From Rhodocaloribacter litoris (lineage in GTDB: Bacteria > Bacteroidota > Rhodothermia > Rhodothermales > ISCAR-4553), in assembly GCF_011682235.2 (NCBI RefSeq), contig NZ_CP076718.1, positions 1,997,354 through 2,039,501 of the forward strand: a DNA stretch of 42,148 nucleotides. Direction: 5' to 3'. Of this stretch, positions 1 through 42,148 are shown in pieces; within the stretch, counting starts at the first letter, position 1, and each line of letters starts with the position of its first letter. Under the pieces are notes generated by a model that was given only the letters and a program-made list of their open reading frames with translations, was not told the DNA's origin and ran no database searches. The position numbers and the translations under genes are program-made.

Positions 1-154
1 TGATCAACCAGCCCTGCAACACCTCCGGGATCCCGAGCGCCTCACCGATACGGGGCAAGATGGGTGAGACGATGATCACCTGGCTGCTGGCCGAAAAGAC
101 CATCAGCCAGAGGGCGAAGAGGATCAGATACGGATTCGAGGAACGCGACGGCAC
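1..154 (-). CDS. MFS transporter, N-terminal part (runs off window start)
   Basis: The first 51 codons of a minus-strand gene lie here; the rest is outside the window. Translation from a GTG at 154-152 gives a short polar start, then one hydrophobic segment (NPYLILFALWLMVFSASSQV), then IIVSPILPRIGEALGIPEV and GWLI. This is the typical first transmembrane helix and following loop of a major facilitator superfamily permease. An in-frame stop lies 36 nt upstream and there is no other start between, so GTG is the only choice. A GAGG stretch sits about 11 nt before it. Substrate cannot be told from this fragment. The short plus-strand frame over the same bases looks like a shadow. Confidence 0.7.
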   Translation of the reverse strand, partial: MPSRSSNPYLILFALWLMVFSASSQVIIVSPILPRIGEALGIPEVLQGWLI

Positions 155-361
155 AAGGCAACACGCCTCAAAGAGGACGGAGCGGTTTCAAAGGCTGTTG
201 GAACAGCGGCTTTCGGGAAAAGGTTTCGGGCGCCGCCCGGCCTGAAACGTTCCGGCATGGCCGGACACGCATCCCCAATGATCCCTTAACCCCTCCGTAA
301 TGCCTCCCTAACACCCGGCTCCTAGCTTGCATCGTCTTTTGAAGGGCACACGTGTGTTGTC

Positions 362-1216
362 ATGGAAAGCCCCTACCGGTACCGCACCATCTGGCTCTCC
401 GACTTCCACCTGGGCACCCGGGAATGCAAGGCCGAGTTCCTGCTCGACTTCCTGCGCCGGACCGAGTCGGACTACCTCTTCCTCGTCGGCGACATTTTCG
501 ACGGCTGGGCCCTGCGCCGCTCCTGGTACTGGCCTCAGCTGCACAACGACGTCGTGCAAAAGCTGTTGCGAAAAGCCCGCAAAGGCACCCAGGTCACCTA
601 CATCCCGGGCAACCACGACGAGTTCGCCCGCCACTTCCTGCACCTGAAGTTCGGGGACATCGTGGTGAAGCCCCGGGCCGTGCACACCACCGCCGACGGG
701 CGGCAATTGCTGGTGCTCCACGGGGACGAGTTCGACGGCGTCATCCGGCATGCGCGCTGGCTCTCGCTGCTGGGCGCCTGGGCCTATCTCGTGATCCTCA
801 AGCTGAACCGCTGGTTCAACCACGCACGCCGCCGGCTGAACCTGCCCTACTGGTCGCTCGCGGCCTACCTGAAGCTGAAAGCCAAACGGGCCGTCCAGTT
901 CGTGGCCCGCTTCGAACGGGTCGTGGCCGAGGAGGCCGCCCGCTGGGACGTCGACGGCGTCGTCTGCGGGCACATCCACCACGCCGAACAGCGACGCATC
1001 GGCCCGGTGCTCTACGCCAACTGCGGCGACTGGGTCGAGAGTTGCACGGCGCTGGTCGAACACCTGGACGGGCGCCTGGAGATCATCCCCTGGGCCCTCG
1101 TCGGGTATCCGCCCCGCCGGAGGCCCCCCGGCGGCGACGGCTTCGTCGAGGACGAAAGTCACCTCACGCTGCACCCGCACCCGAACCCGGCGGAACCGCG
1201 CCCCCATCCTGCGTAA
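362..1216 (+). CDS. LpxH-like metallophosphoesterase (UDP-2,3-diacylglucosamine diphosphatase family)
   Basis: A 284-residue calcineurin-like phosphoesterase. All metal-binding blocks of the family are visible: DFHLG (D14, H16), GDIFD (D44), GNHDE (N84, H85), HGDEFD (H120) and GHIHH (H204, H206). The extended GHIHH and the HGDEFD block are those of the LpxH/COG2908 group, which cleaves UDP-2,3-diacylglucosamine to lipid X at the cytoplasmic face of the membrane in lipid A synthesis. At 284 residues it is longer than the usual 240 or so, with a Pro/Arg-rich tail after residue 245. ATG at 362 is the only reasonable start; no clear ribosome binding site is seen. A glycosyltransferase follows 31 bp downstream, so both may act on the same envelope lipid. 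The exact substrate is inference, so no symbol is given. Confidence 0.9.
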   Translation: MESPYRYRTIWLSDFHLGTRECKAEFLLDFLRRTESDYLFLVGDIFDGWALRRSWYWPQLHNDVVQKLLRKARKGTQVTYIPGNHDEFARHFLHLKFGDIVVKPRAVHTTADGRQLLVLHGDEFDGVIRHARWLSLLGAWAYLVILKLNRWFNHARRRLNLPYWSLAAYLKLKAKRAVQFVARFERVVAEEAARWDVDGVVCGHIHHAEQRRIGPVLYANCGDWVESCTALVEHLDGRLEIIPWALVGYPPRRRPPGGDGFVEDESHLTLHPHPNPAEPRPHPA

Positions 1217-1247
1217 CACCGTCCGTCTGATCCCCACACAAGCCGGC

Positions 1248-2363
1248 ATGGATTCCCTCAACTGTCTTTTCGTCGTACAGGGCGAAGGGCGGGGACACCT
1301 GACGCAGGCGCTGGCCCTGCGCGCCCTGCTCCGCAAGGCCGGGCACACCGTCGGCGGCGTCCTCGTCGGGCGCAACGCCCAGCGCACCCTGCCCCGGTTC
1401 TTCCTGGACAAGATCGACGCACCGGTCTCCTGCTTCGACAGCCCCAACTTCGCCTTCGATGCACACCGACGCGGCATCCGAACGGGGGCAACCGTGTGGC
1501 AGAACCTGTGCCGCCTGCCGGGCTTTCGCGCCGGCCTGGAGCACATCCACCGTACGGTGCAACGGCTTCGCCCCGACGTGATCCTCAACTTCTTCGAGCC
1601 GCTCGTCGCCCTCTACACCCGGCTGTATCGCCCGGGCGTGCCGGTGGTGTGCATCGGGCACCAGTACATGTTCCATCACCCCGCCTACCCGTTCCCGCCG
1701 GGGCGGGCGGTGCAACGGTCCCTGGCCCGGCACTATACGGACCTGACCGCCGCCGGGGCGGCCCGCCGGCTGGCCCTCTCCTTCTATCCCGCCGAAGACC
1801 TGCCGGCCCGGCGCCTGAAAGTCATGCCGCCGCTGCTACGACCCGAACTCTTCCGGCAACCCGACGGCCTCGAAGAACCCTTTTTCCTGATCTACGTCCT
1901 CAACAGCGGCTACGCCGAGGCCATCGTCCGCTGGCACGAACGGCGCAAGGACGTGCGACTGCACTGCTTCTGGGACCGGCCGGACGCGGACGAGGTGCTG
2001 CATTACGACGACACCCTCACCTTCCACCGGCTCGACGACGAAAAATTCCTCGCCCTGATGGCCCGGTGCCGGGGACTGGTCTGTACCGCCGGGTTCGAAT
2101 CCGTCTGCGAGGCGATGTACCTGGGCAAGCCGGTGCTCATGGTTCCCGTCGAAGGACACTTCGAACAGTACTGCAACGCACGCGACGCCGAGGCGGCGGG
2201 AGCCGGCCGCTACAGCCCCCACTTCGACCTGGACCGGCTCCTCGACTTCCTCCCGCACTACCGGCGCGTCGCCCCGCACTTCCGCCCCTGGGTGGCCGAG
2301 GCCGAAGCCCGTTTCCTCGAAGAGATCGAAGCCGTGGCCGGGAAGGTGGCCGTGCCCGCCTAG
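1248..2363 (+). CDS. Glycosyltransferase, MurG/GT28-like fold
   Basis: A 371-residue protein with a GT-B glycosyltransferase layout. The N-terminal glycine-rich loop GEGRGHLTQ (residues 12-20) is the acceptor-side signature of MurG-like and related transferases. Near residues 277-300 the C-terminal half carries TAGFESVCEAMYLGKPVLMVP followed by EQ.CNA, the usual nucleotide-sugar pocket in which Glu and Gln contact the sugar donor. No signal peptide is seen, so it should act in the cytoplasm or on the inner membrane surface. It follows the LpxH-like gene by 31 bp in the same direction and probably shares its transcript. The pairing suggests envelope glycolipid synthesis; acceptor and donor are unknown. 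Confidence 0.85.
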   Translation: MDSLNCLFVVQGEGRGHLTQALALRALLRKAGHTVGGVLVGRNAQRTLPRFFLDKIDAPVSCFDSPNFAFDAHRRGIRTGATVWQNLCRLPGFRAGLEHIHRTVQRLRPDVILNFFEPLVALYTRLYRPGVPVVCIGHQYMFHHPAYPFPPGRAVQRSLARHYTDLTAAGAARRLALSFYPAEDLPARRLKVMPPLLRPELFRQPDGLEEPFFLIYVLNSGYAEAIVRWHERRKDVRLHCFWDRPDADEVLHYDDTLTFHRLDDEKFLALMARCRGLVCTAGFESVCEAMYLGKPVLMVPVEGHFEQYCNARDAEAAGAGRYSPHFDLDRLLDFLPHYRRVAPHFRPWVAEAEARFLEEIEAVAGKVAVPA

Positions 2364-2386
2364 CCGCCCCCTCTGCGGGGTGCTCG

Positions 2387-3774
2387 CTACGGGCGTGCCC
2401 GCGTATCGTGCAACTGCCGTTCCAGCGCCTCCAGTTCGGCCGTGCCGGCCCCCAGCCGGACCTCCAGCGCCTCGAGCGAGAGCCCTTTCGTCTCCGGCAT
2501 CACCTTCCAGGCAAAGAAGAACTGCAACACCATCATCGCGCTGAAGAAGGCGAAGGCCAGGGCGCCGGAGGCCTCGGCCACCACCGGGAACGTCCACGAC
2601 ACCGCCGCGGCCATGAACCAGTGGGTGAAACTCCCCAGCGACTGCCCCTTCGAGCGCACCCGGTTCGGAAAAACCTCCGAGATGTAGACCCAGATGACCG
2701 CCCCCTGGGAAAAAGCGAAAAAGGCGATGAAGCCGAGCAGCCCGGCCAGGACCGGCGTGCCCATGGCGCCGCCGGTATGAAAAGCCCAGGCCACCAGGGC
2801 CAGGCAGGCCGCCGTGCCCACCGAGCCGGCGAGCATCAGCGGCCGCCGGCCGAACCGGTCGATGATGAACAGGGCCACGATGGTGAAGAGCAGGTTCGTC
2901 CCCCCCACGGCCACGGCCTGCAGCAGTGCATCGTCGGCCGCCGCCCCGGCCATCCGAAAGATGCGAGGCGCGTAGTACATGAGCGCGTTGATGCCCGAGA
3001 GCTGGTTGAACATGGCAATGGCCCAGGCCAGAAAGATCGGGAAGGCATAGCGGCGCTGGAAGAGCCGGGCCTCCTGCCGGCCGGTCTCCTCCTTGAGCGA
3101 GGTCACGATCTCGGCCATCTCGCGCTCGACGTCCGGCTCGCCCAGTCGCTCCAGCACGGCCCGGGCCTCGTCCACCCGCCCCTGCCGGACCAGCCAGCGC
3201 GGGCTGAACGGGATGAAGAAGAGCAGGACGAAGAAGAAAGCCGCCGGAAAGGCCTCCACGCCGAGCATCCATCGCCACGCCACACCGGGGTCGAGGAGCT
3301 GCGCGATGACGTAGTTGGAGAAGAAAGCCAGCAGGATCCCCGTGACCACGTTGAGCTGGTTGACGGCCACGAGCCGCCCCCGCAGGTGCGCCGGGGCGAT
3401 CTCGGCGATGTACATCGGGGCAACGACCGAGGACCCGCCGACGGCCAGCCCCCCCAGGAAGCGATAGAAGAGGAATGTGAACCAGGTCTGCGCCAGCGCG
3501 CTGCCGACGGCCGAGACGAAGTAGAGGGCCGCCAGCACGAAAAGCACCCGCCGGCGGCCGAAGCGGTCGGCCGGCCGGCCGGCGGCGAAAGCCCCGACGA
3601 TGGTGCCGATCAGGGCCACCGCCACGGTGAAGCCGAGCCAGAACCCGTCGAGGTCGAAGACCCGTTCGAGCGCGCCTCGGTGGTGCCGGAGATGACGGCG
3701 GTGTCGAAGCCGAAGAGCAGCCCGCCCAGGGCCGCCACGATGGTGCTGAAGAAGACCGTCCGGCGCGATGGCAT
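2387..3774 (-). pseudogene. MFS sugar porter, frameshifted near its N-terminus
   Basis: A major facilitator sugar:H+ symporter of about 462 residues. It keeps the family marks: GRPADRFGRRR after helix 2, RFLGGLAVGGSS and PMYIAEIAPAHLRGR in the middle, QLSGINALMYYAP in helix 7, DRFGRRPL, and PETKGLSLE near the end. ATG at 3774 with a strong GGAGGG (3784-3779) four bases upstream gives the proper start, including GGLLFGFDTAVISGTTE. That frame fails at about 3680-3671. The correct continuation, ALERVFDLDGFWLGFTVA, is one base out of frame. One extra base in GAGGCGCGCTC would restore TTEGALERVF. The gene lies 39 bp after the GH32 gene in the same direction, so import of sugars released by that enzyme is its likely job. 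The lesion may be real or a sequence error. Confidence 0.8.
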
Positions 3775-3813
3775 GGTTCCCTCCGGTTAAAGAAAGCGAA
3801 AGCGGGCGGCGCG

Positions 3814-5847
3814 TCACGGGCTGCCGGGCGTCTCCGGCCCGGCCTCTTCCCAGATCGAGGCCAGCGGCCACACCTCCAGCGACACCAGATGCGCCGGTCC
3901 CCCCGATGCATACAGGGCCACCCCCGTACTCTCCGGAGACGGGAAAATCCGCTCCGTCAGCACCGTCTCCCCTTCGCCGGCCAACACTTCGACCGACGAC
4001 CAGTCCACGAAGATGTGCAGCCGGAGGTGCCCTTCCCGCAACGGCAGCGGTCCTGCATGACGCGCGGCAAAGCCCGGATGAAAGTCATCCTGCCCCGAAC
4101 GCCGCCGGTCCACGAACACTTCGGCCGCGGCCACGTCATAGCCGATGCGTGTTTCCTCGTCCTCGCCCACGCGCACCAGCAGTCCGACTTCGCGGGCCTG
4201 CCCGGGATCGAAGGTGGCGAGGAGCTCGAGCGTGGCGCCGGCGATGCCGTGGGCGTCGAGCGGGGTGCGTCCCGGGGGCAGGGAGCGATCCGTGAGGTGG
4301 CGGCGCGGCCCGCGCAGGCGGGCGAGTTCGGCCACGGGTTCCTGCACGAGCCGGATTGCACCGTCGAGGGTACGCAGGCCGAGCCGGCGGGGCAGAGACA
4401 GGGCCCCGCGCCAGGGTTCCGTCGGGAGGTTCTGGGCATAATGCCAGTTGTTCATCCACCCGACCCAGATGCGCCGCCCGTCGTGCTCGGGCAGGCCGGC
4501 CCAGGTGATGGCGGCGTAGAAATCCGCGCCGTAGTCGACCCATCGGACCGGTCCGGGCCAGGCCGTCACCGGCGTATCGCTGCGCTCGACGTGATCGATG
4601 AGGATGCGCCCGCCGGGCCCGGCGGGCCGGTCGACGAGGCGGAGGCGGGCGGTGCGGCCCCTGAGGTCGCGCACGTCCCAGCAGACCCAGTCGGGGGTCT
4701 CGCTTCCGGTGCCCCGGGCCGTCCGCACGACCCGGTCGTCGACGAGCAGTTCGACGCGGGTTTCATCATGGCGATGGCCGCCGGCGAGCAGGAAGTTCAG
4801 GTAGGCATGGGTGAGTTCGAACGGGGGCGAGACGAGGGTGCCCGTCATGCCTTCCCGGCCGGAGACCGTGCCGGCGACGTGGCGATCCAGGAAGCCGAAG
4901 ACCACGTTACGGGAGGCGAGCCCGCCCTCCCCGGCGGCCCACTCCGGAGGGAGGCGGTCCTCGAAGCCGGGGGGCAGCGGCCCGGCCGGGTCGCCGGTTT
5001 CCACGGTGAAGGTGGTCCCGTCGAAGTGCCCGACGAAATACTGGGCGCCGGAGCCCTGAGCCACGCCCCCGTCTCCCACATCCACCTGCAACACCCAGCG
5101 GGTGTCGTTCGGGTCTCCATCGACCGGCAGTTCGAAAAGGTCCGGGCATTCCCAGAAGCCGCCGACGGCACCGGCGGGCCCGAAGGCGCTCAGGAACGTC
5201 CACCGCTTCAGGTCCGGCGAGGCGTAAAAGTGCACCTTGCGCTCCAGCGAGAGCGCCACCACCATCACCCACTTCTTTTCCGGCGCATACCAGAACACCT
5301 TCGGATCCCGGAAATGGGCCGTGCCGATGTCGAGGATCGGATTGTCCTCGTAGGGAACCCAGGTGCGGCCCCGGTCGGTGCTGTAGGCCAGGTGCTGGGC
5401 CTGTCGTTCGGCGGCGGGGTCCGGCGCCGGATGGTGTCCCGTGTAGATGGCCACCAGCGGCGGCTTGCCGTCGCGGCCGAAGCCGCTGGTGTTCTCCCGG
5501 TCGACGACGGCGCTGCCCGAGAAGGCCATCACGCCGTCGGCTTCGGGGATGGCCACGGGCAGGTGGTGCCAGTGCACCAGGTCCGGGCTGACGGCGTGGC
5601 CCCAGCTCAGGTGCCCCCACTGGAGGCCGAAAGGATTGTACTGGTAGAAAAGGTGGTACTCGCCGTCGTAGTAGACGAGGCCGTTGGGATCGTTCATCCA
5701 GTTCGTGGCCGGGGAGAAATGGAACTGGGGCCGGTAGCGTTCCCGGTAGGTCGGTGCCGCGAGCGAACCGGCGTTCGCCCGTGCCAGCCCCAGCAACGAG
5801 ACCACGGCCCCTCCCACCCGGAGGAGATCGATCAATCCAGACTCCAT
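3814..5847 (-). CDS. Glycoside hydrolase family 32 (levanase/inulinase/invertase type)
   Basis: About 677 residues, hydrolysing beta-fructosides. The three acidic residues of GH32 are all present: WMNDPNG (residues 50-56, nucleophile D53), FRDPK (D181, transition-state stabiliser) and WECPD (E233, acid/base). Between about residues 300 and 435 the catalytic domain is interrupted by a beta-rich insert (GTLVSPPFEL, LLAGGH, VELLVDDRVVRTA), after which the blades resume with YGADFYAAITW. The last 170 residues form the usual C-terminal beta-sandwich. A hydrophobic stretch (residues 11-22) then ANA-GS could be a weak signal peptide, so export is likely but not certain. ATG at 5847 is preferred; an in-frame GTG at 5871 is possible. 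The sugar porter follows by 39 bp, making a fructan or sucrose utilisation pair. Confidence 0.93.
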   Translation of the reverse strand: MESGLIDLLRVGGAVVSLLGLARANAGSLAAPTYRERYRPQFHFSPATNWMNDPNGLVYYDGEYHLFYQYNPFGLQWGHLSWGHAVSPDLVHWHHLPVAIPEADGVMAFSGSAVVDRENTSGFGRDGKPPLVAIYTGHHPAPDPAAERQAQHLAYSTDRGRTWVPYEDNPILDIGTAHFRDPKVFWYAPEKKWVMVVALSLERKVHFYASPDLKRWTFLSAFGPAGAVGGFWECPDLFELPVDGDPNDTRWVLQVDVGDGGVAQGSGAQYFVGHFDGTTFTVETGDPAGPLPPGFEDRLPPEWAAGEGGLASRNVVFGFLDRHVAGTVSGREGMTGTLVSPPFELTHAYLNFLLAGGHRHDETRVELLVDDRVVRTARGTGSETPDWVCWDVRDLRGRTARLRLVDRPAGPGGRILIDHVERSDTPVTAWPGPVRWVDYGADFYAAITWAGLPEHDGRRIWVGWMNNWHYAQNLPTEPWRGALSLPRRLGLRTLDGAIRLVQEPVAELARLRGPRRHLTDRSLPPGRTPLDAHGIAGATLELLATFDPGQAREVGLLVRVGEDEETRIGYDVAAAEVFVDRRRSGQDDFHPGFAARHAGPLPLREGHLRLHIFVDWSSVEVLAGEGETVLTERIFPSPESTGVALYASGGPAHLVSLEVWPLASIWEEAGPETPGSP

Positions 5848-5870
5848 CGATACGGTTCTTCTGCAGGCCA

Positions 5871-5886
5871 CATGCCGGGCGGCATG
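5871..5886. promoter_or_regulatory. Perfect inverted repeat upstream of GH32 (candidate operator)
   Basis: CATGCCG-GG-CGGCATG, a perfect 7-bp inverted repeat with a 2-bp centre, ends 24 bp before the preferred GH32 ATG. Length and symmetry fit a dimeric repressor site, for instance a LacI-type sugar regulator, but no such regulator gene is in the window. A second, looser copy of the same arms (ATGCCG, 5-nt spacer, CGGCAT) lies at 5932-5948, just past the stop of the PAS/PP2C gene. The role is inferred from position and symmetry only. Confidence 0.3.
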
Positions 5887-5956
5887 ATAGCCCCTGGCCG
5901 TCTCTTTTCCAAGCTCGGGGGGGGAAGGGGGATGCCGGGAAACGGCATGGTGCGGT

Positions 5957-7684
5957 TCAGGCGGAACAACGCCGCAGGGCCAGCAACGTCAGGTCGTCGG
6001 CGAGGGGTGCCCGCCCGGCGAACGCGTGGACGGCCCGTTCGATCTGGTCGAGCAGACCGGCGGCGGCCGGAGCCGGCGGGAGGAGCAGCGCCAGCAGGCG
6101 CTCTTCCGTGAAGAAGTCCCGGGCCTCGTTGCGGGCCTCCGTAACCCCGTCCGTATAGGCCAGGACGGACTCGCCGGCGGCCAGGATCGTGCCCTCCACG
6201 TTGAACGGGGCGCCGCCGATCAGGCCCAGCGCCGGGCCGGTCGGCGCCAGGCGCCGGAGGCCCCCGTCGGCCCCGAGCACCACGGGCGGCTCGTGCCCGG
6301 CATTGACGTACTGCAACACACCGGAAACGGAGTCAAGCACCCCGAAGAAGACCGAGGCGAACATGTGGGCTTTCTTGTGGACACGGGTGATGTAACCGTT
6401 GGTGGAGGTAAACACCTCGGTCAGGACGGCCTCGTCGGACCGGGCGGCGTCCCCGGCTCGTTCGGCGGCCGCCCGGAGCAGGCTCTGGAAAAGGGCCATG
6501 AAAAGCGCCGCGCCCACGCCCTTGCCGGAGACGTCCGCGATGAGGAACGCGAGGTGGCCGTTTGGCAGCTCGAAGGCGTCGTAAAAATCGCCGGCCACGC
6601 GCCAGACGGGATGGAAGCGAACGGCGAGTTCCCAGCCCGGCGGCTGCGGCAAGTCGGCCGGTAGCAGGCTCCGCTGGATCCGGCGCCCGAACTCGAGCTC
6701 GCGCTCCAGGCTCCGGGCATAGTGGCTGGCCCGGACCCGCGCCTGCTCGGCCTCCTGCCGGGCCTGCTCCAGTTCCTCGGCATGCCGCTTCTGTTCGGTC
6801 ACGTCGCGGAAGAACCAGATGCGCCCGTAGTGGTCGCCCTCGCTGCTGACGACGGGGGCCGTGTAGCGGTCGAAGACCCGCCCGTCACGCAGGAGGATCT
6901 CGTCCCGGGCTTTTTCCCCGGGGTGCCGGTACAGGTGTTCGACCCGGGCCCGGAACGTCTCCGGATCCTGGAGTTGATCCAGCACGGCCGCAATCGCCGC
7001 TTCGTCCGAGCGGGTGGTCATAACGTCCGGCGACAGCCCCCACATCTCGACGAAGCGCTGGTTGTACGAGAGGATCCGTCCCTGGTCGGAAACCACCAGG
7101 ATGCCGTCGATGGAAGCCTCGCCCTGCGCTTCGAGCAGCGTCTTCTGCAGGCGCAGCGTGGCCTCGGCCCGCTTGCGCTCGGTGACGTCCCGGGAGTTGA
7201 CGACCATCCCCTCGCCGGGCGCGTCCGCCAAGAGCGCCGTACCGACGGATTCGATGATGCGCCAGGAGCCGTCCTGGTGCCGGAACCGAAATTCAGCGGT
7301 GACCGGTACCCCCGGCCGTGTGAGCACCTGCTGGAAAAGGGTCCGGGTGGCGGGCTCTTCGTCCGGGGAGAGGTAGTCGAAGACATTCTGGCCGATCATC
7401 TCTTCCGGGAGATACCCCAGCATCCGGGTGACGGCCGGACTCTGATAGCGGACGACGCCCCCGGCATCCAGGATGGAGATCAGGTCCGAGGCATTCTCGA
7501 TGAGCCGCCGGAAGTGCTCTTCGCTGCGCCGCAGCGCGGCTTCGGCCTCCACCCGATCCGAGATGTCGCGGGCGACGGCGATGACCACGTCCTGGCCGAA
7601 GTAGGTCGAGCGCTGGAGCACCACCTCTTTCGGGAAGCAACTGCCGTTTTCGGGAAGCAACTGCCGTCCTTGCGGCGTCCCCAC
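5957..7684 (-). CDS. PAS-PAS-PP2C phosphatase, C-terminal part of a split signalling protein
   Basis: This 575-codon frame holds the output half of the protein whose input half is at 7480-9660. In order: the end of a PAS domain; a full PAS (about residues 55-175: ENASDLISILDAGGVVRYQSPA); another PAS (180-300); a charged coiled coil (300-345: EELEQARQEAEQARVRA); and a SpoIIE/RsbU-type PP2C phosphatase domain. The last shows metal-site motifs VAGDFYDAF, DVSGKGVGAALF and YTDGVTEARN. Such phosphatases dephosphorylate anti-sigma-factor antagonists in partner-switching stress responses. Translation alone would need a GTG at 7684 inside the upstream frame. The natural reading is one 1227-residue protein broken by the 20-bp duplication at 7628-7667. 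No anti-sigma or antagonist gene is nearby. Confidence 0.85.
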   Translation of the reverse strand: MGTPQGRQLLPENGSCFPKEVVLQRSTYFGQDVVIAVARDISDRVEAEAALRRSEEHFRRLIENASDLISILDAGGVVRYQSPAVTRMLGYLPEEMIGQNVFDYLSPDEEPATRTLFQQVLTRPGVPVTAEFRFRHQDGSWRIIESVGTALLADAPGEGMVVNSRDVTERKRAEATLRLQKTLLEAQGEASIDGILVVSDQGRILSYNQRFVEMWGLSPDVMTTRSDEAAIAAVLDQLQDPETFRARVEHLYRHPGEKARDEILLRDGRVFDRYTAPVVSSEGDHYGRIWFFRDVTEQKRHAEELEQARQEAEQARVRASHYARSLERELEFGRRIQRSLLPADLPQPPGWELAVRFHPVWRVAGDFYDAFELPNGHLAFLIADVSGKGVGAALFMALFQSLLRAAAERAGDAARSDEAVLTEVFTSTNGYITRVHKKAHMFASVFFGVLDSVSGVLQYVNAGHEPPVVLGADGGLRRLAPTGPALGLIGGAPFNVEGTILAAGESVLAYTDGVTEARNEARDFFTEERLLALLLPPAPAAAGLLDQIERAVHAFAGRAPLADDLTLLALRRCSA

Positions 7685-9660
7685 CAGTCGAAGCGCTGGG
7701 GCTCACCCGCGACGGCCAGGCGGAAGCATCGCATCGTCTCCTCGACGTCCACGCGATCGGAAGCGGCCAGGAGGGCAGGCGTCTGGCCGATGATCTCGTC
7801 GCGTCGATACCCGTAGGCCTGCACGACGGCTTCGTTCACGTTCAGGAAGCGACCGTCGAGGTCCTGAACGTAGACGAGTTCGGTCAGGTTGTCGAAGAGG
7901 CTACGGTAGCTCGCCTCACTGGCACGCAGGGCGGCCTCGGCCTGTTTGCGTTCGGTGATGTCGATGAGCGCGGTCGCCACCGTCGGGGCGCCGTCGAAGA
8001 CGAGGCGCTGCGCCGAGAGGGAAACCCAGCAGGGGGAGCCGTCGGCCCGCCTGATGCACAGTTCCAGGTCGCGCACGTACCCCTGCCGGCGCACGGTCTC
8101 GAGCACGCGCGGGCGGTCGGCCGGGTCGGTGTAGAAGTCCGGTGTCTTCTTGCCCACCAGACTGCCGGGTTCCGCCCCGATGAGCGTTTCGAGCCGGTCG
8201 TTGGCATAGAGGATGACCCCGTCGTCGAGCCGGCTCAGCAGCAGCGGCGTGGGACTGGCCTCGACGATGGCACGGAAGCGCTGCTCGGCCTGTTCCAGGG
8301 CTGCCGTTCGCTCGGCCAGCTCGGCGGTGCGGGCCGCGACGCGTTGTTCGAGTTCCTCGTAGGCCCGTTTCAGCGCCGCCTCGGCCTGCTTGCGCTCGTC
8401 GATGTTGCGAACGCTGGCCAGGATCCGGTCTTCGCCCCGGATGCGCACCCGGTGCAGGCTCACCTCCACCCAGAAGCGTTCGTCCGTCTTGCGCCGGACG
8501 AGCCACTCGAAGCGCTGCGGCTCGCCCCCGGCGGCACGCCGGATGCGGTCCCAGGCATGCCCGGCATCGAAGGGCGGGCGGCCGTCGCTGATCCCGCCGA
8601 CGCCGAGCGCCTTCAATTCGTCGAGGGTACAGCCGTGCAACTCACAGGCCTTGCGGTTGGCGTCAAGGATCGCCCCGGTTTCCAGGTCGTGGACGAAGAT
8701 GGCGTCGCTGGCCAGCTCAAAGATCGTGCGGTAGCTCTCCTCGCTGGCCCGCAGGGCCGCCTCGGCCGCCGTCAGGTCGGTCACGTCCTGTCCCGTGCCG
8801 ATCATCTGGTGGGGGCGACCGTCGGGGCCGTGGACCACCGCCCCGCGGGCATGCAGCACCCGGACCGTCCCGTCCGGGCGGACGATCCGGTGCAGGAAGT
8901 CGTAGGGCTTGCCGCCGCGCCGTGCTTCCTCGATCCGGGCGAGCACCCGGGCCCGGTCTTCCGGATGCAGGTGAGCAATGAACACCGAGAAGGCGATCCG
9001 CCCTTTGTTCGGCGGCAAGCCGTAGATGCGAAAGAGCTCGTCCGACCAGATGACGTGGTCGCTGCCGATAGTCCAGCGCCAGCTACCGAGGCGTGCCAGG
9101 CGTTCGGCTTCGCTGAGCTGCCGCTCGCGTTCGCGCAGCGCCTCCATGGCCTCCTGCCGTGACTCCGCCAGGCGCATGTTCACGAGCGCGGTGGCCGCCA
9201 GCGAAGCAAGCACCTCCACCACCCCCACGTCCGCGTCCGTGTACCGGTCGGGGGTGAAGCTGTGAACGGCGAGGACGCCCAGTACTTCGTCCCCGGCCAG
9301 AACCGGCGTGTGGATGGCCGAACCGAACGGGTAACCGATGCCGGAGAGCGGGCCGTCCGGCGCTCCGGCATCGTCCGTCCGGTGCACCAGCACGGACCGG
9401 CGCTCGTGCACCACGCGTTCCCCCGGTGTACCGGCTGCCGGCGTCGCATCGCGGCCGGCAAAATCCTGAAAGGTGTGCGTGGCGGCGTCGTAGCCCAGGA
9501 GCATGAACGCGTCGGACGGAAGCACCTGGCGGCAGGCCTCCTCCAGCACGGACCGCAGGGCCTCCCGCGAGCGGGCACCGATCACACCGGCCGCCGCTGC
9601 GGAGACGACCCGCAGGCGGTCCGCCACCGACCGCGACGCATCCTGTAACTGCTCCGACAT
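7480..9660 (-). CDS. GAF/multi-PAS sensor, N-terminal part of the split signalling protein
   Basis: Starts at ATG 9660. A GAF domain (residues about 20-165) is followed by three complete PAS domains (about 185-300, 305-425 and 455-570) and a fourth that begins near 575 (LFDNLTELVYVQDLDGRFLNVN). Linkers such as ERKQAEAALRASEESYR mark the PAS boundaries, and a coiled coil (EELEQRVAARTAELAERTA) lies between the second and third. There are no membrane segments, so sensing should be cytoplasmic. Around residue 664-670, at SCFPK, the frame runs into a 20-bp duplication. It then continues as arginine/serine-rich nonsense to a stop at 7480, while the true sequence (KEVVLQRSTYFGQDVVIAVARDISDR) goes on in the next frame. 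As it stands the product would have sensors but no phosphatase. Confidence 0.85.
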   Translation of the reverse strand: MSEQLQDASRSVADRLRVVSAAAAGVIGARSREALRSVLEEACRQVLPSDAFMLLGYDAATHTFQDFAGRDATPAAGTPGERVVHERRSVLVHRTDDAGAPDGPLSGIGYPFGSAIHTPVLAGDEVLGVLAVHSFTPDRYTDADVGVVEVLASLAATALVNMRLAESRQEAMEALRERERQLSEAERLARLGSWRWTIGSDHVIWSDELFRIYGLPPNKGRIAFSVFIAHLHPEDRARVLARIEEARRGGKPYDFLHRIVRPDGTVRVLHARGAVVHGPDGRPHQMIGTGQDVTDLTAAEAALRASEESYRTIFELASDAIFVHDLETGAILDANRKACELHGCTLDELKALGVGGISDGRPPFDAGHAWDRIRRAAGGEPQRFEWLVRRKTDERFWVEVSLHRVRIRGEDRILASVRNIDERKQAEAALKRAYEELEQRVAARTAELAERTAALEQAEQRFRAIVEASPTPLLLSRLDDGVILYANDRLETLIGAEPGSLVGKKTPDFYTDPADRPRVLETVRRQGYVRDLELCIRRADGSPCWVSLSAQRLVFDGAPTVATALIDITERKQAEAALRASEASYRSLFDNLTELVYVQDLDGRFLNVNEAVVQAYGYRRDEIIGQTPALLAASDRVDVEETMRCFRLAVAGEPQRFDWWGRRKDGSCFPKTAVASRKRWCSSARPTSARTWSSPSPATSRIGWRPKPRCGAAKSTSGGSSRMPRT
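7628..7667. repeat. Exact 20-bp tandem duplication inside the PAS/PP2C gene
   Basis: TTTCGGGAAGCAACTGCCGT occurs twice with no gap, at 7628-7647 and 7648-7667. Because 20 is not a multiple of three, the second copy shifts the frame. Taking out one copy leaves 3684 nt from start to stop, exactly 1228 codons, and joins KDGSCFPK directly to EVVLQRSTYFG. The two protein halves are thus one gene interrupted by this event. Confidence 0.95.
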
Positions 9661-9765
9661 GGTTCGTTCGGGTTCAGGGACTGGAAACGCAGCACCGCGA
9701 CACCGCTAAATCCTTTGACCTTACAACATAATAGCGTTCTTTGCGGCCGGAATCCATCATCCCGG

Positions 9766-12144
9766 TCAGGCCAGCGCACTTTCGCGGCCCGAATCGCGCA
9801 CGAACAGGCAGGAGCTGCGCGTGCGGAACACGACCGTCTTCAGAAAGGCGGGATCGACCTCGCGCGGCAGCCCGAGGAGTTGTACATCGGCGCGGGGTGC
9901 TTCGGCCAGCCGTTCCAGAAACCGGCCGGTGTACACCCGGCATACGGCCCCCGGCGGCAGGCGGGCATCCTCGACGAGCCGCCGCAGATAGGCCCGGGCA
10001 TTCGGCACCTCCTGCGGGTCCTCGCAGACGGTGAGCAGGCGCAACTCGCGCCCCCGCCAGTTTCGGAAGATCTGATAGGCCAGCAGCACCGTCAGATCTA
10101 GGTTGGCCAGCCGTAACCCGAGCTGCCAGGTCGGGCTCTGGTCCCGCACCCAGACGTTGAGGCGGTGCTCGTAGCCCAGGCCGGCCTCCGGGTGCAGGTA
10201 GAGCAGGGCCACGCCCATCTGGTGCGCCGCCGCCGTGTCGACGAAGTGCTGCAACGTCGGGGGGGCGTAGAGGTGGGCCAGTCCAAAAAGCACGTTGGGA
10301 CGGAAGTAGCTGCCCCGCAGGACGGCCGCGCTCATCTGCACCCCTTTGGCCAGCGACGGGGCTTCGATCACCGTTGCCGTCGCATAGACCCCCTCCTGTT
10401 GAAACATCCGGGCCACCTCGGGCAGCGTATCGAGATCGTCCGGCCGGGTGGTTCCGGCGGGCGTGCCCGGGGAGCTTTCCGGCGTCCGGGCGGCAGGCAA
10501 CGTTTCGGGTGCCTCCTCCAGGCAGCGGACGCCCACGATCTTGAGCGAGCCCTTGGGCTCGGTGAGCACACGCAGGAAGCGGAAGGTACCGTCGAGCTGG
10601 CTGCGCGAGGTCACCGGCACCAGCAGGTCCGGCTTCCAGGAACGCTCGTTGGCCTCTTCGGGCGTGCGGGCGATGCGCTTGGCCGCCCAGTCCGCCAGCG
10701 AGACGAAGATGCTGCTCCGGACGGTCTGCCACGGCGTCTGGAGCTTCCGGTTGGTCAGGTAGACGTAGATGCCGGCCACCAGGGTGAGGGCGATGAGGGC
10801 AAACGCGGGACTGATGACGAAGATGGCCAGCAGGCAGGCGGCGATCCCGAGCATCGGCACCCAGAGCGGGATGCGAAACAGGGGCCGGAACGAGATCATG
10901 CCGAGCCCCTGCTCGACGAGGATGACCAGATCGATCGTCAGATAGGTCAGCAGGTAGAACATCGTGATCAAGACCGCAATCCGGTCCAGGCTGCCGAGCA
11001 GCAGCGCCAGGCCGACGAGCCCCCCCGTCACGAGCGCGGCGTTGCGCGGCTCGCCGCCGGGGGTCAGCCGGCCGAAGAAATCCCGCCGGGGGATGATCCC
11101 CTGTTCGCCCAGCGCGTGCAGGACGCGGGGCGCCGCCACGAGCGAACTGAGCGTCGCGGTGAAGGTGGACGCCAGGATCCCCGCCAGCACGAGCTCCCCC
11201 CGGGCCGCCCGCTCGACGACGACCAGGTAGTTGCTCCGGAGCTCCTCGGGCGTCGCGACCAGGCTGTACCAGAGGGCCATGAACAGGTAAACCACGAGCG
11301 CCGTGCCCACGGCGGCCAGGGTCCCGCGCGGAATGCTTCGCCGCGGATCGGCCAGCGCCCCCGACATGCTGGCCCCCACCTTGATGCCGGTTCCGGCCGG
11401 AAAGAAGATCGCAAAGAGCACCCAGAACCCCCCGGCATCGAAAGGACCCCAGAGCTGCGGGTTGTGCAGGGGCTCCTGCCGCCCGATACCTGTCAGCCCC
11501 AGGACGATGGAGCCGAGCGAAACCAGGATGACGAACATCACCAGCCCCTGCAGCCGGAAGGCCAGCCGTGTCGAGATGAGGGTCGCCGTGAAAACCACCG
11601 CAAAGACGCCATAGGCCACCAGCAACTGCGGGTGATCGGGAAAAAGGTACAGCCAGGCCTCGCTGAAGCCGTAAATGTAGAGCGCCGCCGAGAGGGCCTG
11701 GCCGAGATAGAGCGGAATGCCGATGCTGCCCCCCGGCTCGAGCCCGAGCGACTGGCTGATGATGTAGAAAACCCCGCCGGCCCCCATGCGGATGTTGGTC
11801 GTGATGGACGAGAGCGAAAGAGCCGCCGTACCGGTGATGAGAAACGTCAGCAGAATGATCAGCACGGCTCCCCCCAGACCGGCCTGCCCGACGACCCACC
11901 CCTCGCGTAGATACATGATCACGCCGAGGATCGTCAGCACCGTGGGCCGGAAAACCCCCTGAAACGTCCCGAGCCCCCGCTGCTCCGAAGCCCTGCCGGC
12001 ACGGAAGCGGGAAGCGAGACGACGCGCCCGGGAAACACGGCGTTCCGGCCCGGCGGCATCGGACGTGTCCCCTTCGCCGGACACCCGGGATATACCGGTC
12101 TCACCGGCCCGTGGGGACCGGGCGTCGGGGTGATGCTCGTCCAT
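9766..12144 (-). CDS. SLC12-like cation-chloride / amino-acid permease superfamily transporter
   Basis: A 792-residue membrane protein of the APC superfamily. A polar N-terminus of about 65 residues precedes about 12 hydrophobic segments, starting with FRPTVLTILGVIMYLREGWVVGQAG. That segment matches the first unwound helix of Na-K-Cl cotransporter-like proteins, and TNIRMGAGGVFYIISQSLG follows in helix 3. After the membrane domain (to about residue 490) a soluble C-terminal region of about 300 residues begins with a small alpha/beta stretch (LLVPVTSR, LKIVGVRCL). It has a Pro/Thr-rich linker near 545-575 and ends with FRTRSSCLFVRDSG. Bacterial members of this group are poorly studied; electroneutral ion cotransport or amino-acid uptake are both possible. 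It is 105 bp downstream of the PAS/PP2C gene's start side and runs in the same direction, but a shared transcript is not shown. Confidence 0.85.
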   Translation of the reverse strand: MDEHHPDARSPRAGETGISRVSGEGDTSDAAGPERRVSRARRLASRFRAGRASEQRGLGTFQGVFRPTVLTILGVIMYLREGWVVGQAGLGGAVLIILLTFLITGTAALSLSSITTNIRMGAGGVFYIISQSLGLEPGGSIGIPLYLGQALSAALYIYGFSEAWLYLFPDHPQLLVAYGVFAVVFTATLISTRLAFRLQGLVMFVILVSLGSIVLGLTGIGRQEPLHNPQLWGPFDAGGFWVLFAIFFPAGTGIKVGASMSGALADPRRSIPRGTLAAVGTALVVYLFMALWYSLVATPEELRSNYLVVVERAARGELVLAGILASTFTATLSSLVAAPRVLHALGEQGIIPRRDFFGRLTPGGEPRNAALVTGGLVGLALLLGSLDRIAVLITMFYLLTYLTIDLVILVEQGLGMISFRPLFRIPLWVPMLGIAACLLAIFVISPAFALIALTLVAGIYVYLTNRKLQTPWQTVRSSIFVSLADWAAKRIARTPEEANERSWKPDLLVPVTSRSQLDGTFRFLRVLTEPKGSLKIVGVRCLEEAPETLPAARTPESSPGTPAGTTRPDDLDTLPEVARMFQQEGVYATATVIEAPSLAKGVQMSAAVLRGSYFRPNVLFGLAHLYAPPTLQHFVDTAAAHQMGVALLYLHPEAGLGYEHRLNVWVRDQSPTWQLGLRLANLDLTVLLAYQIFRNWRGRELRLLTVCEDPQEVPNARAYLRRLVEDARLPPGAVCRVYTGRFLERLAEAPRADVQLLGLPREVDPAFLKTVVFRTRSSCLFVRDSGRESALA

Positions 12145-12276
12145 CGGAAGCGCGGGAAGGAGAAGAAAAGTGGGGGATTAACGTACGCCGGGCAGGAAGG
12201 ATTCATGCGGCAAGGCCTGCCCGCGCCCCCCTGCCCGCCGCACCCCCGAACGACCTGCCGGAAAAGCCGCCCTGCT

Positions 12277-12555
12277 TCACACCACGATGTCGATATGCTT
12301 CGGGCCGGGCAACGCGGGAGACAACCGGCCGCCGGGACGATAGGTGACGGGCTCCGGCGTCTCCTTCGGAACCCGCCGGCGCCTGCGGGGCTCGCGACGC
12401 GGCGGACGCTCGCGCTGCCGGCGGTCGGGCTCGGCCGGCACCCACGTGACCCCGGTGGTCGATGCTATCTTATCAGGTGACGCCATAACTTTTTCAAAAT
12501 CAGGCGGCTTTATGGAAAATATCGACCCCCGGCGACGCCGCTTAAACGACCGCAT
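12277..12555 (-). CDS. Small basic Pro/Arg-rich protein, unknown
   Basis: A 92-codon frame that I do not recognise. It starts MRSFKRRRRGSIFSIKPP at ATG 12555, preceded by GGGAGGGGGG about 11 nt upstream. The middle is DFEKVMASPDKIASTTGVTWVP, followed by a run of Arg/Pro/Glu (residues about 44-65), and the end is KHIDIVV. There is no signal peptide or membrane segment. A shorter version from ATG 12486 is possible. A compact ordered N-terminal stretch, a charged linker and a hydrophobic C-terminal tail make it look like a real small nucleic-acid- or ribosome-associated protein. That is speculation; in GC-rich DNA a frame of this size could also be chance. Confidence 0.4.
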   Translation of the reverse strand: MRSFKRRRRGSIFSIKPPDFEKVMASPDKIASTTGVTWVPAEPDRRQRERPPRREPRRRRRVPKETPEPVTYRPGGRLSPALPGPKHIDIVV

Positions 12556-12637
12556 GGCACGATACCCCCCTCCCGCGCACGCCCCCCCGCAAGGTGCACC
12601 CGGCGAGCGCGGTCCGGCGGTAGCTGCACGCACCCCG

Positions 12638-13321
12638 TCAGATCCACCCCTTCGCCTTCGCTTCTTCGTAGCCCTTTGCACGGAGGATGGAGGCCGGGTT
12701 GTCGAGGCGTCCGTAGCCCCATTCGTTGTAGGTGGTCCGGTCGCCGTGGTAGTCCGTATGCGAGAGGTCGCGGACGATGTCGAGCACGCCCAGGTCGGCG
12801 GCCAGCTTCCACGTCTCCGCCTTCGTCAGATACATCAGCGGGGTATGGATGCGCAGGTCGACGTCGAGGGCGCGGGCGAGGGCCGTCTCCATGGCGTCGA
12901 TGAAGGCGCGGCGGCAATCCGGATAGCCGGCGTAGTCGGTCTGGCACATGCCGCCGACGAGGTCGCGGATACCCCGGTTGTAGGCGTGTGCGGCGGCGAC
13001 GGAGAGGAAGACGGCGTTGCGCCCGGGTACGAAAGAGGCCGGCAGGTCCGGGTTGCGCTCGTGCCGGGCCGAGACGTCTTTCTCGTGTTCGGTCAGCGCC
13101 GAGCCGTGAAGCATGCCCCGCAGGTCGACCACCGTGAACGGCACCCCCGCCCGTTCGGCGATGAGGCGGGCCTGCTCCAGCTCGACGCGGTGCCGTTGCC
13201 CGTAGTCGAACCCCAGGGTTTCGACGCGGGCAAAATGCTTTTGGGCCCAGAACAGGCAGGTGGTCGAGTCCTGGCCGCCGGAGAACAGCACCAGGGCCGG
13301 GCGTTTCAGGGTTTCGGACAT
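12638..13321 (-). CDS. queC: QueC-family 7-cyano-7-deazaguanine (preQ0) synthase, zinc cysteines missing
   Basis: A 227-residue PP-loop ATPase. SGGQDSTT (residues 14-21) is the ATP pyrophosphatase loop, and FDYGQRH (38-44), FVPGRN (97-102), GGMCQTDYAGYPDCR and PLMYLTKAET are the QueC blocks. The enzyme converts 7-carboxy-7-deazaguanine to preQ0 using ATP and ammonia, on the way to queuosine. The C-terminal zinc site, normally TCY...GYGCGTCPAC, reads TDY...GYGRLDNPAS here. Four cysteines are replaced by Asp190, Arg205, Asn208 and Ser211, with the surrounding sequence (GYG, P-A, LRAKGYEE) intact. The ATP site looks complete. The gene is divergent from queF, 109 bp away, which supports a role in the same pathway. 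Whether this variant works without zinc or does another reaction is open. Confidence 0.88.
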   Translation of the reverse strand: MSETLKRPALVLFSGGQDSTTCLFWAQKHFARVETLGFDYGQRHRVELEQARLIAERAGVPFTVVDLRGMLHGSALTEHEKDVSARHERNPDLPASFVPGRNAVFLSVAAAHAYNRGIRDLVGGMCQTDYAGYPDCRRAFIDAMETALARALDVDLRIHTPLMYLTKAETWKLAADLGVLDIVRDLSHTDYHGDRTTYNEWGYGRLDNPASILRAKGYEEAKAKGWI

Positions 13322-13361
13322 AACGAGAATCGGCAGGAGAAGAAACCGGCCATCGCGGCAC

Positions 13362-13376
13362 CCCCGAACTTCGGGG
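13362..13376. promoter_or_regulatory. Short inverted repeat in the queC/queF divergent gap
   Basis: CCCCGAA-C-TTCGGGG, a perfect 7-bp inverted repeat around one base, lies between the two divergent starts, 41 bp from queC and 54 bp from queF. It could be a shared operator; it is too tight for a normal RNA hairpin. I found no convincing preQ1 riboswitch here. Confidence 0.25.
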
Positions 13377-13430
13377 ACCGGGACGGGTTAGAGGCCCGGT
13401 TTGTACCGACCATCGCAGGCCAAAAGATCC

Positions 13431-13931
13431 ATGGGCACGACGGACCACGCGCTGCAGGAAGCCCTCGAAGCGCTCCAGGCGCAGGCGCTCGAATACACGC
13501 GCCGCTCGCTCGAACACATGGCACGCCACGGCATCCGCCCCGAAGGCCGCTTCGGGCTGTTTCTGCCGCCCGAGACGCGCCGGCAGGAGATCCACCGCCT
13601 GCCCTACGAGCACACCGCCCGGCAGGTGGTCGTCTACGAGACGGCACCCGGCGAGTTCTCCGCCCTTTGCCCCTTCTCCGGCCTGCCGGACTACGGCACC
13701 GTCCGCATCGAATACGTGCCGGGAAGCTGGATCCTGGAGCTGAAAAGCCTGAAATACTACCTTATCTCCTGGCGTAACATCGGGGCGGCCCAGGAGGACA
13801 TCACGGCAATCATGTACGAGGACCTGATGCGCCACCTCGAGGATCCCGCCTACCTGGTGCTCACGACCGACTACAACGTGCGCGGCGGCATCCACACCGT
13901 CTGCACCATCGACAGCCGCACGCAGCGCTGA
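13431..13931 (+). CDS. queF: QueF, NADPH-dependent preQ0 reductase (preQ1 synthase)
   Basis: A 166-residue T-fold protein reducing the nitrile of preQ0 to the amine preQ1 in queuosine synthesis. FSALCPFSGLPDYG contains the catalytic Cys80 and Asp87. ELKSLKYY (103-110) is the QueF signature, and NVRGGI (149-154) the NADPH-contact region. The segment that reads RNHGDFHED in the Bacillus enzyme is RNIGAAQED here: Glu122 is kept but the preceding His is Gln121. Length is that of the short, single-domain QueF form. ATG at 13431 is used; an earlier TTG at 13401 has no support. The partner gene queC is divergent. The two sit alone, with no queD or queE nearby. Confidence 0.92.
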   Translation: MGTTDHALQEALEALQAQALEYTRRSLEHMARHGIRPEGRFGLFLPPETRRQEIHRLPYEHTARQVVVYETAPGEFSALCPFSGLPDYGTVRIEYVPGSWILELKSLKYYLISWRNIGAAQEDITAIMYEDLMRHLEDPAYLVLTTDYNVRGGIHTVCTIDSRTQR

Positions 13932-13964
13932 ACCTCGCGGCGGTGGGCGCCCTGCCCGGCCGGG

Positions 13965-15254
13965 TCACTCCACGGGCGGCGGGACGAGGGCCTGGTAGAC
14001 GGCGGCCTTGAACGCCTCGCGGAGGCCGCTCCCGTAGTAGGGGACCACCTGGATCATCAACACCAGCACCAGCCGTTCCTTCGGGTCGACCTCGTAAGCG
14101 GATCCATACGCCCCGCTCCAGCCGAACGTCCCCACCGAGCTGAAGCCGTTCGCCCCGAGCCGGTCCGTCGTCTGGAACCCGAGGCCGAAGCCCAGCCCGT
14201 CCTCGCTGTAGCGGGTGCCGACCTGGTTGGACGTCATGACCGCGACGGTATGCGGGGCCAGGATACGCACGCCGTCCAGGATGCCGCCGTTGCGGATCAT
14301 CTCCAGGAAACGGGCATAGTCGCGCGCCGTCGAGAGGAGGCCGGCGCCCCCGGAGAAGCTGCGGCGCGGCCCGTCGACGTAATCGCCCTGGCCGCGCGGG
14401 CCGTCCGGCGCCCGCACCACCCGCCCGTCGTCGCCCGGTGTGTACACGGCCGCCAGGCGATCCCGTTGCGCGGGGGGGAGGTAGAAATACGTGTCGGTCA
14501 TGCCCAGCGGTCCGGTCAGGCGTTCCCGGAAGAAGGCATCGAGGGGGCGGCCGCTGACGCGCTCGACGACGCACCCCAGGATGTCGGTGGCGTAGCCGTA
14601 GACCCAGCGGACCCCCGGCTGTTCGACGAACGGCAGCGTGCCGAGCCGGTCCATCGTCTCACAGATGGGTTCGTCCAGGTGGGCCGTGTACCAGCCGTAG
14701 GCTTCTCCGTAGCCCAGGCCCTGCGCCCGGTAGCGCGCCGCCACCCACGGCTCGCCGCCGTAGGAGATGCCGGCCGTGTGGGTGAGCAGGTCCCGGATGG
14801 TGATGGCCCGGCGCGCCGGCTCCAGCACCAGGCCCGTATCCGAGCGGACGGCGACCATCGTCCGCTCGAACGTCGGCATCCAGCGGCTCACCGGATCCTC
14901 GAGGTTGATCCGGCCTTCCTCCACCAGCATCAGGATGGCCGTACTGGTGAGGGCCTTGGTCTGCGAGGCGATGCGGAAGATGGTGTCCGTCGTCATCGGA
15001 CGCCCCGCCTCACGGTCGGCCCAGCCCACGGCCCGCTCGTAGACGACCTCGCCGTCGTGCAGCACCAGCCCCACCGCCCCGGCCACCCGGCCCTCACGCA
15101 CGTACCGCTCGAGCACCGAATCGACCCGGACCAGGCGCTCCGGGTCGATGACGTTCCCGGTGACCGGCACCGCCAGATCCTGCGCAAGCGCAGCCGCGGC
15201 GACGCCCATGCACAGAAGCATGAAAACCGGCAGAGACCGTAAGGCGAGGCGCAT
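13965..15254 (-). CDS. Secreted serine hydrolase, beta-lactamase/DD-peptidase (class C, SxxK) family
   Basis: A 429-residue protein beginning with a clear signal peptide (MRLALRSLPVFMLLCMGVAAAALA, cleavage before QD at 24/25). The active-site SxxK is SQTK (Ser97, Lys100). The second element, usually Y-x-N, is Y219-G-Y in VYGYATDILG, the form typical of EstB-like esterases rather than true lactamases. GWADREAGRPMTTDTIFRIAS and DLLTHTAGISYGG are further family blocks. It should act in the periplasm or outside the cell on an ester, amide or peptidoglycan-related substrate that cannot be named. The frame is open for another 447 nt upstream, but the signal peptide fixes the start at ATG 15254. It is convergent with queF and lies 70 bp downstream of the small repeat protein. 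Confidence 0.9.
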   Translation of the reverse strand: MRLALRSLPVFMLLCMGVAAAALAQDLAVPVTGNVIDPERLVRVDSVLERYVREGRVAGAVGLVLHDGEVVYERAVGWADREAGRPMTTDTIFRIASQTKALTSTAILMLVEEGRINLEDPVSRWMPTFERTMVAVRSDTGLVLEPARRAITIRDLLTHTAGISYGGEPWVAARYRAQGLGYGEAYGWYTAHLDEPICETMDRLGTLPFVEQPGVRWVYGYATDILGCVVERVSGRPLDAFFRERLTGPLGMTDTYFYLPPAQRDRLAAVYTPGDDGRVVRAPDGPRGQGDYVDGPRRSFSGGAGLLSTARDYARFLEMIRNGGILDGVRILAPHTVAVMTSNQVGTRYSEDGLGFGLGFQTTDRLGANGFSSVGTFGWSGAYGSAYEVDPKERLVLVLMIQVVPYYGSGLREAFKAAVYQALVPPPVE

Positions 15255-15324
15255 GATGACGCCGAATCGATGAAGACAGGGGGACAAAAGACGGTCGAAA
15301 CGCGAGGAAGCCACCGGCGCGGCC

Positions 15325-15729
15325 TCACCGGCCGTGCTCCTCGTCGGGCATCGCGGTGGAGCCGGTCCACCCCGGCGGATCACTTGCGGGAAACGACTCT
15401 TCACCGGCCTCGTCGACCGGATCGATCGGGGCCGGCGTCTCGTCGTCCGAAGGCCGGCGCGACGAGCGGACACCGGACGGCCAGGGAGGGGCATCGCTGG
15501 CCGGAAAAGAGCCTTCTCCCGCCGTCTGAACCGGATCGGCGGTGCTTTCCGGAGCGGGTACGGTCGGCGCCGCGCCGGCGGGTACCGGATCCTCGGACCC
15601 GGTGGTCCACGCCGGCGGATCGCTCGCGGGAAACGACTCCGCGCAGGCTTCCTCCACGGGATCCCGGGTGAGCGGGTCCTGCGCTCCCCCGTTCCCCTCA
15701 TCGACGGGTCTCTTCCGATCGTTCGTCAT
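15325..15729 (-). CDS. Small acidic protein with three ESFPASDPP repeats
   Basis: A 134-residue hydrophilic protein with no signal peptide or membrane segment. A 19-residue unit occurs three times: residues 23-41, 65-83 and 103-121, consensus DPV-E-A-ESFPASDPP-W. The core SFPASD is identical in all three. Between the units lie Pro/Ala/Thr-rich, low-complexity linkers. ATG at 15729 is preceded by AGGGAG at 8 nt, one of the better ribosome binding sites in the window. Short proteins with one SFPASDPP unit are widespread in bacteria as hypotheticals; no role is known to me. The pattern suggests a disordered protein with repeated binding motifs. The serine hydrolase follows 70 bp downstream, so cotranscription is possible. 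Confidence 0.75.
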   Translation of the reverse strand: MTNDRKRPVDEGNGGAQDPLTRDPVEEACAESFPASDPPAWTTGSEDPVPAGAAPTVPAPESTADPVQTAGEGSFPASDAPPWPSGVRSSRRPSDDETPAPIDPVDEAGEESFPASDPPGWTGSTAMPDEEHGR

Positions 15730-15954
15730 GGCGTCTGCTCCCTGGGATCAGTGCTTTTTCAGAAGGGTTCCCTCTTGAAACGGACGAAGCCGTACTCCGT
15801 TCTGATAGGGTCAGGGGAAAACCTTCCGGCGGCGTCCTGCGCCCTCGCCGGGAAAGGATCCCCGCAACTCCCGGCGTTTACGTTCGTTAGCCGGAGAACG
15901 CCGCCGGTTCCGTGCCCGGCCGCCACGGCCTTCGCTCACCCTGCCCGGTCTCCC

Positions 15955-18552
15955 ATGAGAAGGTGTCGCCTGCTCGTTCTTGCCGCCTGCCTGATGCTCG
16001 TCGTGGTCCCCGCCCCGGCCCAGGAACCGGACCCGGCCGGTGCGGCGCTGCAGGCCGGTGACTACGCGGCGGCACGCACCCTGCTCGCCCGTCACCTCGA
16101 CGACGGCGCCACCGAACACGCCCCCGCCTTCGCCGAGACGTTCCTCAAGACGGGGGCCTACGAGGAAGGCCTCCGGGCCGTCGAGGCCTATCTCCAGCGA
16201 CGGGAGCGCGACCCCTACCTGCTGCACGCCAGGGGACGGCTGCTGGCCATGCTCGGTCGCTACGACGAGGCCGAGCAAGCCTTCCGCGAGGCACTCGGGC
16301 GCAGGCCCGACTTCTGGCGGAACACGGTCGAGCTGGGGCTCCTGCTCGAGCGCACCGGGCGCCGCCGGGAAGCCCTGCGGCTGTATGCGGCCGTCTACCG
16401 CCGCTTTGAAGAGAACGCCCTGCACACGGCCGATGACCTGGCCCAGGCCGGCCGGGCCGCCGCCCGCCTCGGTGCCTTCCGCGACGCCAACGAAGCCTTC
16501 CGTACCGCCTACCGCATCGACCCGAAGCACGCCGCCCTCCTGGGCTGGTGGGCCGATCTCTTCCGGGAAAAATACAACCCGGCCGACGCCCGGCGGACGT
16601 ACGAGGAAGCGCTGGCCCTCCGCCCGCAGGACGCCGACCTGCTCACCGGCTATGCCCGCACCTTCGACGCCTTCGACCGGCAGGAGGCCCTCGCCCGGAA
16701 GGCGCTCGCCGCGAACCCGCGCCACGTGGAGGCCCTGAGCCTGCTTGCCGGCCTGCACCTGCTCGACGGCGACGACGACGCGGCCGCCGCCCGGGCCCGT
16801 GAGGCGCTCGCCGTCAACCCCCACGACCTGACGGCCCTCGGCCACCTGGCCGCCACGTACTACCTCCGGGGCGACTCGGCGGCCTTCGCGGCCACAGCGG
16901 CACGGGTCACCCATCCGGCTCCTGCTCCCTTCTACCTGACCCTCGCCCGCGACGCCGAGCTCCGCTTCCGCTACGACGATGCCGCCGCCTTCGCCCGCCG
17001 GGCCGTGACGGTGGCACCGGACGACGCGGCGACCCACGCCATGCTCGGCACCGCGCTCCTGCGCACCGGCTCCTTCCACGAAGCCCGTCGCCACCTCGAG
17101 ATCGCCTACGAACGCGACCCGTTCAACCTGTTCGTCGCCAACACGCTGACGATGCTCGACATGGTGGACGAGCACTTCACGCGCCTCGAAAGCCCCCACT
17201 TCACCCTGCTCCTCCACCGAAACGATGCCGGGGTCCTCGGCCCGCTGGTGCTCGAACAGGCCGAGGCCGCCTTCGCCGACCTGGTCGCCCGCTACCCCTA
17301 CCGCCCGCCGGGCAAGATCGTCCTCGAACTCTACGACGAGCACAGCGACTTTGCCGTGCGCGTGGCCGGGCTGCCGCACGCCGGGCTGCTCGGGGTCAGC
17401 TTCGGCGACATCGTGGCGATGGACTCGCCCCGTGCCCGAGCCGGGGAAGCCTACAACTGGGCCCGGACGCTCCGGCACGAGCTCGCCCACACCTTCTCCA
17501 TCGGCGCCTCGAAGCACCGCGTGCCGCGCTGGTTCACCGAAGGCCTGTCGGTCTACGAGGAACAGCGCTTCCGCCCGGCCTGGGGCCGCGACATGGACCT
17601 CGAACTGCTGGCCGCCTTCGACCGGGGGCAGCTCCTGTCGCTACACGAGATCGACCGGGGGTTCACCCGTCCCACCTTCCCGGGGCAGGTCATGCTCAGC
17701 TACTACCATGCCGGGCAGGTCGTCGGCTTCCTCGTCGAGCACCACGGCTTCGAAGCCGTGGCCGCCATCCTGCAGGACCTGGGAGCGGGGCGGTCCATGG
17801 ACGAGGCCGTCCGGGCCGCCACCGGGCAGCCGCTCGACGCCCTCGACGCCGCCTTCCGTGCGCACCTGCGCCGGGAGCGGTCCCGCCTGGCGGCCCTGCT
17901 CGAGACCCTGCCCGGCGATGCGACGGCCCCCGACTTTGCCGGCGCGCCGGACAACCCCTTCTTCCGGGCCCTCCGGGCCGGCCACGACGCCCTGCGAACC
18001 GGGCGCCTCGACGAGGCCGAAACCCGCTTCCGGCAGGCCCTGACCCTCTACCCGGACTACGCCCGCGACGCCAGCCCCTACCACGGACTCGCCGCCGTCT
18101 ACCGCGCCCGGGCCGACACCGCCGCCCTCGTCGACATCCTCACCCGCTTCCTCGACGTGAGCGACGCCGGCGCGGCCGAAGCCCGCGAACTGGCTGCCCT
18201 CCACCGCGCCGCCGGCCGCACGGAGGCCGCCCGCCGCTACCTCGAGCGCACCCTCGACGTCGAACCCCTCGACGCCCCCACACACGCGGCGCTGGCCGAG
18301 CTCTACACCGAAGCCGGCGACCTGGAACGCGCCGTCCGCGCCCGGCGCGCCGTCGTCGCCCTCGACCCCGTGGACCGGGCCCGGGCCCTCTACCTGTTGG
18401 CCGAAGCCCTCTACCGGAACCGCGAACACGATGCCGCCCGCCGTACCGTCCTCCAGGCCCTCGAACTCGCCCCCGGCTTCCGCGACGCACAGCGGCTGCT
18501 GCTCCAATGCGTCGAAGCCGGCGAAAAAACCGGCACCGAGAAACGGGAATAG
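15955..18552 (+). CDS. Exported TPR protein with gluzincin (peptidase MA-like) domain
   Basis: An 865-residue protein with a signal peptide (MRRCRLLVLAACLMLVVVPAPA, cleavage before QEP). Residues 30-400 and 650-860 are helical pairs of the tetratricopeptide type (ALGRRPDFWRNTVELGLLLERTG, AEARELAALHRAAGRTEAARRYL). Between them is a zinc metalloprotease domain. HELAH (His508, Glu509, His512) is the catalytic helix and WFTEGLSVYEEQ supplies the third ligand, Glu529; YDEHSDFAVRV precedes them. This is the peptidase MA-like layout. It should work in the periplasm. It opens the eight-gene plus-strand block, 54 bp before the DUF58 gene, so a function with the MoxR/vWA proteins is likely. The start at ATG 15955 follows from the signal peptide; the frame is open much further upstream. 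Confidence 0.9.
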   Translation: MRRCRLLVLAACLMLVVVPAPAQEPDPAGAALQAGDYAAARTLLARHLDDGATEHAPAFAETFLKTGAYEEGLRAVEAYLQRRERDPYLLHARGRLLAMLGRYDEAEQAFREALGRRPDFWRNTVELGLLLERTGRRREALRLYAAVYRRFEENALHTADDLAQAGRAAARLGAFRDANEAFRTAYRIDPKHAALLGWWADLFREKYNPADARRTYEEALALRPQDADLLTGYARTFDAFDRQEALARKALAANPRHVEALSLLAGLHLLDGDDDAAAARAREALAVNPHDLTALGHLAATYYLRGDSAAFAATAARVTHPAPAPFYLTLARDAELRFRYDDAAAFARRAVTVAPDDAATHAMLGTALLRTGSFHEARRHLEIAYERDPFNLFVANTLTMLDMVDEHFTRLESPHFTLLLHRNDAGVLGPLVLEQAEAAFADLVARYPYRPPGKIVLELYDEHSDFAVRVAGLPHAGLLGVSFGDIVAMDSPRARAGEAYNWARTLRHELAHTFSIGASKHRVPRWFTEGLSVYEEQRFRPAWGRDMDLELLAAFDRGQLLSLHEIDRGFTRPTFPGQVMLSYYHAGQVVGFLVEHHGFEAVAAILQDLGAGRSMDEAVRAATGQPLDALDAAFRAHLRRERSRLAALLETLPGDATAPDFAGAPDNPFFRALRAGHDALRTGRLDEAETRFRQALTLYPDYARDASPYHGLAAVYRARADTAALVDILTRFLDVSDAGAAEARELAALHRAAGRTEAARRYLERTLDVEPLDAPTHAALAELYTEAGDLERAVRARRAVVALDPVDRARALYLLAEALYRNREHDAARRTVLQALELAPGFRDAQRLLLQCVEAGEKTGTEKRE

Positions 18553-18606
18553 GCGGCCGGCAGGCGGATCCCCATTCCCGGCCCTCCCCCGCAATCCGAA
18601 ATCCCG

Positions 18607-19515
18607 ATGCGTCGTCCCACCCAGAACGCGCCCCGTTTTCTCCGGCCCGAGGTGCTCGCACGCATCGCCGGGCTGGAACTGCTGGCGCGCGGGGTGGTCG
18701 AGGGCTTCGTGGCCGGGCTGCACCGGAGCCCGTACCGCGGCTTCTCGGTCGAGTTCATGGAATACCGGCCCTACATCCCCGGCGACGACCCGTTGCGGAT
18801 CGACTGGAAGCTCTTTGCCCGCTCGGACCGGTACTACGTGAAGGAGTTCGAAGACGAGACGAACACACGGCTGCACCTGGCCGTCGATGTGAGCGCGTCG
18901 ATGGACTACGCCTCCGGGGCGGTGCGCAAGCGCGACTACGCCTTCATGCTGGCCGCCTCGCTGGCCTATTTCGTCATCCGGCAGCGCGACGCCGTGGGGC
19001 TGACGCTGTTCGACGAACGGGTCGTCGGCGGCCTGGCGCCGCGCAGCACCACGAGCCATCTGCGGGCCCTGCTCCGTCACCTCGAGCAGGCCGGCCCCGG
19101 CGCCCGGAGCGCCTTCGGCAAGCCCCTGCACGAACTCGCCGAGCGATGGCGCCGGCGCGGCTTCGTGGTGCTCGTCTCCGACCTGCTCGACGCCCCGGAG
19201 ACGATCCTCGACGGCCTCCGCCACTTCCGGTTCAACGGGCACGAGGTCATCGTCTTCCACGTCCTCGACCCGCGCGAGGTCGATTTCGCCTTCGGAGACC
19301 TGGTCGAGTTCGAAGACCTGGAGACGGGCGAGCGACGCCTGGTGCAGGCGGACGCAGCGAGAACCGACTACCTCGCCCGCCTGCACGCCTACCTCGACCG
19401 GCTCCGGCACGGCTGCGCGCGCCTCGGCGTCGACTACACGCTGCTGACGACCGATCAGCCGCTCGACTACGCCCTGTTCAACTACCTGGCCGCCCGCCGG
19501 CGCTCCCTGCGATAA
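18607..19515 (+). CDS. DUF58 protein with vWA-like fold
   Basis: A 302-residue cytoplasmic protein. YRPYIPGDDPLRIDWKLFARSDRYYVKEFEDET (residues 53-85) is the DUF58 signature. It is followed by LAVDVSASMD, an intact metal-ion-dependent adhesion motif (Asp94, Ser96, Ser98), and FVVLVSDLLDAPE. In characterised operons DUF58 proteins accompany MoxR ATPases and are thought to link the ATPase to its client proteins. No membrane segment is seen, unlike many DUF58 proteins with two N-terminal helices; this is the short form. It is 54 bp after the TPR protease gene and 142 bp before the DUF4159 gene. Confidence 0.93.
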   Translation: MRRPTQNAPRFLRPEVLARIAGLELLARGVVEGFVAGLHRSPYRGFSVEFMEYRPYIPGDDPLRIDWKLFARSDRYYVKEFEDETNTRLHLAVDVSASMDYASGAVRKRDYAFMLAASLAYFVIRQRDAVGLTLFDERVVGGLAPRSTTSHLRALLRHLEQAGPGARSAFGKPLHELAERWRRRGFVVLVSDLLDAPETILDGLRHFRFNGHEVIVFHVLDPREVDFAFGDLVEFEDLETGERRLVQADAARTDYLARLHAYLDRLRHGCARLGVDYTLLTTDQPLDYALFNYLAARRRSLR

Positions 19516-19657
19516 GCGAAGCCCGGTCGCCATGAAGACACGACGACGTTCAAAAGCGACGGATGGAAACGCGGCGTGCACACGCCGACCGGATGGGCCA
19601 GGCACCCGTGACGATCATAAACCCGAACCTGCAACCTCCCCCTGCTCAACCCGAACC

Positions 19658-20377
19658 GTGAAACCAGAACTCCATCCCGCGTGGCGGCTTCTGGCCGTGT
19701 TGCTGCTGCTCGGACCGAACGTGGCGGCGGCCCAGGGAGACCACGGCTTCCGGTTCGTCCGCATCCGGTACGAGGACGTGCGCGGCGAGGGACGGCGCTT
19801 CGGCGGGGCCGCCTGGGCCCACGACTACCCGACGGCCGAGCTCAACTTCTACGAAGCCCTCAACCGCACCACCCGGATCTACCTCGAAGGCCCGCCGCTC
19901 GTGCTCACCCTCGACGACCCCCGCCTCTTCGAGTATCCGGTGCTCTACCTGTGCGAACCCGGCTACTGGGAGATGACGGACGAACAGGCCGCCCGCCTGC
20001 GCCAGTACCTCGACCGGGGCGGCTTCATCCTCTTCGACGACTTCCGGGGCGAGTACGAATGGATCAACCTGGTCCGGCAGATGAAGCGCGTCTACCCCGA
20101 CCGCGACTTCATCGAGCTCCCGCCCGAACACCCCGTCTGGCGGATCTACTTCGACATCGACCCCGTCGAGGCCCCCTCGCTCGTCAGCGGCGGCTTCTCG
20201 AAGTACGAAGACCGCTACCTGGCCCTCTTCGACGACGAGGGGCGCATGGTGGCCCTGGCCAACCGCAACCAGGACATCGGCGACGGCTGGGAATGGCCGG
20301 AGCAGAACTTCGACCAGGCCTCGACGATCAGCTTCCAGATGGGGATCAACTTCGTCATGTATGCCCTGACCCATTGA
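19658..20377 (+). CDS. DUF4159 exported protein
   Basis: A 239-residue protein from GTG 19658. This start gives a clean signal peptide (LHPAWRLLAVLLLLGPNVAAA, then QGD). An ATG at 19532 would add 42 residues of unlikely, arginine-rich sequence. The mature part contains RYEDVRGEGRRFGGAAWAHDYPTAELNFYEALNRTT and PVLYLCEPGYWEMTDEQAARLRQYLDRGGFILFDDF. The latter is the DUF4159 core, reminiscent of the alpha/beta fold of class I glutamine amidotransferases without catalytic residues. DUF4159 genes commonly sit next to DUF58 and MoxR genes, as here. Function unknown; periplasmic location inferred. Confidence 0.88.
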   Translation: MKPELHPAWRLLAVLLLLGPNVAAAQGDHGFRFVRIRYEDVRGEGRRFGGAAWAHDYPTAELNFYEALNRTTRIYLEGPPLVLTLDDPRLFEYPVLYLCEPGYWEMTDEQAARLRQYLDRGGFILFDDFRGEYEWINLVRQMKRVYPDRDFIELPPEHPVWRIYFDIDPVEAPSLVSGGFSKYEDRYLALFDDEGRMVALANRNQDIGDGWEWPEQNFDQASTISFQMGINFVMYALTH

Positions 20378-20418
20378 CCGCACCGGGACCGTTTTTTCCA
20401 CCCGCAAACCGCAAGCCC

Positions 20419-21477
<1,059 letters not shown>

Positions 21478-21554
21478 GGGGCGATGGTCCGTCGCCCGCA
21501 GCGTTGCAGGTTGCGGCGGCCTCCTCGATCCGAAACGCGCCATCCAAAGGAGCC

Positions 21555-23624
21555 ATGTCCTTCCTGAACCCCCTGTTCCTGCTGGGCCTGGGTGCCGTGC
21601 TGGTGCCCGTGCTGGTGCACCTGGTGCGGCGGGTGCAGGTGCGGCGGGTACCGTTCAGCACCCTCATGTTCCTCCGGGCCACCCCGGTGGAGCGGGTCCG
21701 GCGCCGGCGGTTTCAGGACGTGTTGCTGATGGCGATACGGGCAAGCCTGCTGGTGCTGCTGGCGCTGGCCTTTGCCCGGCCGTTCATCCCGGAGGAGGCC
21801 CTGCCGTTCCTGCCCGCCCGCACCGATGCCTCCGTGGTGCTGTTGATCGACCGGTCGTACAGCATGCGCTACGGGGACCGGTTCGAGCGGGCGAAGGCCG
21901 AAGCGCTCCGCCGCCTCGACGCCGCCGGGCCGGACGACGAGCTGGCCGTCATGGCCTTTGCGGACGACGTGCAGGTGCTCGCCCCGCTCACCACCGACCG
22001 GGCCCTCGTCCGCAACGTCATCGAACGCCTGGCGCCGTCCTACCGGCCGACCGACTTCTACGAGCCGCTGCGCCGGGCCGGCGAGCTGCTCCGCGACGCC
22101 CGCCACGAGACGCGGCGGATCGTCCTGATTTCGGACTACCAGCAGAACGGCTGGGGGGCGGCCTTCGACAACTGGTCGCTCGACCCCGGCCTTGCCTTCG
22201 AGACGCTGTCCGTGGCCGAAGGCGAGGTCGACCACGTCTATCTCGAGGCCGTCCGCCTGACCGGCCGCCGCACCGGCGAGGTGGTGGACGTGCACCTGGC
22301 CGCCCGCGTGGCCGCCCGGGGGACCCGCGCCGGGGCGGACCTCACCGCCACCCTCTCGCTCGACGGCGCCGAGACCTACCGGCAGCGCCTGTCCCTGCCG
22401 GCCGGCGGGCAGCTCGCCTTCCGCCATCGCTTCACCCGGCCCGGCACCTACCAGGGCACGCTCGCCCTCGACGCCGCCGACCCCCTGCCCGTCGACGACC
22501 GTTACTTCTTCACCCACGCAGTAACCGAACGGCCCACCCTGCTCCTCATCGACGAGGCGCCGCGCGGCACGCGCCGGGACGCTTTCTTCCTCGAAGCCGC
22601 GCTGGCCCCCGGCGACGAGGCCCCGTACCGCCTCCGCACCGGCCCGCGGGGACGGCTCACCCGCACGGAGCTGAACCCGGCCACCGCCGGCGCCGTCCTC
22701 CTCCTGAACGTGCCGGCCCTTTCCCCCGACCAGATCAACGCGCTCCGGGCCTTCGTCCAAGGCGGCGGCGGGCTGATCGTCTCCTTCGGGGAGGCCACCG
22801 ACCCGGAAGCCTTCGTCCCGGCCCTCCAGGCGCTCGGCATCGGCACCCCGGCCGGACGGATACGGGCGCGGTCCGTGCAGGCCCAGGATGCCCTCCTTGC
22901 CGAAGTCGACCTGCGTCACCCGATCTTCAACCTGTTCGCCGGAGACACCGGCGTCATCTTCCGCCCTGTCTTCCGCACCTACCTGCGGGTCGTGCCGGAC
23001 ACCGGCGCCGTCGTCCTGGCCCGGTACGACACCGGCGACCCGGCGCTCCTCGAGCGGCGGCTCGGGCGCGGGGTGGTGCTCGCCTACACGTCCACCTTCA
23101 ACACGGACTGGACCGACTTCCCCGTGCACGAGCTGTACGTGCCGTTCGTCCATGAACTCGTGCGGTACGCCGTGCGGGAGGAAGCGGCGCGCCACACCTT
23201 CACGGTCGGGGAGCCGGTGCCGCTCGAAGGTCGCCCGGGCGACGTGTGGGAGGTCCGCACGCCGGACGGCCGCCTCCTGCGCACCGACCCGGTCGGGGAT
23301 ACCGGGCGCACGTTCTTCCGTGAGACGGAGGTGCCGGGCCACTACAGGGCTGCCCTCGGGCGAACGACGTACCGGTTCTCCGTGAACGTGAACCCGGTGG
23401 AGTCCGACCTGACGGCACGCGATCCCGAGGAAGCCTATGCCGCCGTCGTGGCGCCGGCCACGGCCCCCGGAGCCGCTGCCGCCTCCCCCGCCTCCCGATC
23501 CCCGGTCGATGCCGAGCGCAGGCAGAAGCTCTGGCGCGTGTTGCTGCTGCTGGTGCTGGCCCTCCTCGCCACCGAGACCTACCTGGCCCACCGGCGCAGG
23601 CCGTCGCGGCGCGTCGAGCGCTGA
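21555..23624 (+). CDS. BatA-like membrane protein with vWA domain
   Basis: A 689-residue protein. The N-terminus MSFLNPLFLLGLGAVLVPVLVHLVRR is the BatA N-terminal membrane anchor, followed by RRVPFSTLMFLR and a second helix (LLMAIRASLLVLLALAFARPF). The vWA domain has an intact metal site LLIDRSYSM (Asp99, Ser101, Ser103). The middle region contains a glutamine-amidotransferase-like segment (LLNVPALSPDQINALRAFVQGGGGLIVSFG, about 385-415). The protein ends with a third helix, KLWRVLLLLVLALLATETYLAHRRR. An AAAGGAG lies only 2 nt before the ATG. It probably forms the membrane receptor for the MoxR ATPase encoded just upstream. The link of Bat proteins to aerotolerance comes from other Bacteroidota and is not shown here. 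Confidence 0.92.
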   Translation: MSFLNPLFLLGLGAVLVPVLVHLVRRVQVRRVPFSTLMFLRATPVERVRRRRFQDVLLMAIRASLLVLLALAFARPFIPEEALPFLPARTDASVVLLIDRSYSMRYGDRFERAKAEALRRLDAAGPDDELAVMAFADDVQVLAPLTTDRALVRNVIERLAPSYRPTDFYEPLRRAGELLRDARHETRRIVLISDYQQNGWGAAFDNWSLDPGLAFETLSVAEGEVDHVYLEAVRLTGRRTGEVVDVHLAARVAARGTRAGADLTATLSLDGAETYRQRLSLPAGGQLAFRHRFTRPGTYQGTLALDAADPLPVDDRYFFTHAVTERPTLLLIDEAPRGTRRDAFFLEAALAPGDEAPYRLRTGPRGRLTRTELNPATAGAVLLLNVPALSPDQINALRAFVQGGGGLIVSFGEATDPEAFVPALQALGIGTPAGRIRARSVQAQDALLAEVDLRHPIFNLFAGDTGVIFRPVFRTYLRVVPDTGAVVLARYDTGDPALLERRLGRGVVLAYTSTFNTDWTDFPVHELYVPFVHELVRYAVREEAARHTFTVGEPVPLEGRPGDVWEVRTPDGRLLRTDPVGDTGRTFFRETEVPGHYRAALGRTTYRFSVNVNPVESDLTARDPEEAYAAVVAPATAPGAAAASPASRSPVDAERRQKLWRVLLLLVLALLATETYLAHRRRPSRRVER

Positions 23625-23774
23625 AGGCGCCACGATGAAGCCCCGGGAGGCTGCACGGCAGAGCGAGGCGTCCCCGGGGAAAAACCCGTCGCCCCGGCCG
23701 GGATCCAGAACAATCCAAACGTTTGACGTTCAATATTTCAAGGCGAATGCTCCACGCACGAAAACGCGACAGCC

Positions 23775-26700
23775 ATGCCCCCTTCTTCCACCTACCGGAT
23801 CCAGACCCTGGTCGATGACGTGCGCCGGCGCTGGCGGCGGCGGGCACTCCTGCAGGGCGGCGCCGTGGCCGTGCTCGTCCTGCTCTTCTTCGCCACCGCG
23901 TTGCTGCTGCTCCACACCCGGCTCGGCGCGCCGCCCGGGGTGCTGGCCGTCGTCGCGTTGCTCGGGCTGGTCGCGCTGGTGGCGGTCGTGGTGCGGCTCG
24001 TGGTGCGCCCCGGCCTGCAGCGGCTCTCCGACCGGCAGATCGCCCTCTTCATCGAGGAGAAGATGCCCGACCTGCAGGACCGGCTCAACAGCGCCATCGA
24101 GGTGAACGCGGACGGTACGCTGCGCCGGACCCATCCCGCGTTGCTGGACCGCCTGGTCGACGACGCCGCACAACAGGTCAGGGCCATTGCGCCCGCCACC
24201 CTCATCGACCGGCAGCGGGCACGCCTGCTGGCCTTCGCGGCGGCCGGTGCCGCCACCCTTTTCCTCCTCCTGGGCTACACCGCCCTCGACGACCTCCGCC
24301 TCGCCTTCCTCGGCGCGGGCCGCTCCGTCTTCGCCGCCGACGTGCCCTTCATGACCGTCTCGCCCGGCAACGCCGAGGTGGAGCAGGGCGGGACGCAGGA
24401 GGTCATCGTCGCCTTTCGGAGCGAGACCGGCCGCGAGCCCGTGCTCCACTTCCGCGAGGGCGACGGCCCCTGGCAAGAGGCCACCATGACGCGCGGCGCC
24501 GATGCCACCCGCTTCCTCCACGCCTTCCTGGACATCCAGGCGTCCATCCGGTACTTCGTCACCCACGGCGACCTCCGCTCGGAGACCTACACCCTGGCCC
24601 TCTATGAATTCCCCGCCGTACGCCGCATCGACCTCCGGTACGACTACCCCGCCTACACGGGCCTGCCCGCCCGGCTCGAGGAAGACACGGGCGACATCGA
24701 GGCCCTGCGCGGCACCACCGTCACGCTCACCGTGCACACGAGCGGCACCGTCGAGACGGCCGAGGTGGTCCGGGCCGGCGGCGACCGGCTGCCCCTGACC
24801 CCCCTCGGCGACGGGCGCTACCAGGGCCGCCTCACCGTCGACGCCCCGGACACCTACCTCATCAGCCTCACCGACCGGCAGGGCAAGCAGAACAAGTTTC
24901 CCGAAGAATACCGGATCGAGCCGCTCGACGACGAGAAACCCCTCATCACCATCACCGACCCGCAACGCGACGTGCGGGCCAACGCCGTCGACGAGGTGCG
25001 CGTGGCCGTGACGGTGACGGACGACTACGGTGTGCAGGCCGTGCGGCTCCGCTACCACGTCAACGGCGGCGAGGAACAGGTGGTAACGCTCGCCGAACCC
25101 GGACGACGGCAGGCCACAGGGCCGCGTGACGCGGCCAGGGTGCAGGCCGAGCACCTGTTCTTCCTCGAAGACTTCTCGCTCGAACCCGGCGACGTGATCG
25201 CCTACCACGTGGAAGCCACCGACGGCCGCCCGGGCGGCGAAGCCGAGGTGACGGACCTGTACTTCATCGAGATCATTCCCTTCGACCAGCAGTTCCGGCA
25301 GGCAGCCAACGCAGGCGGCATGCCGGGACCGCCGCAGAGCGGCATCGTGCTGAGCCAGCAGCAGATCATCGCCGCCACGTGGAACCTCCAGCGCCGCCGC
25401 GGCACCATGACGGATGAGGCCTTCGCCGAGGCCGCCCGCGGGCTCGTGCAGGCCCAGCGCACCCTCCAGACCAGCATCGAGGAGCGCATCGGCAACACCG
25501 CCTTCTCGCTCGAACTACGGGCCAGCGAGCGGGGACGCCAGATCGTCGAGCACCTGCGCGCGGCCGTGACGGCGATGAAGGAAGCCGTGACGTTCCTGGA
25601 AAAACCCGACCCGGCGGGCGCGCTGCCGCCCGAACAGCGGGCCCTCAACCACCTGCTGAAGGCCGATGCCCTGAACGAAGAACGCCAGGTGGCCCTGAAC
25701 CGCAACGGCCAGGCCGGCGGCGCGGCCACCGAGGAACGCATGACGGAGCTGATGGACCTCGAACTCGACATCGACAAGGACAAGTATGAGCTGCGCCAGG
25801 AAAACCCCTCCGGGGGCGGCAACCCGGCCCTCGACGAAACGCTCCGCAAGGTGCAGGAGCTGGCCCGGCGACAGGAACGGCTGATGAACCAGACGCAGGC
25901 ACCGCAGGCCGAGACGGACCGGCGGCGCGAGGTCGAGCGGCTGCGGCGCGAGCAGGACGAACTACAGCAGCAGACCCGGCAACTCGCCGCCCGCCTGCAG
26001 CAACAGCAACGCAACGGAACACCGGGCGCGGGCGCCGCCCGGGAAAGCCTCGAACGGGCCCTCGAACGCATGGACGAGGCCGACGACGCCCTCCGCCGGG
26101 GCGACGTGCAGCAGGCCATGGCCCGCCAGCAACAGGCCCTCAACGAACTCGACCGCCTCCGCGACCACCTCCGGCAGGAAGGCAACGAAAACCTCCGCGA
26201 ACGGCTCCAGCGCCTCGCCCGCGGCCTGGAAGACCTCCGGCAGCAGGAACGCACCCTGGGCCGCCGCCTCGACGAGACCCGCGCCCGCCTGCAGGCCGGC
26301 GCCGGCATCACCGACGCCGACCTCGACCCGCTCCGCGAACAGCGGCAAACCCTCCGTGAGACCCTCGGCCGCCTCGAACGCGAAGCCGAAGACCTCGAAC
26401 GCCAGAGCCGCAACCGGCACCGTGACCTCGCCACGGCCCTGCGCAACCTCACCAGCCAGGCCCGCCGCGACGGCCTCGACCGCCTCCTCATGAACTCACA
26501 GCAGGCCCTCGAACAGGGCTGGCTCGACTACGCCGACCGCCTCCAGGACGAGATCGAGCAGGCCCTCGACCGCCTCGACACCCGCCGCCTGGCAGACCAC
26601 CTGCCGGTCACCGACGAAGAACGCCTCGCCCGCTCCCTCGACGACGTGCGCCGCCTGCGCGAACGCCTCGACGCCCTCCGCCCGAACGGCCAGGACAACC

Positions 26701-27095
26701 CGCAGGCCGGGCAAAACCCGGACGGCAACGGCCGGCCGGGACGCGCCGACGCCGCCCGCATCCGGCGCCACCTCGAACAGGCCCGCGAAACACTCCAGCG
26801 CCTCGGACGCAACCTCGACGGCAACCCCGGCCTCGAACGACCGCTCCGCGAACTCCAGACCACCCTCGCGGACCTCTCCCACACCGGCATCCGCCTCGAA
26901 GGCGACGCCGCCCGCGCCTTCTTCGACGAAAAGGTCTTCGCCCCACTCTCCCGCCTCGAACAGGCGCTCGAACGCGAGCTCGACGCCCTCGACCTCGACC
27001 GCAAACTCTTCGGCGCCCGCAAGGACGACGTCCCGCCCCGGTACCGCAGCCTGGTCGAGAAGTACTACGAAACCCTCGCCAAAACGAAGAACTGA
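23775..27095 (+). CDS. DUF4175-like membrane protein with long coiled coils
   Basis: A 1106-residue protein. Two helices at about 27-46 and 53-72 and a third near 155-172 anchor it. A short amphipathic segment (DRQIALFIEEKMPDLQDRLNSAIE) between them is typical of DUF4175 proteins. Residues about 185-500 are beta-rich, with immunoglobulin-like stretches (VSPGNAEVEQGGTQEVIVAF, ITDPQRDVRANAVDEVRVAV). From about 640 to 1085 the sequence is almost all charged heptads (ETLRKVQELARRQERLM, DRRREVERLRREQDELQQQ), predicting very long coiled coils. It could bridge the inner membrane and envelope structures. It lies 150 bp after the BatA-like gene, same strand. Assignment to DUF4175 is from layout and the N-terminal motif. 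Confidence 0.85.
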   Translation: MPPSSTYRIQTLVDDVRRRWRRRALLQGGAVAVLVLLFFATALLLLHTRLGAPPGVLAVVALLGLVALVAVVVRLVVRPGLQRLSDRQIALFIEEKMPDLQDRLNSAIEVNADGTLRRTHPALLDRLVDDAAQQVRAIAPATLIDRQRARLLAFAAAGAATLFLLLGYTALDDLRLAFLGAGRSVFAADVPFMTVSPGNAEVEQGGTQEVIVAFRSETGREPVLHFREGDGPWQEATMTRGADATRFLHAFLDIQASIRYFVTHGDLRSETYTLALYEFPAVRRIDLRYDYPAYTGLPARLEEDTGDIEALRGTTVTLTVHTSGTVETAEVVRAGGDRLPLTPLGDGRYQGRLTVDAPDTYLISLTDRQGKQNKFPEEYRIEPLDDEKPLITITDPQRDVRANAVDEVRVAVTVTDDYGVQAVRLRYHVNGGEEQVVTLAEPGRRQATGPRDAARVQAEHLFFLEDFSLEPGDVIAYHVEATDGRPGGEAEVTDLYFIEIIPFDQQFRQAANAGGMPGPPQSGIVLSQQQIIAATWNLQRRRGTMTDEAFAEAARGLVQAQRTLQTSIEERIGNTAFSLELRASERGRQIVEHLRAAVTAMKEAVTFLEKPDPAGALPPEQRALNHLLKADALNEERQVALNRNGQAGGAATEERMTELMDLELDIDKDKYELRQENPSGGGNPALDETLRKVQELARRQERLMNQTQAPQAETDRRREVERLRREQDELQQQTRQLAARLQQQQRNGTPGAGAARESLERALERMDEADDALRRGDVQQAMARQQQALNELDRLRDHLRQEGNENLRERLQRLARGLEDLRQQERTLGRRLDETRARLQAGAGITDADLDPLREQRQTLRETLGRLEREAEDLERQSRNRHRDLATALRNLTSQARRDGLDRLLMNSQQALEQGWLDYADRLQDEIEQALDRLDTRRLADHLPVTDEERLARSLDDVRRLRERLDALRPNGQDNPQAGQNPDGNGRPGRADAARIRRHLEQARETLQRLGRNLDGNPGLERPLRELQTTLADLSHTGIRLEGDAARAFFDEKVFAPLSRLEQALERELDALDLDRKLFGARKDDVPPRYRSLVEKYYETLAKTKN

Positions 27096-27250
27096 CGGGC
27101 AGAGACACACCGGGCCGGTTGCTCCCAGCACCGCCTGGCGCGTAGCCCGCCCGGCATACGCCGCGAAAAAACCGAAACGCCAGCCCCGCAACCCGCCCGC
27201 TCCACGCCTGCAACCCGAAAGAACCCGAACCCCGAAACCTTCCCCCACCC

Positions 27251-29569
27251 ATGTTCGACGAGCTTTTCAAGTTCAGCCGCGTGCAGTTTGCGGAAGGGGA
27301 GGTCGGCTTTCAGGTCGGAGCGGGGGGGTACGTCGTCGGGGTGTTGCTGCTGCTGGCGCTCGCGGGGCTGGCGGTGCTCTATGCACGCACGCGGGGTTAT
27401 CCTTCGAAGCGGGCGAAGCTCGTCTCCGGCACCCTCCGGGGCGCCGCCGTCCTCGTCCTGTTCCTCCCGCTCTTCGAGCCCGTGCTCGTCATCCCCGACG
27501 TGGTGCCGGACGAAAACTTCGTCGCGGTGATCGTGGATGCTTCCGAAAGCATGAACATCCCCGACGGGGTGCTCGGCGAGACCCGTTTCGACGATGCCCG
27601 GCAGTTGCTCTTCGACCCGGAGGAAGGGCTCGTCCCGGCCCTCGAGACGGTTTTCAAGCTCCGCTACTATACCTTCGGCCGCGCCGCCGCCCGCGTCGAC
27701 AGCCTGCCGCCGCGCCCCGGCGACGACCGTACCGACCTCTCGGCCGCCCTGGATCGCGTGCTGGCCGACTTCCGGGGGGTGCCGCTGGCCGGTGTCGTCC
27801 TGCTCACCGACGGCGGCGACAACAGCACCGGCGTCCCGCTGAACCGGGCCGAGGCGCTGCGCGCGCGCGACGTCCCGCTGCACGTCATCGGCCTGGGCCG
27901 CGAGGCGTTCGACGTCGAGCGCGAGTTGCTGGAGGCGACGGTGAGCAAGAGCGTCGAACAGGGCACCGGCGCCGAAATCGAGGTGAAGGTACGGAGCTGG
28001 GGTCCCGAACCCGAACCGGTCACGTTCAGCCTCTACCGGGACCAGACGCGCGTCCTCTCGGAGAGGCGCCCGCTCAAGGGAGCAGGGCGGATCGACCAGT
28101 TCGCCCTCTTCTACGAACCCGATGCCCCGGGGGCAGCCGTCTACACGCTTCAGGTGGAACCGGCGCGGGGGGAACCCAACGGAGAGAACAACGCCCTCGA
28201 CGTGCTCATCGACCCGCGCACCGACACCCTGCGCGTGCTCCATTTCGACAACCTCCGGCGGGATTTCAAGTTCATCAAGCGGGCCCTCGAAGGGGATCAG
28301 GTCGTCGCCTTCACGTCCGTCGTGCGCACGGGTACGGGCAAGCTTTACCGGCAGGGCCTGCGGTCGCCGGAGGAGCTGGCCGGCGGCTTCCCCGCCACGC
28401 AGGCCGAGCTGAACACCTACGACGTGGTGCTCGTGGGCGACGTCGAGGCGTCCTTCTTCACCCCGGAGGCCTTACGTATGCTGGAGCGGTTCGTCCGCGT
28501 GCGCGGCGGCGGCTTCCTCATGCTGGGCGGGCGCAACAGCTTCACCGAAGGCGACTATGACCTCACCCCCGTGGCCGACCTGCTGCCCGTCGAACTCGAC
28601 CCGGAGCGTCGCCAGGTCGTCCCCACGGCCTTCTTCGACCCCGAGCGGCCCGTCTTCGACCCCGCCCACCCGGAACAGCGGCAGGGCTTCGCGTTCGTCC
28701 CCACCGCGACGGGCTACGAAAGCCCCATCCTGAAACTCGCGCCGGACCCCGCCACGAACCGGGCCCGCTGGGCCACCATGCCGCCGATGACGAGCCTCAA
28801 CCTGCTCGGTCCCGTCAAGCCCGGCGCGACGGTGCTGGCGGAAAAGCCCGGGGACGACTTCGGCCCGCGCGAGCCGCTGCTGGTGGTACAGCGCTACGGC
28901 AAAGGACGCACCGCCGCCCTGCCCACGGCCAGCACCTGGCGCTGGCAGATGCTCCTCGACGCCGCCGACACCCGCCACGAGCGCTTCTGGCGCCAGCTCG
29001 TACGCTGGCTGGCCGCCTCCGCCGCCGGGCGCGTCGCCCTCGACCCCGGCGGCGACCGTTTCGTCCCCGGCGACCCCCTGTCGCTGGCGGTCACCGTCGT
29101 CGATGCGGACTACGAGCCGGTCCCGGAAGCCACCGTCACCGCGCAGGTTACCGGCCCGGCAGGCGCGGACCTCCCGCTCGCGTTCCGCCCCGCCCTGGGC
29201 GAGCCCGGCACCTACACGGCCACCTTCGTCCCCGAAACGAGCGGCGTCTACGAGGTCGAGGTCTCAGCCCGGCAAGACACGACCCTGCTCGGCACGGACA
29301 CCCGGAGCCTCCTCGTGGCCCCCTCCCGGCGCGAGTACTACGACGCCACACTCAAACGCGGCTTCCTGGAAAGCCTGGCCGGGGTCGCCGGCGGGGCCTA
29401 CTACACCCCCGCCGACGTGCGCGACCTGCCCGACCGGCTCCGCAACCGCCGCACGAGCACGTCCATCTTCCACACCGAGTACCTGTGGGATATGCCCCTG
29501 GTGTTCCTCCTGGCCCTGGCCCTGCTCTCGGCCGAATGGTTCTATCGCCGCCGCAAAGGCTTGCCCTGA
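27251..29569 (+). CDS. Membrane vWA protein with inactive glutamine-amidotransferase-like domain
   Basis: A 772-residue protein. Two N-terminal helices (about 27-45 and 61-80) are followed at once by a vWA domain with an intact metal motif IVDASESM (Asp96, Ser98, Ser100) and VVLLTDGGDNSTG. Near residues 330-470 is a class I amidotransferase-like domain (LRVLHFDNLRRDFKFIKRAL, YDVVLVGDVEASFFTPEALRM, GGGFLMLGGRNSF). The position of the nucleophile cysteine has no Cys, so it is not a working amidotransferase. A beta-sandwich follows (VTVVDADYEPVPEATVTAQV), and a last helix (DMPLVFLLALALLSAEWFYRRR). This is a second vWA/BatA-like partner for the MoxR ATPase, 155 bp after the DUF4175-like gene. Confidence 0.9.
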   Translation: MFDELFKFSRVQFAEGEVGFQVGAGGYVVGVLLLLALAGLAVLYARTRGYPSKRAKLVSGTLRGAAVLVLFLPLFEPVLVIPDVVPDENFVAVIVDASESMNIPDGVLGETRFDDARQLLFDPEEGLVPALETVFKLRYYTFGRAAARVDSLPPRPGDDRTDLSAALDRVLADFRGVPLAGVVLLTDGGDNSTGVPLNRAEALRARDVPLHVIGLGREAFDVERELLEATVSKSVEQGTGAEIEVKVRSWGPEPEPVTFSLYRDQTRVLSERRPLKGAGRIDQFALFYEPDAPGAAVYTLQVEPARGEPNGENNALDVLIDPRTDTLRVLHFDNLRRDFKFIKRALEGDQVVAFTSVVRTGTGKLYRQGLRSPEELAGGFPATQAELNTYDVVLVGDVEASFFTPEALRMLERFVRVRGGGFLMLGGRNSFTEGDYDLTPVADLLPVELDPERRQVVPTAFFDPERPVFDPAHPEQRQGFAFVPTATGYESPILKLAPDPATNRARWATMPPMTSLNLLGPVKPGATVLAEKPGDDFGPREPLLVVQRYGKGRTAALPTASTWRWQMLLDAADTRHERFWRQLVRWLAASAAGRVALDPGGDRFVPGDPLSLAVTVVDADYEPVPEATVTAQVTGPAGADLPLAFRPALGEPGTYTATFVPETSGVYEVEVSARQDTTLLGTDTRSLLVAPSRREYYDATLKRGFLESLAGVAGGAYYTPADVRDLPDRLRNRRTSTSIFHTEYLWDMPLVFLLALALLSAEWFYRRRKGLP

Positions 29570-29574
29570 CGTCG

Positions 29575-30642
29575 ATGCTCTCTCGCCGCTTTCCGAAATG
29601 CTTTCACGCCTTCGTGCCTTCGCGGCACCGGCCGCCGCGGACGTGCCTGGCAATGCTCCTGCTTGCGCTCGCGGGCCTGTGCCCGGTGGAGGAAGTGGGC
29701 GCACAGCCCGGCGCGCGGTACGCCGTGCTCATCGGCGGGCTGGGCGGAAGCGCGGAGCACACCGAGACGTTCAAAGGCTACCTGGCCGCCGCCCACGCCG
29801 CCCTCACCGGTCCCCTGGGCTTCCCGGAGGACCACGTCGTTACGCTGGCCGAGCCGGCCGCGGCGGACCTGCCCTTCGTCGATGGCGTCTCGCAGGCCGA
29901 GGAGATCCGGGCCCGCTTCGCCGCCCTCGCCGCCACGGTGACGCCGGACGACCACGTCTACGTCTTCCTCTTCGGCCACGGCAGCTTCGACGGCACGCGG
30001 GCCCGGCTGAACATCCCCCGCCGCGACCTCGACGACGCGGACTACGCCGCCCTGCTCCGGGCCCTGCCCGCCGGGCGCCTCGTCTTCGTCAACACCGCCC
30101 CGGCCAGCGGGCCGTTCACGCACACCCTGGCCGGCCCCGGCCGCATCATCGTCACCGCCACGCGCACGGGCACCCAGCGCAACGAGACCCGCTTCCCCGC
30201 CTTCTTCGTCGAAGCCCTGACCGACCCCGCCGCCGACCTCGACCGCGACGGCAGCCTCTCCGTGCGGGAGGCGTTCGTCTACGCCGCCGAACGGACGGCC
30301 CGCTGGTATGAAGAAGGCGGCCACCTGGCCACCGAACACGCCCTGCTCGAAGACGACGGCGACGGCGAGGGCACCCGCGTGGAAGACCTCGACGCCGGCC
30401 CCGACGGGCGCCTGGCCGCCGTCACCTACCTCCGTCGCCCGGCCCCCCTCGCCGCCGGCGGGACCACGCTCCCCGGCGCCACGCCCGAACGCCTCCGCAC
30501 GAAAGCGGACCTCGAACGCGCCATCGCCGACCTCATCCGGGAGAAAGCCAGCCTGCCCGAAGCCGCGTACTACGCCCGCCTGGAGTCGCTCTTCGTCCGC
30601 CTGGCCCGGCTCAACGACGTGCTCGAAGGCGAGCGAAACTGA
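29575..30642 (+). CDS. Caspase/C13-like exported protein lacking the catalytic cysteine
   Basis: A 355-residue protein starting 5 bp after the preceding stop. The N-terminal 44 residues contain a signal-like hydrophobic stretch (TCLAMLLLALAGLC) before AQPGARYAVLIGG. The clan CD fold is visible: AVLIGG first strand, then DDHVYVFLFGHGSFDG with the catalytic His135-Gly136. The strand that should end in DACYSG reads FVNTAPASGPF (171-181), so the nucleophile Cys is replaced, by alignment by Pro176, and no Cys is near. After the fold comes a perfect EF-hand loop DLDRDGSLSVRE (Asp221, Asp223, Asp225, Glu232), and the C-terminal part is helical. It is probably a periplasmic pseudo-protease, perhaps calcium-binding, and closes the MoxR/vWA block. 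Confidence 0.85.
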   Translation: MLSRRFPKCFHAFVPSRHRPPRTCLAMLLLALAGLCPVEEVGAQPGARYAVLIGGLGGSAEHTETFKGYLAAAHAALTGPLGFPEDHVVTLAEPAAADLPFVDGVSQAEEIRARFAALAATVTPDDHVYVFLFGHGSFDGTRARLNIPRRDLDDADYAALLRALPAGRLVFVNTAPASGPFTHTLAGPGRIIVTATRTGTQRNETRFPAFFVEALTDPAADLDRDGSLSVREAFVYAAERTARWYEEGGHLATEHALLEDDGDGEGTRVEDLDAGPDGRLAAVTYLRRPAPLAAGGTTLPGATPERLRTKADLERAIADLIREKASLPEAAYYARLESLFVRLARLNDVLEGERN

Positions 30643-30692
30643 TGCCCGTCGTCAGCGCCGGAGGCCCGCCCGCGCCCGTCGCCTACCGGCCG

Positions 30693-31622
30693 TCACGCCA
30701 CGTTCTCCGCTACCGGGACCGGCGTGAGCCAGCCGTAGGGGTCGTTGCCCCTGTGCACGATGTCGAAGAAGGCCTCCTGCAGCGCCTTCGTGACCGGGCC
30801 GCGCCGGCCTTCGCCGATGGTGTAGTGGTCCACCGAGCGGATCGGCGTGATCTCGGCGGCCGTGCCGGTGAAGAACAGCTCATCGGCGATGTAGAGCGCC
30901 TCGCGCGGGATCAACTTCTCCTCCACCGTATAGCCCAGGTCGCGGGCCAGCGTGACGACCGCGTCGCGCGTGATGCCGGGCAGAATCGCGAGCCCCACCG
31001 GCGCCGTGTAGAGCGTGCCGTCACGGACGAGGAACAGGTTCTCCCCGCTGCCCTCGGCGATGAAGCCGTCGACGCTGAGCATGATCCCCTCGGTGTAGCC
31101 GCCGAGCACGGCGTCCATCTTGGCCAGGGCCGCGTTGAGGTAGTTGCCGCCCGCCTTGGCCAGCGACGGGAAGGTGTTGGGCGCCATGCGGTTCCAGGAC
31201 GAGACCTTCACGTCGACGCCCTGCTCCAGCGCCTCGGCGCCCAGGTATGCCCCCCATGCCCACACGGCGATCACCGTCTCGACGCGGTTCTTCAGCGGGT
31301 TGACGCCCAGGCTGCCCATCCCGCGGAAGACCAGCGGGCGGATGTAGCATGCCTCCAGCCCGCTCCGCGCGATCGTCTCCATCGTGGCAGCCTCCAGCTC
31401 TTCGAGCGAGTACGGGATCTCCATCCGGTAGATCTTCGCCGAGTCGATCAGGCGGCGCAGGTGCTCACGCAGGCGAAAGACGGCCGAACCTTTCTGCTCG
31501 GTCTTGTAACAGCGGATGCCCTCGAACACCGACGAGCCGTAGTGCAGGGCATGAGAGAGGACGTGCACCGTCGCTTCCTCATAGGGGACGAGCTTGCCGT
31601 TGAACCAGATGGGGTGCTCCAT
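30693..31622 (-). CDS. ilvE: Branched-chain amino acid aminotransferase
   Basis: A 309-residue class IV PLP aminotransferase that makes valine, leucine and isoleucine from their 2-oxo acids with glutamate. [34 protein letters not shown] is the N-terminal signature. The PLP lysine is Lys156 in [13 protein letters not shown], and [23 protein letters not shown] carries the cofactor-contact Glu. [12 protein letters not shown] near the end is the usual phosphate-binding turn. Length is standard for IlvE and the [11 protein letters not shown] segment fits IlvE better than D-amino acid transaminase. It is the last gene of a minus-strand run and is convergent with the caspase-like gene, 50 bp apart. 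The glycosyltransferase gene lies 109 bp upstream. Confidence 0.95.
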
Positions 31623-31731
31623 GGATCTCCGAGGTTGATGTCGTGCAAAAAAGACGGAAGGCGGAAGCCGGGGAAAACGGGGTAGAAACGGGATCGGGGG
31701 AAAAAGGTTCGGGCCGGATCGTCAAGCCGTT

Positions 31732-32475
31732 TCAAAGACCGGAAGCGCTTTTCTCGAACACCGGCCGGCGCACACGGCGCGCCTTGATCCCATACTTCGC
31801 AATCGTCCACAGAATCTTCGCCGACGCCTTGACCGTGCCCGAGACGGTGCCGGTGATCTTCGAGACGCCGACCCGCCGCCGGTAGGAGACGGGCACCTCG
31901 GTGTAGCGCAGGCCGGCCAGCACGGCCTTGATCTGCATCTCGATCGTCCAGCCGAAGGTTTCGTCCTCCATGCCGAGGGCCAGCAGGTCGGCGAAGCGGA
32001 TGGCCCGGAAGGGGCCGAGGTCGGTGTAGCGGGCCCCCCAGAGGAGCCGCATCAGGAAGCAGGCCAGGCGGTTGCCCAGGAGCGCCTGTGGCAGCATGGC
32101 CCCCGGCTCGCGCCGCCCTCGCATCCGGGAGCCGACGACGAAGTCGGCCTCGCCCCGCAGGATCGGCGCCACGAGGTCCGTCATCTCCTCCGGGTGGTCG
32201 CTGTAGTCGCCGTCGAGGAAGACGACGAGGTCCGGGTTCTTCTCGCGGGCGTAGGCGATGCCGCGCAGGCAGGCCCGGCCGTAGCCGCGCCGGGGCTCGC
32301 GCAGCACGGTGGCCCCGGCGGCCCGGGCATTGGCCTCCGTCTCGTCCGTCGAGGCATTGTTGACCACCACCACCTCCTCGACGAGCGCGGCCGGGATGTC
32401 GCCGATGACCTGCCCGATGGAGCGGGCCTCGTTGAAGGCGGGGATGATGACCAGGATGCGCGGTGCCGTGGACAC
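31732..32475 (-). CDS. Family 2 glycosyltransferase, dolichyl-phosphate mannose synthase-like
   Basis: A 247-residue GT-A transferase from GTG 32475, where the family's first strand begins (APRILVIIPAFNEARSIG). VVVVNNASTDET carries the nucleotide-contact Asp, and VVFLDGDYSDHPEEM is the metal-binding DxD (DGD). GWTIEMQIKAVLAGLRYTEVPVSYRRRVGVSKITGTV matches the DPM1/polyprenyl-phosphate branch. No C-terminal membrane helices are present, so it is the short, peripheral form. The likely reaction is transfer of a sugar to a polyprenyl phosphate or glycolipid; the acceptor is unknown. It lies 118 bp downstream of the intact end of the WYL regulator and 109 bp upstream of ilvE. The frame is open to 32880, but the extra N-terminus is implausible. 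Confidence 0.9.
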   Translation of the reverse strand: MSTAPRILVIIPAFNEARSIGQVIGDIPAALVEEVVVVNNASTDETEANARAAGATVLREPRRGYGRACLRGIAYAREKNPDLVVFLDGDYSDHPEEMTDLVAPILRGEADFVVGSRMRGRREPGAMLPQALLGNRLACFLMRLLWGARYTDLGPFRAIRFADLLALGMEDETFGWTIEMQIKAVLAGLRYTEVPVSYRRRVGVSKITGTVSGTVKASAKILWTIAKYGIKARRVRRPVFEKSASGL

Positions 32476-32563
32476 GATCGGGCAAGGGTTGAAGGCACGG
32501 GCAGGTAGCAACGTGCCGGCACGCGGCCGGGTTTCTTCTGCCTCTGTGGTGCACCGGCTCCTC

Positions 32564-32581
32564 CCGGCGTTACGCCGCCGG
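32564..32581 (-). terminator. Hairpin after the WYL gene (possible terminator)
   Basis: CCGGCG, a 6-nt loop, then CGCCGG: a GC-only stem starting 13 nt past the intact WYL stop (32594). There is no run of T after it, so it is at best a weak intrinsic terminator or a pause/protection hairpin. Confidence 0.25.
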
Positions 32582-32713
32582 CACGGCGGCCCTTCAGAGC
32601 AGCCGGGGGAGGTCGTCGCCATAGCGGGCGGCGATCCGCTCCGCCTCGCGGGCCAGGCGGCGACGCAGCGACGGCGGGGACAGCACGCAGGCGGAGGCCC
32701 CCCAGGAGAGCAG

Positions 32714-33547
32714 CTAGGGCAACACGTCCACCGCGCGCCGCACCCGCAACGTGACGTAGAGCCCGTCGGGACGCCGCTCGGTGTCTTCCACGAAGAAGCC
32801 GGGCACCTCCTGCACCCGGTCGGCCACCGGCGGGTCGAAGCGGACGAGGACCTCCACCGTGCGCGGGGTCTCTCCGTCATAGCCGGAGCGGTAGGCTCCG
32901 GGACGGGTGTACGCCTCGTCCGTCACCTCCAGGTTCTGCACCCGGGCCAGGCGGTAGGATCGTACCTGCCCGGTGGCGCGATCCCGCCCGACGAGCGTCC
33001 AGCCGTCCTCGCGGTCGAGGAGGCCGTAGGGCTCGACGTGGCAGGCGACGGCCGCGTCGTCTGCCCGCGCCCGGTAGTCGAACCGGACGGTGCGGCCCGC
33101 CGGGAGCGCGCGGCGTAGCCCGCTCAGCGCGGCGCGCTCGGCCGGATCGTCGAACGCATTGACCGGCACGAAACGGATGCCCTCCCGCAGGGTTTTCGTC
33201 GTTTCGCGCAGCGTCCCGGGCAGCGCCGTTTCGATCTTCACCGCGGCGGAACGGGCTGCGGTCCGGTAGTGCACTTCGAAGTGATCCGCCAGAAAGTCGG
33301 CCCCCAGCCACAGCATCACGGCCTCGTCGTGCGAGAAGATCAGCGGGGGCAGGAAATAGCCCTCGTCGAGGCTGTAGCCCTTCCCCGGGACGGCCTGTAG
33401 CGGGACCCCGGCTTCGCCCAGGACCTGCATGTCCCGGTAGATGGTGCGGGTGCTCACCCCGAACAGGTCGGCCAGGTCGGCGGCCCGGTGCCAGCGCGAG
33501 GCTTTCAGCTCGTGCAGGATGGCCAGCAGGCGGTCGGTACGGTCCAT
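32714..33547 (-). CDS. WYL-domain HTH transcriptional regulator, cut short by an in-frame TAG
   Basis: A 277-codon product as read. The N-terminal DeoR/YafY-type helix-turn-helix is DRTDRLLAILHELKASRWHRAADLADLFGVSTRTIYRDMQVL. A bridging region (GKGYSLDEGYFLPPLIFSHDEAVMLWLG) and a WYL domain (VRFDYRARADDAAVACHVEPYGLLDREDGWTLVG) follow, then the WCX region. WYL regulators sense nucleic acids or small ligands. The frame stops at TAG (32716-32714) inside the WCX domain: VLP-stop-LLSWGASACVLSPPSLRRRLAREAERIAARYGDDLPRLL. The next 40 codons to TGA at 32594 are clearly the rest of the family's C-terminus, where WLLSWG is usual, so TGG to TAG is the likely change. It may be a damaged gene, a truncated but active one, or an error. 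Target genes are unknown. Confidence 0.85.
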   Translation of the reverse strand: MDRTDRLLAILHELKASRWHRAADLADLFGVSTRTIYRDMQVLGEAGVPLQAVPGKGYSLDEGYFLPPLIFSHDEAVMLWLGADFLADHFEVHYRTAARSAAVKIETALPGTLRETTKTLREGIRFVPVNAFDDPAERAALSGLRRALPAGRTVRFDYRARADDAAVACHVEPYGLLDREDGWTLVGRDRATGQVRSYRLARVQNLEVTDEAYTRPGAYRSGYDGETPRTVEVLVRFDPPVADRVQEVPGFFVEDTERRPDGLYVTLRVRRAVDVLP

Positions 33548-33605
33548 GGTCGTCCGGATGGTTCAACGACGCCGGTTGCGTCCGGCGCCTTCCGGCCCCG
33601 CCCCG

Positions 33606-34436
<831 letters not shown>

Positions 34437-34452
34437 GGCCGTGCGAAGGGGT

Positions 34453-35388
34453 TCAGTCCACCAGCCACCGGCCGGAAGGGTTGAGCGTGAGCACGGTGTG
34501 CGGGGCCGCCCGCACCACGTGCTCGGCGACGCTGCCCAGGTGAAAGCCACGGCCGCCCCCCGCGCCGTGTGTGCTGAGTACGATCAGATCGGCGTCTTCC
34601 TCCCGCGCGCACGCCAGAATCTCGCGCGCCGGATGACCGTGCCGCACCCGGCAGGTTACCGGCACCGGGGGCCCGGGGGTCGTCTCGAAAAGCTGTTGCA
34701 GCGCCGCTTCCGACTGGCGCACCACCTCCGGCGGCAGCCGCAGGGTGATGAAAACGGGCAGGCCGGTATCACTGAACGACGGCACGACCCGCTCTTCGGC
34801 GACGAACAGCAGGGTGAGCGACGCCTCGTACAGCCCGGCGAGGGCCCGCGCATGCCGGAGGGCCACGACGGCCGGCTCTGAAAAGTCCACGGGCACCAGC
34901 ACCCGTTTCAGGGGATGCGGTGCCGGGGGCGCCTCCTCCGGCGCGTGCACCGCCAGCACCGGGCAGCCTGCCTGCCGGACGACCTCGCCGGTGACGCCGC
35001 CCAGCGCCGGGTGCCGCAGGCTCCGGTGCCCGTGCGTGCCCATGACGATCAGGTCGACGTCGTTCGTCGCGGCGTATTGCAGGATCACCCGGGCAACGTC
35101 CTCGCCCTGCTGCCGCACCTCCTCCACCTCGACGTCGTGCAGGTTGCGGGCGGCCGTCCGGGCCTGCACCTGCTCGTGGACCCTGCGCTGAAACGCTTCC
35201 GCCAGGCCCACCTCCTCCAGGAGCCGGTGCAGCATGCCGCGCCACGTTCCCCTTCCCGGCTCCTCCTCGACGTGGAGCACCCGTACCCGCGCCCCGCACC
35301 GGCGCGCCAGCTCCACCCCCTGGGCCACCGCCGCCTCGGCACACGGTGAAAAGTCTGTGGGAATCAGTATTCGCTGGATCCTAAGCAT
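34453..35388 (-). CDS. Tandem universal stress protein (two UspA domains)
   Basis: A 311-residue protein made of two UspA domains, residues 1-150 and 155-311. The first begins IQRILIPTDFSPCAEAAVAQG and has the ATP-binding pattern GTHGHRSLRHPALGGVTGEVVRQ. The second begins LKRVLVPVDFSEPAVVALRHA and ends with THGAGGGRGFHLGSVAEHVVR. Both therefore look able to bind ATP, the second with a slightly altered glycine loop. Such double proteins act in the cytoplasm in starvation, redox or envelope stress. It leads a minus-strand group with the K+ channel 16 bp behind, and is divergent from citrate synthase across a 190-bp gap that should hold both promoters. Confidence 0.93.
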   Translation of the reverse strand: MLRIQRILIPTDFSPCAEAAVAQGVELARRCGARVRVLHVEEEPGRGTWRGMLHRLLEEVGLAEAFQRRVHEQVQARTAARNLHDVEVEEVRQQGEDVARVILQYAATNDVDLIVMGTHGHRSLRHPALGGVTGEVVRQAGCPVLAVHAPEEAPPAPHPLKRVLVPVDFSEPAVVALRHARALAGLYEASLTLLFVAEERVVPSFSDTGLPVFITLRLPPEVVRQSEAALQQLFETTPGPPVPVTCRVRHGHPAREILACAREEDADLIVLSTHGAGGGRGFHLGSVAEHVVRAAPHTVLTLNPSGRWLVD

Positions 35389-35578
35389 GCCAAAGACTCT
35401 ATCAGGAAAGGGCCTCGACCAAGCACACAGCGAGGAAGGTACGACTTCGGACGGTCCGGATCACCTGCCGCAGCCGGGGAACGGGAGCGGGGACTGTCGC
35501 TGCGCAGCGGAAGCCGGGAAGTCGTATCTTCCGGCGTCGAGGGGCCTTCCCTTTCTCACCCATCAAATCCGCACGGGC

Positions 35579-36856
35579 ATGCAGAAAGCAACACTTTCCC
35601 TGAACGGTCAGACCCATGAGCTTCCTCTCGTCGTCGGCACCGAGGGGGAAGTAGGCATCGACATCCGCAAGCTGCGCGCCACCACAGGTGCCATCACGCT
35701 CGACCCCGGCTACGGCAACACCGGCTCGTGCGAGAGTGCCATCACCTTCATCAACGGCGAGGAAGGCATCCTGCGCTACCGGGGCTACGGCATCGAGGAA
35801 TTGACGGAAAAGTCGTCCTTCCTCGAAGTGGCCTACCTGCTCATCGAGGGTGAGCTCCCCACGAAGGCCCAGCTCGACCGCTTCCGGCACCGGCTGACCT
35901 ACCACAGCCTGCTCCACGAAGACATGAAAAAGTTCTTCGAGGGCTTTCCGCCGAGTGCCCACCCGATGAGTGTCCTCTCGACCATCATTGCCTCGCTCTC
36001 GGCCTATTATCCAGAAAACAACGACCCGGCCGACGTAGAGCTGAACATCATCCGGCTCATCGCCAAGATCAAAACCATCGCGGCCTTCGCCTACAAGAAG
36101 TCGATCGGGCAGCCGTACATCTACCCGCGCAACGACCTCAGCTACACGGGCGACTTCCTCCACATGATGTTCGCCGTGCCCTCCGAGACGTACGAGGTCG
36201 ATCCGCTCGTCGAAAACACGCTGGACAAGCTGCTGATCCTGCATGCAGACCATGAGCAGAACTGCTCCACGTCCACCGTGCGTATGGTGGGCAGCAGCGG
36301 GGCCAGCCTCTTCGCCGCCATCTCGGCGGGGGTGAGCGCCCTCTCCGGCCCCCTCCACGGCGGGGCCAACCAGGCCGTCATCAACATGCTCGAACGCATC
36401 CGGCAGGACGGCGCCAACTACCGGAAATACGTCGAGATGGCCAAGGACAAGGAATCGGGTTTCCGGTTGATGGGCTTCGGCCACCGCGTCTACAAAAACT
36501 TCGACCCCCGGGCCCGCGTCATCAAGGCCGCCGCCGATCAGGTGCTCGAACGCCTCGGCGTCGACGACCCCCTGCTCGACATCGCCAAACAGCTCGAACG
36601 TGTGGCCCTCGAAGACGACTACTTCATCGAGCGCAAGCTCTACCCGAACGTCGACTTCTACAGCGGCATCCTCTACCGGGCCATGGGGATCCCCACGAAC
36701 ATGTTCACCGTCATGTTCGCCATGGGGCGCCTGCCGGGCTGGATCGCCCAGTGGAAAGAGATGCACAATGACCCCAACACCCGCATCTACCGCCCCCGCC
36801 AGATTTACGTAGGCCCCAACGCCCGTCCCTACGTACCCATCGAGGCCCGGGAATAA
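35579..36856 (+). CDS. gltA: Citrate synthase (type II, GltA-like)
   Basis: A 425-residue enzyme condensing oxaloacetate and acetyl-CoA in the citric acid cycle. The catalytic blocks are complete: HADHEQNCSTSTVRMVGSS with the first active-site His, GPLHGGAN with the second, and GFGHRVYKNFDPRA with the third His and CoA contacts. The catalytic Asp falls in NVDFYSG. The N-terminal beta-rich domain (LNGQTHELPLVVGTEGEVGIDIRKL) is that of hexameric, NADH-sensitive-type enzymes, and FDPRA and the C-terminal YVGPNARPYVPIEAR are typical. ATG 35579 is used; the frame is open upstream without homology. No Shine-Dalgarno sequence is seen (CATCAAATCCGCACGGGC). A PKD/OmpA gene follows only 6 bp downstream. 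Confidence 0.96.
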   Translation: MQKATLSLNGQTHELPLVVGTEGEVGIDIRKLRATTGAITLDPGYGNTGSCESAITFINGEEGILRYRGYGIEELTEKSSFLEVAYLLIEGELPTKAQLDRFRHRLTYHSLLHEDMKKFFEGFPPSAHPMSVLSTIIASLSAYYPENNDPADVELNIIRLIAKIKTIAAFAYKKSIGQPYIYPRNDLSYTGDFLHMMFAVPSETYEVDPLVENTLDKLLILHADHEQNCSTSTVRMVGSSGASLFAAISAGVSALSGPLHGGANQAVINMLERIRQDGANYRKYVEMAKDKESGFRLMGFGHRVYKNFDPRARVIKAAADQVLERLGVDDPLLDIAKQLERVALEDDYFIERKLYPNVDFYSGILYRAMGIPTNMFTVMFAMGRLPGWIAQWKEMHNDPNTRIYRPRQIYVGPNARPYVPIEARE

Positions 36857-36862
36857 ACCGTC

Positions 36863-38365
36863 ATGCGACGCCGGACAGGCCTGAGCTTCCTGCTTTCCGT
36901 GCTGTTCCTCGTCGCCGGCGGCGAGGCACGGGCCCAGCCGGCACGGATGGACGAGACGCTCTTCATCCGGCCGCGCCTGGGGCTTTCCGCGTACGCCGGC
37001 GACAACGCCACGTCGCTCCTCAGCCTCGACGGCGTCCCCTACAGCCTGGGCCTCGAACTGGGCTACCAGCGCAGTCCCCGTCTCAGCCTGGGCCTGGGCC
37101 TCCAGCTGGCCGGCTATCCGGGCATCCATCCCACCGCCGGGCGAAACGACGGCGCGGTCTCCACGACCCGCACGTCGGTGCACGTGCTCGCCCGCCACCT
37201 GCTCGCCCCGGGCAACGTGGCGCCCTACGTCCACGCCGGCGCCCACGTGACCTTCGGCCGGGTGCTCCTGCCGGAGACGGACCTCCCGGACACTCCCTTC
37301 CGGGAAAAGGGCCGGGTGGCCCTGGGCCCGCTGATCGGGCTGGGGCTGGACGTGCGGTTGAACCAGAACGTCTCCCTCTTCTTCGAGGTGACGGACCACC
37401 TCACCTTCCCGGACGAGGGCGCCGACGGCCGCCGGGGCGGGGGCCCGTTCGATCACCTGCTCAACACGATCGGAGCCGGTCTGAAGATCAACTTCAAGCG
37501 CCCGTTCGTGCCGGCGGTCGTCGGCGCGGTCCGCTGCCCGCCGGGCGAGGTGCAGACGGGCCAGTTGCTCCCCTTCTCCGCCTGGATCAACCCCGACGCC
37601 ACCCGGCCGGTGTCCATGACCTGGGACTTCGGAGACGGCGCCATGGCCACGGGGCTGGCGGCCGCCCACACCTACCGGCACGCCGGCATCTATACCGTCA
37701 CCGTCGTCGCCGACAACGGGCGCCGCGCCGACACGGCCACCTGCACCGTGGTGGTGGTCCCCGCCTGCCTTCCCGCCGAGATCACCGCGATGACGGCTTC
37801 GAACCGGCAGCCGGACACCCGCACGGCCGTCCACTTCGCGGCCACCGTGCCGGGATCGCGGCCGGTCGCCTACCACTGGGACTTCGGGGACGGGCACCGT
37901 TCGACCGAGGCCGCCCCCACCCATACCTTCGCCGAGGCCGGCACGTACACCGTCACCCTGGAAGTGACCAACTGCGGCGGCACGGTCCGGCGCACCATGC
38001 AGGTCACCGTGGCGCCCTGGAAGAACCCGCTCTGCGCGGTGACGGCGATGAACCCCGTCTTCTTCGAACGCAACGCGAGCATCCTCACCGAGGCGGCGCG
38101 CCGGCAGCTCCGGGAAAACCTCACCATCCTGCACACCTGCCCGGATCTCCGGGCCCGCATCGAGGGCTTCGCCGCCCCGGACGAGCGGAACCCGGACCAG
38201 CTCGCCGAGGACCGTGCCCGCGTCGTCGAGCAGTTCTATGTGGACAACGGCATCGCCTTCACCCGCCTGACCGCCACCGGCCGGGGGGCCTTTCCGGGCG
38301 CCACGGCACAGCCGGAGAGCGCCAACCCGGCCCGCCGCGTCCATACCATCCCGGTACGCAACTGA
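36863..38365 (+). CDS. Outer-membrane protein: beta-barrel, two PKD domains, OmpA C-terminus
   Basis: A 500-residue protein. The signal peptide (LSFLLSVLFLVAGGEARA, then QPAR) is followed by a beta-barrel-like region to about residue 215, with alternating strands such as PYSLGLELGYQRSPRLSLGLGLQL. Two PKD domains each carry WDFGDG (about 252-257 and 338-343) and end in TYTVTLEV-type strands. The last 110 residues are OmpA-like: FFERNASILTEAARRQLRENL, then DQLAEDRARVV, the peptidoglycan-binding helix. It should tie the outer membrane to peptidoglycan and expose or hold PKD modules in between. It starts 6 bp after gltA, so transcriptional coupling is likely although no functional link is evident. 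Confidence 0.9.
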   Translation: MRRRTGLSFLLSVLFLVAGGEARAQPARMDETLFIRPRLGLSAYAGDNATSLLSLDGVPYSLGLELGYQRSPRLSLGLGLQLAGYPGIHPTAGRNDGAVSTTRTSVHVLARHLLAPGNVAPYVHAGAHVTFGRVLLPETDLPDTPFREKGRVALGPLIGLGLDVRLNQNVSLFFEVTDHLTFPDEGADGRRGGGPFDHLLNTIGAGLKINFKRPFVPAVVGAVRCPPGEVQTGQLLPFSAWINPDATRPVSMTWDFGDGAMATGLAAAHTYRHAGIYTVTVVADNGRRADTATCTVVVVPACLPAEITAMTASNRQPDTRTAVHFAATVPGSRPVAYHWDFGDGHRSTEAAPTHTFAEAGTYTVTLEVTNCGGTVRRTMQVTVAPWKNPLCAVTAMNPVFFERNASILTEAARRQLRENLTILHTCPDLRARIEGFAAPDERNPDQLAEDRARVVEQFYVDNGIAFTRLTATGRGAFPGATAQPESANPARRVHTIPVRN

Positions 38366-38804
38366 CCCGCCGCCGGCGCTCTCGCTTTCTTTTGCCACAA
38401 CCATCTCCGATCTTGGAGCACCGGTGCAAGGCCCGGATCCGGCCGCCGGGAACGTTGTTCGTTATACCAGCTCTCCGGAAGTCCCGCCCGCGGTGCACGG
38501 GCGGTAGCGTCGAGCGGCGGGGCCACAAAGCACGCCCGGCCATCTCGCAGAACCGGTATGAGCGTGCATCCACCTACCCGGGCAAGCCTGCGTTCGATGG
38601 TCCTCCCGACCTCGAACGGAGGCGCCATGCCGGTATCGATACACGACAAGATTCCGGGTTCTCACAGGGGATCCTCCGCATCGAGGGAATCATGGGAAAC
38701 AGACCACAGCGGACGGATGCCCCCCGACCGGCGCGCGCGCCGCGCTTCCATCAACCACGTTGACCGCTGATACAACCTCGCCGTCGTCTGCCACGATCTC
38801 ACTC
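38366..38804. other. 439-bp gap without a convincing gene
   Basis: Short open frames on both strands here have poor codon patterns and no motif. The only structure I see is an inverted repeat, CCGCCCG (38484-38490), 7-nt loop, CGGGCGG (38498-38504), not followed by T residues. A pyrimidine-rich stretch (GCTCTCGCTTTCTTTTGCC, from 38377) just after the OmpA-like gene may help stop transcription. The promoter of the cNMP/CBS gene is expected near the right end but I cannot place it. Confidence 0.5.
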
Positions 38805-40742
38805 ATGTCCATGTCCACTTCGGCGATCCTGAACCGCATCAAGCACCTGCTCGATACGACCCCGCCCTTCGACCGCCTCACGGAAGAAGAGCGAGGGAGC
38901 CTGTTGCCCGACGTCACCCTCGAATTCTTCGAGCCGGGCGAGGTGATCCTCGCCCAGGGCAGTCCACCGCCGAAGGGCCTCTACATCGTCGAATCCGGGC
39001 TGGTCCGGCTCATGGACATCGACGCCCAGCGCCTGATCGACAAGTGCGGCGAGGGGGACACCTTCGGCGCGTTCGGGTTGATCAAGGGCGGGGCGCTCAT
39101 CTACGAGGCCAAGGCCGTCGAGCCGACCGTGTGTGCCCTCCTCAAAGGGGAACGCTTCCGGTCGCTGTACGAAACCAACCGCGAATTCGCAGCCTTCTTC
39201 GACAGCGACCTGAACTATTACGCCCGTCGCCTGGGTACGGAGGTCGACGTCTCCGGCGCCTACCGGCTCACGATGCGCCTGGCCGCGCTGCCGCATCGCC
39301 GCCCGGTCACCGGCCCCCCTTCGACGACGGCCCAGGAGGCCGCCCGGCGCATGGCCGCCGCCCGCGTCGGCGCCTTTCTCGTGGTGGAGGACCACACGAT
39401 ACGCGGCATCCTGACCGACCGCGACCTGCGGAACCGGCTCGTGGCCCAGGGCCTCCCCCCCCGAACCCCCGTGCGCGAGCTGATGTCTTCGCCCGTACTG
39501 ACCGTCCCGGCCGAAACCCCGCTCTTCGAGACGATGATGACCCTGATCGACCGGGACGTGCACCGCCTCGTCGTGCTCGACGAAAACGGCAGGCCGTGCG
39601 GCATCCTGACCGACCGCGACCTGGCCCACTTCCGGGGACAGGACCCCGTGGCCACCGTCGACCGCATCGAGACGGCCTCGTCCCTGCCCGAGCTGTCGAA
39701 CATCCGGGCCGAGACGAGCGAACTGCTGCTGCGCTTCTACCGGCAGGACGTGCGTCCCGAGCAGCTGATGCGCATCCTCTCGATCATCTATGACCGGATC
39801 GCCGTGCGGGTGCTCGAGCTGGTCGAAGCGGAACTGGCCGGCGAAGACCCGGAGGCCGCCGTCTCCCTCCCCTGGGTATGGCTGCGCCTGGGCAGCGGAG
39901 GGCGGCGGGAGATGACGCTGGCCTCGCGCCAGCACAACGCGCTGCTCTATGCCGACCCCGCCACGCCCGACGAAGCGGCCCGGGCCGAAACCTGGTTCGC
40001 CCGCCTGGCCGAACGGGCCAATGCCGCCCTCGAGCGCTGTGGTTTCCTCAACAGCGAGACCGTGGCCCGCACCCCCGCCTGCCGCCTGCCCCTGCGCACC
40101 TTCAAAAAGACGTTCCGGACCTGGATCTTCGAAGCCGGTGCCGGCGAGCTGACCGGCGCACCGATCCTGTTTTTCGACCTGCGCGGCATCTACGGCGCAA
40201 TGTCGCTGGTGGACGCGCTCAAACAGGACATCGAAGACGCCCTGAACATGCAGGCCATGGACCCGGACCGCGCCTTCATCCAGATGATGGCCGCCGGCGC
40301 CCTCAAACAGGCCCCGCCGCTGTCCTTCTTCCGCCGGTTCGTGCTGGAACGCTCCGGCGAGCACCGCAACGCCTTCGACATCCGCACGCGCGGCATCCTC
40401 CCCGTCGTCGACGCGGCGCGCGTGCTGGCGCTGGAAGCCCGCTTCCTCGAAAGCACCAACACCTTCGACCGCCTGCGCCACGCCGCCGACGCCTTTCCCG
40501 ACCTCCGGGGCGTGATCGAGACCACGCTGGAAGCCTACCAGTTCCTGTTCGACTTCCGCCTAGAGCATCACCTGCGGGCGGTCGAGGGCGGCGAAGCACC
40601 GGACAACCACATCATCCCGGCTCAACTCTCGCCCATCCAGCGCAACCTGCTGCGCAAAGCCTTCGGCACCGTCGCCGAACTGCAGGCCGCCCTCACCCGG
40701 CGGTACGACCTCGGCCGGGGCTGGCTCTCCCCCCGGAATTGA
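38805..40742 (+). CDS. cNMP-binding / CBS pair / DUF294 nucleotidyltransferase-like protein
   Basis: A 645-residue cytoplasmic protein. Residues about 20-130 form a cyclic-nucleotide-binding fold (FFEPGEVILAQGSPPPKGLYIVESGLVRL). Two CBS domains follow (about 170-295), each with GILTDRDL. Then come DUF294 (about 335-460) and its C-terminal partner domain (FFRRFVLERSGEHRNAFDIRTRGILPVVDAARVLALEA, DNHIIPAQLSPIQRNLL). The family is related to GlnD-type nucleotidyltransferases, whose motif is GSEGRxExTLxTDQDNAL. Here it is GSGGRREMTLASRQHNAL, so both catalytic aspartates are replaced (Arg375, His377). It is thus probably a sensor or scaffold rather than an enzyme. ATG 38805 or 38811 may be the start. 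Confidence 0.92.
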   Translation: MSMSTSAILNRIKHLLDTTPPFDRLTEEERGSLLPDVTLEFFEPGEVILAQGSPPPKGLYIVESGLVRLMDIDAQRLIDKCGEGDTFGAFGLIKGGALIYEAKAVEPTVCALLKGERFRSLYETNREFAAFFDSDLNYYARRLGTEVDVSGAYRLTMRLAALPHRRPVTGPPSTTAQEAARRMAAARVGAFLVVEDHTIRGILTDRDLRNRLVAQGLPPRTPVRELMSSPVLTVPAETPLFETMMTLIDRDVHRLVVLDENGRPCGILTDRDLAHFRGQDPVATVDRIETASSLPELSNIRAETSELLLRFYRQDVRPEQLMRILSIIYDRIAVRVLELVEAELAGEDPEAAVSLPWVWLRLGSGGRREMTLASRQHNALLYADPATPDEAARAETWFARLAERANAALERCGFLNSETVARTPACRLPLRTFKKTFRTWIFEAGAGELTGAPILFFDLRGIYGAMSLVDALKQDIEDALNMQAMDPDRAFIQMMAAGALKQAPPLSFFRRFVLERSGEHRNAFDIRTRGILPVVDAARVLALEARFLESTNTFDRLRHAADAFPDLRGVIETTLEAYQFLFDFRLEHHLRAVEGGEAPDNHIIPAQLSPIQRNLLRKAFGTVAELQAALTRRYDLGRGWLSPRN

Positions 40743-41008
40743 ACGCCGCCGGCGCGGGGTTTGCAAAGGCTTGGGGAATTGCCGCCTTCCGGCCCCGGCA
40801 GCGCTTCCGGCTCCGAACCCCTCCGTCCATGCCGCGTTAGGAGGGAGGCGCCGGCCCCCGTGGCGGCCGCCCGCCTTCACCATCCCTGCCGTGACGACGC
40901 CGGCGGAAGCGGTCCGCCCACCGGCACACGCGCCCGAATCGCCGTCCCACCCCCTGACGTGACACCCCCCGGCGCGGTCTTCCCGGCTCCCAACCCTGAC
41001 CTTTGATT

Positions 41009-41869
41009 ATGGAAACCCTGCTGCGTCTTGCGCTCCAGAAGTCGGGGCGCCTGAGCGAAGCTTCCGTCCAGTTGATCGAAGCCTGCGGCATCCATTTCAA
41101 CCGGGCCAACCATCGCCTTCGTTGCCAGGCCGACAACTTCCCCCTCGAAATCCTCTATCTGCGGGACGACGACATCCCCGGCTACGTGGCCGACGGCGTG
41201 GCCGACGTGGGCGTCGTCGGCGAGAACGTCGTGGCCGAGAAGCGACGCCCCGTCGAGGTGCTCGAACGCCTGGGCTTCGCCCGCTGCCGCCTCGCCATCG
41301 CCGTCCCCCGCAGCACCCCCTACGACGGCCTCGCCGACCTCGAAGGGCTGCACATCGCCACCTCCTACCCGAACCTGCTCTCGGACTTCCTCCGCGAGAA
41401 CGGCATCGAGGCGAGCATCCACGAGATCAGCGGCTCGGTCGAGATCGCCCCGAGCATCGGCCTGGCCGACGCCGTCTGCGACCTGGTCAGCTCCGGCAGC
41501 ACGCTGCTGAGCAACGGCCTCAAGGAGGTCGAAACGGTGATGCGCTCCGAGGCGGTGCTCATCGGCCGCCCCGACCTGCCCCCCGAGAAGGCCGCCCTCC
41601 TCGACGCCCTCCGCTTCCGCATCCAGGCCGTCCTGAAGGCCCAGAACTTCAAGTACATCCTGCTCAACGCCCCCAACGAGGCCATCGACCGGATCGTCGA
41701 ACTGCTGCCGGGCATGAAGAGCCCGACGGTGCTGCCGCTGGCCGAATCCGGCTGGAGCTCGGTCCACTCCGTCGTCAACGAGAACGACTTCTGGGAGGTG
41801 ATCGAGAACCTCCGGGCCGCCGGCGCCCAGGGCATCCTCGTCGTGCCCATCGAGAAGATGATCGTCTGA
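41009..41869 (+). CDS. hisG: ATP phosphoribosyltransferase, long form
   Basis: A 286-residue enzyme for the first step of histidine synthesis, joining ATP and PRPP. LRLALQKSGRLSEASVQLIEACG is the N-terminal signature. DDIPGYVADGVADVGVVGENVV and IATSYPNLLSDFLRENG lead to the PRPP loop EIAPSIGLADAVCDLVSSGSTL. Residues from about 212 form the ACT-like regulatory domain (KYILLNAPNEAIDRIVELLPGMKSPTV), so this is the hexameric HisG-long form, feedback-inhibited by histidine and needing no HisZ. ATG 41009 is used; a TTG 6 nt earlier adds only two residues. No histidine-rich leader peptide is seen in the 266-bp gap upstream. hisD follows, displaced by the palindromic element at 41879-41976. Confidence 0.96.
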   Translation: METLLRLALQKSGRLSEASVQLIEACGIHFNRANHRLRCQADNFPLEILYLRDDDIPGYVADGVADVGVVGENVVAEKRRPVEVLERLGFARCRLAIAVPRSTPYDGLADLEGLHIATSYPNLLSDFLRENGIEASIHEISGSVEIAPSIGLADAVCDLVSSGSTLLSNGLKEVETVMRSEAVLIGRPDLPPEKAALLDALRFRIQAVLKAQNFKYILLNAPNEAIDRIVELLPGMKSPTVLPLAESGWSSVHSVVNENDFWEVIENLRAAGAQGILVVPIEKMIV

Positions 41870-41985
41870 CCTGATGCGTTTCACGTTTCAGGTTCTACGT
41901 TCCACGTTTTCGTACCCACGCTGAACGTGAAACGTAGAACGTTTAACGTCAAACGTGAACCCCAACCCGCAACCAGCCTGATGCG
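41870..41985. mobile_element. Palindromic ACGT-rich element between 9-bp direct repeats (MITE-like)
   Basis: Two arms rich in ACGT steps face each other. The left arm (41879-41908, TTTCACGTTTCAGGTTCTAC then GTTCCACGTT) and the right arm (41924-41959, AACGTGAAACGTAGAACGTT then TAACGTCAAACGTGAA) are imperfect inverted repeats around a 15-nt loop. CCTGATGCG occurs exactly at 41870-41878 and 41977-41985, bracketing the element like a target-site duplication. The right copy contains the hisD start codon. Removing the element and one copy would put hisD 4 nt after the hisG stop (TGACCTGATG), a normal operon spacing. It has no coding capacity. It could also act as an mRNA hairpin between the genes. 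Confidence 0.55.
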
Positions 41986-42148
41986 CGTCTACGTCAACCC
42001 CGAGCGTGCCCGGTGGGCCGAACTGGTGCTCCGTCCCGTGCAGGAGACGGCGGCGCTGGAGGCCCGCGTGCGCCCCATCCTGGAGGCCGTCCGCACCGGC
42101 GGCGACGCGGCCGTGCGCGACTTCACGCAGCGCTTCGACGGCGTGGCG
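41981..42148 (+). CDS. hisD: Histidinol dehydrogenase, N-terminal part (runs off window end)
   Basis: The first 56 codons of a gene directly after hisG: MRVYVNPERARWAELVLRP, then ALEARVRPILEAVRTGGDAAVRDFTQRFDGV. The stretch V..I...VR..GD.A...FT..FDG is the conserved N-terminal motif of histidinol dehydrogenase, which oxidises L-histidinol to histidine in two NAD-dependent steps. The active site lies beyond the window. The ATG sits inside the right CCTGATGCG repeat, with the C/A-rich leader AACCCCAACCCGCAACCAGC and no Shine-Dalgarno sequence in front. Gene order hisG-hisD supports the call. Confidence 0.88.
   Translation, partial: MRVYVNPERARWAELVLRPVQETAALEARVRPILEAVRTGGDAAVRDFTQRFDGVA

Follow-up and report, generated by a model that had tools for sequence, protein, structure and literature searches.

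Canonical QueC proteins carry the hallmark C(x)8CxxCxxC, and zinc is required for them, according to PMC13329287. The same source gives the other QueC motifs (YxQxHxxE, VPxRN, YPDC, a lysine and the tyrosine of the knuckle) and reports that the E. coli QueC mutants Y35A, R99A, Y131A and Y189A lose queuosine (Q) formation. The passages of it considered here describe no zinc-site-less form within the canonical cluster. In the window, a stretch of 42,148 nucleotides of the Rhodocaloribacter litoris genome, we find a queC gene whose product lacks all four zinc-binding cysteines, and we refer to its kind as type 1. The features concerned are the following.

12638..13321, minus strand: queC, a type-1 Cys-less QueC (227 aa, ATG start), identified by TIGR00364, PF06508, alignment and an AF2 model
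12638..12763, minus strand: C-terminal knuckle and tail of this QueC (residues 187-227, with D190, Y191, R205, N208, S211, E220, A221 and W226), defined by conservation among 66 distinct type-1 sequences
13401..13931, plus strand: queF (QueF-II, preQ1 synthase), divergent neighbour of queC (TIGR03139, 99 bits; cut-off 86.9)

The queC product scores 210.7 bits against TIGR00364, the NCBI QueC equivalog (cut-off 150.3), and 213 bits against PF06508, the Pfam QueC family (cut-off 22). Alignment to solved structures extends over residues 6-221 for B. subtilis QueC (3BL5) and over residues 8-194 for Erwinia QueC (2PG3); the PADLOC QueC model gives it only 51.9 bits. In length, fold and pathway context it resembles canonical QueC (cluster 1 of PF06508 in PMC13329287; TIGR00364; 3BL5 and 2PG3), and it shares the ATP loop, YxQxHxxE, VPxRN, YPDC and the lysine and tyrosine of the knuckle. 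It differs from canonical QueC in carrying D/x/N/S,T in place of all four zinc cysteines and in an additional tail, EA...W[IVL]. Because C(x)8CxxCxxC is absent, we class the gene, judging from its sequence, as a zinc-site-less QueC variant and not as a canonical member. The LarE and GMP synthase ATPase families of PF06508 also combine the ATP-pyrophosphatase fold with the lack of a QueC zinc motif (PMC13329287), but they are without the QueC active-site motifs, all of which are present in the R. litoris protein. Cap9 and QatC, QueC-like proteins of anti-phage defence, have the QueC fold in common with it (9nto, Z 22.1; 9y02, Z 15.5) but modify proteins, keep their cysteine motifs and sit in CBASS or Qat operons.

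Retention of the active site is complete. In an alignment of 65 QueCs, comprising that of R. litoris and 64 others, the SGGxDS ATP loop (residues 14-19), YxQxHxxE (Y40, Q42, H44 and E47), YPDC (133-136), K167 and Y191, which lies beside the first ligand position, are all invariant, as are R101 and N102 within VPxRN (V98-N102). This motif reads VPGRN in bacterial type-1 QueCs, and T-A-G-R-N or T-S-G-R-N in many viral ones (for instance L131, L139 and L149).

The C-terminus of R. litoris QueC reads S187-H-T-D190-Y191-H-G-D-R-T-T-Y-N-E-W-G-Y-G-R205-L-D-N208-P-A-S211-I-L-R-A-K-G-Y-E-E-A-K-A-K-G-W-I227, where the canonical counterpart is TCYxGxR....WGYGCGxCPACxLRAKG. The first-pass annotation of this DNA had placed D190, R205, N208 and S211 at the positions of the four zinc cysteines, and the alignment with other QueCs bears out this numbering; it was also right that all four cysteines are gone without decay elsewhere, the remaining published signature residues being retained. 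It had further proposed looking for a clade sharing D/R/N/S at these sites. Such a subfamily is real, with the pattern D/x/N/S(T): among the 66 distinct type-1 sequences, D190 and N208 are each found in 66/66, position 211 is S in 49, T in 16 and A in one, and position 205 can be almost any residue. The subfamily also has a tail of its own, with E220 in 66/66 and A221 and W226 each in 65/66, followed by I, V or L; only 1/105 four-cysteine QueCs has a tryptophan like W226, and their position 221 is aromatic. A tail that co-occurs with the loss of the zinc ligands would be the expected look of a structural replacement. Within the order of R. litoris, pairwise dN/dS values are ∼0.02-0.2, and queC is under purifying selection there. 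The type-1 pattern therefore goes beyond chance, given 66 distinct sequences with invariant D190 and N208 and the purifying selection in the order.

AF2 modelled the R. litoris protein with a mean pLDDT of 95.2, and of 95-98 in the knuckle and last helix; the best PDB match of the model is 3BL5 (VIA-align; Z 25.8, rmsd 2.5, 192 residues, model range 6-225). The predicted fold of the type-1 knuckle is thus that of zinc QueC, with a secondary structure identical to that of a four-cysteine control, in models made by a method that is blind to metals and guided by the family alignment.

We consider it very probable that R. litoris QueC is a working preQ0 synthase in which a metal-free, hydrogen-bonded knuckle has replaced the structural zinc, with the tail probably bracing it. 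From CDG, ATP and ammonia the enzyme would make preQ0 for the queuosine of tRNA. In canonical QueC the structural zinc pins the C-terminal knuckle beside the essential tyrosine; in type 1, three of the four sites that used to hold ligands, now Asp190, Asn208 and Ser/Thr211, would form the hydrogen-bonded knuckle without metal, the second former ligand position (205) would be set free, and the conserved Glu220, Ala221 and Trp226 of the tail would probably brace the whole. The contacts between D190, N208 and S/T211, together with the tail, would then keep Y191 in place. We infer the absence of metal, the hydrogen bonds, the bracing and the activity. The zinc knuckle has had the status of a hallmark, whereas type 1 is a large natural subfamily with the whole active site and no zinc ligands at all, which suggests that the zinc of QueC is structural and replaceable. 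Type 1 moreover shows what takes over from zinc and offers sequences ready for testing. The earlier proposal of a zinc-free subfamily thus stands as regards a shared D/x/N/S(T) subfamily, for which freedom from zinc is the best reading of the sequences.

The open-licence papers yielded no assay of a Cys-less QueC, and in particular none of the biochemically normal QueCs lacking these cysteines that the first-pass annotation had named as evidence that would count against it. As far as these papers show, type-1 QueC is a known enzyme in a form not described before. The DNA bases of phages Rosebush and 9g have been measured (PMC6884629). We considered these phages as a biochemical precedent for Cys-less QueC and rejected them, because the proteins of 9g and of Arbiter (Rosebush species) keep their cysteines; all four are found in the QueCs of 9g, CAjan, Dp-1 and Arbiter, and the HCTV-1 protein retains the cysteines as well.

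One may also envisage that the site binds a hard metal such as Mg2+ or Ca2+ through Asp190, Asn208 and Ser/Thr211, which are conserved, donate oxygen, occupy places once taken by ligands and could hold such an ion. We regard this as unlikely, since position 205 is unconstrained, Asn and Ser/Thr make weak ligands, and the co-conserved tail private to type 1 could do the bracing instead.

A second alternative, altered chemistry, had been raised along with the zinc-free subfamily. The enzyme might stop at ADG or modify another substrate, for example the N-terminus of a protein as Cap9 and QatC do, and QueC-like proteins have indeed been repurposed more than once (PMC13329287). However, every canonical active-site motif is kept, QueC is the best solved match with QatC well behind, and the genomic setting is that of queuosine synthesis. 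On its two sides queC has queF and a gene resembling cation-chloride cotransporters, with no qat or CD-NTase genes adjoining; since QueF uses preQ0, the product of R. litoris QueC is most likely preQ0. The genome also encodes the remaining Q pathway: a QueD-type PTPS (83.3 bits, just below the 89.25 cut-off), QueE (located with a hand-written QueE-like probe, then confirmed by TIGR04508 at 356 bits), Tgt (492.6 bits) and QueA (459.7 bits), as well as a FolE-like ORF beside a second PTPS gene (L236). In R. litoris only queF adjoins queC, queD and queE lying elsewhere, but the queD/queE linkage expected of canonical QueC is found in type-1 relatives and phages. Both queF and queE lie near queC in 19/29 loci of the order, where queF-queD-queC-queE is a frequent arrangement, and on viral contigs type-1 queC sits beside dpdA (34/36), queE (35/36) and folE (34/36), the phage relatives having dpdA-queC-queD-queE-folE cassettes. 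Altered chemistry is for these reasons improbable, and more so than a metal swap.

Cysteine-free twins of zinc proteins, such as those of zinc ribosomal proteins, are a known kind, and R. litoris QueC could likewise be a zinc-sparing paralogue used under zinc starvation only. This we think very unlikely, as it is the only full-length QueC in the genome, the same holds for nearly all relatives, and neither neighbouring gene, queF or the cotransporter-like one, speaks for such a role. A second, canonical queC with this one inactive, which the first-pass annotation had considered, was looked for in the complete 4.5 Mb genome and no second full-length QueC was found; other PF06508 matches there are short ATP-loop matches within larger frames. 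A standing loss of zinc dependence would be compatible with this evidence. That the gene is decaying or inactive, as the loss of four normally invariant residues could suggest, is hardly conceivable with low dN/dS, replacement residues fixed across phyla and phages, and an otherwise complete pathway.

Type 1 reaches well beyond R. litoris. The five closest among the best 80 loci of the genome collection are all Cys-less and of the same kind (two Rhodothermia, a planctomycete bin, Poribacteria and Myxococcota), and the remaining readable ones among these 80 keep their cysteines. Of 195 genomes sampled from the class, 33 belonging to the R. litoris order have a full QueC, which is type 1 in 33/33. 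A DNA pattern for the motif, run on 394 genomes of the phylum, matches 14 genomes of the order and one real outsider (G489), two further matches looking like chance; in a Poribacteria sample it matches 2/84. Among viruses, 36 of the best 80 loci are type 1. Zinc is probably dispensable for QueC chemistry, because the zinc-less version spans a whole order and many phages. Adaptation to heat, offered earlier as a possible cause, is not supported, and a trait confined to thermophiles is rejected, because type-1 members are also present in Poribacteria, in a MAG of Myxococcota and on numerous phage contigs. The cysteines are accordingly an unsafe criterion for calling QueC in bacteria and phages. 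In the planctomycete bin (L004 / G002), where Tgt is of the zinc type, the type-1 QueC is nested among those of Rhodothermia and may reflect a recent transfer or contamination of the bin. A Poribacteria genome has, beside its intact type-1 queC, a second, broken copy (L234, G005:C43:18500-20700) with YPDC lost and a stop in the knuckle. Three loci from another order of the same class (L229, L231 and L232) encode QueC-like proteins of ∼210 aa with cysteines and without YPDC, perhaps related to the defence QueC-like proteins.

The sole R. litoris Tgt (L210, G000:C1:2835937-2837010) is also without its zinc residues, reading DPGLDRYVSQ...SLQNL against DPxCxCxxC...H, and these residues are absent from nearly all sampled Bacteroidota/Rhodothermia Tgts (L251-L299; exceptions G283 and G285). 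We considered a coupled loss of zinc in QueC and Tgt and rejected it: most Bacteroidota sampled have a zinc-less Tgt whether or not they carry type-1 QueC, and in Poribacteria, Myxococcota and the planctomycete bin type-1 QueC is accompanied by a Tgt of the zinc type. The two losses are untied, because each occurs without the other. The open-licence literature yielded no relevant papers on Rhodothermus QueC or on zinc-less Tgt in Bacteroidetes.

Trees were computed without the knuckle columns; two larger quick ones unite type 1 in one group (SH-aLRT 97), and a smaller careful one gives no resolution. In the tree of 139 rows type 1 has as its sister, with weak support (81), a set of phage QueCs most of which have four cysteines, and bacterial type-1 members are interspersed among phage ones; a phage origin of type 1 is therefore possible. 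Type 1 in any case connects a bacterial order with phage 7-deazaguanine cassettes. One may tentatively speculate that the replacement (D/N/[ST] plus tail) originated in the DNA-modification cassettes of phages and passed from there to the ancestor of the Rhodothermia order, where it ousted the zinc enzyme; together with zinc-less Tgt, this would leave the late queuosine pathway zinc-free at both former zinc enzymes.

A second Cys-less group, type 2, occurs in the phages Iggy, MMDA13 and RHEph04 and on further contigs. Its queC loci are as follows.

L211, 5992-7053: type-2 queC of Iggy
L212, 5992-6777: type-2 queC of MMDA13
L218, 277-1113: type-2 queC of RHEph04
L189, L190, L194-L198, L200, L201, L205 and L206: further type-2 queC loci

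Existing annotation presents these phage QueCs as ordinary or canonical ones (PMC7472734). Like type 1, they lack the four cysteines and sit in folE/queD/queE/dpdA cassettes; unlike type 1, their knuckle follows [SA]YDGxYPP[TSN]..[ND]H.., with S/A, T/S/N, N/D and N/T/S as replacements, and they have no EA...W tail. A common origin of the two types was rejected (AU test, p = 1.6e-5). Since they arose separately, the QueC zinc site was lost at least twice. On two other viral contigs (L170 and L174), QueC is missing the second cysteine only and carries an insertion in the knuckle (WGWSSEQGTENDPFCPAC).
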